From: Cloacibacterium normanense
GTDB lineage: Bacteria > Bacteroidota > Bacteroidia > Flavobacteriales > Weeksellaceae
Length of the DNA stretch: 64,000 bases
Assembly: GCF_002943105.1 (NCBI RefSeq)
Contig: NZ_PTPZ01000003.1
Location: 372,001 to 436,000 of the forward strand
Reading direction: 5' to 3'
In this document: positions 1-64,000 of the stretch, piece after piece
Numbering within the stretch: the first letter of the stretch is position 1
How the letters are laid out: each line of letters opens with the position of its first letter
The notes under the pieces: model-generated
The model's input: the letters and a program-made list of their open reading frames with translations, nothing else
Database searches by the model: none
Told to the model about the DNA's origin: nothing
Translations under genes and position numbers: made by a program

Positions 1-344
1 GAGGTTCTTTTGGCGTAGCTGCAATTACCACTTTTATTGCTAATCAAAATATGTTTTACAGAAGTGATTTGGTGGCGAAGTTAGATGTCAATAGTTTACA
101 GGTTCAACAAAGAATTGCTGCGTTAAAAGCTAATTTTATTGCCAAAGGAATGACGCCTGATCAAGCGCTCGCTTCGGCGTATAAAATTTTAGATTTTTCT
201 GTAATGAAACAAGCTACGGTGCTTTCTTATATGGATGTCTTCCTCTATTTAGGAATTATGTTTCTTATTTGTATTCCTTTTATTTTATTCATCAAAGAAA
301 GAAAAGGAGGCAGAACCATAGATCCAAGTGAAGCCATGCACTAA
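1..344 (+). CDS. DHA2-family MFS drug exporter, C-terminal fragment
   Basis: This is the 3' end of a gene that begins before the window; the frame is open from base 3. The visible tail (about 114 residues) has a polar stretch, an amphipathic helix with the AYKIL motif, a final hydrophobic segment (YLGIMFLICIPFILFI) and a basic cytoplasmic end. This matches the last periplasmic loop and TM14 of EmrB/QacA-type DHA2 proton-driven exporters, which work with EmrA-like adaptors in the inner membrane. The family call is by resemblance of this short tail, so the substrate cannot be given. The gene is followed by a hairpin that also serves the convergent corA. Confidence 0.7.
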   Translation, partial: GSFGVAAITTFIANQNMFYRSDLVAKLDVNSLQVQQRIAALKANFIAKGMTPDQALASAYKILDFSVMKQATVLSYMDVFLYLGIMFLICIPFILFIKERKGGRTIDPSEAMH

Positions 345-350
345 AAATAT

Positions 351-382
351 AAAAGACATCAAATTTTTGATGTCTTTTTTTT
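351..382. terminator. Bidirectional intrinsic terminator between exporter and corA
   Basis: A 13-bp stem (AAAAGACATCAAA and its complement, 351-363 and 366-378) has A-rich and T-rich flanks on both sides, so it can end both convergent genes. The T-run touches the corA stop codon at 382-384. Confidence 0.8.
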
Positions 383-1284
383 TACCATTTTTTTCTTCTT
401 ACATATATAAAGGTGATAATAACAATGAGTCCCATCAAACCTAATGTTGCAAAGTAACCATAAGGTTTTGTGATTTCTGGCATATACTCGAAATTCATTC
501 CGTAAACTCCTGCTATAAAAGTAATAGGTAAGAAATAAACCGAATAAATGGCGAGCATTTTCATTACCTGATTGGCTTTTTGGTCAGAAAGCGCCAGAAA
601 CATACTCATTAAGTTATTGGTTTGCAAATGCAAATGGTCAAAATCACTGATGGCATCTTTATAACTGTCTTTCAAGTCCTTTATTTCTACAGAATCTAGA
701 GGTAATTTTTCAAAAGAACTTACCCAATCTGATGAAAGATTTAGCACTTTCAAATTCAATCCTACTTTTCTTTTGAAACGATAGAGCCTTTTCAGTTGAG
801 CAGAATTAGAAACGTTTTTTAGAAAAACTTCGTTTTCCATTTTATCTAATTGGTCTAGAAGCACCTCGTTTTCATGTTCAAAGGAAATAAATATTTTTTG
901 TCCTAAATGAAGCGCTAATTGATAAGGAGTTTTGAAATTTTCTGGGTGAATTGCAATTTCTTTCAATAGAGATTTTATCGCATCGTTTTCTATTCTGTGT
1001 ACCGTAAGAATGAGATTGTCTTTCAAGAAAATTCCTAATTTGGTACTTACATCACTTATGGTATTGAGGATGAGTCTTTCGGTAGAAGTATTTAATCTGG
1101 TCAGGAAAAATTTTAGATTGCCATTGTCTTCGAATTTTGGCAAGTGATTCGGGTCTATACAGTCTTCTAACCAATAGTGATTGATATCATATTTTTTTGA
1201 AATTTCGGCAATGTCTTCTTGCTTCATTTCTAAGATATCTATCCATTCATATTCTATGGTTTTGTGAAGTGTACTCTCTGTCAT
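382..1284 (-). CDS. corA: CorA-type magnesium/cobalt transporter
   Basis: A 300-residue inner-membrane channel for Mg2+ (also Co2+/Ni2+). A long, charged, helical cytoplasmic domain (about residues 1-235) is followed by two C-terminal transmembrane helices. The CorA signature YGMNF closes the first helix, followed by a short acidic loop (EYMPEITKPYG) and TM2, ending in the basic RRKKW. Length and order are typical of the family, which works as a pentamer. The gene stands alone, convergent with the upstream exporter and divergent from fabH. A TACATTTG element on the minus strand at 1314-1307 gives a leader of about 17 nt, which supports the ATG at 1284. Confidence 0.95.
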   Translation of the reverse strand: MTESTLHKTIEYEWIDILEMKQEDIAEISKKYDINHYWLEDCIDPNHLPKFEDNGNLKFFLTRLNTSTERLILNTISDVSTKLGIFLKDNLILTVHRIENDAIKSLLKEIAIHPENFKTPYQLALHLGQKIFISFEHENEVLLDQLDKMENEVFLKNVSNSAQLKRLYRFKRKVGLNLKVLNLSSDWVSSFEKLPLDSVEIKDLKDSYKDAISDFDHLHLQTNNLMSMFLALSDQKANQVMKMLAIYSVYFLPITFIAGVYGMNFEYMPEITKPYGYFATLGLMGLIVIITFIYVRRKKW

Positions 1285-1306
1285 GGTCTAATTGCGTTAA
1301 TTTTAT

Positions 1307-1314
1307 CAAATGTA
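1307..1314 (-). promoter_or_regulatory. corA promoter -7 element (TACATTTG)
   Basis: Exact TAnnTTTG match on the minus strand, 23 bp upstream of the corA ATG. No clear TTG -33 box is seen at 19-bp spacing. Confidence 0.5.
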
Positions 1315-1421
1315 TAAATTTTTATAAATCTATAAAGACACATGAGTATATAATTATTTATAAAACATTTTAATACATAATATTTATGACTCATGTTAAT
1401 TATATGTTAAAAATAAAATCT

Positions 1422-1429
1422 TACTTTTG
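1422..1429 (+). promoter_or_regulatory. fabH promoter -7 element (TACTTTTG)
   Basis: Exact TAnnTTTG match 25 bp before the fabH ATG at 1454. Its last three bases (TTG) form an in-frame pseudo start codon at 1427, which cannot be the true start if this is the promoter. Confidence 0.6.
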
Positions 1430-1453
1430 TACCCCACAAATTTTAAAAACTTT

Positions 1454-2476
1454 ATGATTAAGAGTGTAATAAAAGGATATGGTTATTATGTTCCTGAGAA
1501 TGTGGTAACTAATGACGATTTGTCTAAGTTGATGACTACTAATGATGAGTGGATAACAGAGAGAACAGGCATCAAAGAGCGCCGTCACAGAAAAAATAGA
1601 AATGACAGCGAAGAAACGACAGCTTTTTTAGCAAAAAAAGCAGCTGAAAAGGCTCTAGAAAAAGCAAATCTAACGGCTAAAGATTTAGATTTTATCGTTT
1701 TTGCAACTTTAAGTCCAGATTATTTCTTCCCAGGAAGTGGTGTAGTTTTACAAGAAATGCTAGGTTGTGATACCATCGGTGCATTAGATGTAAGAAATCA
1801 GTGTTCAGGATTTGTTTATTCTATGAGTGTTGCAGATGCCTTTATCAAAGCGGGAACTTATAAAAATATATTAGTTGTAGGAGCTGAAGTTCATTCTTTT
1901 GGTTTGGATTTTACAGATGAAGGAAGAGGCGTTTCTGTCATTTTCGGTGATGGAGCAGGAGCGATTATTCTTTCTGCAAATGAAGACGAAAACGAAGAAG
2001 GTGTTTTAGCAGTAAACATGCACTCAGAAGGAAAATATGCTGAAGAATTAGCAGTTAAATTCCCTGGAACTAAACTAGGATGGATGGATAGAGCGCTTTA
2101 TGAACCTGAAGCTGTAGAAAGACAAGATATTTATCCGGTGATGAATGGTAATTTCGTGTTTAAACATGCGGTAACCAGATTCCCAGAAACCATGATGGAA
2201 GCATTAACTAAAGCTGGAAAAACTCCAGAAGATTTAGACATGTTCATTCCACATCAGGCGAATTTGAGAATTGCACAATTTGTTCAACAAAGATTTGGAT
2301 TACCAGACGAAAAAATATTTAATAATATTCAGAAATACGGTAATACTACCGCAGCGTCTATTCCTATTGCATTATGTGAAGCTCTAGATCAAGGAAAAAT
2401 TAAAAAAGGAGATTTAGTACTTCTTTCAGCTTTCGGAAGTGGTTTCACTTGGGGAAGCGTACTTTTTAGATATTAA
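1454..2476 (+). CDS. fabH: 3-oxoacyl-[ACP] synthase III
   Basis: Condenses an acyl-CoA primer with malonyl-ACP to start fatty acid synthesis in the cytoplasm. With the ATG at 1454 the protein has 340 residues. The thiolase-fold catalytic triad is visible: Cys117 in NQCSGF, His267 in IPHQAN and Asn297 in YGNTTA. The C-terminal GSGFTWGSVLFRY is typical. It is about 20 residues longer than E. coli FabH, with the extra sequence around residues 190-225, a form I associate with Bacteroidota. An in-frame TTG at 1427 would add nine residues but lies inside the promoter, so I reject it. The gene is monocistronic with its own terminator, not next to plsX/acpP. Confidence 0.93.
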   Translation: MIKSVIKGYGYYVPENVVTNDDLSKLMTTNDEWITERTGIKERRHRKNRNDSEETTAFLAKKAAEKALEKANLTAKDLDFIVFATLSPDYFFPGSGVVLQEMLGCDTIGALDVRNQCSGFVYSMSVADAFIKAGTYKNILVVGAEVHSFGLDFTDEGRGVSVIFGDGAGAIILSANEDENEEGVLAVNMHSEGKYAEELAVKFPGTKLGWMDRALYEPEAVERQDIYPVMNGNFVFKHAVTRFPETMMEALTKAGKTPEDLDMFIPHQANLRIAQFVQQRFGLPDEKIFNNIQKYGNTTAASIPIALCEALDQGKIKKGDLVLLSAFGSGFTWGSVLFRY

Positions 2477-2500
2477 TTTGATTAATCCATGATAATTAAG

Positions 2501-2532
2501 ACCTTTCAGTATTTTCTGAAAGGTTTTTTTTG
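2501..2532 (+). terminator. fabH terminator
   Basis: A 9-bp stem ACCTTTCAG/CTGAAAGGT with a 6-nt loop, followed by eight T residues. Confidence 0.85.
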
Positions 2533-2648
2533 TAACTAAAGTGACAAAATCGAAAAATAATTACCCTCTTTTTATTAATTTTATATGATATTTATCAAAA
2601 TTGATAAATGTCAGCAAATAATAAAGGAATTTATTATAAGGTAGTTTG

Positions 2649-2656
2649 TAATTTTG
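2649..2656 (+). promoter_or_regulatory. ppdK promoter -7 element (TAATTTTG)
   Basis: Exact TAnnTTTG match 40 bp before the ppdK ATG. The leader is A-rich with no Shine-Dalgarno sequence, as is usual in this phylum. Confidence 0.55.
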
Positions 2657-2696
2657 TTCCAGAAATTATAAGAGAAAAATAACAAATTAATATATT

Positions 2697-5462
2697 ATGG
2701 CTACAACAGCAAAAAATGAAAAGTATGTGTATTCCTTCGGTGGTGGTAAAGCCGATGGAAATGAGTCAATGAAGAATCTACTTGGTGGAAAAGGTGCTAA
2801 CTTAGCAGAAATGGCAGGTCACAAAGATCTTAAACTACCTGTTCCTCCCGGTTTTACCATCACTACAGAAGTATGTACGTATTTCTACGATAATAAAAGA
2901 CAATATCCTTCTACATTAGAAAAGCAAATAAAAGATGCACTTGCTCAAGTTGAAAAATTAATGGGCAAAAAATTCGGAGACGTTAAAAATCCTTTATTAA
3001 TGTCTGTACGTTCTGGTGCTAGAAAATCTATGCCAGGAATGATGGATACCGTTCTTAACATTGGTCTTAACGACGAAACTATTCAAGGTCTTATCGCAGA
3101 AAGCGGTGACGAAAGATTTGCTTACGATGCTTACAGAAGATTAGTAATGATGTATGCAGACGTAGTAATCGAAAAAGCAGGTGGTATGGAACCAGCAAAA
3201 GGTATTGGTATCCGTAAAATCATGGACGAAAGATTAGAAGAAGTTAAAAAAGAAAAAGGCGTAGAATTAGATACTGATCTTTCTGCTGATGATCTTAAAA
3301 AATTAGTAAAAGAATTCAAAGCTTTAACTAAAAAACACCTAAAACAAGACTTCCCTGAAACTCCTTGGGATCAATTAATGGGAGGTGTAGGTGCTGTATT
3401 CGCTTCTTGGAACGGAAAACGTGCAATTGAGTACAGAAGAATCGAAAGAATTCCAGATGAATGGGGAACTGCTGTAAACGTACAAGCTATGGTATTCGGT
3501 AACATGGGTAATGACTCTTGTACTGGTGTAGCTTTCACTCGAAACCCAGGAAACGGTGAAAATAAATTCTATGGAGAATATTTAGTAAATGCTCAAGGAG
3601 AAGACGTAGTAGCGGGTATCAGAACTCCAGCTCCTATCAATCAATATTCTAAAAATGACCACAGTAAAAATTTAACTACTTTAGAGAAATTCATGCCAGA
3701 GCAATACAAAGAGCTTGATGAAATTCAACAAAGATTAGAAAAACACTACAAAGACATGCAAGATATAGAATTTACCATCGAAAAAGGTAAACTATACATG
3801 CTACAATGTAGAGTGGGTAAAAGAAATGGTGTATCTGCAGTAAAAATGGCTGCTGATATGTACAAGGAAGGAATGATTGATGCAGAAACTGCAATCCTTA
3901 GAGTAAATCCTAATCAGTTGGTAGAATTATTATTACCAATGTTCGACCCAGACATCGAAAAAACTCATAAAGTAATTGCTAAAGGTTTACCAGCTGGTCC
4001 TGGTGGTGCTGTAGGTAGAGTAGTATTCTCTTCAGAAGATGCTGTAGAATGGGCTTCTAAAGGAGAAAAAGTAATCCTAGTAAGAGAAGAAACTTCTCCA
4101 GAAGATGTAGATGGTATGCACAAATCTGAAGCAATTCTTACTACAAAAGGTGGTATGACTTCTCACGCAGCTTTAGTAGCTAGAGGTTGGGGTAAATGTT
4201 GTATCGTAGGATGTAGCGAAATCTCTATCCACGATAAAGAAAAATATTTTGTAACCAAAGACGGTAAAAAAATAAAAGAAGGAGATTGGGTATCTCTAAA
4301 CGGTAGTAAAGGAACTGTTTACGAAGGTTCTTTACCATTAATTGATGTAGATTTAAATAAAAATCAATCTTACAAACAATTGATGACTTTAGTAGATAAA
4401 TACAAAACAATGGGTGTAAGAACCAATGCTGATACACCTAAAGATGTAGAACAAGCAACTTATTTTGGAGCAGAAGGTGTTGGTCTTTTCAGAACTGAAC
4501 ACATGTTCTATGGTGAAGGTAGTGATAAACCATTATTCTTATTAAGAAAAATGATTATGAGTGACACCGAACAAGAACGTAAGTCAGCACTTAATGAATT
4601 ATTCACTTTCGTGAAGAGAGATATTAAAGCTACATTAGAAGTAATGAAAGGAAATCCAGTAACCATCAGATTACTAGACCCACCATTACACGAATTCGTA
4701 CCTCACGATAAAGCAAAATTACAAGAGCTTTCTAAAGAGTTAGGTGTAAGCATGAGCATCTTAAACAGAAGAATTCTTGCATTACACGAAAACAACCCAA
4801 TGCTTGGTCACAGAGGTGTACGTTTAGGAGTTTCTTATCCAGAAATTACCGAAATGCAAGTAAGAGCAATCTTCGAAGCAGCAGGTGAATTACAAAAAGA
4901 AGGCGTAAAAGCATTCCCAGAAATTATGATTCCTGTAACTTGCGGTAGACACGAACTTTCTCACCAAAAAGCAATCGTAGATAAAGTATATGATGAAACT
5001 TTAGAGAAATTAGGAGTTAAAAAAATTCCTTACATGTACGGAACCATGATTGAAATTCCTAGAGCAGCACTTAAAGCAGATTCTATGGCAATGGTAGCAG
5101 ACTTCTTCAGTTTTGGTACTAATGACTTAACTCAAATGTCGTTTGGTTTCTCTAGAGATGATATCGGTGGATTCTTACCTAAATATTTAGACCTTAAATT
5201 ATTGCCAGGAGACCCATTCGTATCTATTGACCAATCTGGTGTTGGTGAATTAATCAAAATCGGGGTAGAAAGAGGTAGAAAAACAAAACCAAACTTAAAA
5301 GTAGGTATTTGTGGTGAGCACGGTGGTGATGCAGAATCAGTGAAATTCTGTCATTCTATCGGTATGAATTATGTAAGTTGTTCTCCATTTAGAGTTCCTA
5401 TCGCTAGATTAGCTGCTGCACAAGCTGCAATCGAAGATAAAAAATATGTGAAAACTTCATAA
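2697..5462 (+). CDS. ppdK: Pyruvate, phosphate dikinase
   Basis: Interconverts pyruvate + ATP + Pi and phosphoenolpyruvate + AMP + PPi, giving a reversible glycolytic/gluconeogenic step. Domains in order: N-terminal ATP-grasp nucleotide-binding domain (GGKGANLAEM near residue 28), central swivelling phospho-histidine domain with GGMTSHAA (His490), and C-terminal PEP/pyruvate TIM barrel with FSFGTNDLTQM and GICGEHGGD (Cys872). At 921 residues it is somewhat longer than the usual 870-880; the extra length appears as lysine-rich insertions around residues 180-220. It stands alone between fabH and the glycogen operon and has its own promoter and terminator. Codon use is noticeably cleaner than in its neighbours, which suggests high expression. 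Confidence 0.97.
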   Translation: MATTAKNEKYVYSFGGGKADGNESMKNLLGGKGANLAEMAGHKDLKLPVPPGFTITTEVCTYFYDNKRQYPSTLEKQIKDALAQVEKLMGKKFGDVKNPLLMSVRSGARKSMPGMMDTVLNIGLNDETIQGLIAESGDERFAYDAYRRLVMMYADVVIEKAGGMEPAKGIGIRKIMDERLEEVKKEKGVELDTDLSADDLKKLVKEFKALTKKHLKQDFPETPWDQLMGGVGAVFASWNGKRAIEYRRIERIPDEWGTAVNVQAMVFGNMGNDSCTGVAFTRNPGNGENKFYGEYLVNAQGEDVVAGIRTPAPINQYSKNDHSKNLTTLEKFMPEQYKELDEIQQRLEKHYKDMQDIEFTIEKGKLYMLQCRVGKRNGVSAVKMAADMYKEGMIDAETAILRVNPNQLVELLLPMFDPDIEKTHKVIAKGLPAGPGGAVGRVVFSSEDAVEWASKGEKVILVREETSPEDVDGMHKSEAILTTKGGMTSHAALVARGWGKCCIVGCSEISIHDKEKYFVTKDGKKIKEGDWVSLNGSKGTVYEGSLPLIDVDLNKNQSYKQLMTLVDKYKTMGVRTNADTPKDVEQATYFGAEGVGLFRTEHMFYGEGSDKPLFLLRKMIMSDTEQERKSALNELFTFVKRDIKATLEVMKGNPVTIRLLDPPLHEFVPHDKAKLQELSKELGVSMSILNRRILALHENNPMLGHRGVRLGVSYPEITEMQVRAIFEAAGELQKEGVKAFPEIMIPVTCGRHELSHQKAIVDKVYDETLEKLGVKKIPYMYGTMIEIPRAALKADSMAMVADFFSFGTNDLTQMSFGFSRDDIGGFLPKYLDLKLLPGDPFVSIDQSGVGELIKIGVERGRKTKPNLKVGICGEHGGDAESVKFCHSIGMNYVSCSPFRVPIARLAAAQAAIEDKKYVKTS

Positions 5463-5486
5463 CAATATTTATAATTAACAATGATA

Positions 5487-5521
5487 AGCCGCATAGAATT
5501 TTCTATGCGGCTTCTCTTTTT
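5487..5521 (+). terminator. ppdK terminator
   Basis: A 12-bp stem AGCCGCATAGAA/TTCTATGCGGCT with a 2-nt apex (effective loop 4 nt), followed by TCTCTTTTT. Confidence 0.85.
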
Positions 5522-5623
5522 ACTAAATTTAAGAAACATTTAACCTCCTAAAACTTTGTACTCTCGTTTACTTGCAGTAAATTAGTGTGTTTATTTAACA
5601 TTCCTAAAAACACTAAAATCACC

Positions 5624-7561
5624 ATGACTTACCAAGTAGTGCCTCATTCTCTATTCTCTGAATTTGATATCCATCTTTTCCGTGAAGGAAAACACTTTAA
5701 ACTCTACGAAAAAATGGGTTCTCATAAAGTAGAAATAGACGGTAAAACAGGAATCTATTTTGCGGTTTGGGCGCCTAATGCAAAGCAAGTTTCCGTAATT
5801 GGAGATTTCAATAATTGGGATTCTAGAGTTTCTGAACTCAAAATCCGTTGGGATGGTTCTGGGATTTGGGAAGGTTTTATAGAAGGCTTAGATTTTGGTG
5901 TGATTTACAAATATGGCATTCAAACATATAGCGGTGCTTATTTAGAAAAAGGAGATCCTTATGCTTTAAAGTGGCAACAAACCATTCAGGCTGCTTCTAT
6001 TGTGGATACTACTTTCTACGAATGGAAAGACCAAGAATGGATGAAAAATCGCCATCAAAAAAATTCTTTAGAATCTCCTATTTCGGTTTATGAAGTTCAC
6101 TTGGCTTCTTGGATGAGAGGAACAGATGATCCTAATCGTTTTTTCACGTATAGAGAAATTGCAGAAAGACTCGTTCCTTATGTTAAAGAAATGAATTTTA
6201 CACATGTAGAATTTATGCCTGTGATGGAATATCCTTTCGATCCAAGCTGGGGTTACCAAATTACAGGTTTCTACGCAGCGAGTTCTCGTTTTGGAACGCC
6301 ACAAGATTTAATGTATTTGATAGAAGAATTGCACAAAAATGAAATTGGCGTAATTCTCGATTGGGTTCCTTCCCATTTTCCGGGAGATGCCAATGGTTTG
6401 CATTATTTTGATGGAAGTTTCCTCTACGAACACGAAGACCCAAGAAAAGGATTTCACCCAGATTGGAAATCCCATATTTTCAACTACGGAAGAAACGAAG
6501 TAAAATCTTTCCTGATTTCGAATGCTTGTTTTTGGCTCGATAGATATCATGCAGATGGTTTACGTGTAGATGCAGTGCGTTCTATGCTTGAGTTAGATTA
6601 TTCTAGAGCTGATGGAGAATGGGAACCAAATAAATATGGAGACAACAGAAATCTGGAAGCGATAGATTTCATCAAAGAGATGAATACAATTGTGTACAGA
6701 GAATTTCCAGATATACAAACGATTGCAGAAGACAGCAGTGATTTTCCTAAAGTTACCAAACCTATTTATGATGACGGATTAGGTTTTGGAATGAAATGGA
6801 TGATGGGTTGGATGCATGATACCTTAGATTATTTCGAAGAAGATCCAATTGCTAGAAAATATCATCATCATAAACTTACTTTCAGTACCATGTACATGAA
6901 TAATGAGAACTACATGTTGCCATTATCTCATGACGAAGTAGTACACGGAAAAAGCAGTTTGATTTTTAAAATGCAAGGTGACGAATGGCAAAAACATGCC
7001 AATTTGAGAGCATTGTACACCTATATGTACACGCATCCAGGTAATAAATTGCTTTTCATGGGTGGTGAATTCGGGCAAACTCACGAATGGGATTTTAGCC
7101 AAAGTTTAGATTGGCATCTTCTACAATATCCTATACATCAAGGATTGCAGAATTTTGTGAAAAATTTGAATACGGTTTTCAAATCCGAAAAAGCACTTTA
7201 CGAAAATAATTTCAATCCATACGGTTTTGAATGGATTGAAGCAGATGATGCAGATAATTCTATCTATGTTTTTCTAAGAAAAGGAAAATCTGAAGATGAG
7301 GTGCTCATGTCTGTTTTGAATCTTACTCCTAGAACTTTCGATTATAAAATTGGTATAGAAGAAGGAACAAAATGGAAAGTGATTCTTAATTCAGATGCTC
7401 CAGAATTTGGAGGAAGTGGAGTAGTTCCAGAAATCAAATGGTACGAAGAAACTCCATGGAATAATAAACCCAATTCTATGATTGTTACTTTGCCTCCGCT
7501 TTCAGGAATTATTTTAAAGCAAACGGAGAAAACTAAAAAGAACCAAGCAAAAAGCAAATAA
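5624..7561 (+). CDS. glgB: 1,4-alpha-glucan (glycogen) branching enzyme
   Basis: Creates alpha-1,6 branches in glycogen. An N-terminal CBM48/E-set domain (VWAPNAKQVSVIGDFNNWD, about residues 45-65) precedes a GH13 barrel. Catalytic residues are visible: nucleophile Asp316 in LRVDAVR, acid/base Glu369 in AEDSS, and LSHDEVVHGK with the transition-state Asp. A C-terminal alpha-amylase beta domain follows. I choose the ATG at 5624 (MTYQVVPHSLF), giving 645 residues; a GTG at 5585 would add 13 residues, but the region just before it carries a near-match promoter element (AAACTTTG). It is the first gene of glgB-glgA-glgC. Confidence 0.95.
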   Translation: MTYQVVPHSLFSEFDIHLFREGKHFKLYEKMGSHKVEIDGKTGIYFAVWAPNAKQVSVIGDFNNWDSRVSELKIRWDGSGIWEGFIEGLDFGVIYKYGIQTYSGAYLEKGDPYALKWQQTIQAASIVDTTFYEWKDQEWMKNRHQKNSLESPISVYEVHLASWMRGTDDPNRFFTYREIAERLVPYVKEMNFTHVEFMPVMEYPFDPSWGYQITGFYAASSRFGTPQDLMYLIEELHKNEIGVILDWVPSHFPGDANGLHYFDGSFLYEHEDPRKGFHPDWKSHIFNYGRNEVKSFLISNACFWLDRYHADGLRVDAVRSMLELDYSRADGEWEPNKYGDNRNLEAIDFIKEMNTIVYREFPDIQTIAEDSSDFPKVTKPIYDDGLGFGMKWMMGWMHDTLDYFEEDPIARKYHHHKLTFSTMYMNNENYMLPLSHDEVVHGKSSLIFKMQGDEWQKHANLRALYTYMYTHPGNKLLFMGGEFGQTHEWDFSQSLDWHLLQYPIHQGLQNFVKNLNTVFKSEKALYENNFNPYGFEWIEADDADNSIYVFLRKGKSEDEVLMSVLNLTPRTFDYKIGIEEGTKWKVILNSDAPEFGGSGVVPEIKWYEETPWNNKPNSMIVTLPPLSGIILKQTEKTKKNQAKSK

Positions 7562-7593
7562 TAACTTATAATTTATAACTCATAACTCAAACT
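7562..7593 (+). repeat. Short degenerate repeat filling the glgB-glgA spacer
   Basis: The 36-nt spacer is almost entirely built of the words TAACTTATAATTTA and TAACTCATAACTCA. The same two words occur in swapped order at 42653-42686, before the DUF4268 gene. Confidence 0.5.
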
Positions 7594-7597
7594 TAAG

Positions 7598-9007
7598 ATG
7601 AAAGTCTTCCATTTAAGCGTAGAATGTTTTCCGGTAGCTAAAGTAGGCGGTTTAGCAGATGTAGTAGGTGCGCTTCCTAAATACCAAACCAAAATGGGAA
7701 TTGATGCCAAAGTAGTAATGCCTTGGTATAATAAACCATTTGTAAACGAAAACGAATTCGAAGTAGTTTTTGATGGTTTTATTCATCAGATTCATCACAT
7801 GTACCAAGTTTTGGTCATGAAAGAAAAACATAATGTTTTAGGATACGAATTGTATTTGGTGAAAATTCCTGGATTGCTAGATAGAGACCAAGTGTATGGT
7901 TATTTTGATGAAAGTCAACAGTTTATAGCGTTTCAGCATGCGGTTTTGCATTGGCTTTCTGCTATGGAAATTCGTCCAGATGTCTTGCATTGTCATGATT
8001 ATCATACGGGTTTAGTTCCGTTTATGGTAGAGTATTGTCAGGATTTTGATTTTTTAAAAGGCGTAAAAACCGTAGGAACCATTCATAATGGGGAATATCA
8101 AGGAACGATGGATTGGCAAATGTCTAATTATATGCCACGTTTCGACGCTTGGAAATGGGGATTGCTCGATTGGAACGGAAGAATTAATCCTTTGGCAACT
8201 ATGATTAAATGTTGTCATGAATTTACTGCAGTTTCTCAAGGTTATATTCATGAGTTGTTTGAAGATGCGCAAGGTTTACAAGACTTAATTAGACAAGAAC
8301 ACAGAAAAGCACATGGAATCATCAATGGGATAGATACAGAAGTTTGGAATCCTATGACGGATATAATGCTCAACGATCATTATTCTAGAGAGAACTTTGA
8401 AGAAGGAAAAGAAAAAAATAAAAAATGGCTTTGTGAAGAATATGGCTTGAATCCAGAACTTCCGCTTTTTGCTTTTATTGGAAGATTTGCTGGCGAAAAA
8501 GGAGCAGATATGTTACCAGATATTGTAAGAAGAAGCATTTCTGAAACCGAAGGCGCTTTAAATATTCTCATTTTAGGTTCTGGAAATCCTCAAATAGAAA
8601 ATACACTGAAACAACTTCAAGAAGAATTTCATGTGAATTTTGCGATGGATTTAGGATACAAAGAAGCTTTGTCACACAAGATTTACGCAGGTGCAGATTT
8701 CTTACTAATGCCTTCTCGTGTAGAACCTTGTGGATTGAATCAAATGTATGCCATGAGATACGGAACTATCCCAATTGTACGATATACAGGTGGGTTAAAA
8801 GATACCGTAACAGACATTTCTTCAGGAGGTTATGGTTTAAATTATACCTTCCCGGGAACTGATGATGCTGTACATGCCATCAAAAGAGCGCTGTATTTAT
8901 ATGATGACAAAGAAGAAATGCGAAATTTACGAAAAACAATAATGAATTTGGACTTTTCTTGGCAGAAATCTGCTGAAAATTATGTAAATTTATATCGTAA
9001 AAATTAA
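7598..9007 (+). CDS. glgA: Glycogen synthase (GT5)
   Basis: Transfers glucose from ADP-glucose to the growing alpha-1,4 chain. The N-terminal Rossmann half carries the ADP-glucose-binding KVGGLADVVGALP (Lys15 onward). The C-terminal half has the catalytic-cleft motif VEPCGLNQMYAMRYG (about residue 375) and YTGGLKDTV. The 469-residue length is typical of GT5. It lies 36 nt after glgB and 67 nt before glgC, all on the same strand, so co-transcription is likely. No separate promoter is seen in the spacer. Confidence 0.95.
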   Translation: MKVFHLSVECFPVAKVGGLADVVGALPKYQTKMGIDAKVVMPWYNKPFVNENEFEVVFDGFIHQIHHMYQVLVMKEKHNVLGYELYLVKIPGLLDRDQVYGYFDESQQFIAFQHAVLHWLSAMEIRPDVLHCHDYHTGLVPFMVEYCQDFDFLKGVKTVGTIHNGEYQGTMDWQMSNYMPRFDAWKWGLLDWNGRINPLATMIKCCHEFTAVSQGYIHELFEDAQGLQDLIRQEHRKAHGIINGIDTEVWNPMTDIMLNDHYSRENFEEGKEKNKKWLCEEYGLNPELPLFAFIGRFAGEKGADMLPDIVRRSISETEGALNILILGSGNPQIENTLKQLQEEFHVNFAMDLGYKEALSHKIYAGADFLLMPSRVEPCGLNQMYAMRYGTIPIVRYTGGLKDTVTDISSGGYGLNYTFPGTDDAVHAIKRALYLYDDKEEMRNLRKTIMNLDFSWQKSAENYVNLYRKN

Positions 9008-9074
9008 ATAGAGTTTCTTTTTAGGAAGTCTATTTTCGCTTTTTATAAAATTTCAAAATAAAACCACAAAATAT

Positions 9075-10346
9075 ATGAAACCAAGTGTTATATCTATTGT
9101 ATTAGGAGGAGGTAGAGGTAGTAGATTATTTCCTCTTACAGATAAGCGTTCCAAGCCCGCAGTTCCCATCGCAGGGAAATACAGATTAGTAGACATTCCT
9201 ATTTCTAATTGCCTTAATTCTGGCTTTAATAGAATTTTGGTGCTCACACAGTTTAACTCGGCTTCGCTTAATTCTCATATCAAAAACACCTATCACTTTG
9301 ATATTTTTAGCAAAGGTTTTGTGGATATTTTGGCAGCTGAACAAAGCACAGATAACGAAAATTGGTATCAAGGAACAGCAGATGCAGTAAGACAATCTAT
9401 GCGTCATTTAGACAAATATGATTATGATTATATTCTCATTCTTTCTGGTGACCAATTGTACCAGATGGATTTCAAAGAAATGATAGATTTCCATGTTGAA
9501 AATGGCGGAGACATCACCATTGCTACCATTCCTGTAAACAGTAAAGATGCTACTGGTTTTGGAATTTTAAAAGCCAATGACGAAAACCAAATCACCTCTT
9601 TCATAGAAAAACCATCTGCAGATTTATTGCCAGATTGGACTTCTGAGGTTTCTGATGATATGAAACAACAAGGTAGAGATTACCTTGCTTCTATGGGAAT
9701 TTATGTCTTCAATAAAAAAGTTTTGAGAAAAATGTTTGAGGAAGACAAAGGTGATGACTTTGGCAAAGACCTCATTCCAAATGCAATCAATAACGGATAT
9801 AATACGCTAAGTTACCAATACGAAGGTTATTGGACGGATATAGGAACCATCGGTTCTTTCTTCGAAGCGAATATGGATTTAACCAATGAATTGCCAAAAT
9901 TCAATATGTTTAGCAATTCGCCAATTTATACCAGACCGAGAATGTTGCCGCCTTCTAAAATCAATGGTTCTTTTGTGAATAAAGCCATTTTTGCGGACGG
10001 ATGTATTATTATGGCGGATAAAATAGAGCATTCACTCATTGGGAACAGAACCAGAATAGAAAAAGGAAGTACCATAATTCGTTCTTATATCATGGGAGCA
10101 GATTACTATCAAAATCCTGAAGACATGGCAGAAAATGATGCTAAAGGAATTCCAAACATCGGGGTAGGTAAATTCTGTTACATAGAAAATGCTATTTTAG
10201 ATAAAAACTGTCATATTGGGAACAATGTAAGGATTATCGGTAGCAAACATTTACCAGATGGAGATTTCAAAACCCATTCTATAAAAGACGGAATAATCGT
10301 GGTGAAAAAAGATGCCATCATAAAAGATGGAACAGTGATACCATAG
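9075..10346 (+). CDS. glgC: Glucose-1-phosphate adenylyltransferase
   Basis: Makes ADP-glucose from glucose-1-phosphate and ATP, the committed and usually allosterically controlled step of glycogen synthesis. The nucleotidyltransferase signature LGGGRGSRLFPLTDKRSKP is at residues 11-29, followed by VPIAGKYRLVDIPISN. The substrate motif FIEKP is near residue 177, and a C-terminal left-handed beta-helix region (repeated I/V-G-N turns) closes the protein at 423 residues. It is the last gene of the glg operon, followed by a strong hairpin. Degradation genes (glgP, glgX) are not in this window. Confidence 0.95.
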   Translation: MKPSVISIVLGGGRGSRLFPLTDKRSKPAVPIAGKYRLVDIPISNCLNSGFNRILVLTQFNSASLNSHIKNTYHFDIFSKGFVDILAAEQSTDNENWYQGTADAVRQSMRHLDKYDYDYILILSGDQLYQMDFKEMIDFHVENGGDITIATIPVNSKDATGFGILKANDENQITSFIEKPSADLLPDWTSEVSDDMKQQGRDYLASMGIYVFNKKVLRKMFEEDKGDDFGKDLIPNAINNGYNTLSYQYEGYWTDIGTIGSFFEANMDLTNELPKFNMFSNSPIYTRPRMLPPSKINGSFVNKAIFADGCIIMADKIEHSLIGNRTRIEKGSTIIRSYIMGADYYQNPEDMAENDAKGIPNIGVGKFCYIENAILDKNCHIGNNVRIIGSKHLPDGDFKTHSIKDGIIVVKKDAIIKDGTVIP

Positions 10347-10363
10347 AGTTTTTTTATTTTTAG

Positions 10364-10402
10364 GAAATCGGGCTTGTAATTTTTTTGCAAGCCCGATTTT
10401 TA
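10364..10402 (+). terminator. glg operon terminator
   Basis: A GC-rich stem (AAATCGGGCTTG/CAAGCCCGATTT) with a T-rich loop, ending in ATTTTT. The loop contains the TTG that lies exactly 19 bp before the next promoter's TAAATTTG. Confidence 0.85.
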
Positions 10403-10414
10403 ATTCTAAATTTG
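10385..10414 (+). promoter_or_regulatory. Complete Bacteroidota promoter (TTG-N19-TAAATTTG)
   Basis: The -33 TTG at 10385-10387 and -7 TAAATTTG at 10407-10414 have the consensus 19-bp spacing. The upstream half is inside the glgC terminator hairpin. Confidence 0.7.
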
Positions 10415-10434
10415 CTCAACTAAAAATTAAACAA

Positions 10435-10839
10435 ATGAAAAAAATCAAATTTTTATTTACCGTAATGGCTGTGTTTTTTATGAGCCAACTTTTTTCTGCG
10501 CAAACTAGCGAATGGAAAGAAAAAACAGAGTTTCATAAAATCATGAGCCAAACATTTCACCCTGCCGAAGAAGGAAATTTTGCGCCGATTAAAAGCAGAA
10601 TAGATGAAATGGAAACCAAAGCAGTTGCTTTCAAAAATTCAGAAATTCCAGCAGATTTTGGAAATAAAGATGCTATTAAGAAATCTTTGAAAAAATTAGT
10701 GAAAGAAACGAAAGCTTTCAATAAAAAAATTAAGTCTGGAGCATCAGATGAAGCCCTTAAAAATGATTTTATGGCTCTTCATGATACGTTTCACACGATT
10801 GTAGGTCTTTGCAAAGCAGAAGACGAGCACGAACATTAA
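10435..10839 (+). CDS. Small secreted helical protein of unknown function
   Basis: 134 residues. A signal peptide (KKIKFLFTVMAVFFMSQLFSA, cut before QTSEW) leads to a mature protein that is nearly all charged helix. Histidines cluster at both ends: FHKIMSQTFHPAEEG, then LHDTFHTIVGLCKAEDEHEH with a single Cys. The size, all-helical pattern and histidine placement resemble the cytochrome b562/c' four-helix fold, but no CxxCH heme motif is present, so heme or metal binding is only a guess. It has its own promoter and probably its own terminator. Confidence 0.7.
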   Translation: MKKIKFLFTVMAVFFMSQLFSAQTSEWKEKTEFHKIMSQTFHPAEEGNFAPIKSRIDEMETKAVAFKNSEIPADFGNKDAIKKSLKKLVKETKAFNKKIKSGASDEALKNDFMALHDTFHTIVGLCKAEDEHEH

Positions 10840-10853
10840 TCTATAATTATATG

Positions 10854-10902
10854 TAATGAGTAATCTGCAAAATATACAATTTGCTGATTACTCATTATTT
10901 TT
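10854..10902 (+). terminator. Long hairpin terminator after the small secreted protein
   Basis: A 12-bp stem TAATGAGTAATC/GATTACTCATTA with an inner GCAAA/TTTGC stem, followed by five T. The next gene's earliest ATG (10856) is inside this hairpin and is therefore unlikely to be used. Confidence 0.75.
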
Positions 10903-10912
10903 AACCTATATT

Positions 10913-11950
10913 ATGCGTTGGTATAAATTTGTAATTTATATAAGTATCTTTTTGTTTTCGGTGTATGCCGTTTCTATGCTTTTTGTAGAAGAAAGCAAAA
11001 GTTTTACCATTGAAAAAGAAATTAATTATCCTATTGACAAGGTTTTTCCTCAGTTCAATAATTTGCAGAATTTCACGCAATGGAATGAATTTTTTGTTTC
11101 AAAAGAAGATTACACTTTCGCATATTATACGCCTTATCAAGGTCAAGGCTCTTCTTTGAATTATCAAAGCAAGAAAAATGAATCTGATTATGGAGATTTT
11201 TTTATTCGTTATGAGAATCCTTTTTCTACGCTTAAATACCAATTGTTCGAAGGGAAAAACGGTAATCCATACAGTATTAATGTAAAATTTGTACCACAAG
11301 GAAATAAAACCAAAGTCATTTGGTTTGTTCACACGCCTAGATTGCCATTTTTGAAACGTTCGCTTAATCTGCTTTCAGAAGATTTCGTAGCAGGAAATAT
11401 AGACCAATCTATGGTAAATCTATCTCAACTCTTGAGTGGAAAAGTAGACAAAGAAATTTTACTTTCTAAAATTAAATATGATACACTCATGGTCGAAAAA
11501 CAAGACGGTCAATTGCTATTGGGAATCAATGTTTCGAGTGTGAATAAAAAAGGAGATTTAATTAAAAATATAGAACTGAATCATAATAAAGTCATCAGTT
11601 TGGTAACCAAAGATTTAGGTAAAAAGGAAGATGAATTTGGAGTTCCCGTTTTGATTACAGAGCCAGGAAGTTATAAAGACAAAGAGGTTTCTTATTTCTA
11701 TGGAGTTCCCGTAAAAAAAAGAGAAGGACTTTCTGATAATAATTTCAATTTCCGCACTTTGAATGCTTCAGAAAACTATATTATGTATTACAAAGGGAGA
11801 TATGAAAATAGAATAAAAGTGATTGCTCAACTCTTACAAAAAGCTCAAAAAGACAGCATGAGAAATGGTCAGTTACAAGAAACTTTCATAGAAGCACCGA
11901 ATGCAAAAAAAGAAGTCACTATAAAAATTTCTTTGCCGGTTTATAGATAG
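10913..11950 (+). CDS. Membrane-anchored SRPBCC-like protein
   Basis: With the ATG at 10913 the protein has 345 residues: one N-terminal transmembrane anchor (WYKFVIYISIFLFSVYAVSMLF), then a START/SRPBCC-like domain (about residues 30-140; INYPIDKVFPQFNNLQNFTQWNEF is the typical first beta-helix grip element), then a second domain ending about residue 345. Such proteins are annotated as polyketide cyclase/SRPBCC family, with unknown ligands. An upstream in-frame ATG at 10856 lies within a terminator hairpin and is rejected. An internal TAAATTTG at 10924-10931 raises the possibility of a later start at 10976, but that would remove the anchor. The function is not known to me. Confidence 0.65.
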   Translation: MRWYKFVIYISIFLFSVYAVSMLFVEESKSFTIEKEINYPIDKVFPQFNNLQNFTQWNEFFVSKEDYTFAYYTPYQGQGSSLNYQSKKNESDYGDFFIRYENPFSTLKYQLFEGKNGNPYSINVKFVPQGNKTKVIWFVHTPRLPFLKRSLNLLSEDFVAGNIDQSMVNLSQLLSGKVDKEILLSKIKYDTLMVEKQDGQLLLGINVSSVNKKGDLIKNIELNHNKVISLVTKDLGKKEDEFGVPVLITEPGSYKDKEVSYFYGVPVKKREGLSDNNFNFRTLNASENYIMYYKGRYENRIKVIAQLLQKAQKDSMRNGQLQETFIEAPNAKKEVTIKISLPVYR

Positions 11951-12086
11951 TTCAAAATTCTCATTTTTAACTACTTTTTAACAAATTTTAATTTTATTTA
12001 ACGATTTTTTAGATTGCATAGATTTTTATTATGTAAGCTATACCTTTTTACCATCTTTTTAAGTTCCTCAATTCGCTTTTTTTTAG

Positions 12087-12094
12087 TAATTTTG
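12087..12094 (+). promoter_or_regulatory. sucA promoter -7 element (TAATTTTG)
   Basis: Exact TAnnTTTG match 37 bp before the sucA ATG. The upstream 180-bp spacer (11951-12130) shows no gene. Confidence 0.55.
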
Positions 12095-12130
12095 CGTAAA
12101 CTATACTTCTAACAAAGAAAAAGGCGGAAA

Positions 12131-14932
12131 ATGGACAGATTTTCATTTCTAAATGCAGCACACTCTCAATTTATTGAAGATTTATATCAACAATATTTAA
12201 AGTACCCAGATTCTATAGAACCTTCGTGGAAATCATTTTTCCAAGGTTTTGATTTTGCACTAGCAAATTATAGTGAAGATGAGGTTTCTATTACCCAATT
12301 GGCTTCTAATGTTGTCGCTACTGGGAATATTCCAGAAAATATTGAAAAAGAATTCAAGGTAATCAATTTAATTAATGATTACAGAAGACGTGGTCACTTG
12401 TTTACCAAGACCAATCCAGTACGTGAACGTAGAGCGTATTCTCCAGATTTATCAATTGAGAATTTTGGTTTATCTCCAGCAGATTTACAAACCAAATTTA
12501 ATTCTGCTAAAGAAGCTGGACTAAATGGAGCAGCTACGCTTCAAGAAATCATCAATCATCTAGAAAAAGGATATTGTGATTCTATCGGGGTAGAATATAT
12601 GCACATTCAGAGTGTAGAAGAGAAAAAATTCATCAGAGAATGGATTAATGTGAATGAAAATCACCCAACTCTTTCTGCAGCTGAGAAAAAAGAGATTTTA
12701 CACAAATTAAATCAAGCAGTAGCTTTCGAAAACTACTTGCACACGAAATTCGTAGGTCAAAAACGTTTCTCTCTAGAAGGTGGAGAATCATTAATTCCTG
12801 CGCTAGACCAATTAATTTCTCGTTCTTCTCTTCATGGAGTAGATGAGGTAATTCTTGGGATGGCTCACAGAGGTAGATTAAATGTTTTAACCAATATTTT
12901 CCAGAAATCTTATAAGCAAATTTTCTCAGAATTTGAAGGGAAAGAATTTGAAGAAGATGTATTCTCTGGTGACGTAAAATATCACTTGGGTTCATCTAAA
13001 AAAATAACTACAGCTTCTGGTGAAGAAGTAAGAATTAACTTAGTTCCTAACCCTTCTCACTTAGAAACCGTAGCTTCTTTGGTTGGCGGAATTTCTAGAG
13101 CTAAAATAGACCATACTTACCAAGGAAATGCTAAAAAAGTGTTGCCAATTGTTATCCATGGTGATGCTGCAATCGCAGGACAAGGAATTGTGTATGAAGT
13201 AGCACAAATGATGACGCTAGAAGGTTACAAAACTGGTGGAACGGTTCACATTGTAGTGAATAACCAAGTTGGTTTTACCACTAACTATTTAGATGCTCGT
13301 TCTTCTATTTACTGTACAGATATTGCTAAAGTGACTGATTCTCCAGTAATGCATGTAAATGCAGACGATGTAGAAGCAGTAGTTCACGCCATTAGATTTG
13401 CTGCTGATTATAGAGCACAGTTTGGTAAAGATGTATACATAGATTTATTAGGGTACAGAAAATATGGTCATAATGAAGGAGATGAACCAAGATTTACCCA
13501 GCCAAGTTTATATAAATCTATTTCTAAGCACCCTAATCCAAGAGAAATTTACAAGAAAAAACTCGTAGAAGAAGGGGTGGTTTCAGATGCTGTAATGTCT
13601 GAAATGGAAAAAGAATTTAAAAATTTATTAGACCAAAACTTTGATGAAGCTAAGGAAATCGAAAGAAATACCATGGCGATTTTCATGGAAGAGGACTGGA
13701 AAAATTATGCTTTATTAGGAAAACTTCAGCAAGTTTTAGAAAATTATAATACGACTTATGATGTAGAGAAGCTAAGAGAATTAGCAGTTAAAATTTCTAC
13801 ATTACCAGCAGATAAAAAATTCATCAATAAAATTTCTAGATTATTCGATGCCAGAGTAAAAATGGTAGAAAATAATGCGCTAGATTGGGCAATGGGTGAA
13901 TTATTAGCGTATGGAACACTTCTTACTGAAGGCAGTACCATTAGAATTTCTGGGGAAGACGTAGAAAGAGGTACTTTTTCTCACAGACACGCAGTGGTAA
14001 AAACAGAAGACAATGAAGAAGAATACGTTCCATTAAAACAAGTTTCTGATAACAAATTTGATATTTACAATTCTCACCTTTCTGAATACGGTGTTTTAGG
14101 TTTTGACTACGGTTATGCGATGGCCTCTCCTAATACTTTGACGATTTGGGAAGCGCAATTTGGAGATTTTGTAAATGGTGCTCAAATTATTATTGACCAA
14201 TATTTAGTTGCAGCAGAAGAAAAATGGAAAATTCAGAACGGTTTGGTAATGCTTTTACCTCACGGTTTCGAAGGACAAGGTGCAGAACACTCTTCGGCAA
14301 GATTAGAAAGATTCCTCAACTTATGTGCAAACGGAAACATTATTGTAGCGAATTGTACTACACCTGCTAATTATTTCCACTTGTTAAGACGCCAACAAAA
14401 ATTCCCGTTCAGAAAACCTTTAGTGGTAATGACGCCTAAATCATTACTTCGTCATCCAAGAGTAATTTCTACGGTTGAAGAATTAGCAAACGGAAGTTTC
14501 CAACCGGTAATTGATGATGCTACAGCTCAACCAGAAAAAGTAGAAAAATTAGTATTCTGCTCAGGTAAATTGTACTATGAATTATTGGCGAAGAAAGAAG
14601 AATTAAATGATGATAAAGTTGCTTTGGTAAGAATCGAACAATTATATCCATTGAATCCAGAAATTATTCAAGGTATTTTTGATAAATATTCTAACAGAAA
14701 AGAATTTGTTTGGGCACAAGAAGAGCCAGAAAATATGGGAGCTTGGACGTATATGTTGCGTAATTTCCGTAACGAAAACATTCAGGTAATCGCTCCTGTT
14801 GCAAGTGGAACTCCAGCTCCAGGAACTCATAAGAAATTTGAGAAAAACCAAAAAGGAGTTATCAATAGAGTTTTCGGAGTAGCAGAAGAAAATGTAGATT
14901 TGGTAAGACCTATTACCACGGTAAATGACTAA
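12131..14932 (+). CDS. sucA: 2-oxoglutarate dehydrogenase E1 component
   Basis: Thiamine-diphosphate decarboxylase of the TCA-cycle 2-oxoglutarate dehydrogenase complex. The E2-interaction segment (FSFLNAAHSQFIEDLYQQYL) opens the 933-residue protein. The motifs RRRGHLFT, MAHRGRLNVL, the ThDP/Mg site HGDAAIAGQGIVYE...VNNQVGFTTN, and the transketolase-like C-terminal half (FSHRHAVV, LPHGFEGQGAEHSSARLERFL) follow in the expected order. Length and architecture match the family. It is the first gene of sucA-(unknown)-sucB; the third component (Lpd) is not in the window. Confidence 0.97.
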   Translation: MDRFSFLNAAHSQFIEDLYQQYLKYPDSIEPSWKSFFQGFDFALANYSEDEVSITQLASNVVATGNIPENIEKEFKVINLINDYRRRGHLFTKTNPVRERRAYSPDLSIENFGLSPADLQTKFNSAKEAGLNGAATLQEIINHLEKGYCDSIGVEYMHIQSVEEKKFIREWINVNENHPTLSAAEKKEILHKLNQAVAFENYLHTKFVGQKRFSLEGGESLIPALDQLISRSSLHGVDEVILGMAHRGRLNVLTNIFQKSYKQIFSEFEGKEFEEDVFSGDVKYHLGSSKKITTASGEEVRINLVPNPSHLETVASLVGGISRAKIDHTYQGNAKKVLPIVIHGDAAIAGQGIVYEVAQMMTLEGYKTGGTVHIVVNNQVGFTTNYLDARSSIYCTDIAKVTDSPVMHVNADDVEAVVHAIRFAADYRAQFGKDVYIDLLGYRKYGHNEGDEPRFTQPSLYKSISKHPNPREIYKKKLVEEGVVSDAVMSEMEKEFKNLLDQNFDEAKEIERNTMAIFMEEDWKNYALLGKLQQVLENYNTTYDVEKLRELAVKISTLPADKKFINKISRLFDARVKMVENNALDWAMGELLAYGTLLTEGSTIRISGEDVERGTFSHRHAVVKTEDNEEEYVPLKQVSDNKFDIYNSHLSEYGVLGFDYGYAMASPNTLTIWEAQFGDFVNGAQIIIDQYLVAAEEKWKIQNGLVMLLPHGFEGQGAEHSSARLERFLNLCANGNIIVANCTTPANYFHLLRRQQKFPFRKPLVVMTPKSLLRHPRVISTVEELANGSFQPVIDDATAQPEKVEKLVFCSGKLYYELLAKKEELNDDKVALVRIEQLYPLNPEIIQGIFDKYSNRKEFVWAQEEPENMGAWTYMLRNFRNENIQVIAPVASGTPAPGTHKKFEKNQKGVINRVFGVAEENVDLVRPITTVND

Positions 14933-14935
14933 ATC

Positions 14936-15529
14936 ATGAAAAAAATTATTTACATCTTATTATTGAGTTGGTCCATCATTACTTTTGCACAATCAAATGT
15001 AAAAGTAATAGAAAATCAGTTCTTAGATTATAATCAATTGATTGTAAAAAAAGATTTTTCTAAAGCATTAGACCAATATGCTCATGAAGGATTTTTGAAA
15101 TTTGTACCAAAAGAAACCATGGTGCTTATTTTTGATAAGATGTTTAATGATCCTAACATGAAATTTTCATTGGAGATTCCTACCATTTTAAAAGTGGAAG
15201 AATTTCCTCAGAAAATACAAAATGTATCTTATGCTAAAGTTTTTTACTCTCAAAAAATGAGTGTAGAATTAGCAGATGTGGTAAATGCAAAAGATGCCGA
15301 AGAAAAACAAAAGAATATCAATCTTTATTTAGGTGCTTTTAAATCGCAATTTGGTGATGGAAATGTAGTTTTCAATGAAAAAAACAATCAATTTGAGGTT
15401 ATGTCATACAAAATGGCAGTTGCCAATTCTAATGAAGGTAAAAATTGGAAATTTACAGTAGCCGAAAAACAACAAGTAGAACTCTTAAAACAATTTCTTC
15501 CAGAAGAAATACTCACTGATTTAAAATAA
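14936..15529 (+). CDS. Secreted protein of unknown function inside the sucAB operon
   Basis: 197 residues with a clear signal peptide ([17 protein letters not shown], cut near QSNVK). The mature protein is mixed alpha/beta with a [22 protein letters not shown] segment resembling NTF2-like/SnoaL-type or DUF4878-like proteins, but I cannot place it in a family. It starts 3 nt after the sucA stop and ends 13 nt before sucB, so it is translated from the same transcript. A secreted product between two subunits of a cytoplasmic complex is odd, and it may simply share expression. Confidence 0.75.
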
Positions 15530-15542
15530 AAAAATACATACA

Positions 15543-16769
15543 ATGTCAATACTAGAAATGAAAGTTCCTTCTCCAGGAGAATCAATCACAGAAGTAGAAA
15601 TAGCAACTTGGTTGGTAAAAGACGGAGATTATGTAGAAAAAGATCAAGCAATTGCTGAAGTAGATTCAGACAAAGCTACACTAGAGCTTCCAGCAGAACA
15701 AGCAGGGATTATCACCCTAAAAGCGGAAGAAGGAGAAGTAGTAAAAGTTGGTCAAGTCGTTTGTTTAATTGATATGAGCGGAGCTAAACCAGAAGGTACA
15801 GCTGCACCAGTTGCAGAAGCTCCAAAAGCGGAAGAAGCTCCAAAAGTAGAGGCTCCAAAACCTGCTGCTGCTCCAGTTGCTACTTATGCTACCAATTCGC
15901 CATCTCCAGCTGCTAAGAAAATTCTAGACGAAAAAGGAATTGAAGCTTCTGCAGTTTCAGGAACAGGTAGAGACGGAAGAATTACCAAAGAAGATGCATT
16001 GAATGCAACTCCAGGTGCCCCAGCAATGGGTGTTTCTTCGGGTAACAGAGCTCAAACCACTACTAAACTTTCAGTTTTAAGAAGAAAATTGGCAGCAAGA
16101 TTGGTTTCTGTGAAAAACGAAACAGCGATGTTAACTACCTTCAATGAAGTTGACATGTCTGAAATTTTCAGAATCAGAAAACAATACAAAGAAGAATTCG
16201 CTGCAAAACACGGAATAGGTCTTGGTTTTATGTCTTTCTTCACCAAAGCGGTAACCAGAGCTTTACAGATGTATCCAGATGTAAACGCTATGATTGATGG
16301 AGATTATAAAATCAACAACGAATTCTGTGATATTTCTATCGCGGTTTCTGGTCCTAAAGGTTTAATGGTTCCTGTATTAAGAAATGCAGAAAACCTTACT
16401 TTAAGAGGAGTAGAAGCAAGTATTAAAGAACTAGCAACCAAAGTAAGAGACGGTAAAATCACCATCGAAGAAATGACAGGCGGTACATTTACCATTACCA
16501 ATGGTGGTGTTTTCGGTTCTATGCTTTCTACACCAATTATCAATCCACCTCAATCTGCAATTTTAGGGATGCACAACATTATCGAAAGACCAGTTGCGGT
16601 AAATGGCAAAGTAGAAATCAGACCAATGATGTATTTAGCTGTTTCTTATGACCACAGAATTATTGATGGTAGAGAATCTGTAGGTTTCTTAGTTGCAGTA
16701 AAAGAAGCGCTAGACAATCCAGTAGAAATTCTAATGGGTGGCGACGAAAGAAAAGCGCTAGAACTTTAA
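15543..16769 (+). CDS. sucB: Dihydrolipoyl succinyltransferase (E2 of 2-OGDH)
   Basis: Core acyltransferase of the 2-oxoglutarate dehydrogenase complex. One N-terminal lipoyl domain (residues 1-77) has the lipoylated Lys44 in [10 protein letters not shown]. An Ala/Pro/Glu-rich linker (about 80-112) leads to a peripheral-subunit-binding domain ([20 protein letters not shown], about 115-150). The catalytic domain has [16 protein letters not shown] with His371 and Asp375. Its 408-residue length is standard. A single lipoyl domain, and its place after sucA, favour SucB over a pyruvate-dehydrogenase E2. Confidence 0.95.
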
Positions 16770-16819
16770 TTTCTTAGAAAATAAAGTCATAAATATTAAC
16801 TATTTATGAAATAAATAAC

Positions 16820-16846
16820 TCCCGCTGATTTTTCGGCGGGATTTTT
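16820..16846 (+). terminator. suc operon terminator
   Basis: A 9-bp stem TCCCGCTGA/TCGGCGGGA (one G.T pair) with a TTTT loop, followed by five T. Confidence 0.85.
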
Positions 16847-16877
16847 GTTATCTTTATTTCATCATAAAATTTTAAAA

Positions 16878-17264
16878 ATGTATTCTTCAATTACTCAAAA
16901 CATCAAAGTTTCTGTAATCCCAGAATATGATGTAAAAAATTCTTTTCCTGCAGACAATCGTTTTGTTTTTAGATACAATATTGTCATAGAAAATCTAGGA
17001 AATGATGCAGTAAAACTCATGAAAAGAAGGTGGCTGATTTATGATGTAAGTTTCGGATTTACAGAGGTGATGGGAGATGGAGTAATCGGCATGACTCCAG
17101 AATTACAACCAGGAGAGTCTTTCAGCTACTTTTCTAATGTAATTTTGCGTTCAGGAGTAGGAAATATGCAAGGGAACTACATATTTAAAAATTTAGAAAC
17201 TTTAGAAACTTTTGAGTCTGATATTCCTAAATTTAATTTGGTTTCAGAAGTCCTTTGTAATTAG
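16878..17264 (+). CDS. apaG: ApaG-family protein (DUF525)
   Basis: A 128-residue beta-sandwich protein of the ApaG family, linked in enterobacteria to diadenosine polyphosphate metabolism and Co2+/Mg2+ resistance; its biochemical activity is not settled. Family motifs are visible: RYNIVIENLGNDAVKLMKR, then GDGVIGMTPELQPGESF, then the glycine-rich GNMQGNYIF. I use the ATG at 16878 (MYSSITQN); an in-frame start at 16845 lies in the preceding terminator's T-run. A near-match element (TATCTTTA, 16850-16857) could be the promoter. Confidence 0.9.
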   Translation: MYSSITQNIKVSVIPEYDVKNSFPADNRFVFRYNIVIENLGNDAVKLMKRRWLIYDVSFGFTEVMGDGVIGMTPELQPGESFSYFSNVILRSGVGNMQGNYIFKNLETLETFESDIPKFNLVSEVLCN

Positions 17265-17289
17265 TTTTAAAATAAAAATTCACGTAAAG

Positions 17290-17317
17290 AAGTCGGAGCT
17301 GGTGTTCTGACTTTTTT
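17290..17317 (+). terminator. apaG terminator
   Basis: An imperfect stem AAGTCGGA/TTCTGACTT followed by six T. It ends about 10 bp before the convergent exonuclease gene's stop codon. Confidence 0.7.
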
Positions 17318-17327
17318 ATTTTAATAA

Positions 17328-17882
17328 TTATAAAACTTTCAAATTTTTGCTAAAAAGTGCAGGTAATTCTTCGTTTTCGGTAATCAAAAGTCTTTCAAAA
17401 CCCAATAAAGAAAGCTTTGCACAAACTTCTGCATCAGCTCCAGCTCTGTGATGCGTAAATTGTATATCATGACAATTGGCGAGGTTTTTTAAACCATAAC
17501 TTGTCAAATTTTTCCAAGATTTTTTGGCAATCTGTATGCTGCAGAGATATTCTGTTTTAGGCTTGAAAATACCATAATAATCAAGGCAACTGCGCAAAAC
17601 TCCCGCATCAAAAGAAGCATTGTGGGCAATCATAAGATTTCCGTAGAGCAAATCTTCTATTTCGTACCAAATTTCATCAAAAGTAGGAGCATGAGCCACG
17701 TCTTTTGGATAAATCCCATGAACATTGATATTGTGTGGATTGAAATAAGGAAAACTCGGCGGTTTAATGAGCCAAGTTTTGGTTTCTACAATTTCAGAAT
17801 TTTCTACTACGCAGATTCCTAATTCACACGCAGAGTTTCTCTCGTGTGTAGCCGTTTCGAAATCTAATGCAACAAAATTCAT
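17328..17882 (-). CDS. DnaQ-like 3'-5' exonuclease
   Basis: 184-residue DEDDh exonuclease (RNase T/DNA polymerase III epsilon superfamily). The metal ligands are visible: Asp7 and Glu9 in ALDFETA, Asp92 in HNASFDAGVL, and His145 with Asp150 in HHRAGADAEVC. It is a stand-alone domain without a polymerase or BRCT fusion, so its substrate is not defined; epsilon-like proofreading or RNA trimming are both possible. It is the last gene of a minus-strand set, 22 nt after the glycosyltransferase, and convergent with apaG. Confidence 0.9.
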   Translation of the reverse strand: MNFVALDFETATHERNSACELGICVVENSEIVETKTWLIKPPSFPYFNPHNINVHGIYPKDVAHAPTFDEIWYEIEDLLYGNLMIAHNASFDAGVLRSCLDYYGIFKPKTEYLCSIQIAKKSWKNLTSYGLKNLANCHDIQFTHHRAGADAEVCAKLSLLGFERLLITENEELPALFSKNLKVL

Positions 17883-17904
17883 GAATGTTTTTTTTGAAAT
17901 GATG

Positions 17905-18867
17905 TTAAAGAAAATGTTTAAAAATCAACCATTTACTTTGGTAATAGTCTTTAATTTGATGTTTACTTCTTAATTTTAAACTTTCGGCAAACATTCCATA
18001 AAAACCAAAATGCGCTTTTAGTACCGCAATTAAGTGTGGGAATCCATCTTTCATCCCGAAATAAACTCCTGCAATTCCGTCTAAAACCAATCTTAACGGA
18101 ATAATCCAAAAAAGACTAGAAGTAGGCAAATTTTTAAGAAGCATGGTCAAATTGTTTCTGAAATTAAGAAACGTTTTTTGTGGAGATTGCTTGTTAAGTG
18201 TTCCACCACCAACATGAAAAACAGTAGATTTTCCGCAATAATAAATTTTTCTTCCCGCATTTTTGAGACGCCAACATAAATCTATTTCTTCTTGATGGGC
18301 AAAAAATCTTTCGTCAAAACCTTTCATCTTCCAGAAATCTGCTCTTCTGATGAATAATGCACAACCAGTTGCCCAAAAAATCTCTGTTTCATCATCATAC
18401 TGTCCCAAATCTTCTTCTATCATTTCGAAAACTCTCCCTCTACAATAAGGATAACCAAGATGATCAATCATTCCACCAGCTGCACCTGCAAATTCAAAAT
18501 ATTTAGAATTTTTAAAAGCTCTAATTTTAGGCTGAATTGCAGCAATATCAGGATTTTTCTCAAAAAGTTCTAGAATAGGTGTAATCCAATTTTCGGTCAC
18601 TTCTACATCAGAATTCAGTAAACAGTAGATTTCTTCTTTTATGTGTTGTAAACCTTCGTTATAACCACCAGCAAAGCCAGAATTTTTAGCATTGATGATG
18701 ATTTTTACCGTTGGGAAATATTTTTCTACAAAAGCAACGGAATCATCTTTAGAAGCGTTGTCTATTACATAAACCGTAGCTTCGTCAGAATATTCTAACA
18801 CATTGGGTAAGAATTTTTCTAACCATTTTTTTCCGTTCCAATTGAGGATAGCGATAGCAGTTTTCAA
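17905..18867 (-). CDS. Glycosyltransferase family 2
   Basis: 320-residue GT-A fold glycosyltransferase. It opens with IAILNWNGKKWLEKFL, followed by the nucleotide-sugar residues VIDNASKDDS and LLNSDVEV (the DxD equivalent), then the acceptor motif ERFFAHQEEIDLCWRLKNAG typical of rhamnosyltransferase-like GT2 enzymes. A C-terminal hydrophobic/amphipathic segment suggests membrane association. It lies 13 nt after the lipid A-type acyltransferase on the minus strand, so a role in lipid A/LPS or another surface glycolipid is likely. The sugar cannot be read from sequence. Confidence 0.88.
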   Translation of the reverse strand: MKTAIAILNWNGKKWLEKFLPNVLEYSDEATVYVIDNASKDDSVAFVEKYFPTVKIIINAKNSGFAGGYNEGLQHIKEEIYCLLNSDVEVTENWITPILELFEKNPDIAAIQPKIRAFKNSKYFEFAGAAGGMIDHLGYPYCRGRVFEMIEEDLGQYDDETEIFWATGCALFIRRADFWKMKGFDERFFAHQEEIDLCWRLKNAGRKIYYCGKSTVFHVGGGTLNKQSPQKTFLNFRNNLTMLLKNLPTSSLFWIIPLRLVLDGIAGVYFGMKDGFPHLIAVLKAHFGFYGMFAESLKLRSKHQIKDYYQSKWLIFKHFL

Positions 18868-18880
18868 AATAAAATTTTCG

Positions 18881-19783
18881 TTAAATAGGATAATCTTTAC
18901 CTTGGTACATTATTTCATCGGTAAGACGGTTTTTATATTTCCATCTTTTGTGTGTCCAAAGCCAGTTTTCAGGTTGTTTTTTGATGAGTTCTTCTAATAA
19001 TTTCATGTATTTAATCACCAATTCTTCTCCTTCGAATTTTTCGTTTTCTGGAGTGATTTCTGAGAAGGTTAATTGATATTTTCCGCGTCTTACTTTAATG
19101 ATTTCTGTAAAACAAAACATGAGATTTTCTTTATTGGGTAATCTGTTGTAACCAGTAAAAACGGGAGTTCTTTGATTTAAAAAGTTGATGCCTAGTTGGA
19201 TTTTGGTTTTAAAAGGGGATTGATCTGCAGCGAAACCGTAAAGAGAATTTCCATCACTTTTTTCAGTAAAAAAATGTCTCATTACTTCTTTTGTCTCCAA
19301 GAGTTTGATTCCGAATTTTGCTCTAGACTGAATGATTTTTTGGTCCCAAAAATCGCTTTCAAGTTTTTTATAAATACCATAAAAATTTTCTTGAGGGACA
19401 TTGTTTTGTAAAGCAATAGAAAGTTCCCAGTTAAAATTATGCCCAGCCAATAAAATCACATTTTTCTTTTCTTCATGCGCTTTTCTTAAAACATCGAGAC
19501 CTTTGTAATCTACCAATTCAGAAAGTTCTTTTTCGCTTATTGAGAAAATTTTAAGTGTTTCTATCATAAAATCGCCAAAATTTCTAAAAAACTTTTTGCT
19601 GATGTCTTTCAATTCTGCTTCAGTTTTTTCGGGGAAAGAATTTCTAAGATTTTCTAAAACCGTTTTTTTTCGATACCCGATTACATAATAATTCAAGTAG
19701 AAAAATACATCCGAAAAACGGTAGAGTACTTTTAAGGGAAGTTTAGAAAAAAATAATAATATTTGGAATGATATTTGGTTCAC
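18881..19783 (-). CDS. LpxL/HtrB-family lysophospholipid acyltransferase
   Basis: 300-residue acyltransferase of the lipid A late-acyltransferase family, acting at the inner membrane. A hydrophobic N-terminus (about residues 5-36) precedes the catalytic HxxxxE motif (His115-Glu120 in AGHNFNWELS) and the substrate-binding region ending GFAADQSP. Its C-terminus, LWTHKRWKYK, is typical of LpxL/LpxM. It heads a minus-strand transcript with the GT2 and exonuclease genes. Whether it adds a secondary acyl chain to lipid A or acts on other glycolipids (for example flavolipin-type lipids) is open. Confidence 0.85.
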   Translation of the reverse strand: MNQISFQILLFFSKLPLKVLYRFSDVFFYLNYYVIGYRKKTVLENLRNSFPEKTEAELKDISKKFFRNFGDFMIETLKIFSISEKELSELVDYKGLDVLRKAHEEKKNVILLAGHNFNWELSIALQNNVPQENFYGIYKKLESDFWDQKIIQSRAKFGIKLLETKEVMRHFFTEKSDGNSLYGFAADQSPFKTKIQLGINFLNQRTPVFTGYNRLPNKENLMFCFTEIIKVRRGKYQLTFSEITPENEKFEGEELVIKYMKLLEELIKKQPENWLWTHKRWKYKNRLTDEIMYQGKDYPI

Positions 19784-19800
19784 GGTTCTAAATTAAGTTG

Positions 19801-19808
19801 CAAATTTA
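19801..19808 (-). promoter_or_regulatory. Acyltransferase operon promoter -7 element (TAAATTTG)
   Basis: Exact consensus match on the minus strand, 18 bp before the ATG at 19783. It is divergent from the thioredoxin-like gene promoter 30 bp away. Confidence 0.5.
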
Positions 19809-19837
19809 CAAAATCATTACTTTAGTTGTTTATTTAT

Positions 19838-19845
19838 TATATTTG
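19838..19845 (+). promoter_or_regulatory. Thioredoxin-like gene promoter -7 element (TATATTTG)
   Basis: Exact TAnnTTTG match 46 bp before the ATG at 19891. Confidence 0.5.
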
Positions 19846-19890
19846 AACCGAAAATAAAAATCGAAAATACTAACTTCATCTTACAGAAAT

Positions 19891-20433
19891 ATGAACATTA
19901 AAAAATCAATATTGAAATTAGCTTTTGTAAGCTTTTTATTGCCAACAGTTTTTTCAGCACAAACTTCTACTTTGACAGAAGCTGAAAAATTAGAAGCCAA
20001 GAAAAAAGCAGAAGCCGAAAAAGCCTCTTATGCAAAACCTTATGACGAGGCAGAAAATGCAGAACAAAAAATTGCAGAATTGGTAAAAAAAGCCAAAAAA
20101 GAGAATAAAAACATCATGCTACAAGCAGGAGGAAACTGGTGTATTTGGTGTTTGAGATTTAATAATTTCGTGCAAACTACTCCAGAATTAAAGAATTTGG
20201 TAGACGAAAACTACATTTATTATCACCTCAATTATTCTCCGAAAAATAAAAACGAGAAGATTTTTGCACAATACGGAAATCCCGGTGAGAAATTTGGTTA
20301 CCCTGTTTTCATAGTTCTAGATAAAAATGGAAAGCAAATTCATACCCAAGAAAGCGGTTCGCTGGAAGAAGGAAAAGGCTACAGCTTAGATAAAGTAAAA
20401 GCCTTCTTCGAAGCATGGAAACCTAAAAAATAA
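19891..20433 (+). CDS. Periplasmic thioredoxin-like protein
   Basis: 180 residues: a signal peptide (about residues 1-23, ending FSAQT), a charged Glu/Lys/Ala helical linker (30-75), then a thioredoxin-fold domain (Thioredoxin_7/DUF255-like) with the active site NWCIWC (Cys84, Cys87). The cis-proline region is FGYPVFIVLDKNG. Such proteins reduce or isomerise disulfides in the envelope; partners are unknown. The gene is monocistronic, with a bidirectional terminator shared with the convergent aldehyde dehydrogenase. Confidence 0.87.
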   Translation: MNIKKSILKLAFVSFLLPTVFSAQTSTLTEAEKLEAKKKAEAEKASYAKPYDEAENAEQKIAELVKKAKKENKNIMLQAGGNWCIWCLRFNNFVQTTPELKNLVDENYIYYHLNYSPKNKNEKIFAQYGNPGEKFGYPVFIVLDKNGKQIHTQESGSLEEGKGYSLDKVKAFFEAWKPKK

Positions 20434-20468
20434 TAAAAAAAGAGTTGAATTTTTTCAACTCTTTTTTA
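20434..20468. terminator. Bidirectional terminator
   Basis: A stem AAAGAGTTGAA/TTCAACTCTTT with A-run and T-run flanks, between convergent genes. Confidence 0.8.
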
Positions 20469-20479
20469 TTTGTAAATTC

Positions 20480-21841
20480 TTACAATAATTTTTTCAAAAT
20501 ATTGAGTTTAGCATCAGAATAAGGAGGATATTTCAATTCTGGCTCCAAATAATTAGATTTTTTGAGGATTGCTTTTTGGTGAGAGAAAGCAATAAATCCA
20601 AATTTCCCATGATAATGCCCGATTCCAGAATTTCCTACACCTCCAAATGGAAGTCTGTCATTGCTCAAATGCATCAAAGTATCATTGATACAGCCACCTC
20701 CAAAACTCAATTTCTCGGTGAAAAGTTCTTGTTCTTTAGCATCATTGCTGAATAAATAGGCAGAAAGCGGTTTTTCACCTTTCACTACGGTTTGCATGGC
20801 AGTTTCTAGATTTTTATACGTCAAAATCGGTAAAATCGGTCCGAAAATTTCTTCTTGCATTACTGCATCATCCCAAGTTACGTTATCTAAAACAGTAGGA
20901 GAGATGTATCTTTTTTCACGGTTGGTTTCCCCTCCGAAAACCACTTTTTCGCGGTCAATCATCTTTTCTAATCGGTCAAAATTTCTCTCGTTGATAATTT
21001 TACAATAATGGTCTACGTTATCAGTATAGTTTCTTTTTTTAATTTCTTCGATAAGAACCTTTAAAAATTTTGCTTTGATATTTTCTGCAACATACAGATA
21101 ATCAGGTGCAACGCAAGTTTGTCCCGCATTGATGAATTTTCCCCAAACAATTCTTTTCGCTGCAATTTGTAAGTCAGCTTTTTCGGTCACAAATGCTGGA
21201 GATTTTCCGCCCAATTCTAAAGTAACTGGCGTTAAATGTTCTGCGGCAGCTTTGTAAACGATTTTTCCAACTCGCGGACTTCCCGTGAAAAATATTTTGT
21301 CAAATCTTAGTTTTAAAATCGCTGTGGTTTCTTCTACACCACCTTCTACCACGTATAAAAATTGAGCATCAAAATTTTCATTGATGAGTTTTGCCATCGC
21401 TTTCATAGTATTTTCAGGAAGTTCGCTGGGTTTAATCATACAAGTGTTTCCAGCAGCAATTGCTGCAATAACTGGTGTTAAAGTCAATTGATAAGGATAA
21501 TTCCACGCACCGATAACCAAACAATTTCCAAGCGGTTCAAACACGATTTTACTGCTTCCCATTTGGTTCACAATATTGGTGAGAACACTTTTTGGCTTGG
21601 CAAAAGATTTTAAATTTTTTAAATAATAGTCGATGTCTTTATATATAAAAGAAATTTCGGTTCCGAAAGTTTCAAATTCAGACTTCCCGAAATCTTGATA
21701 AATGGCATCATACAGTAATTTTTCATTGCTTTTGACTACTTTTTTCAGTTTTTGCAATTGTGCTTTTCTGAAATCTAAATCTTTGGTAGCGTGACTGTTA
21801 AAAAAAGTTTTCTGTTGTTGTAAAATATCAGCGTAATTCAT
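20480..21841 (-). CDS. Aldehyde dehydrogenase
   Basis: NAD(P)-dependent aldehyde dehydrogenase of the class 3 type. The length (453 residues with the ATG at 21841), the absence of a long N-terminal extension, and a C-terminal hydrophobic/basic tail (KYPPYSDAKLNILKKLL) resemble fatty aldehyde dehydrogenases. Catalytic residues: Glu209 in LELGGKSP and Cys243 in NAGQTCVAPDY. A further ATG at 21853 is only about 10 bp from the -7 element TATCTTTG (21870-21863), leaving almost no leader, so I prefer 21841. The substrate is not known. Confidence 0.9.
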   Translation of the reverse strand: MNYADILQQQKTFFNSHATKDLDFRKAQLQKLKKVVKSNEKLLYDAIYQDFGKSEFETFGTEISFIYKDIDYYLKNLKSFAKPKSVLTNIVNQMGSSKIVFEPLGNCLVIGAWNYPYQLTLTPVIAAIAAGNTCMIKPSELPENTMKAMAKLINENFDAQFLYVVEGGVEETTAILKLRFDKIFFTGSPRVGKIVYKAAAEHLTPVTLELGGKSPAFVTEKADLQIAAKRIVWGKFINAGQTCVAPDYLYVAENIKAKFLKVLIEEIKKRNYTDNVDHYCKIINERNFDRLEKMIDREKVVFGGETNREKRYISPTVLDNVTWDDAVMQEEIFGPILPILTYKNLETAMQTVVKGEKPLSAYLFSNDAKEQELFTEKLSFGGGCINDTLMHLSNDRLPFGGVGNSGIGHYHGKFGFIAFSHQKAILKKSNYLEPELKYPPYSDAKLNILKKLL

Positions 21842-21862
21842 TATTTTAGACATTGATTTTCA

Positions 21863-21870
21863 CAAAGATA
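21863..21870 (-). promoter_or_regulatory. Aldehyde dehydrogenase promoter -7 element (TATCTTTG)
   Basis: Exact TAnnTTTG match on the minus strand. Its position favours the downstream ATG at 21841. Confidence 0.55.
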
Positions 21871-22012
21871 AAATAAACTGTAGATTTTCGAAGGAATATT
21901 TTTAAGTTTCAAAAAGACTTTATGTGAGAAATAATAGTTTTTAGAATTTTAAAGAAAACAAATGCTTTTCTGAAGTATCTTACCCTGTTGAATAAAAGAA
22001 AAATTAATTGAT

Positions 22013-22819
22013 ATGGATTTTAAAAATAAAAAAGTACTGATTACGGGTGGTTGCTCTGGAATTGGTAAAATCATGGCAAGAAAATCTTTGGAAAGAGGTG
22101 CCTCAAATTTGATTATTTGGGACATCAATGAAGAAGGTTTAGCCAAAACCAAAGAAGAATTTGCAAATTTCGGGAAAGAAATTTCTACGTATAAAGTAGA
22201 TGTCTCTAACTTAGATGAAATTAAAATCGCTGCACAAAGAGTAAGAACAGAAGTAGGAAAAGTAGATATTCTCATCAATAATGCAGGAATTGTAGTAGGG
22301 AAATATTTTCATGAACACACGCACGAACAAATTCAGAAATCGTTATTGATTAATGCAAACGCTTTAATGCACATCGCATTAGAATTTTTACCAGAAATGA
22401 TGAAAGAAAATGCTGGTGCCATTTGTAATATCGCGTCTTCAGCAGGATTGATTTCTAATCCTAAAATGTCTGTTTATGCAGCCTCAAAATGGGCAGTAAA
22501 CGGTTGGAGTGATTCTTTAAGATTAGAAATGCAACAACTGGGCAAGAATATTTCTGTCACTACTATTATGCCTTTTTACATCAACACAGGAATGTTTGAC
22601 GGAGTGAAATCTAAATTACTTCCGATTCTAGAACCAGAACCAACTTCAGAAAGAATTATCAAAGCCATAGAAAGAGGAACCAAGATTTTGGCAACGCCAC
22701 TTCCTTATTGGTTTATCCGTTTTTCACAAGGAATTTTACCGATTCCAGCCTTCGATTGGGTGATGAAAAACGTCTTTGGAATTTATGATACCATGAAAGA
22801 TTTTACAGGTAGAAAATAA
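22013..22819 (+). CDS. Short-chain dehydrogenase/reductase
   Basis: 268-residue classical SDR. The Rossmann motif TGGCSGIGK (residues 11-19), the NNAG motif (89-92), and the active site with Ser142/143, Tyr155 and Lys159 (YAASK) are all present. A C-terminal extension with IPAFDWVMKNVFGIYDTMKDF is amphipathic, as in membrane-associated DHRS-type SDRs. The substrate cannot be inferred. It lies divergent to the aldehyde dehydrogenase, which might hint at a shared aldehyde/alcohol route, but there is no direct link. Confidence 0.88.
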   Translation: MDFKNKKVLITGGCSGIGKIMARKSLERGASNLIIWDINEEGLAKTKEEFANFGKEISTYKVDVSNLDEIKIAAQRVRTEVGKVDILINNAGIVVGKYFHEHTHEQIQKSLLINANALMHIALEFLPEMMKENAGAICNIASSAGLISNPKMSVYAASKWAVNGWSDSLRLEMQQLGKNISVTTIMPFYINTGMFDGVKSKLLPILEPEPTSERIIKAIERGTKILATPLPYWFIRFSQGILPIPAFDWVMKNVFGIYDTMKDFTGRK

Positions 22820-22824
22820 AATTG

Positions 22825-22852
22825 AAACGCAGGGAATTTTCTTGCGTTTTTT
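22825..22852 (+). terminator. SDR gene terminator
   Basis: A stem AAACGCA/TGCGTTT with an inner GAA/TTC pairing, followed by TTT. Confidence 0.6.
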
Positions 22853-22890
22853 GTTGAAAGTTAATTAAATGTTAATTTTCTTTAAATAAA

Positions 22891-22922
22891 TTGGTACCAA
22901 AAGTATTATTATTGTATTTTTG
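22891..22922 (+). promoter_or_regulatory. purB promoter (TATTTTTG, possible upstream TTG)
   Basis: Exact -7 element at 22915-22922, 31 bp before the ATG. A TTG at 22891-22893 sits 21 bp upstream, slightly wider than the ideal 19. Confidence 0.5.
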
Positions 22923-22953
22923 AGCATCTAAAAAAAGTAAAAAAAGACCTTCG

Positions 22954-24381
22954 ATGAATTCTTATAAAAATCCATTAGAAGAGCGCTATTCTAGTGAAGA
23001 AATGCTCTTCAATTTCTCACCTAATCAGAAATTTAGAACTTGGAGAAAACTGTGGATTGCGCTCGCAGAAATAGAAAAAGACCTCGGTTTAGACATTACC
23101 GATGAGCAAATTGCTCAGCTCAAAGAACATTCAGAAAACATAGATTTTGAAAAAGCAGCACACTACGAAAAGAAGTTTCGTCATGATGTGATGGCGCATG
23201 TTCATACCTACGGAGATGTTGCTCCATTAGCTAAACCAATCATTCATTTGGGTGCAACTTCGGCATTTGTAGGAGATAATACAGACCTTATTCAAATTAG
23301 AGACGGACTGCAAATTATCAGAAAACAATTGGTAAACGTCATCAAAAATCTTTCTGATTTTGCACTTCAATATAAAGATTTACCAACGCTTGGTTTTACA
23401 CACTTTCAACCAGCACAGTTAACAACTGTGGGAAAACGTGCTACGCTTTGGTTGCAATCTTTACTTCTGGATTTAGAGGAATTAGAATTTTTCCTCGAAA
23501 CATTAAGATTTAGAGGCGTAAAAGGAACTACAGGAACCGCAGCAAGCTTTCTAGAGCTTTTTAACGGAGATTATTCTAAAGTGAAACACTTAGACAAAGA
23601 ATTGTCCAAACGTTTTGGTTTTGAAAAGGTTTTCGGGGTTTCTGGTCAAACTTACGATAGAAAAATTGATGCAAAAGTTTTGGCTTTATTGTCAAATATT
23701 GCACAATCTGCTCATAAATTTACCAACGATTTAAGACTTTTACAGAATTTAAAAGAAATAGAAGAACCTTTTGAGAAAAATCAAATTGGTTCATCTGCGA
23801 TGGCTTACAAACGTAATCCTATGCGTTCTGAAAGAATTTCTGCATTAGCAAAATATGTGATGTCTTTGCAAAATTCATCTGCAATGGTAGCAGCTACACA
23901 ATGGTTCGAAAGAACTTTAGATGATTCTGCAAATAAACGTTTAACCATTCCACAAGCGTTTTTAGCTGTAGATGCTATTTTGTTGATTTGGAATAACATT
24001 ATGAATGGAATCGTAGTGTACGAAAACAGAATTCATAAACATATTATGGAAGAACTTCCGTTTATGGCCACAGAATACATCATCATGGAGGAAGTAAAAG
24101 CGGGTGGTGACCGACAGGAAATTCACGAAGTGATTCGCGTTCATTCTATGGAAGCCTCGAAAAAGGTAAAAATGGAAGGCAAAGAAAACGACTTAATAGA
24201 AAGGATCATGAATGACGACTCCCTGAAATTAGACAAGTCGAAATTGAAAGAGGTTCTAGACCCTAAAAATTTCATCGGCTTCGCACCTATCCAAACCGAG
24301 GAATTTGTTCAGCAAGAGATTCAACCTGTTTTGGAAAAATACGCCGACTTAATTGGCTTAGAATCAGAACTAAAAGTATAA
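22954..24381 (+). CDS. purB: Adenylosuccinate lyase
   Basis: 475-residue lyase acting twice in purine synthesis (SAICAR to AICAR; adenylosuccinate to AMP) in the cytoplasm. The fumarase/aspartase superfamily signature GSSAMAYKRNPMRSERI is at about residue 280, with the conserved HLGATSAFVGDNTD and GFTHFQPAQ earlier. It is followed by a strong terminator, so it seems to be transcribed apart from purL-purC-purF 70 bp downstream, although it is functionally part of the same pathway. Confidence 0.96.
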   Translation: MNSYKNPLEERYSSEEMLFNFSPNQKFRTWRKLWIALAEIEKDLGLDITDEQIAQLKEHSENIDFEKAAHYEKKFRHDVMAHVHTYGDVAPLAKPIIHLGATSAFVGDNTDLIQIRDGLQIIRKQLVNVIKNLSDFALQYKDLPTLGFTHFQPAQLTTVGKRATLWLQSLLLDLEELEFFLETLRFRGVKGTTGTAASFLELFNGDYSKVKHLDKELSKRFGFEKVFGVSGQTYDRKIDAKVLALLSNIAQSAHKFTNDLRLLQNLKEIEEPFEKNQIGSSAMAYKRNPMRSERISALAKYVMSLQNSSAMVAATQWFERTLDDSANKRLTIPQAFLAVDAILLIWNNIMNGIVVYENRIHKHIMEELPFMATEYIIMEEVKAGGDRQEIHEVIRVHSMEASKKVKMEGKENDLIERIMNDDSLKLDKSKLKEVLDPKNFIGFAPIQTEEFVQQEIQPVLEKYADLIGLESELKV

Positions 24382-24385
24382 ATTT

Positions 24386-24410
24386 GTGCAGCGTTGTCGC
24401 TGCACTTTTT
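24386..24410 (+). terminator. purB terminator
   Basis: A perfect 8-bp GC-rich stem GTGCAGCG/CGCTGCAC with a TTGT loop, then TTTTT. Confidence 0.9.
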
Positions 24411-24451
24411 GTTTGAAAAGTAATAAATCTAATATTTAAATCTGACATCTG

Positions 24452-27400
24452 ATGTCTTATAAAAAAAGAATTTTCGTAGAAAAAAGAGGAATTTTCGATG
24501 TAGAAAGTCCTAAAGTTTTAAATGAAATTAAATCTATTTTGCCAAACATTCAATCGGTAAAAGTCTTTAATATCTATGATATTTTTGGCTTAGACGAATT
24601 GGAATTTGAAAAAGTAGTCAACAATACTTTTGTAGATCCAGTGGTGGATATTTTGCATCATGAAAATCCTGCAAAATCCATTTATTTTGCAACAGAATTT
24701 CTTCCTGGTCAATATGATCAAAGAGCAGATTCTGCACAGCAATGTATCGCCTTACTTACTGGAAACGAGAAATCTACCGTAAGAAGTGGTAAACTGATTG
24801 AATTACAAGGAATCAATGAGGCTGATTTGACTAAAATCAAAAATTTGCTCATCAATAAAGTAGAATCTCAAGAAAAAAATCTTGAAATTTTAGAAATTCC
24901 AGCGGAAGAAACTCCAGATCAAATCAAAATCTACGATGATTTTAATGATTTAACAAGTCAACAACTTAACGATTTTTACAACAATCACGGTTTCGCCTTT
25001 GGTTTTGATGATTTACAGTTCATTCAAGACTATTTTAAATCAGAAAACAGAAATCCTACCGAAACCGAACTAAAAGTTTTGGATACCTATTGGAGCGATC
25101 ATTGTCGTCACACTACTTTTGAAACAGAACTTACTGATATTCAGTTTGAAGGAAGGTTCAAGGAGACTTTAGAGAAAATCTTTAATGATTATTTAGAAAA
25201 AAGAAAATTCTTAGGCAGAGAAGCAAAACCTATTTCTTTGATGGATTTGGCTACGGTTTGCGCAAGATATTTCCATAAAACAGGCAAGCTAGAAAATCTA
25301 GTCGTTTCTGACGAAATCAACGCTTGTACCATAGAAATAGAAGCCGAATTTGACGGCAAAAAAGAACCTTGGTATCTGTTATTCAAAAACGAAACACACA
25401 ATCACCCCACAGAAATTGAACCTTTTGGTGGTGCTTCTACTTGTTTGGGTGGCGCAATAAGAGATCCTTTGTCTGGAAGAGCATTCGTTTTTCAAGCGAT
25501 GCGTTTAACGGGTGCTGCAGATGTTTTAGAGCCAATTTCTGAAACTTTACCTGGTAAATTGCCACAAAGAACCATTTCTAAACAAGCAGCAAATGGCTAT
25601 TCTTCCTACGGAAATCAAATTGGTCTTGCAACGACTCACGTTTCTGAAATTTATGACGAAGGTTACAAAGCGAAGAGAATGGAAGTTGGTTTTGTAGCAG
25701 GAGCTGTTCCGAAATCTTGGGTTCGTAGAGAAAAACCAGTTGTTGGAGATGTGGTAATTGTTTTAGGAGGAGCAACGGGAAGAGATGGAGTTGGCGGAGC
25801 AACGGGAAGTTCTAAAGAGCAAGACGAAACTTCTATTCATACGATGAGTTCTGAGGTGCAGAAAGGAAATGCAGTGGAAGAACGAAAAATTCAACGATTG
25901 TTTAGGAATCCAGAAGTAACGAAGTTGATTAAAAAATCAAATGATTTTGGAGCGGGTGGAGTTTCTGTTGCAATTGGAGAAATTGCTGATTCACTGGAAA
26001 TTAACCTCGATGTTTTACCTTTGAAATATGAAGGGTTAAATGGAACAGAACTCGCCATTTCGGAATCTCAAGAAAGAATGGCAGTAGTGATTGAAGCCCA
26101 CGAAAAAGAAAAATTTATCAAATTCTGTGAAGCAGAAAACATAAAAGCCGTTGAAGTAGCAAAAGTTACAGACAGCGGAAGAATGCAAATGTTCTGGAAC
26201 GGACAAAAAATTGTAGATTTATCCAGAGCATTTCTCGATACAAGCGGTTGCGCAAAGAAACAAGATGCTAAAGTTGCTCATTTACAAGAAATTAACTCAA
26301 GTTCTATTGAATTTAGTGAAGAGAATTTCTACAAAATTTTAGCAGATAAAAATACGGCATCTCAAAAAGGATTAGTCGAAATGTTTGATTCTACAGTGGG
26401 TGCGACTACAGTTGCGCTTCCTTTTGGTGGAAAATTTCAAACTACAGAAACCGAAGGTTGTGTGCAGACATTACCTATTCTCAACGCTGAAAATATAGAA
26501 ACGGTTTCTTATGCAAGTTGGGGTTTTGATGCTGAAATTTCCAAGCAAAATTCTATGATTGGTGCAAGTTTAGCCGTGGTAGAGTCTGTGGCTAAAATCG
26601 TCGCAATGGGCGGAAATTTTAGAAATATCAGACTAAGTTTTCAGGAATATTTTGAAAAATTAGGCAATAATCCAGAAAAATGGGGGAAACCTTTAGCATC
26701 ACTTTTAGGTGCTTATGATGCCCAAATGAACCTTGGTTTAGCAGCTATCGGAGGTAAGGATTCTATGAGTGGAACGTACCAAGATATCAATGTCCCTCCA
26801 ACCTTAATTTCCTTCGCTTGTGCTGATGGAAAAAAATTAAACACTATTTCTCCAGAGTTTAAAAAGGCTGGAAACTTCATTTATCATTTCCATCACAAAA
26901 CTCAAGAAAATGGATTGCCAAATTATCAAAATTTAAGCGAAGTTTTTGATTATATTCAACAAGGGATTCAGGATAAAAAAATCGTTTCTGTGAAAACCAT
27001 TAAAGATGGTGGAGTTGCAGTAGCGGTTGCAAAAATGAGTTTTGGAAATCTTCTCGGTGCAGAAATTTCTATCGTTGAAAAATTATTACTCGAAAAAAAT
27101 ATCGGTGGATTAGTTATAGAATCTTCAGAAAAATTAGACAGTAATTTACTTGAATTAATAGGTGAGGTTAAAAATTCAAAAATAATCAAAATCAATAATT
27201 TAGATTTTAATATCTATAAATTACTTGAAGTTAATTTTGGAACGTTCGAAAATTTATTTCCAACTAAAGAAAAGGAAAGAATTCAAATTGATTTTGATGA
27301 AAATCTAAACGGAACAGAGAAAAAATCTATCAACATTATTTCTCATAAAATTGGAACACCAAAAGTTTTTGCTCCAATTTTCCCAGGAACCAATTGTGAA

Positions 27401-28147
27401 TACGAAACGCAAAATGCTTTCAGAAAAGAAGGTGCTATTGTAGAGAGTTTACCACTGAAAAATTTAACCCATCAATTGCTCGATGAAAGTATAGAAGCTT
27501 GGCTAGAAAAAATTAAACAGTCGCAAATTTTAGTGTTTTCAGGAGGCTTTTCAGCAGGTGATGAACCAGACGGTTCGGCTAAATTTATTGTGAATGTTTT
27601 GAAGAATGAAAAGATGAAAAATGCAGTTCACGAATTGCTTTCCAGAGACGGAATGATTTTGGGAATTTGTAACGGTTTTCAGGCTTTGGTAAAATCTGGT
27701 TTGCTTCCTTACGGTGAAATCAGAGATTTAGATGAAACATCTCCAACTTTAGCGCACAATGCTATCGGAAGACACATTTCTCAGATGGTAGATGTAAAAG
27801 TCATCAATGATGATTCTCCTTGGTTAAAGGGAATGAAAGGCGAGGTTTATACCATCCCGATTTCTCACGGTGAAGGTAGATTCATGGCTTCGGAAGAAGT
27901 ATTGCTGGATTTGTACAAAAAAGGTCAGATTGCTACACAATACATCGATACTGATGGAAACGTTGCGCACGGAATGCCATTTAATCCTAATCAATCGCTT
28001 TTCGGAATTGAAGGAATTACAAGTGAAAGTGGTAAGATTTTTGGAAGAATGGGGCATCCTGAACGTTTTGCAGAAGGTTTGTTCAAAAACATTCCTACAG
28101 CAAATTATCATAATATTTTCAGAAACGGAGTAGAATATTTTAAATAA
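24452..28147 (+). CDS. purL: Phosphoribosylformylglycinamidine synthase, single-chain type
   Basis: Large (1231-residue) FGAM synthase carrying synthetase and glutaminase in one chain, as in Proteobacteria and eukaryotes, not the split PurLQS. Domains: PurS-like N-terminus (1-150), two AIRS-related ATP domains (THNHPTEIEPFGGAST near 315; GGKDSM near 770), and a class-I glutamine amidotransferase from about residue 970 with nucleophile Cys1073 in LGICNGFQAL and a GHPERF motif near the end. It starts purL-purC-(four-helix cassette)-purF. I see no TAnnTTTG match just upstream, so its promoter is unresolved. Confidence 0.97.
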   Translation: MSYKKRIFVEKRGIFDVESPKVLNEIKSILPNIQSVKVFNIYDIFGLDELEFEKVVNNTFVDPVVDILHHENPAKSIYFATEFLPGQYDQRADSAQQCIALLTGNEKSTVRSGKLIELQGINEADLTKIKNLLINKVESQEKNLEILEIPAEETPDQIKIYDDFNDLTSQQLNDFYNNHGFAFGFDDLQFIQDYFKSENRNPTETELKVLDTYWSDHCRHTTFETELTDIQFEGRFKETLEKIFNDYLEKRKFLGREAKPISLMDLATVCARYFHKTGKLENLVVSDEINACTIEIEAEFDGKKEPWYLLFKNETHNHPTEIEPFGGASTCLGGAIRDPLSGRAFVFQAMRLTGAADVLEPISETLPGKLPQRTISKQAANGYSSYGNQIGLATTHVSEIYDEGYKAKRMEVGFVAGAVPKSWVRREKPVVGDVVIVLGGATGRDGVGGATGSSKEQDETSIHTMSSEVQKGNAVEERKIQRLFRNPEVTKLIKKSNDFGAGGVSVAIGEIADSLEINLDVLPLKYEGLNGTELAISESQERMAVVIEAHEKEKFIKFCEAENIKAVEVAKVTDSGRMQMFWNGQKIVDLSRAFLDTSGCAKKQDAKVAHLQEINSSSIEFSEENFYKILADKNTASQKGLVEMFDSTVGATTVALPFGGKFQTTETEGCVQTLPILNAENIETVSYASWGFDAEISKQNSMIGASLAVVESVAKIVAMGGNFRNIRLSFQEYFEKLGNNPEKWGKPLASLLGAYDAQMNLGLAAIGGKDSMSGTYQDINVPPTLISFACADGKKLNTISPEFKKAGNFIYHFHHKTQENGLPNYQNLSEVFDYIQQGIQDKKIVSVKTIKDGGVAVAVAKMSFGNLLGAEISIVEKLLLEKNIGGLVIESSEKLDSNLLELIGEVKNSKIIKINNLDFNIYKLLEVNFGTFENLFPTKEKERIQIDFDENLNGTEKKSINIISHKIGTPKVFAPIFPGTNCEYETQNAFRKEGAIVESLPLKNLTHQLLDESIEAWLEKIKQSQILVFSGGFSAGDEPDGSAKFIVNVLKNEKMKNAVHELLSRDGMILGICNGFQALVKSGLLPYGEIRDLDETSPTLAHNAIGRHISQMVDVKVINDDSPWLKGMKGEVYTIPISHGEGRFMASEEVLLDLYKKGQIATQYIDTDGNVAHGMPFNPNQSLFGIEGITSESGKIFGRMGHPERFAEGLFKNIPTANYHNIFRNGVEYFK

Positions 28148-28168
28148 ATCCTAAATAAAAAGTTAGAT

Positions 28169-28888
28169 ATGAATAAAGGTGAAATGCTTTACGAAGGAAA
28201 AGCAAAACAAGTTTTCGCAACAGAAAATCCAGAAGAAGTAATCGTAAAATTCAAAGACGATGCAACGGCATTTAATGCACAAAAACGTGGAAGTTTCGAT
28301 TTGAAGGGCGAAATGAACAACGCTATTACTACACTTATTTTTGAGTATTTACAAGAAAAAGGAATCCCAACTCATTTCATCAAACAATTGAATGAAAGAG
28401 AACAGTTGGTAAGAAAAGTGAGTATTATTCCTCTAGAAATGGTGGTGAGAAACTACGCTGCAGGAAGTATGGCACAAAGATTAGGAGTAGAAGAAGGTGT
28501 AAAATCTCCATTTACCATTTTTGATATTTGTTATAAAAAAGATGAATTAGGTGATCCGTTGATTAATGATTGTCACGCCATTTTCTTGGGAGCTGCTACC
28601 AAAGAAGAACTAGATGAAATGTATGCTTTAACTAACAAAATCAATGAGTTACTGAAAGAATTGTTTGATAAGATGAACATTATTTTGGTAGATTTCAAAA
28701 TCGAATTAGGAAAAACATCTGATGGTAAAATTATTCTCGCAGACGAGATTTCTCCAGATACTTGCAGACTTTGGGATAAAGATACCATGAAAAAACTCGA
28801 TAAAGATAGATTCAGACGTGATTTGGGCGAAGTTACAGAAGCGTATGTAGAAATCTATGAAAGATTGAAAAAAACTCTAGGAAAGTAA
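28169..28888 (+). CDS. purC: SAICAR synthase
   Basis: 239-residue phosphoribosylaminoimidazole-succinocarboxamide synthase: joins aspartate to CAIR in purine synthesis. It starts at [16 protein letters not shown], followed by [15 protein letters not shown], the signature [20 protein letters not shown] and [12 protein letters not shown]. Length is typical. It follows purL by 21 nt. Its stop codon TAA (28886-28888) is also the first three bases of the heptamer array described below. Confidence 0.96.
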
Positions 28889-28941
28889 TTGGTATCTAGT
28901 AATTAGTAATTGGTATCTAGTAATTGGTATTTAGTATTAAG
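28886..28941 (+). repeat. Left heptamer array (8 units)
   Basis: Eight contiguous 7-bp units: TAATTGG, TATCTAG, TAATTAG, TAATTGG, TATCTAG, TAATTGG, TATTTAG, TATTAAG. The phase is unbroken and every unit fits TAnTnnG or a one-base variant. The array starts on the purC stop codon and ends 18 bp before the four-helix-bundle ORF. Confidence 0.9.
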
Positions 28942-28959
28942 TTTTAAAAAATAAATTTT

Positions 28960-29307
28960 ATGCACAATTATAAAAAACTGAATGTATGGATTTCATCAAT
29001 TTCCCTTGTTAAAAATATATATAATTTAACCAGAAAATTTCCGAAGGAAGAAATGTTTGTTTTGACTCAACAATTAAGAAGAGCTGCAATTTCAATTCCT
29101 TCTAATATTGCTGAAGGTGCGGGTAGGAATTCAAACGCTCAGTTTAAGAATTTTTTACAAATTTCAATTGGTTCTTGTTTTGAATTAGAAACTCAATTAA
29201 TTATTTCAAAAGAATTAGAATACATTTCAGAAGAAGAACTAGAGACCATTTCTAAAGAATTAGATTCAATAATGAAAATGAATCATAATCTCCAAAAAAC
29301 GTTGTAA
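28960..29307 (+). CDS. Four-helix-bundle protein (S23/IVP-type, TIGR02436)
   Basis: 115-residue cytoplasmic all-helical protein of the family first seen as the product of 23S rRNA intervening sequences. Family motifs are clear: an N-terminal YKKLNVWISSISLVKNIY, the core LRRAAISIPSNIAEGAGR (about residues 41-58), FLQISIGSCFELETQL, and a final acidic helix. The core is shared with Avd accessory proteins of diversity-generating retroelements, but no reverse transcriptase or variable repeat is present here. It sits between purC and purF and is flanked by heptamer arrays in opposite orientation, so it looks like the cargo or driver of a small insertion cassette. Its function is unknown. Confidence 0.9.
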   Translation: MHNYKKLNVWISSISLVKNIYNLTRKFPKEEMFVLTQQLRRAAISIPSNIAEGAGRNSNAQFKNFLQISIGSCFELETQLIISKELEYISEEELETISKELDSIMKMNHNLQKTL

Positions 29308-29350
29308 TGAAATTAGAATTTCAAAATTATTCAACTATATCCAAATATGC

Positions 29351-29380
29351 TTTTGAAAATCGTTATAATGATTTTCAAAA
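29351..29380 (+). repeat. Hairpin at the right end of the cassette
   Basis: A perfect 11-bp stem (TTTTGAAAATC/GATTTTCAAAA) with an 8-nt loop. Its last five bases overlap the first unit of the right heptamer array. There is no T-run, so it is not an obvious terminator. Confidence 0.8.
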
Positions 29381-29410
29381 TACCAAATACCAAATACCAA
29401 ATACCAATTA
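29376..29410 (-). repeat. Right heptamer array, inverted (5 units)
   Basis: Read on the minus strand the units are TAATTGG, TATTTGG, TATTTGG, TATTTGG, TATTTTG: the same consensus as the left array but in opposite orientation. It ends 13 bp before the purF ATG at 29424. Confidence 0.9.
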
Positions 29411-29423
29411 CCCATTTGATAAA

Positions 29424-30812
29424 ATGGAAGAAGAATGTGGTATTTTTGGTTTGTATTCTGATAATGAAGTAGATACGTTCTCGCTTTCTCAGTTCGGGTT
29501 GTTTGCTTTGCAGCATCGTGGACAAGAAGCTTGCGGTATTTCTGTTTCTTCTCAAGGTAAAATTATTACGGTAAAAGATGAAGGTTTGGTGTTGGATGTT
29601 TTTAAAACCATTCCAAATCCAGAAGCATTATTAGGAAATGCAGTGATTGGTCATACTCGTTATACCACAGCTGGAGATAAAAAAACCTATAATTTTCAGC
29701 CATTTTTTGCAAAAAATGAGTACGACCAAATTATTTTGTCGATTGCTCATAATGGTAATTTGACCAATGCGCAAGAACTCAAAGCAGAATTAGAAGCGGA
29801 AGGTGTAGTTTTCAAAGCAACTTCAGATTCTGAGGTGATATTGAGATTGATTCAGAAAAATCTGGATTTAGGATTGCGGGGTGCGATAAAAGCAACCATG
29901 GAAAAAATAGAAGGCGCTTATTCCGTTGTAGGAATGACCAGAAATAAATTTTTTGCGTTCAGAGATTTTCATGGAATTCGTCCTTTGGTTTTAGGAGCGA
30001 TAGACGAAAAAACTTTCGCTTGTGCTTCTGAAACTTGTGCATTAGATGCTGTAGGAGCGCAATATGTAAGAGATATTCTTCCTGGTGAAATTGTTTATAC
30101 TTCTGAGCATCACGAAGGTTTACAGAGTTTCTTGGTTAAAGAAAATTGCGAAAGAAGAATCTGTGCTTTTGAATATATTTATTTTGCAAGACCTGATACT
30201 ACTTTAGAGGGAATTAATGTACACGAAATTAGAGAAAAGTCTGGCGAAAAAATTTGGGAACAAGCTCCTGTAAAAGCAGATGTGGTCATTGGGGTTCCAG
30301 ATTCTGGAGTTCCTGCTGCAATTGGCTATTCTAAAGCTTCTGGAATACCATTTAGACCAGTTTTAATTAAAAACAGATACATCGCGAGAAGTTTCATTGT
30401 TCCGTCTCAGGAAATGAGAGAAAGAGTAGTGAATTTGAAACTGAATCCTATTGTTGCTGAAATCAAAGGCAAGTCAGTGGTCATTATTGATGATTCTATT
30501 GTAAGAGGAACAACTTCTAAGCGATTGGTGAAAATTTTAAGAGACAGTGGAGCGAAAGAAATTCATTTCAGAAGTGTTTCTCCACCGATTATTGCGCCAT
30601 GTTTCTTAGGAATTGATACTCCGAAAAAAGATGATTTAATCGCCGCAAATATGTCTGTGGAAGAATTAAAAGATTATTTGGGAGTAGACAGTTTAGAATT
30701 TTTGAGCATTGATAATTTAAAAGTAATTTTAGGTTCTTCTGACCATTGTTTCGGTTGTTTTACAGAAAAATATCCGGTAAATAAACCAAAAGAAACGCAT
30801 TTGTTTGATTAG
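29424..30812 (+). CDS. purF: Amidophosphoribosyltransferase
   Basis: First enzyme of purine synthesis: makes phosphoribosylamine from PRPP and glutamine. I choose the ATG at 29424, giving MEEECGIFG: a short propeptide then the N-terminal nucleophile Cys5, as in Bacillus PurF. The PRPP loop is VVIIDDSIVRGTTSKRL. Cysteines in ICAFEY, APCFLG and HCFGCF match the four ligands of the Bacillus-type [4Fe-4S] cluster. The frame is open back to 29307, but that 39-residue extension would be encoded by the cassette's spacer and heptamers and would bury the nucleophile. It is followed by a strong terminator. With this start it has 462 residues. Confidence 0.95.
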   Translation: MEEECGIFGLYSDNEVDTFSLSQFGLFALQHRGQEACGISVSSQGKIITVKDEGLVLDVFKTIPNPEALLGNAVIGHTRYTTAGDKKTYNFQPFFAKNEYDQIILSIAHNGNLTNAQELKAELEAEGVVFKATSDSEVILRLIQKNLDLGLRGAIKATMEKIEGAYSVVGMTRNKFFAFRDFHGIRPLVLGAIDEKTFACASETCALDAVGAQYVRDILPGEIVYTSEHHEGLQSFLVKENCERRICAFEYIYFARPDTTLEGINVHEIREKSGEKIWEQAPVKADVVIGVPDSGVPAAIGYSKASGIPFRPVLIKNRYIARSFIVPSQEMRERVVNLKLNPIVAEIKGKSVVIIDDSIVRGTTSKRLVKILRDSGAKEIHFRSVSPPIIAPCFLGIDTPKKDDLIAANMSVEELKDYLGVDSLEFLSIDNLKVILGSSDHCFGCFTEKYPVNKPKETHLFD

Positions 30813-30832
30813 TTTTAAATTTAAATAAATAG

Positions 30833-30861
30833 AAAAACTCGAGAATTTCTCGAGTTTTTTT
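30833..30861. terminator. Bidirectional terminator after purF
   Basis: A symmetric stem AAAAACTCGAGAA with its complement and a T-run. It can also end the convergent barrel gene whose stop is at 30899. Confidence 0.85.
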
Positions 30862-30898
30862 GGTAATGATAGGTTGTATGTATGAAAGTGTTAGTGTT

Positions 30899-31510
30899 CT
30901 AAAAGTTGAAATCAAGACCTACTTGCAAGTTATTGTTCTTAGAATTGCTTAAGAAATAATCGGTTACGTTTCCATCTTTTCCAATTCCTGTTAAACCGAA
31001 TGTATAACGAGCATTGATGCCTAAATTTTCATTGATTTTAAGTCCAGCGCCAACTCCAGCTCCTACATTAAATCGGTTTAAGTAATCCATATTAATGTTG
31101 GTAGAAGGTGTGATAATGGTGTTTAAACTTTGGTTTGCCGAAAGCATGTAGCTAAACTCTGGTCCTACTTCTAAATATAAATTGCTCGGTAAATTATACT
31201 GCAACATAATCGGTAATGATAGATAATCTAGTTTAGTAGTTGTAGAAACTTGGCCAATAATTCCTCCGAAATCATATAAATCGGTTTTTGCGCCCATTTG
31301 GTTGTACACCAATTCTGGTTTGATGCTGTAAGATTCTGTAATAGGGAAAGTAGCAGTTACACCTGCATATAATCCAGTTTTCATTTTCGTGTCTACTGCG
31401 GTAGAAGTATTAGAAATGTCTGATAAGTTAAGACCTGCTTTTACTCCAAATTGTTGAGCAAAAGAAAGTGAACTTGCTAAAACGGTTAATCCCAAAAATA
31501 TTTTTTTCAT
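30899..31510 (-). CDS. Outer-membrane beta-barrel protein (PorT/OMP_b-brl_2 type)
   Basis: With the ATG at 31510 the protein has 203 residues: signal peptide KKIFLGLTVLASSLSFA, then a barrel of alternating polar/apolar strands. The repeated phrases GVKAGLNLSDIS, GLYAGVTATFPITESYSIKPELVYNQMG and NLYLEVGPEFSYML mark the family, and the final strand ends in Phe (LQVGLDFNF), the usual BAM signal. A longer frame start at 31570 would put 20 polar residues before the signal peptide and is rejected. It is a paralog of the next gene. The function is unknown; it is probably structural or a small channel. Confidence 0.88.
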   Translation of the reverse strand: MKKIFLGLTVLASSLSFAQQFGVKAGLNLSDISNTSTAVDTKMKTGLYAGVTATFPITESYSIKPELVYNQMGAKTDLYDFGGIIGQVSTTTKLDYLSLPIMLQYNLPSNLYLEVGPEFSYMLSANQSLNTIITPSTNINMDYLNRFNVGAGVGAGLKINENLGINARYTFGLTGIGKDGNVTDYFLSNSKNNNLQVGLDFNF

Positions 31511-31616
31511 AATCTTTTTATTTTTCAAAATTAAATAATTGTTTAATGTTTTCATATTTCCAAAGAGCATGCCAAAAATGCAACCGAATTATCAAGTGTC
31601 TGATTTACAGCACTAA

Positions 31617-31646
31617 AAAAGCCGAAGAATAATCTTCGGCTTTTAC
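31617..31646 (-). terminator. Terminator between the two barrel genes
   Basis: A stem AAAAGCCGAAGA/TCTTCGGCTTTT with a 4-nt loop and a T-run on the minus strand, ending the upstream paralog. The two genes are therefore separate transcripts. Confidence 0.85.
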
Positions 31647-31670
31647 TTTTTTTCATCAAGTGTTCTTTCA

Positions 31671-32267
31671 TTAGAACTTTATATTTAAACCAACTTGAAA
31701 AGCGTTGTTTTTATTTTTCGCGTCAGTTGAAGGTCCTGATTCTTTAGTGATATCACTGAAACCAGCTACATATCTTGCGTTTAAACCTACATTTTTAGAA
31801 ATGTCAAATCCTAAACCTAGACCAACTCCCATGTTGAAGCTGTTGAAGTCTTCTTTATCCAATTCTGTTACTGTTGAAGAAGAACCGTCATCAAATTTTT
31901 GTTTAGCATTCACTAAAAATCCAAATTCTGGACCTGCTTCTAAGTAAAACTGTGGAGTAGCTTTATATTGGAACATCACTGGTACTGCTACATAATCTAA
32001 GTTAAGGGTAGAAGAATAAGTAGTTCCTAATACGGTAGAAGATACTTTAGAGCCTAAATTGTTATATAAAACTTCTGGTTGAATGCTGAATGATTCTGAT
32101 ACTGGAACGTTCATGAATACACCTGCATAATAACCTACTTTTGATTTAGTGTCATCAAATCCTTCGTCTGAAATAGTTGAAACGTTCATACCTGCTTTTG
32201 CTCCGAATTGCTGTGCAAATGTCAATGAGCTTACTGCTACTGCAGCGGTTAAAAATAATTTTTTCAT
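31671..32267 (-). CDS. Outer-membrane beta-barrel protein, paralog of its neighbour
   Basis: 198 residues: signal peptide KKLFLTAAVAVSSLTFA, then an eight-stranded-type barrel of the same OMP_b-brl_2 family. Matching phrases are FGAKAGMNVSTIS, GYYAGVFMNVPVSESFSIQPEVLYNNLG and QFYLEAGPEFGFLV, and it ends FQVGLNIKF. The protein is about half identical by eye to the 30899-31510 product and is arranged in tandem, so a local duplication is likely. Its 5' leader contains a small heptamer run (TAATTTC at 32291-32304). Confidence 0.88.
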   Translation of the reverse strand: MKKLFLTAAVAVSSLTFAQQFGAKAGMNVSTISDEGFDDTKSKVGYYAGVFMNVPVSESFSIQPEVLYNNLGSKVSSTVLGTTYSSTLNLDYVAVPVMFQYKATPQFYLEAGPEFGFLVNAKQKFDDGSSSTVTELDKEDFNSFNMGVGLGLGFDISKNVGLNARYVAGFSDITKESGPSTDAKNKNNAFQVGLNIKF

Positions 32268-32590
32268 AATTTTAAATTTTTTGTTCTTATTAATTTCTAA
32301 TTTCTAATTTTTAAGTTTTATGTTTTTGTCTTTGCAAAGTTTCAAATTTTGTAAAAGCTTCTCGTTATAAAATTTTAAACAATTGTTTCAAAATTTTTGC
32401 TCCACACTTGTAAGCTTTATTAAAACTGAAAAGTTGTTCAGATTTCTAAGGCAAAGTTGTAGCATTTCTTAAAATTTTATTTTACAAAATTTTCATTGTT
32501 TTTTACAGAATTCCATAAAAAAAAGTTTGGCCAAAGCCAAACTTTCAAATATGTTGCCAAAAAACCTTTTGTTAAAGGGTTTTTATTATG
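32268..32590. other. Gene-free spacer with heptamers and two hairpins
   Basis: 323 bp without a plausible gene. It holds TAATTTC-type heptamers (32291-32318), the A/T-rich upstream region of the barrel gene, and two hairpins that serve aroB on the minus strand (32515-32545 and 32560-32584). Confidence 0.6.
32515..32545 (-). terminator. aroB terminator
   Basis: A 10-bp stem AAAGTTTGGC/GCCAAACTTT with a CAAA loop and a long T-run on the minus strand. A second hairpin (AAACCTTT/AAAGGGTTT, 32562-32583) lies between it and the aroB stop. Confidence 0.8.
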
Positions 32591-33634
32591 CTATGCATTA
32601 ATATTTCTGTAGTAATCTAAAGCTTGTTCTATGTGCTCTTGACTTACTTTATAGTCATAGTTACATTTACCTAAACCTTCTAAAATAGAGAAATTAATCT
32701 TTCCATGGTCGTTCTTTTTGTCATTGAGCATCAGTGAGATAATCTCTTTATTGCTAAATGCAGAAATCGAAATATATGGATAGTATTTTTGAATATTTTC
32801 AATAATGTGGTGTGCTTTTTCTGGCGAAATAAGATTTTCTAACTCCGAAATTTTAGTTTCGATAATCATTCCAAGCGCTACCGCTTCACCATGTGGAATG
32901 ACGTGGTGCGTTTTAAGGCAAAGACTTTCCACAGCATGACCAATGGTGTGACCAAAATTTAATATTTTTCTAAGACTTTTTTCTTTGTAATCTTTTACCA
33001 CCACATTTTCTTTAATCATCATAGAGTTTTCGATATGCGGAGCAATATTTTCGGGCGTAAGTTCTTCTATGGTAATGAGATCATTCCAGTGAGAAACATC
33101 CGCAATTAATCCATGTTTCAGCATTTCCGCAAAACCGCTTCTTAACTCTACAAAGTCCAGCGTTTTTAAAAATTCTGGATAAACCAAAATATGCTCTGCT
33201 TCTGCAAAAGTTCCTATAATATTTTTAAGATATTGGTGGTCTATTCCTGTTTTTCCTCCAATAGAAGCATCACACATCGCTAGAAGTGTAGTGGGAATAT
33301 TGATGAAAGAAATTCCTCTCTTATAAGTAGAAGCTACGAAACCGCCCAAATCGGTAATCACACCACCTCCTAAATTGAGAAGTAATGATTTCCTGTCTGC
33401 TTCAAAATCTGATAAAATTTCCCAAAGTTGTACCACCGTAGAAATATTTTTAGCATCTTCTCCTGATTCTATTTCTATAATTTCAAAGTGAACATCGGTA
33501 TCTAGATTTCCTAAAAGTGTAGGAAGGCAATGTTGATGAGTGTTTTCGTCTACCAAGATGAAAATCTGACTTGGATTTTTTTCTTGTATAAACGTATTAA
33601 GTGCTGAAAATTCTGAGTCTAAAATAGAAAGCAT
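32591..33634 (-). CDS. aroB: 3-dehydroquinate synthase
   Basis: 347 residues with the ATG at 33634 (MLSILDSEFS). NAD+/metal-dependent cyclisation of DAHP in the shikimate pathway. Motifs: IFILVDENTHQHC, EDAKN, the NAD loop LNLGGGVITDLGGFVASTYKRG, the metal ligands in SGFAEMLKHGLI and the His motifs FGHTIGHAVE and HGEAVALGM. The frame is open further up to 33757, but that extension is hydrophobic junk spanning the promoter (TATTTTTG, 33656-33649). It is divergent from proline dehydrogenase. Confidence 0.95.
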   Translation of the reverse strand: MLSILDSEFSALNTFIQEKNPSQIFILVDENTHQHCLPTLLGNLDTDVHFEIIEIESGEDAKNISTVVQLWEILSDFEADRKSLLLNLGGGVITDLGGFVASTYKRGISFINIPTTLLAMCDASIGGKTGIDHQYLKNIIGTFAEAEHILVYPEFLKTLDFVELRSGFAEMLKHGLIADVSHWNDLITIEELTPENIAPHIENSMMIKENVVVKDYKEKSLRKILNFGHTIGHAVESLCLKTHHVIPHGEAVALGMIIETKISELENLISPEKAHHIIENIQKYYPYISISAFSNKEIISLMLNDKKNDHGKINFSILEGLGKCNYDYKVSQEHIEQALDYYRNINA

Positions 33635-33648
33635 GCAAAAAATTTTTG

Positions 33649-33656
33649 CAAAAATA
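33649..33656 (-). promoter_or_regulatory. aroB promoter -7 element (TATTTTTG)
   Basis: Exact TAnnTTTG on the minus strand, 15 bp before the ATG. A perfect 22-bp palindrome lies immediately upstream. Confidence 0.55.
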
Positions 33657-33666
33657 ACAATAAAAA

Positions 33667-33688
33667 GCACACCAAAATTTTGGTGTGC
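33667..33688 (-). repeat. Perfect 22-bp palindrome upstream of aroB
   Basis: An 11-bp perfect arm (GCACACCAAAA) and its complement, followed on the minus strand by TTTTTATTG. It looks like a terminator, but no minus-strand gene precedes it. It overlaps where the aroB -33 region should be, so it could be an operator. Confidence 0.7.
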
Positions 33689-33791
33689 CGTGATTTTTGT
33701 CTTGTATAACAAAATTATTCTATACAAATGTTTAATTATTAGACCTATAAAAATCATGAAATTTATATTTTAGTAATTGCATAACAATCAT

Positions 33792-33799
33792 TAAATTTG
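33792..33799 (+). promoter_or_regulatory. Proline dehydrogenase promoter -7 element (TAAATTTG)
   Basis: Exact TAnnTTTG match 19 bp before the ATG at 33818. Confidence 0.5.
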
Positions 33800-33817
33800 G
33801 GCGTCAAATAATTATAT

Positions 33818-34990
33818 ATGTCAATTTTCAACGATACTAAAATTGCTTTTGCTGAAAAGTCAACAGCGCAACTAGAAAAAGCCAAGTGGATGTTTACCGC
33901 TATTAAATATCCTAGCCTTACGAATGTGGGAATTAACGTTTTGAATTTCACCATTAAAAACAATTTTCCTTTGGTAACAGATTTAGTGAAAAATACTCTT
34001 TTCGAGCAATTCTGTGGTGGTGAAACGCGTGAACAAAGCATGAAAGTGGTAGACAAAATGTTTAAGCATCATGTAGGAAGCATTTTTGATTATGCCATCG
34101 AAGGAAAAGAAGAAGAAGCGGCTTTTGATATAACTTGCGAAGAAATTAAAGAAAATATAAAATTTGCAATAGGTAATCCTGCTATTCCTTTTGTGGTTTT
34201 TAAACCAACAGGTTTTGGTAGATTAGACTTGTATGCTGATGTATCAGCGGGAAAAGAATTAACCAGTTCCGAAAAAGAAGAATGGCAACGTGTAAGAAAC
34301 CGTTATGAAGAAGTTTGCAAAATGGCGTATGAAAATAAGGTAATTCTGATGATTGATGCAGAAGAGTCTTGGATGCAAGATGCAGTAGATCATTTGGTAA
34401 ACGAAATGATGGAGAAATACAACCAAGAAAAAGCCTACATCTGGAATACACTCCAAATGTACAGAACCGGAAGATTAGAATATATGGCTCAAGATTTAGA
34501 GCGTGCAAAATCTAAAAACTATTTCTTGGGATATAAATTTGTTCGTGGTGCTTACATGGAAAAAGAAAGAGAGCGCGCTGCTGAAAAAAAATACCCAGAT
34601 CCAATACAGCCAACCAAAGAAGCTACCGATAATAATTATAATGCAGCAGTAGATTTTGTTTTAGAAAATTTAGAGAGAGTAGCAGCATTTTTCGGGACTC
34701 ATAATGAAAAGTCTACAGAATTGGCGATGGATAAAATGCAAGCCAAAGGTTTACCTCATGACCATGAAAATATCCATTTCGGGCAGTTATACGGAATGAG
34801 TGATAACATAACTTATTACCTTGGCGAAAAAAAATACAATGTAACCAAGTATTTACCTTACGGTCCTGTAAAAGACGTGGTGCCTTATCTTACCAGAAGA
34901 GCACAGGAAAACACTTCTGTAGCTGGACAAACAGGTCGTGAACTTTCATTGATTCAAAAAGAATTAGAAAGAAGAAGAAAAGAAAAGTAA
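33818..34990 (+). CDS. Proline dehydrogenase
   Basis: 390-residue FAD-dependent enzyme that oxidises proline to pyrroline-5-carboxylate, feeding electrons to the quinone pool. It is the stand-alone form, without the P5C dehydrogenase half of PutA. Family motifs include the core barrel strand MIDAEESWMQDAVD, the FAD/proline-site motif KFVRGAYMEKERERA, FGTHNEKS, and the C-terminal YLPYGPVKDVVPYLTRRAQEN. The length matches bacteroidotal PRODH. The gene for the second step (PutA C-terminal/RocA type) is not in the window. Confidence 0.93.
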   Translation: MSIFNDTKIAFAEKSTAQLEKAKWMFTAIKYPSLTNVGINVLNFTIKNNFPLVTDLVKNTLFEQFCGGETREQSMKVVDKMFKHHVGSIFDYAIEGKEEEAAFDITCEEIKENIKFAIGNPAIPFVVFKPTGFGRLDLYADVSAGKELTSSEKEEWQRVRNRYEEVCKMAYENKVILMIDAEESWMQDAVDHLVNEMMEKYNQEKAYIWNTLQMYRTGRLEYMAQDLERAKSKNYFLGYKFVRGAYMEKERERAAEKKYPDPIQPTKEATDNNYNAAVDFVLENLERVAAFFGTHNEKSTELAMDKMQAKGLPHDHENIHFGQLYGMSDNITYYLGEKKYNVTKYLPYGPVKDVVPYLTRRAQENTSVAGQTGRELSLIQKELERRRKEK

Positions 34991-35200
34991 TTTTTTCAGA
35001 AATTTTTCAAAATATCAATACAAGCGGATATCACTTTGAGCGTAGTCGAAAAGTAGTCCGCTTTTTTTATGAATTTGGTTATCGGCTTTAGCTAAAACTT
35101 AATTCTCTTAATTCATTTATTAAATTTAAATTAAAGGAAACTTCGCGTTCTTTGCGTAAAAACTTTGCGACTTTGCGTGAAAAATCAATTCTAAAATCCG
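34991..35200. repeat. Repeat-rich spacer between proline dehydrogenase and priA
   Basis: It contains a terminator-like arm pair AAGCGGA/TCCGCTT with T-run (35033-35077) whose loop carries TCACTTTGAGCGTAGTCGAA. Next is a GGCTTTAGCTAAAACTTAA block related to two copies at 41.7-42.0 kb. A run of TTTGCG words (35141-35179) follows: ttcgcgttctttgcg, then actttgcg twice. Confidence 0.7.
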
Positions 35201-35208
35201 TATTTTTG
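35201..35208 (+). promoter_or_regulatory. priA promoter -7 element (TATTTTTG)
   Basis: Exact TAnnTTTG match 41 bp before the TTG start at 35250. Confidence 0.5.
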
Positions 35209-35249
35209 TAAAAATCATCATCAAATCGTCAAATCAACACATCGCCGCA

Positions 35250-37688
35250 TTGACTTTCGCACAAATCATTCTACCGCTTAATCTCAAAGGAACTTTTACC
35301 TACAAAGTTTCCGAAGAATTTTTGTCGAAAATCGAAGTAGGAATGCGTGTTTTGGTTCCTTTTGGTGGGAAGAAAATCTATACAGGAATTGTTGCCGAAA
35401 TTCATCAGAATGAACCCGAAACTTTTTTGCCAAAAGACATTCATTCATTGCTAGATGCAGAACCTATTGTTCCCAAACAGCAATTGAGATTCTGGAATTG
35501 GTTTTCGGAATATTATCTCTGTAATATTGGCGAAATCTACCGTTTTGCGTTTCCAAGTTCTTTAAAATTAGAAAGTGAAACCTATCTGAAACGAAATCCG
35601 AACAAAGAAATAGACTGGGAAGTTCTGGACGCCAATGAAACCTATTTATTACAAGCTCTAGAAGTGAAAAGCCTCATCAGTTTATCTGAAATAGAAGCGT
35701 TTATTCCTAAAAAAGAAATCGTAAAAACAGTAAAAGCACTCATCGACGAACAGTTGATTTTAATAGACGAAAAAATCTACGAAAAATATAAAGCCAAAGA
35801 AGTAGCTTATCTTAAAATTGATGAAAATATTCTCGGCAATCTGTCAGAAATTCTGCAAAGTTTAACCAAAGCCAAAAAACAAAAAGATTTGTTTTTGTCA
35901 ATTTTGGAGGCTCAACAAACACAAAATCAACCGCTGCGAAAGTCTCAATTTTTTGAAAATGGAGTTTTCAATGCTTCGCATTTAAGAGGTTTGGTGGAGA
36001 AAAATTTGGTGCAAGAATATTACCTTCAGAAAGATAGAATCGAAACTTATGAAGGAGAAATAGAAAATCTGGAAAAACTTTCGAAAATTCAAGAAAAAGC
36101 TTTGACAGAAATAGATGAAGGTTTCCGTGATGGCAAAAATGTCTTGCTTCATGGTGTTACCAGTTCAGGAAAAACGCATTTGTATCTGGAAAAAATAGAA
36201 GAAACCATTGCTAATGGAAGAAATGTATTGTTTCTGCTTCCAGAGATTGCTTTGACCAAACAAATTATCCAAAGATTAGAAAAAAAATACGGAAAACAAC
36301 TCGGTTTTTATCATCAAAAACTCACAGATTTCGAAAAAGTAGAAGTTTGGCGAAAAGTGAAGAATAATGAGATTAAAATCCTCATCGGAACCAGAAGTTC
36401 GTTGTTTCTTCCGTTTCAGAATTTGGGCTTAATCATCATCGATGAAGAACATGATGCTGCTTACAAACCACGTGAAGTAAAACCGTTTTTTAATGCAAAA
36501 GATGCCGCTTTGGTTTTGGCAAATTATTATCAAGCAAAAGCGATTTTGGGTTCTGCAACGCCTTCTGTAGAAAGTTATTACGCTGCAAAAAAAGGCAAGT
36601 TAAAATACGTTTTCTTAGGAGAAAGATTTGGCGAAGTAGCTTTGCCAAAATATGAAATCATCAATTTCAAAGAAGCGCAAGAATCGAAACTTTCAGTAGG
36701 GCATTTTTCTCAGCATTTAATTGATAAAATTTCTGAAAATTTAGAACATAAAAAGCAGACCATCATTCTGCACAACAGAAGAGGTTATGCAAACGTGGTA
36801 GAATGCGAAAGTTGCGGTCATGTTACCTATTGCAGCAATTGTGATGTGGTGATGACCTATCATAAATCTACCAACGAGTTGAAATGCCATTACTGTGGTC
36901 ACAAAGCGCAGAAACCTAAAATCTGTCCGAAATGTCAAAGTACAAATCTCAACACTCGTGGAATTGGCATAGAACAGATAGAAGAAGAAACGCAGAAAAT
37001 CTTTAAGGAAACTCAAGTAGAAAGAATGGATGTAGACAGTATGCGTAAGAAATTTGCCTACGAAAAACTCTACGAAAAAATAGAATCTGGAGAAGCCGAA
37101 ATTGTGGTAGGAACACAAATGATTTCTAAAGGTTTGGATTTTGATAATATAGAATTGGTGGCTATTCCTAAAGCAGATGCACTGTTGTATGTTCAGGATT
37201 TCAGAGCAGAAGAAAGAGCTTATCAGTTAATTACGCAGGTTTCGGGAAGAGCGGGAAGAAACTCTGGGAAAGGTAAAATTTATATCCAAACTTATAATCC
37301 TCATCATCCTCTTTTTGAACTGATTAAAGAAGAAAATTCTACAAAAATTTATGAGCATTTCCTCAAAGAAAGAGAGCAATTTTTGTATCCACCTTTTGTG
37401 AAATTGGTTTTAATAGAACTCAAGCACAGAAAAGAAGAAAAATTACAGAGAGCTTCTCAGTTTTTAAGTTCGGTTTTGCAAAAATATTTGCCTTTGCCAT
37501 GTATTTTAGGGCCAGAAAAAGCACCGATTGGTAAAATAAATCTCTTGTATCAGTATCAGATTTTGCTCAAATTACCAAGAGGCAAAAAGTACCAAGAATA
37601 CAAGGATTACGTGCTGAAATCTCTCGAAGAATTCGAAGAAATTACTGCTTATAAAAGTATCAAAATAGATACGTTTGTTGATTTTTAA
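35250..37688 (+). CDS. priA: Primosomal protein N' (replication-restart helicase)
   Basis: 812-residue superfamily-2 helicase that reloads the replisome at collapsed forks. An N-terminal 3'-DNA-binding domain (FAQIILPLNLKGTFTYKV) comes first. Walker A is GVTSSGKT (302-309), Walker B DEEH. The zinc-binding insert has eight cysteines in four CxxC pairs (CESC, CSNC, CHYC, CPKC). Late helicase motifs GTQMISKGLDF and QVSGRAGR follow. The start codon appears to be TTG: there is no ATG or GTG near the expected N-terminus, and homologs begin with this same M-x-x-A-x-I-x-LPLNL sequence. Confidence 0.95.
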   Translation: MTFAQIILPLNLKGTFTYKVSEEFLSKIEVGMRVLVPFGGKKIYTGIVAEIHQNEPETFLPKDIHSLLDAEPIVPKQQLRFWNWFSEYYLCNIGEIYRFAFPSSLKLESETYLKRNPNKEIDWEVLDANETYLLQALEVKSLISLSEIEAFIPKKEIVKTVKALIDEQLILIDEKIYEKYKAKEVAYLKIDENILGNLSEILQSLTKAKKQKDLFLSILEAQQTQNQPLRKSQFFENGVFNASHLRGLVEKNLVQEYYLQKDRIETYEGEIENLEKLSKIQEKALTEIDEGFRDGKNVLLHGVTSSGKTHLYLEKIEETIANGRNVLFLLPEIALTKQIIQRLEKKYGKQLGFYHQKLTDFEKVEVWRKVKNNEIKILIGTRSSLFLPFQNLGLIIIDEEHDAAYKPREVKPFFNAKDAALVLANYYQAKAILGSATPSVESYYAAKKGKLKYVFLGERFGEVALPKYEIINFKEAQESKLSVGHFSQHLIDKISENLEHKKQTIILHNRRGYANVVECESCGHVTYCSNCDVVMTYHKSTNELKCHYCGHKAQKPKICPKCQSTNLNTRGIGIEQIEEETQKIFKETQVERMDVDSMRKKFAYEKLYEKIESGEAEIVVGTQMISKGLDFDNIELVAIPKADALLYVQDFRAEERAYQLITQVSGRAGRNSGKGKIYIQTYNPHHPLFELIKEENSTKIYEHFLKEREQFLYPPFVKLVLIELKHRKEEKLQRASQFLSSVLQKYLPLPCILGPEKAPIGKINLLYQYQILLKLPRGKKYQEYKDYVLKSLEEFEEITAYKSIKIDTFVDF

Positions 37689-37753
37689 CAAATTTTAACA
37701 ATTCTTGGGACAGTTTTAGCTATACAAGAAGAATAGGAAAAGGCAATAATTTA

Positions 37754-37761
37754 TAAATTTG
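37754..37761 (+). promoter_or_regulatory. PBP4 gene promoter -7 element (TAAATTTG)
   Basis: Exact TAnnTTTG match 42 bp before the ATG at 37804. Confidence 0.5.
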
Positions 37762-37803
37762 CCTCGTTAGAATATTGAAAATCTGATTATTATAAAGTCT
37801 AAA

Positions 37804-39249
37804 ATGAGAGAATTGAAAAGAATAGCTATAGCTGCAACTGTGCTTGTACAAACCGCAGTTATTGCCCAAACTTCATCAGTTTCTTCTAATATATATACCG
37901 AAAAAAGTGGAATAGGAAGTGCTGGAATAGAAAAACCCGTGCTTTCTCCTAAAGAACAGTTAGAAGAAAATATAGAAAAAATGAAAAAAGACCCTCTTTT
38001 GCGCAATGCAACTTGGGGTTTTGTAGTCTACGATACCAAAAAAAAAGAAGTCATCACCGGTTATAATGAAGACAAACCTCTGATTCCGGCTTCTACTACC
38101 AAATTGCTTTCTACCGATGCTTCTATGTCACTTTTGGGAGGAAGATTCAAATGGATTACCCAATTAGAATACTCTGGAACCATTGACGAAACGGGAACGC
38201 TTAACGGAAATCTTTTCGTGATTGGCAGTGGTGATCCTTCTATGGGAACAGGAAAAGCAGGAGCGTGGTCTTATTCTCAAATTATCAGCGATTATTTAGC
38301 GAAAATTTCTGAAGCAGGAATTAAAAAAATCAATGGAGATATTGTGGTGCAAACGGCTGTTTTTCAAGATGTAAGATTAGAATTGCCTGAAAAAATAGTT
38401 TGGCTAGAGCACAACAATTACTATCTTCCTGTAGGAAATACCAATAACATCAACCCAAAAAACGAGAGAATTGCCGTAAAAGCAAAATCTGTTTTTGACA
38501 CTTCAAAAAGATATTTTTACGTTTCTCCTTACATGCACAAAATGGCTTTCACCGAAAAATTTGAAGCCAATAATTTAATTACCACAATTCCTGCAGCTCC
38601 AGCGTTATTAGCCAATAATCTTAGAGCGAGTTTGATTAAAAATAGAATCCCTATTTCTGGAAAAGTCATCAATAGAGTGACTGACCCAAATCCTGAAGAA
38701 AGACAGTTTTTAGCGAAATATTCTTCGCCTACAATGGTGGATATTATTTACTTTACCAACCAAAAAAGTGATAATGCTTTAGCAGAATCTCTGTTGAAAA
38801 CGGTAGGTTTTTACAAAACAGGAAATGTTTCTCTAGAATCGGGACGAGAAACTATCGTGAGACATTTAGAAGAAAAAAGATATGATTTTGATGGCTTAGT
38901 TTTAGCGGATGGAAGTGGTTTGTCGAGAGCAAATAAAGTAAAACCGATTTCTCAGGTGAAGTTTTTAGCAGAGGTAATGAAAGAAAAATATTATGACGAT
39001 TTTCTTAAATCTTTGCCGATTGCTGGTGAAACAGGAACGCTGAGAAGAATGTTTAAATCGGGTAACAATTACGGTCAAATTTTTGCCAAAACAGGAACAC
39101 TCAATGGGGTAAAATGTTTGGCAGGTTACATTAAAACTAGAGACGGAAGAATTCTTTCTTTTTCTTTGTTAATCAATGGTTATTTAGGTTCTGTAGACCA
39201 AATAAAAGCCAGAATGGAACAATTGCTAGAACCTGTGATAGATTTGTAA
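37804..39249 (+). CDS. dacB: D-Ala-D-Ala carboxypeptidase/endopeptidase (PBP4, class C)
   Basis: 481-residue periplasmic penicillin-binding protein that trims or cuts peptidoglycan cross-links. A signal peptide (about residues 1-22, ending VIAQT) is followed by the active-site SxxK (Ser97-Lys100 in PASTTKLL), SDN (in KSDNALAESLL) and KTG (in FAKTGTLNGVK), with the large insert between SxxK and SDN that defines PBP4/DacB. The gene is monocistronic with promoter and terminator. The symbol is by family, not proven orthology. Confidence 0.93.
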   Translation: MRELKRIAIAATVLVQTAVIAQTSSVSSNIYTEKSGIGSAGIEKPVLSPKEQLEENIEKMKKDPLLRNATWGFVVYDTKKKEVITGYNEDKPLIPASTTKLLSTDASMSLLGGRFKWITQLEYSGTIDETGTLNGNLFVIGSGDPSMGTGKAGAWSYSQIISDYLAKISEAGIKKINGDIVVQTAVFQDVRLELPEKIVWLEHNNYYLPVGNTNNINPKNERIAVKAKSVFDTSKRYFYVSPYMHKMAFTEKFEANNLITTIPAAPALLANNLRASLIKNRIPISGKVINRVTDPNPEERQFLAKYSSPTMVDIIYFTNQKSDNALAESLLKTVGFYKTGNVSLESGRETIVRHLEEKRYDFDGLVLADGSGLSRANKVKPISQVKFLAEVMKEKYYDDFLKSLPIAGETGTLRRMFKSGNNYGQIFAKTGTLNGVKCLAGYIKTRDGRILSFSLLINGYLGSVDQIKARMEQLLEPVIDL

Positions 39250-39270
39250 TATTTCCTCATTTTAATACAT

Positions 39271-39299
39271 AAAACCTTCTTTAGTGAAGGTTTTTTTTT
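39271..39299 (+). terminator. PBP4 gene terminator
   Basis: A 9-bp stem AAAACCTTC/GAAGGTTTT with a 6-nt loop and T-run. Confidence 0.85.
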
Positions 39300-39377
39300 A
39301 TCTTTATTTTCGGGTTTTTTTGTTCTTTTTGTATATTATGTTTAATTTTTAGTTTAAAATTTTGTATTTATATGATA

Positions 39378-39385
39378 TATTTTTG
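39378..39385 (+). promoter_or_regulatory. T9SS cargo gene promoter -7 element (TATTTTTG)
   Basis: Exact TAnnTTTG match 36 bp before the ATG at 39422. Confidence 0.5.
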
Positions 39386-39421
39386 TATATTGTTAAGGAT
39401 TTAATAACTAAAATTTTTATT

Positions 39422-40324
39422 ATGAAAAAAACTTTATTTTCTTTAATTACAATTTTGTCATTATGTGTTCTTTCAATTAAGGCACAAACTACAAAAATTT
39501 CTTTTGAAACATCCGAAGGGTATTCGGTAGGAAGTCTTAGTGGGCAACAAGGTTGGACAGTATGGGGAGGTTTACCTGTGGCTAATCCACAGGTTGTGAA
39601 TGCTAATGCAACAGATGGTGTAAATTCCTTTACCATGGGTAGTAATGGTGAAGTAAATCAATCTTGTGGAATTGAGAAAAATATTTCAAGTTTAGTAACT
39701 GGGAATGATGTAGAAATCTCATTTGATTACAAGTTTGATAATATTAATGGTTCGGATTATCAAATGGCAGTTTACAATGATAATGTAGATTATTATTACA
39801 CAGCAGCATTAGGTGTTAGTTATATTGACGGGACATTATCTTATAGAAATGCAACATCATTTGTTAATGGACCAGTTTTGACACCTAACAAATGGTATAA
39901 TTTTAAAATAAGAATTAAAAAATCAAATAGTACATTAGAATATTTTGTAGACGGCACATCCATATATTCTGGAGCGCTAGGAACTTATAAAAATGTTCAT
40001 ACTATTGATTTTGTTTACGATGATTATGGTACAGGATTTAAAGTTGATAATATTCTTGTCACTAATTTAAGCAATCTCTCTACTGGAGAAATTGCTGAAA
40101 AAGGTAATCTTGTAGTTTCACCTAATCCTGTAACAGAAAAATTGAATATTGAAACTGAAGGAAAAATTATTTCTGTTTCAATTTATGATTTTAAAGGAAG
40201 TTTAGTGAAAACTATTTCAGGGGCTAACAAAACGGTTGATGTTTCTGATTTAAGCGTTGGAAATTATTTGGTAAAAGTTAAAACTGATAAAGCAGAATTT
40301 ACAAAAAAAGTAATAAAGAAATAA
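39422..40324 (+). CDS. Type IX-secreted protein with LamG-like domain
   Basis: 300 residues from the ATG at 39422. Signal peptide (KKTLFSLITILSLCVLSIKA), then a jelly-roll domain resembling LamG/concanavalin modules (FETSEGYSVGSLSGQQGW; VEISFDYKFDN; NKWYNFKIRIKKSNSTLEYFVDG). The final 70 residues form a T9SS type A sorting domain: VSPNPVTEKLNIE, VSIYDFKGSLVKT, LSVGNYLVKV, ending KKVIKK. The protein should therefore be exported across the outer membrane and attached to the surface or released. No catalytic motif is seen; a glycan-binding role is possible. The frame extends upstream to 39362, before the signal peptide, and is rejected. Confidence 0.9.
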   Translation: MKKTLFSLITILSLCVLSIKAQTTKISFETSEGYSVGSLSGQQGWTVWGGLPVANPQVVNANATDGVNSFTMGSNGEVNQSCGIEKNISSLVTGNDVEISFDYKFDNINGSDYQMAVYNDNVDYYYTAALGVSYIDGTLSYRNATSFVNGPVLTPNKWYNFKIRIKKSNSTLEYFVDGTSIYSGALGTYKNVHTIDFVYDDYGTGFKVDNILVTNLSNLSTGEIAEKGNLVVSPNPVTEKLNIETEGKIISVSIYDFKGSLVKTISGANKTVDVSDLSVGNYLVKVKTDKAEFTKKVIKK

Positions 40325-40363
40325 GATTTTAAAATCATATTGTTTTTAATTTCTTTAAATTAG

Positions 40364-40397
40364 AAAGTCGTTTCATAATAGTGAAACGGCTTTTTTT
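40364..40397 (+). terminator. T9SS cargo gene terminator
   Basis: A 10-bp stem AGTCGTTTCA/TGAAACGGCT (one G.T) and T-run. The next promoter (TACATTTG) starts immediately after the T-run. Confidence 0.8.
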
Positions 40398-40399
40398 AT

Positions 40400-40407
40400 T
40401 ACATTTG
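40400..40407 (+). promoter_or_regulatory. kbl promoter -7 element (TACATTTG)
   Basis: Exact TAnnTTTG match 22 bp before the kbl ATG. Confidence 0.55.
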
Positions 40408-40429
40408 TGAAAATCAAAAAATCTAAAAA

Positions 40430-41626
40430 ATGATTTCAGAAAAATACCTTAAACACTTACAAAACGAACTAGAAAATATCGAAAATGACGGATTGTACAA
40501 GCGTGAAAGAATTATTACGTCTCAGCAGTCTGCAGAAATTGTAGCCAATGGAAAATCATTATTGAATTTCTGTGCGAATAATTATTTGGGACTTTCTAAC
40601 CATCCGGAAGTGATGAAAGCATCTCAGGATATGATTGCTTCTCACGGCTACGGAATGTCATCTGTGCGTTTTATCTGCGGAACTCAGGATATTCATAAAG
40701 AATTAGAAGCTAAGATTTCTGAATTTTTAGGAACAGAAGATACGATCTTATATGCAGCTTGTTTTGATGCAAATGGTGGGGTATTTGAACCGCTTTTCAC
40801 AGAAGAAGATGCTATTATTTCAGACGAGTTGAACCACGCTTCTATTATTGATGGAGTTCGACTTTGTAAAGCAGTGAGATACAGATATAAAAATAATAAC
40901 ATGGAAGATTTAGAAGCACAACTTATTGAAGCTTCTAAACAAAATCACCGTTTCAAAATCATCGTTACAGATGGAGTTTTCTCAATGGACGGAATCGTGG
41001 CCGATTTAAAAGGTGTTTGCGATTTAGCAGAGAAATATGATGCGTTGGTAATGGTTGACGATTCTCACGCAACTGGTTTCATTGGTAAAACAGGACGTGG
41101 AACTCACGAGGCGAATGAAGTTATGGGAAGAGTAGATATTATCACTTCTACCTTAGGAAAAGCTTTAGGTGGCGCTCTTGGTGGATTTACTTCTGGGAAA
41201 AAAGAAATTATCGATATGCTTCGTCAGCGTTCTCGTCCGTATTTATTTTCAAATTCTCTGGCTCCAGGAATTGTAGGAGCAGCTTTGAAAGTTCTAGAAA
41301 TGCTTTCTAAAGACACTTCACTTCGTGATAAAGTGATGGAAAACGCAGAATATTTCCGTACGGAAATGAAAGCCAAAGGTTTTGATATTCCTGATGGTGA
41401 TGCTGCGATTGTTCCGGTAATGTTATACGATGCTAAATTAGCCCAAACTTTTGCAGAAAAAATGATGGAAAACGGCGTTTACGTCATTGGTTTCTTCTAC
41501 CCAGTTGTACCGAAAGGAAAAGCAAGAATTAGAGTTCAGCTTTCTGCGGGGCATACCCACGAACATTTAGATAAAGCCATTGCTGCTTTTACAAAAGTAG
41601 GGAAAGAATTAGGCGTTATTTCTTAA
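40430..41626 (+). CDS. kbl: Glycine C-acetyltransferase (2-amino-3-ketobutyrate CoA ligase)
   Basis: 398-residue PLP enzyme of the alpha-oxoamine synthase family that cleaves 2-amino-3-ketobutyrate with CoA to glycine and acetyl-CoA in threonine breakdown. The PLP lysine is Lys244 in [13 protein letters not shown], the same position and total length as E. coli Kbl. Other motifs are [39 protein letters not shown] and [10 protein letters not shown]. Related enzymes (serine palmitoyltransferase, KAS-like SPT of Bacteroidota) share the fold, but the R-F-I-C-G-T-Q signature favours Kbl. Threonine dehydrogenase is not adjacent. Confidence 0.92.
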
Positions 41627-42114
41627 AAATTTAGATTCTTTAAGAAAGTTGCGGAGCAACGAACGATACATAAGCATCGGAATTCATTCTGATGTAAAAT
41701 ATAAAAATCAATGAAAGCGGACGAAAGTTCGCTTTTTTGTTTTAAAAAATTCTTTGGCTTTAGCTTAAACTTAAATTTTTTTCTCGCAAATTGTGCAGAT
41801 TTTGCTGATTATTATAATTTGCTAAATTTGAAAGAGTTTTCAATATTTACCGTTTCTTAGGAACGTAATGTGTGTAGAAAATCAGAAACAATAAAATGCG
41901 TTCAGTAAGAACGCTATGTTTTCTATAGTCCGCTTTTTTGTTTTGAAAATTCCTTTGGCTTTAGCCTAAACTTAAATTTTTCTCTCGCAGATTTAACAGA
42001 TTAAGAAGATTTTATTTTTAATCATCTGTTAAATCTGTTAAATGTGCGAGAGTTTTTACTATTTAAAAAAGAGAAGTTTATCAATAGAATTGGAGTTAAA
42101 AAAAATCCGCTTTT
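41627..42114. repeat. Cluster of intergenic repeats and hairpins
   Basis: About 490 bp without a gene. Contents in order: small palindromes (GTTGCggaGCAAC at 41648-41660 and others to 41694); a kbl terminator (41714-41739, GAAA tetraloop); repeat copy 1 (41727-41789); a block with two GAACG...TATG words (41851-41925); repeat copy 2 (41928-41990), about 90% identical to copy 1; and a long imperfect inverted repeat starting CTCTCGCA and ending TGCGAGAG (41982-42054). Confidence 0.8.
41714..41739 (+). terminator. kbl terminator
   Basis: An 8-bp stem AAGCGGAC/GTTCGCTT with a GAAA loop, followed by a T-run. Its right arm is also the left end of repeat copy 1. Confidence 0.75.
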
Positions 42115-42576
42115 TTAGTCTCTTTTATTAGGATTGATGGGCTTTTCTTTGGTGATGACCATTCCGCGAATATAGTTTCGGTCTTGGTAAATCCAAACGC
42201 TTAAAAATTGAATATCAGGATTCTTTTCCGTTTTTGTGTTGAAAACATATAATTCCACAGGATCTGTTGTCAATGATGTTTTATGAATATAAGCAGAATT
42301 AAAATCTTGCAATTCTATTTTTCCTAAATCGGTTTCGTTTTTTTGACAGATTTCACTTAATTTTTCATCTAAAAACATCTCAAATTTCTTCGCAACATTG
42401 AATTTTTCAAAAGAAGTATAGTTCTTATTCTCACATTTATTGAGAAATTCTTGAATAAAATTTTTGGCAATGGTTTGTCTTTCTGTATTGATGTTTTTAT
42501 CTGAAATTTTTTTGTAAAAACTTTGTGCGGGAAGCAAAGAACTGAAAAATAAGGCAATAATGATGAGGCTTTTCAT
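42115..42576 (-). CDS. Secreted protein of unknown function
   Basis: 153 residues from the ATG at 42576. Signal peptide KSLIIIALFFSSLLPA precedes a mature start near QSFYKK. The mature protein is mixed alpha/beta with KNFIQEFLNKCENKNY and a C-terminal strand set ending FLSVWIYQDRNYIRGMVITKEK, faintly like DUF3887/NTF2-like envelope proteins. I do not recognise the family. The frame is open to 42633, but that would add 19 residues before the signal peptide. It is divergent from the DUF4268 gene. Confidence 0.7.
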   Translation of the reverse strand: MKSLIIIALFFSSLLPAQSFYKKISDKNINTERQTIAKNFIQEFLNKCENKNYTSFEKFNVAKKFEMFLDEKLSEICQKNETDLGKIELQDFNSAYIHKTSLTTDPVELYVFNTKTEKNPDIQFLSVWIYQDRNYIRGMVITKEKPINPNKRD

Positions 42577-42691
42577 GGTGTAAGTTTCTCCAAAACTAAT
42601 ATTTTTTAACGAAATAAAATAATATTTGAACATAATTTCCCTATTTTCGCCAACTCATAACTCATACTTCATCACTTATAATTTAATAAAA

Positions 42692-43123
42692 ATGTTCAGC
42701 AAAGAAGAAGCTGCTAAAATAAAAAAGGAATTTTGGACTAGTTTCGGGAAGTCGTTTCCGAGAAAATGGATTTTGTATGATACTAAAATCAAAGATTTCG
42801 CCTTTAAATTCTATTGTGATAACAGAAAAGCTGAAGTTTCTATAGACATCGAAATGAAAGATGAAATCTTCCGAAATGCTTATTACGAGAAGCTTTGGTC
42901 TCTCGAAGGAATTTTAGAAGATGAACTGAAATGCGAGGTATATAAAGACGAATTCTACACCTTAGAAAACGGAAAAGTGATTTCTAGATTTTGGGTAGAA
43001 AAACATGGCGTTTCCATCTACAATAAAAACACTTGGCGAGAAATTTTCGAATTTTTTGTCGAAAAAATGACCGCTTTTGAAATGGTGTATTATGAATATG
43101 AGGAGTTTATAAAAGATGTGTAA
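42692..43123 (+). CDS. DUF4268-like protein
   Basis: 143 residues from the ATG at 42692 (MFSKEEAAKIKKEFWTSFGK). The FPRKWILYDTKIKDFAFKFY segment, the ELKCEVYKDE region and the aromatic C-terminus are typical of a small bacteroidotal family annotated as DUF4268, a fold related to restriction-enzyme-like proteins; no function is established. The upstream in-frame region (from 42626) consists of low-complexity ACTCATAACTCATAC-type repeat and is unlikely to be coding. It is convergent with gldG. Confidence 0.8.
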   Translation: MFSKEEAAKIKKEFWTSFGKSFPRKWILYDTKIKDFAFKFYCDNRKAEVSIDIEMKDEIFRNAYYEKLWSLEGILEDELKCEVYKDEFYTLENGKVISRFWVEKHGVSIYNKNTWREIFEFFVEKMTAFEMVYYEYEEFIKDV

Positions 43124-43141
43124 ATGTAAAACTGTTAAACG

Positions 43142-43228
43142 GTAAAGTCGCGAAGTCGTAGAAATGTTAAACTGATAAACAGTAAAATTGTGGAAAAAAA
43201 ATACAATTTTACGACTTCACAACTTTAC
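43142..43228. repeat. Long imperfect inverted repeat between convergent genes
   Basis: A 19-bp arm at 43142-43160 (GTAAAGTCGCGAAGTCGTA) pairs with 43210-43228 with two G.T/mismatch positions. An inner 9-bp arm TAAAATTGT (43183-43191) pairs with 43203-43211. The element can fold on either strand and fills the DUF4268-gldG spacer. Confidence 0.8.
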
Positions 43229-43257
43229 AAATAAACGACTTCACAAACCCTCAATAA

Positions 43258-44913
43258 TTATCCGAATTTCTTCTTTCTCAACCAGAAGAAAATCCCACCC
43301 AAAAGTCCTAAAATTGCCAAAGGTGTCAATAAATTAAACCATTGCCAATTCGTTTTTTCTTCGTCTATTCTTCTTCTGTCAAGCAAGCGAGATTCTATAT
43401 TTCTGTTTCTTAATTCAATTAAATTAGAATCATCGAGAAGCCAATCTAAGCAGTTTCTCAAAAATTGTCCGTTTCCATAAAGTTGGTCGGTTAATAAATC
43501 TGCTCCTAAAGGTAAGTTTTGACCTTTCATCATTTGATTTCGGCCAACATCACCATCAGAAATAACAATCATTTTATTGTTTCCAGCAACTTCATTTTTG
43601 AAATTAGGGAAACCGTTTTTCTCACTTCTATTCGCATAAGCAGAAGTAAATTTACCTTCTAAACTCACCGCAAAAATCTTAGGAGTAGTAGGTTTTTCCA
43701 TTACAGAAAGACTGTCAAGATTCGCCATTTCTGAGAGTTCTACATAATTAGGAACCGATTTAGCAGTGGTTCTTTCACTCGATTCGTAAAGCACTTGAGT
43801 TTTGATATTTTTTCTTCCTAAAGTATCAATAGCAGTTGGAAATTCAAATTTTACAGGATTGATGTTTTTGGTAATCGGATTGTTGTTTTCATTAATTCCC
43901 AAAGGAAAATAAGGCCAAATTAAGTTGGTGTATTGAGGATTTCCTGCTACTTCGCCAACTTGCAATCTAATCAAAGCAGATTTTTGGAAATCTTTAATCA
44001 AAGGCGCATTGATTCTCACGCCATAATTAAAGAAAAAATCGGTCATATTAATGTCGATAGGATATGCCATGAGTTTTTTCTTAGTCATCAAAGTATCCAT
44101 TTCTGCATTCACGGCGTCAATCATCCAAATTGTTTTTCCACCGTTCATAATGTATTGGTCTAGGATCACTTTTTCACCATCAGTAAAGGCTTTTCTAGGC
44201 TTTGCAATCACCAAAGCATCCATTCTTTCTAAATTCGGAAGATCTTCTAAAGTCAACTCTTTTTTGTTTACAGGAATTACAGGACCAGCATTGTAATTTT
44301 CGAGCGTCATGTCCATAAAACTACGAAATTCATCTACTCTTAATTCATCTTGATTCACCAAAACGCCTACGTTTTTCTTTTGGTCTGCTACCAAAGATTT
44401 AATGGTAGAAGCGAAGTTAAACTCCAGATTTTCAATGGATTTGGTTAACTGTTCCGCTGCATCTATTCCCATTTGATTGGTAATGAGCGAAATTGAAGTT
44501 CCGTAACCTTTATATTTAAGTGCTACGTAAGGAAAAAGCACGATTTGAGAAACTTTCCCATCTTTCATATCTGGCAACATAGAAGGTTGCATTCCCATCG
44601 CTTGAAGCGTATCTTGAGACATTTTGGTCGCAATAGGATCGATGAATTTATAATCAATTTTTGGATTGATTTTTCTGAATTCTTCCAAAAGAAACTGCGT
44701 TTCGTTCTGCAATTGCTTAAAACTTGCAGGAAAATCACCTTCCAGATAAACTTCTACAGTCAGTGGTTCTTTTACGGATTTCAGTGTTTCTACCGTAGCA
44801 TCAGAAAGGGTATAACGTTTTTCTTTAGTCAAATCAAAACGATGAGAAAAAACCCCGAAAATCCCTAATAATAGGATGATGGCTGGAATAATATATTTTA
44901 AATTTTGTTTCAT
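43258..44913 (-). CDS. gldG: Gliding motility ABC transporter component GldG
   Basis: 551-residue membrane protein of the GldA-GldF-GldG ABC system that accompanies Bacteroidota gliding; in some species it is dispensable and its substrate is unknown. One N-terminal TM helix (about residues 8-24) is followed by a large periplasmic ABC-auxiliary (GldG/DUF4350-like) domain: RYTLSDATVETLKSVKEPL, YKGYGTSISLI, IWMIDAVNAEMDTL, MIVISDGDVGRN. A C-terminal TM (LLTPLAILGLLGGIFFWL) and a basic tail end the protein. It is transcribed after gldF, but the spacer is 112 bp and contains an inverted repeat. Confidence 0.94.
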   Translation of the reverse strand: MKQNLKYIIPAIILLLGIFGVFSHRFDLTKEKRYTLSDATVETLKSVKEPLTVEVYLEGDFPASFKQLQNETQFLLEEFRKINPKIDYKFIDPIATKMSQDTLQAMGMQPSMLPDMKDGKVSQIVLFPYVALKYKGYGTSISLITNQMGIDAAEQLTKSIENLEFNFASTIKSLVADQKKNVGVLVNQDELRVDEFRSFMDMTLENYNAGPVIPVNKKELTLEDLPNLERMDALVIAKPRKAFTDGEKVILDQYIMNGGKTIWMIDAVNAEMDTLMTKKKLMAYPIDINMTDFFFNYGVRINAPLIKDFQKSALIRLQVGEVAGNPQYTNLIWPYFPLGINENNNPITKNINPVKFEFPTAIDTLGRKNIKTQVLYESSERTTAKSVPNYVELSEMANLDSLSVMEKPTTPKIFAVSLEGKFTSAYANRSEKNGFPNFKNEVAGNNKMIVISDGDVGRNQMMKGQNLPLGADLLTDQLYGNGQFLRNCLDWLLDDSNLIELRNRNIESRLLDRRRIDEEKTNWQWFNLLTPLAILGLLGGIFFWLRKKKFG

Positions 44914-44931
44914 TTTTTATTTTAAATTTTA

Positions 44932-45019
44932 AACCACAAAAGAGACAAAAGCTTTTGTTGCTTTTTTTACTTTTGGCTTGCTTTATTTTTCAATCAATTC
45001 TTTTGTTGCTTTTGCGGTT
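44932..45019. repeat. Inverted repeat inside the gldF-gldG spacer
   Basis: A 20-bp arm at 44932-44951 (AACCACAAAAGAGACAAAAG) matches the reverse complement of 45000-45019 at 17 of 20 positions. The arms consist of CAAAAG words at about 10-bp spacing, and a perfect CAAAAGCTTTTG lies at 44946-44957. Confidence 0.8.
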
Positions 45020-45025
45020 AAATAA

Positions 45026-45754
45026 CTATTTCTTTTTCTCCACAAAAACCCTTGCCAAAAACAAACTCAATACAATAACGAACAAGAAGTAAAACACATC
45101 TTGGGTATCAATCAAACCTCTTGTAAAAGCGATAAAATGATGATAAAAACCAAGATTTTGAAGCAAATAATCTGCACCTCCCAATAATTTGAAATTGGCC
45201 AATTGTTCTATTCCAAAGTATAAGATGAAATTCAAGAAAACGCCCAATAAATAAGCCATAATTTGATTCGTGGAGAGTGAACTTGCCAAAATCCCAACCG
45301 CAGAAAATGCAGCAATGAGAAGAATAATCCCAAAATAGCTTCCTAAAGTTGCTCCCAGGTCTAAATTTCCTGCTGGAACGCCTAAAACGTAAACCGAGTA
45401 GAGGTAAACCAATGAAGGAAGTAAACATAAAATCCCAACCAAAAATACCGCGAAAAACTTCCCTGAAACGATTTCAGAAATGCTTAATGGTTGAGAAAAA
45501 AGCCATTGCAAAGTTCCGTTTTGTTGTTCTTCGGAAAAAGATTTCATGGCTAATGCTGGAATAATGAACAAAAACAACCACGGCGAAAGCGTGAAAAAGC
45601 TCTGCAAACTGGCAGTTCCGATTTCTAGAATATTGAAATCATTCTCGAAAAAAAATAAAAATAAGGCAGAAATCAAAGAAAATGCACCGATGATAATCCA
45701 TGCACTCCAATTCCCGAAATAACTCCAAAGTTCTTTTTTTAGTATAGCAATCAT
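45026..45754 (-). CDS. gldF: Gliding motility ABC transporter permease GldF
   Basis: 242 residues from the ATG at 45754 (MIAILKKELWSYFGNW). ABC-2 type permease with about six TM helices. The motif FSEEQQNGTLQWLFSQPLSISEIVSGKF between TM2 and TM3 is typical of GldF/NosY-like permeases. It partners with the ATPase GldA (not in the window) and GldG. An upstream in-frame start at 45784 would add ten polar residues (MTCESKIDKS) in front of a good homolog-like N-terminus, so I prefer 45754. Confidence 0.94.
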   Translation of the reverse strand: MIAILKKELWSYFGNWSAWIIIGAFSLISALFLFFFENDFNILEIGTASLQSFFTLSPWLFLFIIPALAMKSFSEEQQNGTLQWLFSQPLSISEIVSGKFFAVFLVGILCLLPSLVYLYSVYVLGVPAGNLDLGATLGSYFGIILLIAAFSAVGILASSLSTNQIMAYLLGVFLNFILYFGIEQLANFKLLGGADYLLQNLGFYHHFIAFTRGLIDTQDVFYFLFVIVLSLFLARVFVEKKK

Positions 45755-45849
45755 ACTTTTATCAATTTTTGATTCGCAAGTCAATTTATTTTATAGTGAA
45801 TTGCTTTGCGTTAATTTTTTAATTCACTTTTCACAGCGTAGCGAATTTA

Positions 45850-46398
45850 CTATTCACTTTTTTTCTTATTCACCAATTTTACCGTCATCATAATCACAAA
45901 CACAATAACGAAAAATCCTGTAATTAATTGCCACCAATTTTCAATGGTCAAAGATTTTAAAATTACTGTGAAAACCACTAAAAATAGAAGAAATGTTGCA
46001 ATTTCATTGGCTTGTCTTAATTTGAGATTGGCGGTTTTTAGTTCACCGTTTTGTAGGTTTTTTATTTCTAATACTATTTTCCAAGACCAATAATGATAGA
46101 TGAAAAGTCCTATGAGAAAGGCTATTTTCAACTGAAACCAAGACATTTGTAAAAGTGTAGGGTTCATTAAAATTAAAATTGTTCCAAAAATCGTCATCAA
46201 AACAAAAGCAGGAACCGTGATAATATTCCATAATCTTCTTGCCATAAATACATATTGCTCACGTAGAATTTCTTTTTTAGGACTTTCGAAAGCATCAGTG
46301 TCTTTGTAATACACAAAAATTCTTACGAGATAAAAAATTCCCGCAAAATAACTCACCATAAAGATGATGTGCAGCGCTTTTATGATTAAATAAGTCAT
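45850..46398 (-). CDS. hemJ: Protoporphyrinogen IX oxidase HemJ-like (CopD/UPF0093)
   Basis: 182-residue inner-membrane protein with about five TM helices. HemJ features: the N-terminal ALHIIFMVSYFAGIFYLVRIFVYY with the essential-type His10, then MARRLWNIITVPAFVL, WFQLKIAFLIGLFIYHYWSWKI, and RQANEIATFLLFLVVFTVILKS. HemJ oxidises protoporphyrinogen IX in heme synthesis in organisms lacking HemG/HemY. The C-terminus is a little longer than usual, with an extra helix. It sits between gldF and the SAM hydrolase gene on the minus strand; the spacer toward the latter is a heptamer array. Confidence 0.88.
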   Translation of the reverse strand: MTYLIIKALHIIFMVSYFAGIFYLVRIFVYYKDTDAFESPKKEILREQYVFMARRLWNIITVPAFVLMTIFGTILILMNPTLLQMSWFQLKIAFLIGLFIYHYWSWKIVLEIKNLQNGELKTANLKLRQANEIATFLLFLVVFTVILKSLTIENWWQLITGFFVIVFVIMMTVKLVNKKKSE

Positions 46399-46400
46399 GG

Positions 46401-46484
46401 TAATTTACGATTTACGATTTATGATTTATAATTTTACTAACATCTAACATCTAACATCCAACATCTAACATTCATCATTCAAAC
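46401..46484. repeat. Heptamer array between SAM hydrolase and hemJ
   Basis: Twelve contiguous 7-bp units in one phase: TAATTTA, CGATTTA twice, TGATTTA, TAATTTT, ACTAACA, TCTAACA twice, TCCAACA, TCTAACA, TTCATCA, TTCAAAC. There are two sub-families (CGATTTA and TCTAACA). The array starts 2 bp from the hemJ ATG and overlaps the SAM hydrolase stop codon (46475-46477). Confidence 0.88.
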
Positions 46485-47302
46485 TGTATATACACCTTAT
46501 CACCCACTTTTAAGCCAAAAAGTGAATTGGCGCCATTGTTTTTTGTGCCTTTATAAATGGTGATTTCTAATAAATCTTGACCATTAAAAAGAGCAGAAGC
46601 TTTGCCATGATATTCATTTTCTTTTTCCCAATCGGTGACGATGTCTGTGTATTTACGGTTGATGTTTTTCAGTAAAATATTTCGAATGTTAATCTCAAAA
46701 TTATTGAAATTCACCATTGTTTTATCAAAAATTAATTTGCTGATATTGGTTACGCAATTCCCGAAATTATCAATGTACATCACCTCGCCAATCAGCATTT
46801 TCTCAGGTTCATTAAAATAAGGTTTTGCAAAAGTAGTACACTTGTAATGCTTAATTTTTCTGCCGATAAGTTCTGGCAAACCACCTTTGGTCAAATGTGC
46901 TGCGACGGGAACGAAAATATCCACACTGGCAAATTTCACTTCGTCGTCAAAACGATTATTGATGGTGATTTCGTAAATGGCTTCTGGTTTTTGGTCAAAA
47001 AAAGTGAGGCTCATCAATCCATTGTCAGCAGTAATGAAATAATGCCCATCCATTTTTACCAAAAGATTTTTACGGTCTTTGTGAAAAAAACTGTCCACGG
47101 AAACAATGTGCACACTCTCTTTAGGGAAATGCGCATAAGCATTTCTAAGAATATAAGCGGTTTGTATCAAATTATACGCTCCAATTTCATGGGTAATATC
47201 AATAATTCTAGCATCGGGATTAAGCTGGAGAATGCTGCCTTTAATGGCTGAAACTCTGTGGTCTAGATTTCCATAATCTGATGTAAGGGTAATTATTGGC
47301 AT
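46475..47302 (-). CDS. SAM hydrolase (SAM hydroxide adenosyltransferase, DUF62)
   Basis: 275-residue cytoplasmic enzyme of the fluorinase/chlorinase superfamily. In the common bacterial form it hydrolyses S-adenosylmethionine to adenosine and methionine. Motifs: ITLTSDYGNLDHRVSAIKG at the N-terminus, IIDITHEIGAYN, VHIVSVDSFF, the ADNGLMSL loop, and in the C-terminal barrel YIDNFGNCVTNIS. It lacks an obvious chlorinase-type halide site, but this cannot be settled by eye. It is divergent from phoH, with overlapping promoters. Confidence 0.9.
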   Translation of the reverse strand: MPIITLTSDYGNLDHRVSAIKGSILQLNPDARIIDITHEIGAYNLIQTAYILRNAYAHFPKESVHIVSVDSFFHKDRKNLLVKMDGHYFITADNGLMSLTFFDQKPEAIYEITINNRFDDEVKFASVDIFVPVAAHLTKGGLPELIGRKIKHYKCTTFAKPYFNEPEKMLIGEVMYIDNFGNCVTNISKLIFDKTMVNFNNFEINIRNILLKNINRKYTDIVTDWEKENEYHGKASALFNGQDLLEITIYKGTKNNGANSLFGLKVGDKVYIQFE

Positions 47303-47318
47303 TTTTAATAGTAAAAAT

Positions 47319-47348
47319 TTGAAAAAACAAAGATATTGCTTATTTTTG
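47319..47348 (+). promoter_or_regulatory. Complete phoH promoter (TTG-N19-TATTTTTG)
   Basis: -33 TTG at 47319-47321 and -7 TATTTTTG at 47341-47348 with exactly 19 bp between, the ideal Bacteroidota layout. Confidence 0.7.
47328..47335 (-). promoter_or_regulatory. SAM hydrolase gene promoter -7 element (TATCTTTG)
   Basis: Exact TAnnTTTG on the minus strand, 26 bp before the ATG at 47302. It lies inside the 19-bp spacer of the phoH promoter. Confidence 0.55.
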
Positions 47349-47379
47349 GTAAGATAAAATTTTTAAAAATATAAACAAT

Positions 47380-48339
47380 TTGTACGAAATCACTTACGAA
47401 CTCACAGGAATAGACACTAAAACGTTTTATGGTGTTAACAATCAGTATTTTAATTTATTGAAATCTTCTTTTCCTACGCTGAAAATCACAGGGAGAGACA
47501 ATTTTATTTTTGCAATGGGTAATCAAGAAACGCTAGATGTACTCCAGCAAAAATTAGATGATATTGTGAGTTATATTTCCACCAATAATTCTATTGGACT
47601 TAAAGATTTAGAAAACATTCTCAAAATAAAAAGTGAGGAGGAGAAACAATTGGTTTTTGACCAAGATATTATTGTAAAAGGGGTAAATGGTAAAGTCATC
47701 AAAGCGAAAACCACCAACCTTAAAAAATTGGTCAAAGAAAGCGAAAAGAAAGACATGGTTTTTGCCATCGGTCCTGCAGGAACAGGGAAAACCTATACCA
47801 GTGTAGCATTGGCAGTGAGAGCATTGAGAGATAAAGAAGTCAAAAGAATTATTTTAACCAGACCTGCAGTAGAAGCGGGGGAGAGTTTAGGATTTTTACC
47901 TGGCGACTTGAAAGAAAAACTCGATCCTTATTTACAACCGTTGTATGATGCGTTGAGAGATATGATTCCTCACGAAAAATTAGAAGGTTTTATCGAGCGC
48001 AAAGTGATAGAAGTGGCTCCATTAGCTTTTATGAGAGGGAGAACTTTAGATGAAGCTTTTGTCATTCTAGATGAAGCGCAGAATACCACACATTCTCAGA
48101 TGAAAATGTTTCTGACGAGAATGGGAATGAATGCTAAATTCATTATCACTGGAGATCCAAGTCAGGTAGATTTACCGCCAAAACAACATTCTGGGCTAAA
48201 AGAAGCGATGAGAATTCTAAAAGGAGTTCATGAAATAGGTTTTGTACATCTTACCGAAGAAGATGTGGTAAGACATCCAGTAGTGAAGAAAATTATCTTG
48301 GCTTACAACGCCGAAGAAAAAAGACAAAGAGAAGAATAA
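47380..48339 (+). CDS. phoH: PhoH-family ATPase
   Basis: 319-residue cytoplasmic P-loop ATPase of the PhoH/YbeZ family, tied to RNA metabolism and, in E. coli, to the endoribonuclease YbeY; its activity is not fully defined. An N-terminal KH-like region precedes Walker A GPAGTGKT (131-138), the conserved RPAVEAGESLGFLPGDLKEKLDPYLQP, Walker B FVILDEAQN and the sensor TGDPSQVDLP. The start appears to be TTG (47380), since no ATG precedes the conserved N-terminus and the promoter is 31 bp upstream. Confidence 0.94.
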   Translation: MYEITYELTGIDTKTFYGVNNQYFNLLKSSFPTLKITGRDNFIFAMGNQETLDVLQQKLDDIVSYISTNNSIGLKDLENILKIKSEEEKQLVFDQDIIVKGVNGKVIKAKTTNLKKLVKESEKKDMVFAIGPAGTGKTYTSVALAVRALRDKEVKRIILTRPAVEAGESLGFLPGDLKEKLDPYLQPLYDALRDMIPHEKLEGFIERKVIEVAPLAFMRGRTLDEAFVILDEAQNTTHSQMKMFLTRMGMNAKFIITGDPSQVDLPPKQHSGLKEAMRILKGVHEIGFVHLTEEDVVRHPVVKKIILAYNAEEKRQREE

Positions 48340-48365
48340 TACATATTTTCTGAAATAAATATAGA

Positions 48366-48397
48366 TAAAAAAGCGAATTTTAATTCGCTTTTTTTTA
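48366..48397 (+). terminator. phoH terminator
   Basis: A 9-bp stem AAGCGAATT/AATTCGCTT with A- and T-rich flanks. Confidence 0.85.
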
Positions 48398-48493
48398 TTA
48401 ATTTTTCTAAAAAGTGAAAATAATTCATAAAATTCTTGATGGTTTAGTTTATTTTTTTTAATTTAGTTTCTGTTAATTATATACTAATAGATC

Positions 48494-49021
48494 ATGAAAA
48501 AATTATTCTTAGTAGGTGCATTAGCACTTTTTGGAGCGGTAAATGCTCAAACAAAAGATGTATTATCTAAAGGGCATTGGTTAGTAGAAACGAATACTAA
48601 TTTTGGAGTTTTAAGCCCATCAAATACCTCTATTGGTTTTATGTCTTCTAATGGAACTTCACTTTTTAAAATTGGTGGAGAAGCGGGTTATTTTGTTGCT
48701 AATAATTTAGCTTTAAAAGTAGGTTTAGGCTTAACAAGTATGACTGGTGAAGACTTTTATGGAGACAGCGAAACTGTTTCTGCATTCAATTACAAGGTTG
48801 GTGTAAAGTATTATATTGCGAGTCAGTTTCCTGTACAAGTAGATTTCAGTGGTATATCTTCTGAAGGTTCAAGTACAAACGCGATTGGTTTTCAAGGAGG
48901 ATATGCTTGGTTTGTTGCCCCGAATATTTCTATTGAACCAGGGTTAAGATATGATGTGTCTGCCGATGATGGTGGAGATGGAATTTTCTCTGGAAACGTT
49001 GGTTTTGCAATTCATTTCTAA
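48494..49021 (+). CDS. Outer-membrane beta-barrel protein
   Basis: 175 residues: signal peptide KKLFLVGALALFGAVNA, mature start QTKDV. The remainder is an eight-strand-like barrel (KIGGEAGYFVANNLALKVGLG; FNYKVGVKYYI; AIGFQGGYAWFVAPNISIEPGLRYDVS) with an acidic loop near residues 156-162 and a terminal Phe (NVGFAIHF). It belongs to the small OmpA/OmpW-like barrels and is only distantly like the two at 30.9-32.3 kb. Its function is unknown. The A/T-rich spacer upstream (48398-48493) has no perfect TAnnTTTG. Confidence 0.85.
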   Translation: MKKLFLVGALALFGAVNAQTKDVLSKGHWLVETNTNFGVLSPSNTSIGFMSSNGTSLFKIGGEAGYFVANNLALKVGLGLTSMTGEDFYGDSETVSAFNYKVGVKYYIASQFPVQVDFSGISSEGSSTNAIGFQGGYAWFVAPNISIEPGLRYDVSADDGGDGIFSGNVGFAIHF

Positions 49022-49033
49022 TAAAAAAATAAT

Positions 49034-49064
49034 AAAAAATCCTGAGAATTTCTCAGGATTTTTT
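49034..49064. terminator. Bidirectional terminator
   Basis: A stem AATCCTGAGA/TCTCAGGATT with A-run and T-run flanks, between the barrel gene and convergent ffh. Confidence 0.85.
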
Positions 49065-49081
49065 ATTTATATATTTTAAAA

Positions 49082-50449
49082 CTATTTTCCGAAAAGGTTG
49101 CCGCCCATTCCTGGCATACTTGGCATTCCTTTGCTCATCATCTGCATGAGTTGTTTTCCTTGAGGACCTTGCATCATCTTCATCATTTTGCCCATTTGTT
49201 CGAATTGTTTCATCAGTGCATTTACATCTTCTAATTTTCTACCAGCACCTTTAGCAATTCTTTTTTTACGGTTCATATCAATCACAGAAGGTCTTCTTCT
49301 TTCTTCTGGAGTCATAGAATAAATAATGGCTTCGATGTGTTTGAAAGCGTCATCATTAATGTCTACATCTTTTATCGCTTTTCCTACACCTGGTAACATT
49401 CCCATTAAGTCTTTCATGTTACCCATTTTTTTGATTTGGTTAATCTGCGTTAAGAAATCATCAAAACCAAATTCATTTTTAGCGATTTTTTTATGAAGTT
49501 TTTTAGCTTCTTCTTCGTCAAATTGTTCTTGAGCTCTTTCTACTAAGGAAACTACGTCACCCATTCCTAGAATTCTGTCTGCCATTCTTTCTGGGTAGAA
49601 CAGGTCTAGAGCTTCCATTTTTTCGCCTGTAGAAATAAACTTAATTGGCTTATGAACTACCGAGCGAACTGTAAGCGCAGCACCACCTCTGGTATCACCA
49701 TCTAATTTGGTCAGAACTACACCGTTATAATCTAAGACGTGGTTAAAGGCAAGAGCTGTATTTACCGCATCTTGTCCCGTCATGGCATCTACTACGAAAA
49801 GGGTTTCTGTAGGTTTTACGGCTTGGTGAACGTTTCTGATTTCGTTCATCATGGCTTCATCTATGGCAAGACGACCTGCAGTATCTATAATCACTACATC
49901 ATGCTTATTGTCTTTAGCAAACTGAATAGCGTTTTGAGAAATTTCTACAGGATTTTTATTTTCGATTTCTTTGTAAATGGTTACGCCTACTTGGTCTGCA
50001 AGAACCGTTAATTGGTCTATTGCAGCAGGTCTGTAAACATCACAAGCAACCAATAAAGGGTTTTTGCTTCTTTTTTGTTTTAAATAGTTGGCGAGTTTTC
50101 CAGAAAAAGTAGTTTTACCAGAACCTTGTAAACCAGCAATTAAAATAATGGTAGGCTTGTCAGAAAGATTGATGCCTTCCTGAGTAGTACCCATCAATTC
50201 TACCAATTCATCATGTACAATCTTGGTCATCAATTGCCCTGGAGTAATAGACGTAAGCACGTTTTGTCCCAGTGCTTTGTCTTGAACTCTTTTGGTAAGG
50301 TCTTTGGCTACTTTGTAATTAACATCGGCATCTACTAGAGCACGGCGAATTTCTTTTACCGTCTCTGCTACGTTAATTTCTGTAATTTTTCCGCGGCCTT
50401 GAATGTTTTGTAAGGCTTTATCTAGCTTGTCCTGAAGACTATTAAACAT
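49082..50449 (-). CDS. ffh: Signal recognition particle protein Ffh
   Basis: 455-residue SRP54 GTPase that, with 4.5S RNA, targets nascent membrane proteins to FtsY. The N domain helix LQDKLDKALQNIQGRGKI is followed by the G domain with Walker A GLQGSGKTT, DVYRPAAIDQL, DTAGRL and TKLDGDTRGG. The methionine-rich M domain has the RNA-binding RKKRIAKGAG and a C-terminus dense in Met (MGKMMKMMQG). The full length matches the family. It is transcribed alone from a TATTTTTG promoter at 50480-50473. Confidence 0.97.
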   Translation of the reverse strand: MFNSLQDKLDKALQNIQGRGKITEINVAETVKEIRRALVDADVNYKVAKDLTKRVQDKALGQNVLTSITPGQLMTKIVHDELVELMGTTQEGINLSDKPTIILIAGLQGSGKTTFSGKLANYLKQKRSKNPLLVACDVYRPAAIDQLTVLADQVGVTIYKEIENKNPVEISQNAIQFAKDNKHDVVIIDTAGRLAIDEAMMNEIRNVHQAVKPTETLFVVDAMTGQDAVNTALAFNHVLDYNGVVLTKLDGDTRGGAALTVRSVVHKPIKFISTGEKMEALDLFYPERMADRILGMGDVVSLVERAQEQFDEEEAKKLHKKIAKNEFGFDDFLTQINQIKKMGNMKDLMGMLPGVGKAIKDVDINDDAFKHIEAIIYSMTPEERRRPSVIDMNRKKRIAKGAGRKLEDVNALMKQFEQMGKMMKMMQGPQGKQLMQMMSKGMPSMPGMGGNLFGK

Positions 50450-50472
50450 AGTGAATGATTTTTTAAGATGTG

Positions 50473-50480
50473 CAAAAATA
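50473..50480 (-). promoter_or_regulatory. ffh promoter -7 element (TATTTTTG)
   Basis: Exact TAnnTTTG match on the minus strand, 24 bp before the ffh ATG. Confidence 0.55.
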
Positions 50481-50599
50481 AGGAATTTTGTTGACTTGTT
50501 TCTCTATGTCTTAAAAGATTTGTAAACCAATAGAATAAAATTTATTGATTTTTACCTTTTGAAAAATCTAAATCAAGAGAAATACGTTTTTTAAAAAGA

Positions 50600-50637
50600 A
50601 AAACAAAAAAAAAGCGACTTCCTAAGAAGTCGCTTTC
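50600..50637 (-). terminator. Cold-shock gene terminator
   Basis: An 11-bp stem AAGCGACTTC.../GAAGTCGCTT with a CTAA loop. On the minus strand it is followed by a run of ten T. Confidence 0.85.
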
Positions 50638-50662
50638 GTGTATATAGAATACCAAAAAGAGA

Positions 50663-50857
50663 TTACGCCAATTTTACTTGAATAGCGTTTAATCCTTTTT
50701 GTCCTTGTGTTACTTGGTACACAACTTTGTCATTTTCTTTAATTGTTCTAGTGCTTAAACCAGAAGAATGTACAAAAATGTCATCTCCTCCGTTGTTGGG
50801 AGTAATAAATCCGAAACCTTTTGTTTCGTTGTAAAATTTTACGGTGCCTTCTTGCAT
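50663..50857 (-). CDS. Cold-shock domain protein (CspA family)
   Basis: 64-residue single cold-shock domain, a single-stranded RNA/DNA-binding chaperone. RNP1 is GFGFITPN and RNP2 DIFVHSSG, in the frame GTVKFYNETKGFGFI. Length is standard. The leader holds a perfect 7-bp hairpin (AGACATT/AATGTCT, 50876-50895) about 20 nt before the ATG, which may control translation. It follows another cold-shock-domain gene (51019-51447) on the same strand. Confidence 0.95.
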   Translation of the reverse strand: MQEGTVKFYNETKGFGFITPNNGGDDIFVHSSGLSTRTIKENDKVVYQVTQGQKGLNAIQVKLA

Positions 50858-51018
50858 AGTAATGGTTTTTAAATAGACATTTTTTACAATGTCTTGGTTA
50901 ATGGATTAAGAAGCAGTAAACCTAAGTTTCTAGTTTCTTAACGGGTAATAGCGCTTTTGCGCAATGTATGGAGTAAAGAGAAATAGTTTTGAAACAGTAT
51001 TTCAAAGATGATTTCTCG

Positions 51019-51447
51019 TTATTTTACCAATTCAATGTTGATTGCCGAAAATCCTTTAGCAGATCTTTCTTTCTCGAAAGATACTTTGTGCCCTTTTTTC
51101 AGGATTTCTCTTGCATTATTTTGGTGGAAAAATACATTTTCTTTTGAGCGGTCTTCGGTGATAAAGCCGTAACCTTTTTCGCTTAAGAAAGTGATGATTC
51201 CAGACTTTCTAGTTTCTTCTTCAGGAATAGGAGCAGCTCCTAATTGAATATCGTCTAGAGAAACTTCTTGTCTTTTTTCTGGCGGAGTAGTTGTAATTCT
51301 TCCGAACTCATCTACATAGGAAAACATATCTTCTAGTTCTTTTCCTTTGTTGTTGTTCGCTTTACGCTCTTCACGGCGCTGTGCTTTTTCTTTTTGTTTT
51401 TGAATTTTTTTCTTAAAGTTTTCTTTTTTTGAGAAAGAATCTGCCAT
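51019..51447 (-). CDS. Cold-shock domain protein with basic N-terminal extension
   Basis: 142 residues. The first 35 are almost entirely Lys/Glu/Arg/Gln (KKENFKKKIQKQKEKAQRRE), a likely RNA-binding helix; residues 40-80 are a linker; a cold-shock domain fills the C-terminus (SGIITFLSEKGYGFITEDRS; ENVFFHQNNA). RNP1 is GYGFITED. This architecture is seen in Flavobacteriia; its role is not known, though RNA chaperoning or ribosome association is plausible. The leader appears very long (about 280 nt, see 51448-51741). Confidence 0.9.
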   Translation of the reverse strand: MADSFSKKENFKKKIQKQKEKAQRREERKANNNKGKELEDMFSYVDEFGRITTTPPEKRQEVSLDDIQLGAAPIPEEETRKSGIITFLSEKGYGFITEDRSKENVFFHQNNAREILKKGHKVSFEKERSAKGFSAINIELVK

Positions 51448-51741
51448 AAATAATGTTCTGTTTGTTTTTTAATGAATGATGAAACCAATAAATATTGGTG
51501 TATTGCGTGCTATAAGAAATCTGCTAATTTTATAAACAGAGCTCTTATATCATAAGGGTCAGGGGAATTTCGTCCAGGTTATTTTGCCTTGTTTTGCTTT
51601 CAGGGTTATGTGCATCTGTGAGGTGTTATTCTAAAAAGGGACGCTGAAAAAGCAAAAACTGAAAAAGAAATAAAAAAATATTCTAAACTGTAACAGATAG
51701 CAAAGGCAGTAACCTATTTTATAAATTATTCTACAAAGGTA
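51448..51741 (-). promoter_or_regulatory. Long 5' leader of the cold-shock gene, with TACCTTTG promoter
   Basis: The nearest exact TAnnTTTG on the minus strand is TACCTTTG at 51741-51734, implying a leader of about 280 nt. The part at 51540-51640 is richer in G+C than its surroundings and has runs such as CCTGGACGAAATTCCCCTGACCC (split here only by position), unlike ordinary spacer DNA. A structured regulatory RNA is possible. Confidence 0.4.
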
Positions 51742-52022
51742 CACTAAATAAATGACGTGACCTAATGATGAATTTTTGGTGGAGGATTTCACCGTGATTA
51801 GGGTTGGGGTTGAATCAAGTGGCAGTCAAAGTGCAGTTTTGTTCGGAAAAAGTACCGTTTTTCCGAAGCTGATTCGGACTTGATTCGAACTTGACTCGAA
51901 GAAAGGTGGGAAAAAGGAACACATAGTTAACAAATTAATTTGCTGAAGTTAAAATGTAAATTTTATAAAAAAAAAGGTAAAATTTTTTCTTTTTTACGTT
52001 TATATAGCATAAAAATAATTTT
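51742..52022. other. Gene-free spacer with hairpin and 11-bp tandem repeats
   Basis: A 10-bp stem hairpin TTCGGAAAAA/TTTTTCCGAA (51842-51867) is followed by three 11-bp units TGATTCGGACT, TGATTCGAACT, TGACTCGAAGA (about 51870-51902). Related words in reverse (GAATCAAG, GTCAAAG) lie just upstream (51811-51832). No ORF of note. The promoter of the 52023 gene was not found. Confidence 0.6.
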
Positions 52023-52442
52023 ATGAGTGAACTAATTAATAATCTTAAAAAAGAGTACAAGGAAAGACAAGAAAAACTTATTTATTACTTAATGGCATTA
52101 GATGTTTCTTCAATTGGATTTGCATTATATAATGGTAAAAACGATGAATTAAATTATGCTCAGATTTTTGTTTTTATTGCGATATTATGTTGGGCAATAA
52201 GTATTTTGAATGCATTTAAATTCATTAAAAAATACCTAAATGCTATATATGATAATATTTCATTTCTTGAAATGGAAAAAGTTAATAACATTGAAATCTG
52301 GAAAGAAGAGTTTGAAAAAATAATTAAAGAAAAGTATAAAATTACAGGAACTTTTTTTGAAAATATATGGTTGTATTTTGTTGCTGGATCAATCTCATAT
52401 TTTTTGTATCATCTATTAAATCTTTATTTAAATAGTGATTAG
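52023..52442 (+). CDS. Orphan membrane protein of unknown function
   Basis: 139 residues, AT-rich even for this genome. A charged N-terminal helix (NLKKEYKERQEKLIYYLMALD) is followed by two close TM segments (about residues 24-35 weak, 46-66 strong: IFVFIAILCWAISILNAF), a charged helical stretch (85-108) and a final TM (IWLYFVAGSISYFLYHLLNLYL). The layout resembles small 2-3 TM proteins associated with defence or signalling operons, but no partner gene is adjacent. I do not recognise the family. Confidence 0.6.
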   Translation: MSELINNLKKEYKERQEKLIYYLMALDVSSIGFALYNGKNDELNYAQIFVFIAILCWAISILNAFKFIKKYLNAIYDNISFLEMEKVNNIEIWKEEFEKIIKEKYKITGTFFENIWLYFVAGSISYFLYHLLNLYLNSD

Positions 52443-52490
52443 AATACTTTTTAATTTTCCAAATAATTTCCCCACCAACCTGATCTGCTG

Positions 52491-52498
52491 TATCTTTG
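52491..52498 (+). promoter_or_regulatory. SBF transporter promoter -7 element (TATCTTTG)
   Basis: Exact TAnnTTTG match only 15 bp before the TTG start at 52514, implying a very short leader. Confidence 0.5.
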
Positions 52499-52513
52499 TA
52501 GAAAATACTGAAA

Positions 52514-53494
52514 TTGAATCTTAGAAAATTAGCCGATAAACAAAACATCTTTTTATTGTTATTGCTCGTGATGGTAATAGCAGGAAAACTCATTCCTTAC
52601 CAAGAATCTTACCATCAAATATTTAACCTAGAACAATTCATCGATTGGGGAATTGCGGGAATTTTCCTTTTGTACGGGCTAAAACTCAACTTGAAAGAAG
52701 TCCTGAAAGATGTCTCCAATTGGAAGTTGCACCTGTTGGTTCAAGCGGGAACTTTCATTCTTTTTCCTGCATTGGTATTGGTTTTTTATCCAATTTTTAA
52801 AGATTCGCCGTACTTGCAAAGTTGGCTTTCCGTATATTTTTTAGCGTGTTTGCCTTCTACGGTTTCTTCATCGGTAGTGATGGTTTCTATAGCCAAAGGA
52901 AATGTGACTTCAGCTATTTTTAATGCATCTATTTCTGGGCTTATTGGCATTATAATGACGCCTTTGTTGATGGGGTTTTTCTTAAATGCTCAAGCTGCCG
53001 AAAACCATCAAGCAGAGATTATCCAACAATTATTACTCAAAGTTCTTTTGCCGATTATCTTGGGAATTCTGCTCAATCCGATTTTCAAAAATTGGGTAAC
53101 GAAATACAGTAAAATCATTGCAGAATTTGACCGTCTCATTATTTTACTCATCGTTTACGAAAGCTTTTCTAAAGCATTTATCGAGAATATTTTTTCTACC
53201 GTTCCTTCTCTGGTTTTTGTAGTGATTACACTTGCTGCAGTAGCGCTTTTTTTTATCGTATATGAGATTTTAAAACGTATTTCACTTCGATTGGGTTTCA
53301 GCAGGGAAGATGTGATTACCACGACTTTTTGTGGCTCCAAAAAATCTTTGGTTCATGGCAGTTTATTCGTGATGATACTAGGGATTCCCGAAGAACAAAA
53401 AGTTCTTTTCCTATTACCCATCATGATTTACCACAGTTTCCAATTGTTCTATGTAAGCGCCCTCGCAAACAAAATCGCAAAAAGCAAAATTTAA
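52514..53494 (+). CDS. Bile acid:sodium symporter-family transporter (YfeH-like)
   Basis: 326 residues, about ten TM helices. This is the SBF-like/DUF4137 branch of the BASS superfamily, sodium-coupled organic anion uptake; the substrate is unknown and unlikely to be bile acids in a free-living cell. Family marks: the short helix-breaking CLPSTVSSSVVMVSIAKGN in the centre and the mirror motif TTTFCGSKKSLVHGSLFVMIL near the C-terminus, which are the crossover helices. The start codon is TTG (52514); the first ATG would remove the first TM. The gene is preceded by its own promoter. Confidence 0.88.
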   Translation: MNLRKLADKQNIFLLLLLVMVIAGKLIPYQESYHQIFNLEQFIDWGIAGIFLLYGLKLNLKEVLKDVSNWKLHLLVQAGTFILFPALVLVFYPIFKDSPYLQSWLSVYFLACLPSTVSSSVVMVSIAKGNVTSAIFNASISGLIGIIMTPLLMGFFLNAQAAENHQAEIIQQLLLKVLLPIILGILLNPIFKNWVTKYSKIIAEFDRLIILLIVYESFSKAFIENIFSTVPSLVFVVITLAAVALFFIVYEILKRISLRLGFSREDVITTTFCGSKKSLVHGSLFVMILGIPEEQKVLFLLPIMIYHSFQLFYVSALANKIAKSKI

Positions 53495-53499
53495 AACCA

Positions 53500-53553
53500 C
53501 CATAACCATTATAACCCTCATAACCATTATAACCACCATAACCTCTATAACTT
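53500..53553 (+). repeat. Nonamer tandem array (6 units)
   Basis: Six contiguous 9-bp units fitting NNATAACCN: CCATAACCA, TTATAACCC, TCATAACCA, TTATAACCA, CCATAACCT, CTATAACTT. It begins six bp after the transporter stop codon. Confidence 0.88.
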
Positions 53554-53790
53554 TATAACATTCCTTAAATTCCCTCATTTTCAAATTTTCAAATTCTCTT
53601 ATTAACTTTTCTTAAAAAGCTTCTTTCAATGTTAAATCCTCAATCTCCCAAAGATGAGAACTTTAGATATTTTCACTCTTTTACTTTTAATATTTTGGCA
53701 AAATAACATTCATTTTTGATTAAAATTTAGTTGACGAATAATTTAAAGAATGTTAAAAGCTTGTTAAAATACTTAACGGTCGCATTAGAA
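53554..53790. other. Gene-free SusC upstream region
   Basis: About 240 bp of A/T-rich sequence, with no ORF and no clear hairpin. It carries two GTTAAAA words (53754-53768) ahead of the SusC promoter and probably holds regulatory sites that I cannot name. Confidence 0.4.
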
Positions 53791-53798
53791 TACTTTTG
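53791..53798 (+). promoter_or_regulatory. SusC-SusD promoter -7 element (TACTTTTG)
   Basis: Exact TAnnTTTG match 19 bp before the ATG at 53817. Its final TTG is an in-frame false start (53796). Confidence 0.6.
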
Positions 53799-53816
53799 AG
53801 CTTAAAAAAAAGTAAA

Positions 53817-56795
53817 ATGCAAAAACGAACACAGCAGATTATTTTATTAGCTGCTCTAGGTCTGGTAAGTGTAACCCATTTACAGGCGCAATCTAAGAAA
53901 GCAAAATTAGATTCCGTAAGAAACATAGACGAGGTAGTAGTAACTGCTTTGGGAATCAAAAGACAAGACAAATCCCTAGGCTATGTTGCAGAAAAAGTGT
54001 CTTCAGAAGAGTTTGAAAAAACACAGAACAACAACTGGGCACAAGCGTTAGAAGGTAAAGTGGCTGGGCTTAAAATCCAAACAGCAGGTGCAGGTCCTCT
54101 AGGAAGCTCTAAAATCACCTTGAGAGGAAGTATTTCCATGAATTTGGATAACAACGAAGCACTCATCGTAGTAGACGGAGTTCCATTGGGCGGAACCAAT
54201 ACAGGAACAGGAAACGCAGCGTATGGAGCGGGTTCTGGAGGAGATTTGCCTGTAGATTACGGGAACAACTTTAACAGTATTAATCCAGATGACATCGAGA
54301 ATGTAACGATTCTAAAAGGAGCTACCGCTTCTGCATTATATGGTTCTCGAGGGGCAAATGGAGCCATCATGATTACCACAAAATCAGGGAAAAATAAGAA
54401 TGGAAAAATAAGAGTAACCCTTAATTCTTCTACAAGTTTTGATACGGTTTTGAAATGGCCAGATTGGCAATATGAATACGGTCAAGGAACATTAGCGAAA
54501 AATTCAGCAGGTCAGTTTTACTATTCTTATGGCGCTTCAGCTGATGGAGTGAGTACAGGAGGAACCAGTAGTGCATTCGGACCTAAATTTGATGGGCAAT
54601 ATTATTTTCAATATGACCCAACCGTAGAAGGACAAAGTTTAGAAAGACAATTGTGGAGACCTTATAAAGACAATGTTAAAGGTTTTTGGCAAATGGGAAC
54701 TACCTATTCTAACAGCATCAGTATCGAAAGTTCTAATGATAAAACTTCTTTCCGTACTTCATTGAGCGCCGTAAACAATACATGGATGATGCCGAATACG
54801 GGTTTTGACAGATTCAATTATGCTTTGTCTTTTGACCACAAGGTTACTAAAAAATTGAGGGTGGTTTCTAAATTTGCCTACAATTATACCAAGAGTGATA
54901 ATTTACCTTCTACAGGCTATAACAACCAATCGATTTCTTATTTCATGATTTTCCAAAATCCAAACGTTGATTTGGCTTGGTATGAACCGATTTGGAAGAA
55001 AGATAAATATCAGGTAGACCAAATTCACCCTTTCAGTACATTTATAGATAACCCTTATCTTATCGCTTATGAAATGCTGAATGGAGTACACAAAAAATTA
55101 ATCACAGGAAATATTACCGCTACTTATAATTTCAATAATAACTTTGAAATGATGCTAAGGTCTGGTATTGAAATTACAGATGAAGAAAGAACAACCAAGA
55201 GACCTTACAGTTCTGCCAATTACCTACAGGGATACTATCGCGAACAATACATTAAAAATTCTGAGTATAATACTGACTTACTTTTTACGTATAAAAATAA
55301 TTTTGGGAAATGGGGCGTTTCTGCTTCAGCAGGGGGAAACATCAGAGCAAATGAATATGTGTTAAATGATTATAGAGCCATCGGGCTTAGAGTTCCTGGG
55401 ATTTATCAGTTAACCAATGCGATTTCTCTAAATACAAGAATTGCTCAACCGAATGATAAAGAAACCAACAGTGTTTACGGTTTAGCGTCATTCAATTATG
55501 ACAATATTTGGTTTGTAGATTTCACCGCAAGAAACGACTGGAGCAGTACTTTACCAAAAGCCAATCGTTCTTATTTCTATCCTTCGGTTGCTACCTCTTT
55601 AATTCTTTCGGATGTTTTGAAAATGAAGTCGAAAAGCTGGAATTATTGGAAGTTGAGAGCTTCGTGGTCTCAAGTAGGGAACGATACCCAACCGTACAAA
55701 TTACAACAGTTCTATAATACCAGCGATTTTGTAGGTTCGGCAGAAAATATTGCCAATTTCCAGAATCCTAATCTGAAACCTGAAATGAACCAGAACATAG
55801 AAGCAGGGATGGATTTCAGCTTCTTCAAAAATAGATTAACGTATAACGTAACCGTTTATCAAAACAGTACCAAAGACCAAATTGTAAACGTACCGTCTCT
55901 TATTGAAACAGGATATTCTACACGTACCATCAATGCTGGTGAAGTAAGAAACAGAGGAATAGAAATGACCCTAAATGCATTCCCAGTGAAAAATAAAAAT
56001 TTCCAATGGAATGTTACCGCAAACTGGTCTATGAATAAAAATAGAATCATGTCTTTACCGGCAGAATTCCAAGGGGAACCATATACCATGGGAAGTGTAG
56101 GGGGAGTAGTATTCTTTAATGCAGTAGTTGGAGGTTCTCTAGGAGATATGTACGGATATAAATTACAGTACGCTCCAGATGGTCAAGTGATTTTTGGTAG
56201 CGATGGTCTTACTGCCAAATCTACAGAAATAGAATACGTAGGAAATGCCTATGCAAAATGGAGAGGAGGTTTACAAAACGCTTTTAAATACAAAAACTTT
56301 TCTTTAAGTTTCTCTTTTGACGGGCAATACGGAGGTAGAGTTTACTCACAGTCTCACCATAAAATGTCTGAGCAGGGAAAACTTACCCATACTTTGGTAG
56401 GTAGAGATAATCCAAACGGAACGATTGTAGGAGTTGGAGTAATACAAAACGCTGATGGCTCTTATTCGCCAAATACCAAAGCAGTTACTCTAACTTCTTA
56501 CTATGCAGATTATTACAGAAGAGCCAATGTGGAAACCAACTCATTTGATGCATCTTATGTTAAACTAAGAGAAGCCAATATCACATTCTATTTCCCTAAA
56601 CAAATTGTACAGTCGCTGAACATGTCAGACTTAAGTTTATCCTTATTTGGTAGAAACTTATGGATGTGGACGAAATTCCCATTATTTGATCCAGAAGCGG
56701 CTACATTGAACGATTCATCAATTACTCCGGGAGTAGAAATAGGGCAACTTCCTACTGCCCGTACTGTAGGAATTCAACTAAATGCTAAATTCTAA
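53817..56795 (+). CDS. SusC/RagA-type TonB-dependent outer-membrane transporter
   Basis: 992 residues from the ATG at 53817. Signal peptide (QQIILLAALGLVSVTHLQA), then almost at once the TonB box region NIDEVVVTALGIKRQ and the plug (VAGLKIQ, ITLRGSISM, ALIVVDGVPLGGTN, GATASALYGSRGANGAIMITTK), then a 22-strand-type barrel ending VGIQLNAKF. The usual SusC N-terminal carboxypeptidase-like domain between signal peptide and plug is missing, so this is the short form. It is followed after 9 nt by a SusD lipoprotein, with phosphodiester-cleaving enzymes downstream; uptake of a phosphorylated ligand is likely. Confidence 0.95.
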   Translation: MQKRTQQIILLAALGLVSVTHLQAQSKKAKLDSVRNIDEVVVTALGIKRQDKSLGYVAEKVSSEEFEKTQNNNWAQALEGKVAGLKIQTAGAGPLGSSKITLRGSISMNLDNNEALIVVDGVPLGGTNTGTGNAAYGAGSGGDLPVDYGNNFNSINPDDIENVTILKGATASALYGSRGANGAIMITTKSGKNKNGKIRVTLNSSTSFDTVLKWPDWQYEYGQGTLAKNSAGQFYYSYGASADGVSTGGTSSAFGPKFDGQYYFQYDPTVEGQSLERQLWRPYKDNVKGFWQMGTTYSNSISIESSNDKTSFRTSLSAVNNTWMMPNTGFDRFNYALSFDHKVTKKLRVVSKFAYNYTKSDNLPSTGYNNQSISYFMIFQNPNVDLAWYEPIWKKDKYQVDQIHPFSTFIDNPYLIAYEMLNGVHKKLITGNITATYNFNNNFEMMLRSGIEITDEERTTKRPYSSANYLQGYYREQYIKNSEYNTDLLFTYKNNFGKWGVSASAGGNIRANEYVLNDYRAIGLRVPGIYQLTNAISLNTRIAQPNDKETNSVYGLASFNYDNIWFVDFTARNDWSSTLPKANRSYFYPSVATSLILSDVLKMKSKSWNYWKLRASWSQVGNDTQPYKLQQFYNTSDFVGSAENIANFQNPNLKPEMNQNIEAGMDFSFFKNRLTYNVTVYQNSTKDQIVNVPSLIETGYSTRTINAGEVRNRGIEMTLNAFPVKNKNFQWNVTANWSMNKNRIMSLPAEFQGEPYTMGSVGGVVFFNAVVGGSLGDMYGYKLQYAPDGQVIFGSDGLTAKSTEIEYVGNAYAKWRGGLQNAFKYKNFSLSFSFDGQYGGRVYSQSHHKMSEQGKLTHTLVGRDNPNGTIVGVGVIQNADGSYSPNTKAVTLTSYYADYYRRANVETNSFDASYVKLREANITFYFPKQIVQSLNMSDLSLSLFGRNLWMWTKFPLFDPEAATLNDSSITPGVEIGQLPTARTVGIQLNAKF

Positions 56796-56804
56796 TCGAC
56801 AACT

Positions 56805-58256
56805 ATGAAAAATATATGGATAAAAGCAGTTGTGTTCTGCGTAATTTCTCTAGCCGCTACTTCTTGCAGCAGGTCTTTTGAGGAAATCAATACCGATACC
56901 AGCAAGATTATAGAACCTACACCTGCCAGTTTGTTGGCGCCGATTCAATACAATATGGCTGCTAATGCCTATTTGAGAGCCAATGATTTCACTTTTGATA
57001 TCATGCAGATTGCAATAGATTTCCCAGGAGAAGGAAACAATATTTCAAGATATTATGTAACCGAATCTACAGGAAGCTCTTATTGGAATACTTCTTATAA
57101 ATGGCTGATGCAAGTAAAACAAATGCAAGATTTGGCGGTTCAGCAAAACAATAAAAACTATCAAGCCATTTCGATGGTAATGAACGCTTGGTTATATTCT
57201 AACCTTACCGATACTTTTGGAGATATTCCGTTCTCTGAAGGTTCTAGAGTGGAAGATGGCATCACCCAACCGAAATTCGATAAGCAAAAAGACATTTACG
57301 TTAAATTATTAGATGATTTAAAAACTGCCAATGGTCTTTTTGTAACCAATACTACTTTAGCTGGACAAGATTTATTCTACAATGCGAATAATGATGTCAA
57401 TGGAATCATGTATTGGAAAAAATTCTGTAACACGTTATCTCTAAGATTATTAACCAGAATTTTAAAGAAAAATGGGGAAATAGATGTCTATGCTAGAATC
57501 CAAGAAATAGTAAACAATCCTACCGTTTACCCCATCTTTCAGAGCAATGCTGAAAGTGCCTTGATGAACGTTACAGGCGTAGCGCCTATGCTTCCGCCAT
57601 TAGCAAGACCTCAAGATTTTACTTCTTATAGAGCGGTAGGGGAGTTTTTTGTGAATACGCTGAATGACAACAAAGACCCGAGAATGGCGCAGTTTTTCAC
57701 GCAAGCCAAAAACTTAAGCAATAACCAAAATATAGGGTACAAAGGTGCTCCAGTTGCTTACATGAATGGAACTACGTTCACTTATCAGCCTTCAAACTTT
57801 AACCAGAATTTAGCTAAAGCTCCGCTTAAAGTCTTGATTTTACCTTATGCAGAGTTGCAGTTCATTCTTTCGGAATTAGCATTCAAAGGAATTATCACAG
57901 GAAATGCTCAAACGTATTATGAAAACGGAGTAAAAGCAGCCATTGAACAATGGGGAGCTGTAGTTCCAGCCAATTATTTTGCAAATCCTAAAGTGGCTTA
58001 TGATGGTACTTTAGAAAGAATTATGTTGCAAAAATATGTAGCGCTATTCTTTGTAGACCAGCAACAGTGGTTTGAGCATAAGAGAACAGGTTACCCAATA
58101 TTACCCAACAATGGAGGATTATTAAATGACGGTAAAATGCCACAGAGATTATTATATCCTACGCAACCAAAAATTTTGAACAGTGCCAATTATAACGCAG
58201 CAGTTCAATCTTTAGGAGGAGATAATATCAACGTTAAAGATTGGTGGAATCAATAA
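56805..58256 (+). CDS. SusD/RagB-family surface lipoprotein
   Basis: 483 residues. The lipoprotein signal ends in LAATSC (lipidated Cys21), followed by the SusD-like_2 body: TPASLLAPIQYNMAANAYL, TDTFGDIPFSEG, GIMYWKKFCNTLSLRLLTRI, YAELQFILSELAFKG, and WFEHKRTGYP near the C-terminus. It binds substrate as the lid of the SusC barrel. It is 9 nt from SusC and certainly co-transcribed. A separate promoter precedes the next gene. Confidence 0.94.
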   Translation: MKNIWIKAVVFCVISLAATSCSRSFEEINTDTSKIIEPTPASLLAPIQYNMAANAYLRANDFTFDIMQIAIDFPGEGNNISRYYVTESTGSSYWNTSYKWLMQVKQMQDLAVQQNNKNYQAISMVMNAWLYSNLTDTFGDIPFSEGSRVEDGITQPKFDKQKDIYVKLLDDLKTANGLFVTNTTLAGQDLFYNANNDVNGIMYWKKFCNTLSLRLLTRILKKNGEIDVYARIQEIVNNPTVYPIFQSNAESALMNVTGVAPMLPPLARPQDFTSYRAVGEFFVNTLNDNKDPRMAQFFTQAKNLSNNQNIGYKGAPVAYMNGTTFTYQPSNFNQNLAKAPLKVLILPYAELQFILSELAFKGIITGNAQTYYENGVKAAIEQWGAVVPANYFANPKVAYDGTLERIMLQKYVALFFVDQQQWFEHKRTGYPILPNNGGLLNDGKMPQRLLYPTQPKILNSANYNAAVQSLGGDNINVKDWWNQ

Positions 58257-58294
58257 AAAAATAAAAAAAGAATACATTTTTTACAAGCGATGAT

Positions 58295-58302
58295 TAGCTT
58301 TG
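58295..58302 (+). promoter_or_regulatory. GDPD gene promoter -7 element (TAGCTTTG)
   Basis: Exact TAnnTTTG match 25 bp before the ATG at 58328. The hydrolase genes may therefore be expressed independently of SusCD. Confidence 0.5.
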
Positions 58303-58327
58303 TAAAAGATTTGTAACGATATTCAAT

Positions 58328-59089
58328 ATGAAAAAATTAATTCTTTTGGCCACTTTAGTAGGCGCTAATTTTTACCACGCACAGACTCAAGTGATTGCGC
58401 ACAGAGGTTTCTGGAAAACCAATCCTACAACTGCTGAAAATTCTATTGCAGCGCTTAAAAATGCTCAACAATTGAAAGTGTACGGCAGTGAGTTCGATGT
58501 GAGAATGACCAAAGATGGCGTTCTGGTTATCAATCATGATGAACACATCAATGGGGTGGAAATTGCAGCTATGGATTTTAAAAGTTTGAAGAAACAGAAA
58601 CTCTCAAACGGCGAAAATCTATCTACTTTAGAGAAGTATTTGAAGCAAGGCAAAAAATCTGAGGTAAAGCTTATCCTTGAGATTAAACCCGCCAAAACTC
58701 CAGAATTGGAAACCGAAATGGTGGAAAAAACGCTGGCAATGGTAGAAAAATTTCACTTGCAAAATCAGACGGAGTACATCTCGTTTAGTCTGCATATTGC
58801 CAAAGAATTAAAAAAGCAAAATCCTAAAGCTTTGGTGCAATATCTCGCAGGTGATCTTTCGCCACAAGAGATTAAAAATTTAGGAATTGATGGCGTAGAT
58901 TATCATTATAATGTATTCTTAGAAAAACACCAAGATTGGATAGAACAAGCCAAAAATTTGGGTGTTATCACGAATGTGTGGACGGTAAATGACCCAGAAA
59001 TCTATAAAAAATTGTATGATGCTGGTGTACAATTCGTAACCACCAATACACCAGATGTATTTTTAAATATCAATAAATCCAGAGAATAG
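58328..59089 (+). CDS. Glycerophosphodiester phosphodiesterase, secreted
   Basis: 253 residues. Signal peptide (KKLILLATLVGANFYHA), then a GDPD TIM barrel: IAHRGFWKTNPTTAENS (His25, Arg26, Glu-rich metal site), GSEFDVRMTKDGVLVINHDEHING with the second catalytic His, LILEIKPAK, and TNVWTVNDPEIYKKLYDAGVQFVTTNTPD at the end. It hydrolyses glycerophosphodiesters to glycerol-3-phosphate and an alcohol in the periplasm. It is placed after SusCD and before a metallophosphoesterase. Confidence 0.94.
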   Translation: MKKLILLATLVGANFYHAQTQVIAHRGFWKTNPTTAENSIAALKNAQQLKVYGSEFDVRMTKDGVLVINHDEHINGVEIAAMDFKSLKKQKLSNGENLSTLEKYLKQGKKSEVKLILEIKPAKTPELETEMVEKTLAMVEKFHLQNQTEYISFSLHIAKELKKQNPKALVQYLAGDLSPQEIKNLGIDGVDYHYNVFLEKHQDWIEQAKNLGVITNVWTVNDPEIYKKLYDAGVQFVTTNTPDVFLNINKSRE

Positions 59090-59134
59090 CTTCATAACCA
59101 TTGAATATACTCTCATAAAATTACAAATCAACAA

Positions 59135-60721
59135 ATGAAACAATCATTTTTAATGCTTTTCTTGTGCGCTGCATTTTCTTTTGCACAGCAACAAGCAACA
59201 GGATATGTCTTCGAAGACGCCAACAAAAACGGAATCAAAGACCGTAAAGAAAAAGGAATTGCCAACGTTTCTGTTTCCAATGGAGTAGAAGTGGTAAAAA
59301 CAGACGAAACAGGAAAATATATTTTGCCTGTAGAAAATGACAATATTATTTTCGTTATCAAACCAGCCAATTATGCTACGCCGAAAAGCAATACGCAATT
59401 GCCCCAATTCTATTATATTCATAAGCCTGAAGGTTCGCCAAAAGACATGAAATATGCTGGCGTAAAACCAACGGGAAAATTACCAAAAGAAATCAACTTT
59501 CCACTCTATGCACAAAAGGAAAACACACAGTTCAAAGTATTGGTGTTTGGTGATCCTCAACCGTATGATGAAAAAGAAATTGATTATTTCAGGAGAGGAA
59601 TTATCAATGAAGTCAAAAACAATAAGAAAGACGCTGTTTTTGGCATCAGTTTAGGAGATTTGGTTGGAGATGATTTGAGTTTACATCCGCTATACATTGA
59701 TGCGGTTAAAGAAGTCGGTTTGCCTTGGTACAATGTGATGGGGAACCACGATATGAACTACGAAGCGAAAGAGGATAAACTGTCAGACGAAACTTTCGAA
59801 GCAAATTTCGGACCGAACAATTACGCTTTCAATTACGGAAATGTACATTTCATTGTTTTGGATGATATTTTGTATCCAGACCCAAGAGATGGAAAAAGTT
59901 ACTGGGGTGGTTTCAGAAAAGACCAGTTGGATTTTGTAGAAAACGACTTAAAAAATGTAAATCCTAATCAGTTGGTCGTGTTTTCATTCCATATTCAGTT
60001 GACGCCAGAAAATGACGGAGATAAACACTTTAGAATGGAAGACAGAAAAAGATTGTTTGAGATTTTAAAGCCTTTCCAAAATGTATTGATGATGTCTGCA
60101 CATACACACAAGCAAACCCAATTGTTCTACGGAAAAAAAGAAGGTTGGGAAGGCATCAAACCGATTCATGAGTTCAATGCAGGAACCACTTCTGGAGATT
60201 GGTATTCTGGAACGGTAGATGAATTAGGCGTACCAAAATCGGTGATGAGAGACGGAACAGAAAGAGGATATTCTTTTGTGGGTTTCAATGACAATCAGTA
60301 CGAAATCACGTATAAAGTAGCAGGAAAACCAGAAGATTATCAAATCAATCTTTGGGTACCGAAAGTGATTCCTTTCAAAACTAAAAATGCAGCAAGGATT
60401 GTAGCCAATTTCTTTATGGGAAGCAAACATGATAAGGTGGAATACAGAATAGATAATGGTGAATGGAAAGAAATGGATTATACCGAATCGATAGACCCAG
60501 ATTACACCAATGATGTATTGAAATGGGATACTACACAAGAACTGTTCACAGGAAGAAGACCTAGCAATCCAGAAGCTTCTAAACACATTTGGACGGCTCC
60601 TTTTTCTAGAAAATTAGAATTGGGAACCCACGAAGTAGAAGTAAGAGCCAAAGACCGTTACGGAAAAACGTACACCACAAAATCTACTTTTGAAGTGAAA
60701 AGCTCAACATTGATTCCATAA
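59135..60721 (+). CDS. Secreted calcineurin-like metallophosphoesterase
   Basis: 528 residues with a signal peptide (KQSFLMLFLCAAFSFA). An N-terminal Ig-like/SdrD_B-type module (about residues 22-95) carries the calcium-loop-like DANKNGIKDRKEKG. The calcineurin-type catalytic domain has metal ligands in FGDPQP, LGDLVGDD, MGNHDMNY, FSFHIQ and SAHTHKQ. A C-terminal beta-sandwich (about 400-525; VEYRIDNGEWKEMD, LGTHEVEVRAKDRYG) resembles MPE C-terminal domains. It likely releases phosphate from an organic phosphate made available by the GDPD 45 bp upstream. It is the last gene of the locus. Confidence 0.92.
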   Translation: MKQSFLMLFLCAAFSFAQQQATGYVFEDANKNGIKDRKEKGIANVSVSNGVEVVKTDETGKYILPVENDNIIFVIKPANYATPKSNTQLPQFYYIHKPEGSPKDMKYAGVKPTGKLPKEINFPLYAQKENTQFKVLVFGDPQPYDEKEIDYFRRGIINEVKNNKKDAVFGISLGDLVGDDLSLHPLYIDAVKEVGLPWYNVMGNHDMNYEAKEDKLSDETFEANFGPNNYAFNYGNVHFIVLDDILYPDPRDGKSYWGGFRKDQLDFVENDLKNVNPNQLVVFSFHIQLTPENDGDKHFRMEDRKRLFEILKPFQNVLMMSAHTHKQTQLFYGKKEGWEGIKPIHEFNAGTTSGDWYSGTVDELGVPKSVMRDGTERGYSFVGFNDNQYEITYKVAGKPEDYQINLWVPKVIPFKTKNAARIVANFFMGSKHDKVEYRIDNGEWKEMDYTESIDPDYTNDVLKWDTTQELFTGRRPSNPEASKHIWTAPFSRKLELGTHEVEVRAKDRYGKTYTTKSTFEVKSSTLIP

Positions 60722-60744
60722 ATGCTAAAAAACATTGTAAAAAG

Positions 60745-60774
60745 AAAAGCCAACGATAAGTTGGCTTTTTTTAT
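60745..60774 (+). terminator. Terminator of the phosphodiester locus
   Basis: A 10-bp stem AAAAGCCAAC/GTTGGCTTTT with a GATAA loop and T-run. Confidence 0.88.
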
Positions 60775-60829
60775 GTGTTTAAATGAGAGATGTGGAATTT
60801 TTATTGCTGTTGTTCGTTCGGCATTATTA

Positions 60830-61171
60830 TTAAATAATTTTACCAATAAATTCAATAATTTTTGGAATGTTATCATAAAGCCCTTTCGCTACCATCGATG
60901 AAGTTACATTACCAACCCATTTTAATACTTTGCTTTTTAATGAATTTTTATCACCACTATTTTCCTGAATAATTTCATTTAATTCATTTATTTCTGCATC
61001 TTCAATACAATAACTTTTTAACTCTTCTTTGTTTTCTTTTGAAAGTTGTTTGTCGGATATAACTAATTTTGAAATTTCTGAATCTGTCATTTCAGTGTCA
61101 AATATTCCAACGTTTCCGCTTTCGGGATTTGAAGATGAAATTTTAGTTTCAGTTATTGAGGAGTTATTCAT
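60830..61171 (-). CDS. Small protein of unknown function, start uncertain
   Basis: 113 residues from the ATG at 61171. The N-terminal half is Ser/Asn/Thr/Glu-rich with a repeated I-x-x-x-x-I-S spacing (SSITETKISSSNPESGNVGIFDTEMTDSEISK, quoted in two parts), reminiscent of a short beta-solenoid. The C-terminal half is helical, ending in the hydrophobic LYDNIPKIIEFIGKII. The same frame is open back to about 61241 with a plausible coding flavour (DNNDRKTVGISGLK) but no ATG, GTG or TTG, so the gene may be 5'-truncated, frameshifted or use an unusual start. I do not recognise the family. Confidence 0.5.
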   Translation of the reverse strand: MNNSSITETKISSSNPESGNVGIFDTEMTDSEISKLVISDKQLSKENKEELKSYCIEDAEINELNEIIQENSGDKNSLKSKVLKWVGNVTSSMVAKGLYDNIPKIIEFIGKII

Positions 61172-61241
61172 TTTAAGACCTGATATACCAACAGTTTTTC
61201 TATCATTGTTGTCTTTTTTTTGTTTGCTTATAAATGTTGAT

Positions 61242-61374
61242 TGTTAAATATTAATTTATAATTTAAGAAAAGGTTCTTGGTTAAGACGTGTCTCTAATGC
61301 TGACAAATAACAGTTCTGCGGATTTGCGAAGTACCGAGAAGGAGGTTTACTTCCGTTCTAGGGATTTTACAAAT
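61242..61374. other. Unexplained spacer
   Basis: The stretch 61285-61365 is richer in G+C than its neighbours and resembles neither the nearby genes nor the repeat families. A plus-strand ORF crosses it but runs antisense into the transglutaminase gene. It could be remnant DNA. Confidence 0.35.
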
Positions 61375-62076
61375 TTAAGAACGATTTCTAATAGTAGCTA
61401 CATTTTTGTTCATAATATTTCTTACAAACTTTTGAAAAATAAATTTTTTGAAAAAACTCATTTGTTGTTGATGTTTTGCATAAAAATCGTCGGGAGTATC
61501 AAAAATTCCAAGGTCCTGATTAATGCCTTTGTCTTGAATGTAAGTATGGTTAAGATTCCACTCTATAGGTGGGTTTTTTAAATCATCTGTATAAGCTCCA
61601 TAACCGCAAAATGAAGTTGTACAATCTTGATTTTTTTGTTGGAGCTGGCTTAAATAAGCCTTGTCTAGAATAACACCTTCCATAGAGTACCATTTCTCCT
61701 CAACAAAGACTTCTACCCAACTATGCAAAATATTTTTGGGAGAAAGTAAATACCAGACACCAGTGATAGCACCTTTTTGTAGAGCTTTGTCTATGGTGAA
61801 CCCATGAATGCGATTAGGAATACCCACTGCCCGCAAAAGCGCCATAAGTAAAGTAGCCTTGGTGTTGCATTGTCCATATCCATCTTGTAATACTTGCGTG
61901 GCAGAGATGTCATCAGATATATTGTAACCAAACTGTATGTCATCTCTTACAAAGTTATAAATTGTTTTTACCCTTTCTACAGGAGGTAAAGCCAACCAAT
62001 TTTTACTTTTGATGAATGATTGAATTGAAGGTGAGGAATAATTTAGAATAGAAGTTTCTTTTAAATAAGCTTTCAT
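61375..62076 (-). CDS. Transglutaminase-like superfamily protein
   Basis: 233 residues, no signal peptide. It is a transglutaminase-fold cysteine protease/amidase domain: Cys70 in GYGQCNTKATLL, His118 in NILHSWVEV and Asp138 in GVILDKAY form the expected triad order. VERVKTIYNFVRDDIQFGYN before the Cys is typical of the superfamily. The substrate is unknown; bacterial members range from peptidases to amide synthases. It lies just downstream of an AraC regulator on the same strand, which may control it. Confidence 0.85.
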   Translation of the reverse strand: MKAYLKETSILNYSSPSIQSFIKSKNWLALPPVERVKTIYNFVRDDIQFGYNISDDISATQVLQDGYGQCNTKATLLMALLRAVGIPNRIHGFTIDKALQKGAITGVWYLLSPKNILHSWVEVFVEEKWYSMEGVILDKAYLSQLQQKNQDCTTSFCGYGAYTDDLKNPPIEWNLNHTYIQDKGINQDLGIFDTPDDFYAKHQQQMSFFKKFIFQKFVRNIMNKNVATIRNRS

Positions 62077-62179
62077 AATAAGAGGTGTTTAAGAGATTTA
62101 ATCATTTGAATATTTTACCATGTAATCATTTACACTGCAAAATTCAGAATCCTCAAAGTCTTAAAATTGTATAAACTGG

Positions 62180-62908
62180 CTATTTTTTAGAAACAAAAAA
62201 TTTAGGTGAAAAGCCAAAGGTTTCTTTGAAAGTTCTGGTATAATGGGAACTGTCTGTAAAACCAAACGCATGAGCTGTATGGGTGATAGAATGGTGAGCC
62301 AAAAATGGTAAAGATTTGATGGTCTTATTCCACAGTTGATATCTTCTAAAATTAAGTTGAGTTTTTTCTTTGAATAAATGTAAAAAACGAGGAGGAGAGA
62401 GATGACAAAACGCTGCTGCCGCTTCCAAACTTAGTATTTCATCAAAGTGATGTTCCAGTAAAGAAAGCGTTTTTATGATCCTATCATCTTGAACATGGTT
62501 TTCATTTTCGCAAAGACAGGAGTATTCTCGGAGAATATCTGAAATAGATTGTGCTATTTCTTCTTGAGGAAGATCGGTAGTGTACTGTTTTAATAAATTT
62601 TGAAAGAGAAGCGTAATGGGATCTGGCAAAATAGAAAATTCTGATCTATCAAGAATCAAAAATAATTGGTGTCCAATACTGCTGAGAGGATTTATCAGTA
62701 AAGTTATTTGTAGACCTTCACATTGCAATTGGTGCTCTACTTTTGAATTGATGAGAAAAGCCTGACCCAAAATTTCATCCTTTCCTTTTACTTGAAGTCG
62801 CAATGAAGAATGAAAAGAAACACTCACCTGCAATGCATAATGCTTGTGAGTGATATTTTCTTGTAATGAACCAATAAAAAATCCAAAATTTTGACCAAAG
62901 TAAAACAT
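62180..62908 (-). CDS. AraC-family transcriptional regulator
   Basis: 242 residues. The N-terminal part (about 1-130) is a cupin-like sensor with little similarity to known ligand domains. The C-terminal part (140-240) has two helix-turn-helix motifs: LEAAAAFCHLSPPRFLHLFKEKTQ, and ITHTAHAFGFTDSSHYTRTFKETFGFSPKFF, the classical AraC signature. It is on the same strand as, and 103 bp upstream of, the transglutaminase-like gene. Its target is not known. Confidence 0.9.
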   Translation of the reverse strand: MFYFGQNFGFFIGSLQENITHKHYALQVSVSFHSSLRLQVKGKDEILGQAFLINSKVEHQLQCEGLQITLLINPLSSIGHQLFLILDRSEFSILPDPITLLFQNLLKQYTTDLPQEEIAQSISDILREYSCLCENENHVQDDRIIKTLSLLEHHFDEILSLEAAAAFCHLSPPRFLHLFKEKTQLNFRRYQLWNKTIKSLPFLAHHSITHTAHAFGFTDSSHYTRTFKETFGFSPKFFVSKK

Positions 62909-63080
62909 AAAGACTTGGAGAAAAAGTTAATATCTCATTCATTAACAGTAAACAAAGCGTTTTTCTTCTTAATGAAATCAAAATTATTGTGAAATAAAAT
63001 CCAAAGAAACAAAATTTATTCTACATGAAAAAGATAGTGTATCCTTAAGCTTCATTATGCTGTACAATACCATGAGGAGG

Positions 63081-63662
63081 TTATTTTAATTTTTTCCCGA
63101 GGTGTTCTATCTTTTCAAGCCATTTTTTTCGAACGTTAAAATCTGAAGTTTTTACAATTCCTAAGTAAGTAACCTTTACTGGAGATATTCCACAGAATTC
63201 TAAAGTAGATTTTTTTAATTGATTCACACTGGGTCTACCATAAACCAAACGATAGTACCAACTAGGTTGATCCAAGGTTGTGATAATATGAGCCGTTTTG
63301 CCTTTCAGTAATTTGTCCCACTGGATAGAATTTTCTCGATATTGAAAAGCCATACCTGGCAAAAATAGACGGTCTATAAATCCTTTCATAATGGCAGGTA
63401 AACCACCCCACCATACTGGATGTACCCAAACCAGATGTTCTGCCCATTGTATGGCTTCCCAAGCTGCGATAAGATCTGGTTCTAATGGCGTTCTTTTTTG
63501 ATAACCAAATTCTAAATTTGGATTAAATTTTAATTCTGAAACTACAAGATGTTTTACCTCAGCCCCAACCGAACGTGCCCCATTTTCATAAGCAGTGGCA
63601 ACTCCGAAATTAAATGAACCTTCATTAGGATGCCCATTAATAATCAATACTTTTTTTCCCAT
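63081..63662 (-). CDS. NAD(P)H-dependent oxidoreductase, flavodoxin-like fold
   Basis: 193-residue flavoprotein of the NQO1/MdaB/KefF family, two-electron reduction of quinones or related compounds. The FMN/FAD-phosphate loop is INGHPNEGSFNFGVA; the isoalloxazine site is HPVWWGGLPAIMKGFIDRLFLPG, and a later motif is TTLDQPSWYYRLVYGRP. Length is standard. A truncated Crp/Fnr-type regulator follows upstream on the same strand (63729 onward), a common arrangement where the regulator controls the reductase. Confidence 0.92.
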   Translation of the reverse strand: MGKKVLIINGHPNEGSFNFGVATAYENGARSVGAEVKHLVVSELKFNPNLEFGYQKRTPLEPDLIAAWEAIQWAEHLVWVHPVWWGGLPAIMKGFIDRLFLPGMAFQYRENSIQWDKLLKGKTAHIITTLDQPSWYYRLVYGRPSVNQLKKSTLEFCGISPVKVTYLGIVKTSDFNVRKKWLEKIEHLGKKLK

Positions 63663-63687
63663 TTTTTGCTTGATATAAATTGAAAGG

Positions 63688-63695
63688 CAAAATTA
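63688..63695 (-). promoter_or_regulatory. Oxidoreductase promoter -7 element (TAATTTTG)
   Basis: Exact TAnnTTTG match on the minus strand, 26 bp before the ATG at 63662. Confidence 0.5.
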
Positions 63696-63728
63696 AGAGT
63701 ACGGCGATTACTTTTGTAGGACATTTGT

Positions 63729-64000
63729 CTAAAAAGTAATTTCTTTTCTAATTCTGCTTAAATGTCTTTGGGTAATGCCTAAATATGATGCCAAGTATTG
63801 CAATGGAATTTGCTGAATATATTCGGGATGATTGGTAAGTAAATCCATATATTTTTCTTTAGCACTTGTTTTTTGGAGTTGAAAAATTCTTTTTTCAAGT
63901 GCGATATATTGCTCTTCTGCAATCGTTTTTAGGAATTTGGTCCAATGATGACTTTGGGCTTCTAATTCCAAAATGAGGTTCTTAGGAAAAACCAAAAGTT
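63729..64000 (-). CDS. Crp/Fnr-family regulator, C-terminal fragment
   Basis: About 90 C-terminal residues; the gene continues beyond the window. The long dimer helix (QYIALEKRIFQLQKTSAKEKYMDLL, quoted by its two halves) and the HTH (IPLQYLASYLGITQRHLSRIRKEI) match Bacteroidota Crp/Fnr-like regulators whose effector-binding cNMP domain would lie upstream. A TTG near the window edge (63995) is not a real start. It is probably the regulator of the adjacent oxidoreductase. Confidence 0.85.
   Translation of the reverse strand, partial: LLVFPKNLILELEAQSHHWTKFLKTIAEEQYIALEKRIFQLQKTSAKEKYMDLLTNHPEYIQQIPLQYLASYLGITQRHLSRIRKEITF

Follow-up and report, generated by a model that had tools for sequence, protein, structure and literature searches.

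A probable Pus-type SusCD operon for glycerophosphodiesters in Cloacibacterium normanense

Introduction

It is an open question why SusCD pairs are so numerous in Bacteroidota; by default, most of them are assigned to glycans. The question is raised by a locus in the stretch of Cloacibacterium normanense DNA analysed here (64,000 nucleotides of contig NZ_PTPZ01000003.1; hereafter the window), in which a SusCD pair lies beside two phosphoesterase genes. What does this pair import, and what controls it? The first-pass annotation proposed uptake of phosphodiesters and a separate promoter for the two hydrolases. Our analysis of the sequences suggests that the locus is probably a SusCD operon of the Pus (phosphate utilisation) type that serves glycerophosphodiester uptake under the control of PhoB.

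Results

Four genes without a glycoside hydrolase

Open reading frames and a Pfam/NCBIfam scan returned the four genes of the first-pass annotation at identical coordinates, all on the + strand. The susC-like gene (53817–56795) encodes a SusC/RagA TonB-dependent outer-membrane transporter (527.6 bits against TIGR04056, cut-off 368.25) in which the domain scan found neither a CarboxypepD_reg nor an STN domain. Its likely start is the ATG at 53817; a TTG in the same frame, at 53796, overlaps with the -7 promoter box described below. The susD-like gene (56805–58256) specifies a lipoprotein of the SusD-like_2 family (PF12771, 374.8 bits) whose lipobox cysteine, C21, is the same in all 17 homologues aligned. 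It is followed by genes for a glycerophosphodiester phosphodiesterase (GDPD; 58328–59089) and a metallophosphoesterase (MPE; 59135–60721). Both enzymes are probably exported, and signal-peptide-like leaders were recognised by eye at the N-termini of SusC, GDPD and MPE. Downstream, an intrinsic-terminator-like hairpin (60742–60772, + strand; 13 pairs, 4 of them G-C, with a T tract) marks the putative end of the operon, although terminator-like sites are not enriched across the region (5, versus 5.8 in shuffles).

As the earlier annotation had said, no glycoside hydrolase was recognised here: a Pfam scan of the ten proteins encoded in the unit and next to it contained none. The locus does not show the combination of SusCD with glycoside hydrolases or lyases that defines a PUL. 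It does show that of a Pus system, namely a SusC/SusD pair together with phosphoesterases in a cluster from which carbohydrate-active enzymes are absent.

The two phosphoesterases

Score and motifs both place the first enzyme in the GDPD family. It reaches 94.2 bits against PF03009 and an E value of 3e-65 against PDB 3no3, and the motifs HRG, ExD and HD, which we take to be catalytic, are invariant in 12 of 12 sequences. Separately, a GDPD-like domain occurs in PDB 7ww4 and 7wwc, which are named beta-1,3(4)-glucanase; we found no literature on that domain.

The second enzyme is a calcineurin-like MetallophosN/MetallophosC protein, with PF16371 (MetallophosN), PF00149 (Metallophos) and PF16370 (MetallophosC) each above cut-off. 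By sequence, no PDB chain matched its catalytic domain at E 0.001, the sole match being a stretch of SdrD aligned to the N-terminal part. Fold comparison with VIA, in which rows within 1 Z count as tied, gave GpdQ as the best match (Z 22.6, 2.5 Å over 224 residues), with Rv0805 within about one Z unit; unlike VIA, Foldseek placed Rv0805 on top. GpdQ is only slightly ahead of Rv0805, SMPDL3A and the purple acid phosphatases. The first metal motif in the GpdQ family is DxH, whereas the MPE has D140-P141-Q142 in 18 of 18 rows, so that the fold matches this family and the motif does not.

Probably one promoter rather than two

The separate hydrolase promoter was placed at the octamer TAGCTTTG (58295–58302). 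This octamer is literally present and fits the Bacteroidota -7 consensus, TAnnTTTG, but its case as a promoter is weak. The consensus is common, with 53 + strand occurrences in the window and eight within 53400–61000, and no TTG lies 17–23 bp upstream of the octamer. The octamer also falls in a + strand hairpin of the susD–gdpd gap (58272–58314; -11.7 kcal/mol, z -2.91, with 3 of 200 shuffles equally stable), where it overlaps the loop and the 3' arm, and no + strand terminator was found between susD and gdpd. At 11 loci from other genera in which gdpd follows susD, the gdpd frame opens at most 6 bp from the susD stop codon or overlaps it. Two loci of the same genus (L031, L032) retain TAGCTTTG, but this is uninformative because the entire gap is near-identical. 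A separate hydrolase promoter is therefore not supported. In our judgement it is likely that array, promoter, susC, susD, gdpd, mpe and terminator form a single operon for phosphodiester scavenging, with glycerophosphodiesters the most likely substrates.

A putative PhoB site upstream of susC

A search for Pho-box-like sites in 53554–53790, which the first-pass annotation had proposed, was rewarded with an 11-bp array of the PhoB/OmpR type. Six tandem units of the form TTNA-N7 (TTCATTTTTGA TTAAAATTTAG TTGACGAATAA TTTAAAGAATG TTAAAAGCTTG TTAAAATACTT) occupy 53709–53774 on the + strand, and 16 bp past them lies a -7 box, TACTTTTG (53791–53798, + strand), which likewise has no TTG 17–23 bp upstream. 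The array is the only chain of at least four units on either strand of the 64-kb window. Among 2000 dinucleotide shuffles of 53554–53816, none reached five units and eight reached four. The TTNA motif and the period of 11 were picked after inspection of upstream sequences, a choice offset by a motif-free lag test and a scan of 1.72 Mb; in the lag test, which compared 13 upstream regions (11 genera, one of them contributing three regions) with 112 controls, lag-11 periodicity had a z of 4.2. The six-unit form is conserved in five genera, and in those six-unit loci that were inspected by eye TA[AC]TTTTG lies 15–16 bp past the array. Only one or two units precede susC at 9 of 40 loci (L036, L040, L049 and L070, and the ECF/FecR loci L051–L054 and L056). 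In the two members of the six-unit lineage that were checked, SusC has no N-terminal extension of the kind seen in the ECF/FecR relatives. SusC is still longer in another lineage, one with three to four units, so the two differences need not go together.

PhoB binds direct 11-bp repeats at promoters. The array fits such repeats in period and position. Arrays of three to four units also stand upstream of the phoB-like gene, in the same place, at 27 of the best 30 among 88 loci (7 of these 30 from the own genus). Shorter chains say less. PhoX promoters of the order give a mixed picture, with at least three units in 6 of 26 cases, one of them with five (300 bp upstream at 26 of 27 loci, the other being the second piece of a frame already included; several matches are distant PhoX-like proteins or have unsure start codons). 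Given that 10 of 112 controls also have at least three units, and that L264 holds two more three-unit chains elsewhere, three units alone are weak evidence. The genome encodes only two PF00486 regulators. One scores best with PhoB, at 208.7 bits against TIGR02154, which is below the 296.2 cut-off, and stays under all cut-offs; the other OmpR-type regulator is RprY-like. The array is of a kind typical for PhoB/OmpR-type regulators, and its sequence suggests that PhoB probably controls the operon.

The association recurs in rearranged operons

SusD adjoins the MPE, or is one gene apart from it, at all 30 short loci including that of the window. SusC, SusD and MPE occur together at 39 of the 40 longer loci fetched, with GDPD at 23 of these in three positions: between susD and mpe (13), upstream of susC (8) or divergent from mpe (2). 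A larger set (80 loci kept of 532, mostly Chryseobacterium) gave 80/80 for the trio and 77/80 for GDPD. Judged on loci of this SusD family, the association of SusCD with phosphoesterases is far beyond chance. A tree built from 40 chosen SusD rows has a supported clade (100/98) in which 21 of 22 rows are linked to MPE, and the labels of the tree change three times versus a shuffled mean of 13.2. Within the own genus mpe has a patchy distribution, being present in 3 of 7 genomes. It also occurs without SusC; the SusC profile marked a transporter at just 11 of 34 far loci. At 10 of the 27 SusD places examined, from the 28 best of 69, the predicted operon held no recognised phosphorus enzyme.

The substrate is best indicated by locus L208, whose SusD scores best outside the family (686 bits). 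Its operon reads GlpD (part)-GlpK-GlpF-GDPD-SusC-SusD-MPE-GDPD-GlpT-GDSL esterase, which points to glycerophosphodiesters. L249 has the order GlpD-SusC-SusD-DUF5689-GDPD-GlpK-GlpF, and L181 has ECF-FecR-SusC-SusD-MPE-GDPD with a distant GDPD. In the genome of the window GlpK was not found, and no GlpT-type match exceeded the cut-off of a model that gives the L208 GlpT 503.7 bits. The gain here is therefore probably phosphate; relatives whose operon also includes GlpT, GlpK, GlpF and GlpD would gain carbon as well. PhoU was not found in the genome, which does encode PHO4/Pit and two PF01663 proteins over cut-off.

Discussion

The proposal of a phosphodiester-uptake locus is thus supported, without the second promoter, by conserved linkage with two phosphoesterases in rearranged gene orders, a related SusCD in a glp operon with GlpT, the GpdQ-like fold of the MPE, the failure to find GlpK and GlpT in the genome, and the 11-bp array. 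When phosphate runs short, a response regulator of the PhoB type would bind the six 11-bp units and recruit RNA polymerase to the TACTTTTG promoter. In SusCD systems, substrate caught by SusD at the cell surface is imported by SusC via TonB; here the substrate would most likely be deacylated phospholipid head groups. In the periplasm, GDPD would release an alcohol and glycerol-3-phosphate from the glycerophosphodiester; other phosphodiesters, the resulting monoester, or both would be cleaved by the MPE. The PF01663 phosphatases encoded elsewhere in the genome may complete the release of Pi, which the PHO4/Pit-type carrier would then take in.

Several other cargoes deserve consideration. SusCD pairs usually take up oligomers, and the pair might import larger phosphodiester-linked polymers (polyglycerol-phosphate teichoic acid pieces, phosphorylated capsule, GlcNAc-1-P glycans) that the enzymes trim in the periplasm. 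GDPD could attack glycerol-phosphate ends, and at L058 the same MPE comes with another SusCD, a PF09992 phosphodiester glycosidase (NAGPA) and a protein resembling purple acid phosphatases. However, neither a glycoside hydrolase nor a surface endo-enzyme was recognised in the operon, and the glp-linked relatives and the GDSL esterase neighbours at L208 and L209 better match small lipid-derived glycerophosphodiesters, which makes polymers an unlikely cargo. The near tie of Rv0805 with GpdQ would suit import of nucleotides, oligonucleotides or cyclic nucleotides, with the MPE as an Rv0805-like cyclic-nucleotide or nucleic-acid phosphodiesterase, and a distant SusD relative (L261) adjoins a nucleoside-hydrolase protein (PF01156) and ABC-like genes. 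That relative and L263 belong to another, distant clade of the SusD tree, whereas GDPD and glp genes recur with the clade of our locus, and we hold nucleotide import to be the least probable of these readings.

The phosphoesterases might also be incidental to a general nutrient system with no tie to phosphorus, the array then answering to RprY or another signal. The genome does have its RprY-like regulator, and the assignment of the array to PhoB is something we infer. Moreover, no recognised phosphoesterase was among the neighbours scanned beside the SusCD of L246. The SusD of that locus ranks second outside the family, and its SusC, at 1483 bits, scores above that of L208 (1438). Against this, GDPD, MPE and glp genes recur in changed orders, and repeats like those of the array lie upstream of the phoB-like gene, whereas no chain of at least three units was found in the 15 kb surrounding the rprY-like gene; such a system is very unlikely.

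A glycerophosphodiester operon under PhoB would supply a concrete SusCD substrate class, and related operons without and with glp genes offer a comparison of phosphorus-only with carbon-plus-phosphorus use. The six-unit array is a candidate Pho box, first noticed here upstream of SusC. More tentatively, and with slightly more doubt than confidence, we suggest that a glycerophosphodiester-dedicated SusCD clade extends across several Bacteroidota families and is wired to phosphate in two interchangeable ways: through a trans-envelope ECF/FecR route or through cytoplasmic PhoB acting on the six-unit 11-bp array, which would then be the Weeksellaceae Pho box.

Comparison with known systems

Judged by titles and abstract starts, we recognised no description of a SusD-like_2/GDPD/MetallophosC operon in the open-licence literature, where we likewise found nothing published on 11-bp Pho arrays of Weeksellaceae. 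The closest solved SusC is that of the Bacteroides thetaiotaomicron pair BT_2263/BT_2264 (PDB 5fq6; BT_2264 is the nearest chain, at 383 bits); its SusD matches ours weakly (49 bits), the best solved SusD match being 3ejn (118.8 bits), and we know of no phosphoesterase link for this pair. GpdQ of Enterobacter aerogenes (PDB 2zo9, 3d03) is the top fold match of the MPE catalytic domain, from which the MPE differs by its 12% identity, its additional N- and C-terminal domains and DPQ in place of DxH. In GlpQ/GlpT-type use in E. coli, a GDPD yields glycerol-3-phosphate outside the inner membrane. Our locus shares the GDPD step, and L208 adds GlpT, GlpK, GlpF and part of GlpD; the outer-membrane step of the locus is SusCD, and GlpT and GlpK are the components not found in its genome.

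Passages of other reports touch on single elements: Pho boxes are predicted at plcP clusters of marine heterotrophs (PMC4796936), and a list of glycoside hydrolases includes a MetallophosC-type protein of B. thetaiotaomicron (BT0446-49; PMC10434189). The nearest overall likeness is to the Pus systems of Flavobacterium johnsoniae (PUSI, PUSII), in which, according to Lidbury et al. (2020; PMC8115612), Pi depletion induces PusCD complexes together with phosphodiesterases. Both combine a SusCD pair with phosphoesterases and no CAZyme. According to the same study, PUSI has two phosphodiesterases and carries an ECF sigma gene, as do the relatives L181 and L182 of our locus (another family, same order). 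PusD1 and PusD2 are PF07980/PF14322 proteins (Table 1 there), whereas our SusD is PF12771; the Pus enzymes are PF16670 or PhoA, in contrast to GDPD and a MetallophosN/C enzyme; and our locus has a PhoB/OmpR-type 11-bp array rather than ECF or FecR genes. One of the F. johnsoniae pairs PusCD3-6 may be of the same type as the locus described here.

Gene order and conservation

Four co-directional genes, located by ORF calling and domain searches where the first-pass annotation had placed them, encode a SusC transporter (susC, 53817-56795, + strand), a SusD-like_2 lipoprotein (susD, 56805-58256, +), a glycerophosphodiester phosphodiesterase (gdpd, GDPD, 58328-59089, +) and a metallophosphoesterase with MetallophosN, Metallophos and MetallophosC domains (mpe, MPE, 59135-60721, +). 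They are separated by gaps of 9, 71 and 45 bp. A terminator scan reported no + strand terminator between them and a terminator-like hairpin 3' of mpe (60742-60772, +). The earlier observation that the set lacks a glycoside hydrolase held for all ten proteins scanned in and around the operon. Just past it, a 113-aa ORF without a Pfam match (60830-61171, -) adjoins a transglutaminase-core protein (61375-62076); neither had a tblastn match in 40 long-flank family loci.

The hydrolases had been assigned a separate promoter in the susD-gdpd gap. The letters of TAGCTTTG (58295-58302) match a -7 box, but a hairpin (58272-58314, z -2.9) overlaps this site with its loop and 3' arm, no TTG lies at the usual distance from it, and the gdpd frame begins at most 6 bp from the susD stop, or overlaps it, in the 11 loci of other genera with gdpd after susD. 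These features do not support the separate promoter. A single transcript from susC to mpe is the simpler view, perhaps tuned by the hairpin.

MPE as query found matches in 61 of 148 Weeksellaceae genomes (two of them weak) and in 3 of the 7 genomes of the window's own genus, indicating that the locus is accessory. SusD of the window type adjoined MPE, or lay one gene off, in 30 of 30 short loci (window included). Among the long-flank loci, which cover 40 of the 61 MPE places in the family, homologous SusC and SusD stand beside MPE in 39. GDPD is present in 23: between susD and mpe (13), upstream of susC (8) or divergent from mpe (2). In nine loci (L055, L057, L059-L065) mpe precedes susC and susD. 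Since the genes stay together despite this reordering, they are very probably functionally linked. The best 80 of 532 matches in named genomes, mostly Chryseobacterium species and hence not independent, all carry SusC-SusD-MPE, with GDPD also in 77.

The sole exception of the 40, L058 (4047-12566), has ECF/FecR genes followed by the same MPE with a different SusC/SusD_RagB pair, a NAGPA phosphodiester glycosidase and a purple-acid-phosphatase-like protein; in that locus the partner set points to glycans linked by phosphodiesters as the substrate. In six of the 40 loci, susC is preceded by genes for an ECF sigma factor and FecR (L051-L054, L056, L058), as called by clustering, with a Pfam check on those of L051.

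Predicted hydrolases

The closest solved chain to GDPD is 3no3 (E 3e-65), and all 12 aligned rows share H25-R26-G27, E55/D57 and H70-D71. The AlphaFold model of MPE (mean pLDDT 91.8) best matches GpdQ (Z 22.6; 2.5 A, 224 residues), followed by Rv0805 (21.6-21.9), Lmo2642 (20.6), a fish dimetal phosphatase (19.9), SMPDL3A (19.7) and purple acid phosphatases (19.6); rows within 1 Z count as tied, and a common fold is no proof of function. D175, N204, H286, H323 and H325 are invariant in the alignment, but all 18 aligned rows have D-P-Q rather than D-x-H as the first metal motif. MPE is a predicted phosphoesterase that may act on diesters, on monoesters or on both.

Relatives beyond the family

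The MPE profile (E 1e-60) matched 42 of 296 phylum genomes at 45 places. The SusC profile marked SusC in 11 of the 34 far loci fetched from these, so MPE is not tied to SusCD everywhere. In two of the 11 (L189, L190), the SusCD that accompanies MPE is of the SusD_RagB type, together with a GDPD-like protein (by profile match alone); L190 has an alkaline phosphatase as well.

The SusD profile matched 46 of the 296 genomes at 69 places, and we examined 27 of the best 28 (G292 left out). Within this SusD group alone, 17 of the 27 have a phosphate-ester or phosphonate enzyme in the predicted operon (MPE, GDPD, PF01663, purple acid phosphatase, PhoD, PF04185 or PhnX-like, the last below cut-off), including L256, where an Exo_endo_phos protein is the sole such enzyme. 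In 10 of 27, with part of the neighbours scanned, no phosphorus enzyme was recognised in the predicted operon.

Two far SusD loci weigh most. L208, the best-scoring SusD outside the family, has the order GlpD (part)-GlpK-GlpF-GDPD-SusC-SusD-MPE-GDPD-GlpT-GDSL esterase; GlpK (827 bits), GlpT (744 bits) and the MIP channel score above cut-off, and the GlpD piece and both GDPDs are NCBIfam matches below equivalog cut-offs. L249 reads GlpD-SusC-SusD-DUF5689-GDPD-GlpK-GlpF, its GlpD below cut-off. The L208 enzymes are distant from those of the window (29% identity for MPE, 24% for GDPD), and thus differing versions of the two have been joined to related SusCD pairs. Counting against a phosphodiester reading, L246, the second-best SusD outside the family, has no recognised phosphoesterase adjoining; its SusC scores 1483 bits, versus 1438 for L208, 1441 for L181 and 1445 for L182. 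In a SusD tree of 40 hand-chosen rows, one clade (support 100/98) is MPE-linked in all rows but L246 (21 of 22); L209 and L253, also MPE-linked, form a pair elsewhere in the tree. The MPE-link label changes 3 times, compared with 13.2 in shuffles, near-copies adding to this clustering.

Other distant SusCD relatives have different neighbours. L254 (10440-15854) and L259 (10620-16194) are possible phosphonate-scavenging operons: both contain PhnX-like hydrolases (below cut-off) and a TIGR03364 FAD oxidoreductase (above cut-off), and L254 has PhoD in addition. In L261 and L263, ABC-transporter-like genes precede the SusCD genes; L261 adds a nucleoside-hydrolase protein (PF01156) and L263 an APH-like protein. 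A DUF5689 gene follows susD in several of L209, L249, L251 and L252, and in L250 and L253 a gene of similar size takes that position; the DUF5689 product is possibly an extra surface binding protein.

An 11-bp repeat array upstream of susC

A search for Pho-box-like sites upstream of susC, proposed at first pass, yielded six tandem 11-bp units, each starting TTNA (53709-53774, +; motif chain scan), which we infer to be PhoB-linked. A -7 box, TACTTTTG (53791-53798, +), begins 16 bp after the array end. Tandem 11-bp repeats adjoining a promoter that lacks a good -33 element are the signature of PhoB/OmpR-type activators. No other chain of at least four units occurs in the window, on either strand, and when the susC upstream region was dinucleotide-shuffled 2000 times, a chain of five was never reached. 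We compared the regions upstream of susC in the window and 39 loci, among them close relatives: six units are present in 14 of the 40, three or four in 17, and one or two in 9. Chains at spacing 11 average 3.7 before susC, compared with 1.5 for 112 control regions, which lie upstream of other genes in these loci; with spacings of 8-10 or 12-14 the averages are 1.2-1.9 and 1.3-1.4, respectively. Motif-free identity, measured in 13 regions of 11 genera, exceeded controls at lags 11 (z 4.2) and 22 (z 2.8). A scan of 1.72 Mb (94 related loci) found 36 chains of at least four units. All 13 six-unit chains lie ahead of susC of this operon type, in five genera (the window's own, g9, g20, g24, g26); the single five-unit chain, in L036, is not ahead of a called gene, and many of the 22 four-unit chains are the complement of the same arrays.

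The array is absent before susC in the ECF/FecR loci L051-L054 and L056, and no chain of at least four units occurs anywhere in these or in L181 and L182. SusC carries CarboxypepD_reg in L051 and CarboxypepD_reg plus STN in L181; neither domain occurs in SusC of the window or of L043. The SusC of L057, a locus with four units, is longer, and its domain matches fall below cut-off.

Regulators and genome setting

The window's 2.84 Mb genome encodes two OmpR-type regulators. PhoB models give the best score for one of them (L264:7179-7856), and PnpS and PhoR models for its neighbouring kinase, all below cut-offs; the other is RprY-like, below its cut-off. Three units lie upstream of the phoB-like gene, and three or four occupy the same place in 27 of 30 loci (best 30 of 88 matches; 7 from the window's own genus), with no such chain in L292, L301 and L302. 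No chain of at least three lies within the 15 kb surrounding the rprY-like gene. Three-unit chains are not rare, however: 10 of the 112 control regions have at least three units, and L264 has two further three-unit chains. PhoX promoters gave a mixed picture, 6 of 26 having three units or more.

In L264 (3140-8903; contig 11 of the window's genome), the PhoB/PhoR-like pair is accompanied by two divergent genes, one for a TonB-dependent receptor with a plug domain, the other for a putative lipoprotein of 407 aa that has no Pfam family. This layout, and layout alone, resembles the phoBR/PUSIV region of Flavobacterium johnsoniae, where Table 1 of PMC8115612 lists the receptor Fjoh_0545 and the lipoprotein Fjoh_0546 as low-phosphate-induced. 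In the same table, the descriptions or Pfam numbers of Fjoh_4172 and Fjoh_4173 seem swapped (phospholipase C with pf00149, CpdA with pf16670).

Profile searches of the window's genome found neither PhoU nor GlpK, and no GlpT-type match over cut-off (best 51.6 bits, versus 503.7 for L208 GlpT with the same model). A PHO4/Pit carrier and two PF01663 proteins over cut-off are present. Given the GlpK and GlpT-type results, glycerol-3-phosphate is probably not usable intact, and the locus would therefore serve phosphate. Lidbury et al. (PMC8115612) describe plant-associated Bacteroidetes as lacking PstSABC and possessing low-Pi-inducible PusCD complexes.

Discussion

The gene set, lipobox, domains, linkage and array were read from sequence. 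SusCD pairs import by TonB. Here, PhoB would regulate the operon, GDPD and MPE would both be periplasmic, glycerophosphodiesters would be the substrate, and the cell would gain phosphate. We consider it likely that the operon scavenges phosphodiesters, most likely glycerophosphodiesters, under PhoB-type control. More tentatively, and at somewhat less than even chances, it may belong to a glycerophosphodiester SusCD clade wired to phosphate in two ways, by ECF/FecR or by PhoB with a six-unit array. Our confidence in both readings is no higher because L246 weighs against them and the SusC extension does not match the array in every lineage.

The best provisional name is a Pus-type (phosphate utilisation system) SusCD operon for glycerophosphodiesters; low-phosphate induction, the trait that defines Pus, is a prediction here. 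It would work like PUSI of F. johnsoniae, from which it differs in SusD family, enzymes and switch.
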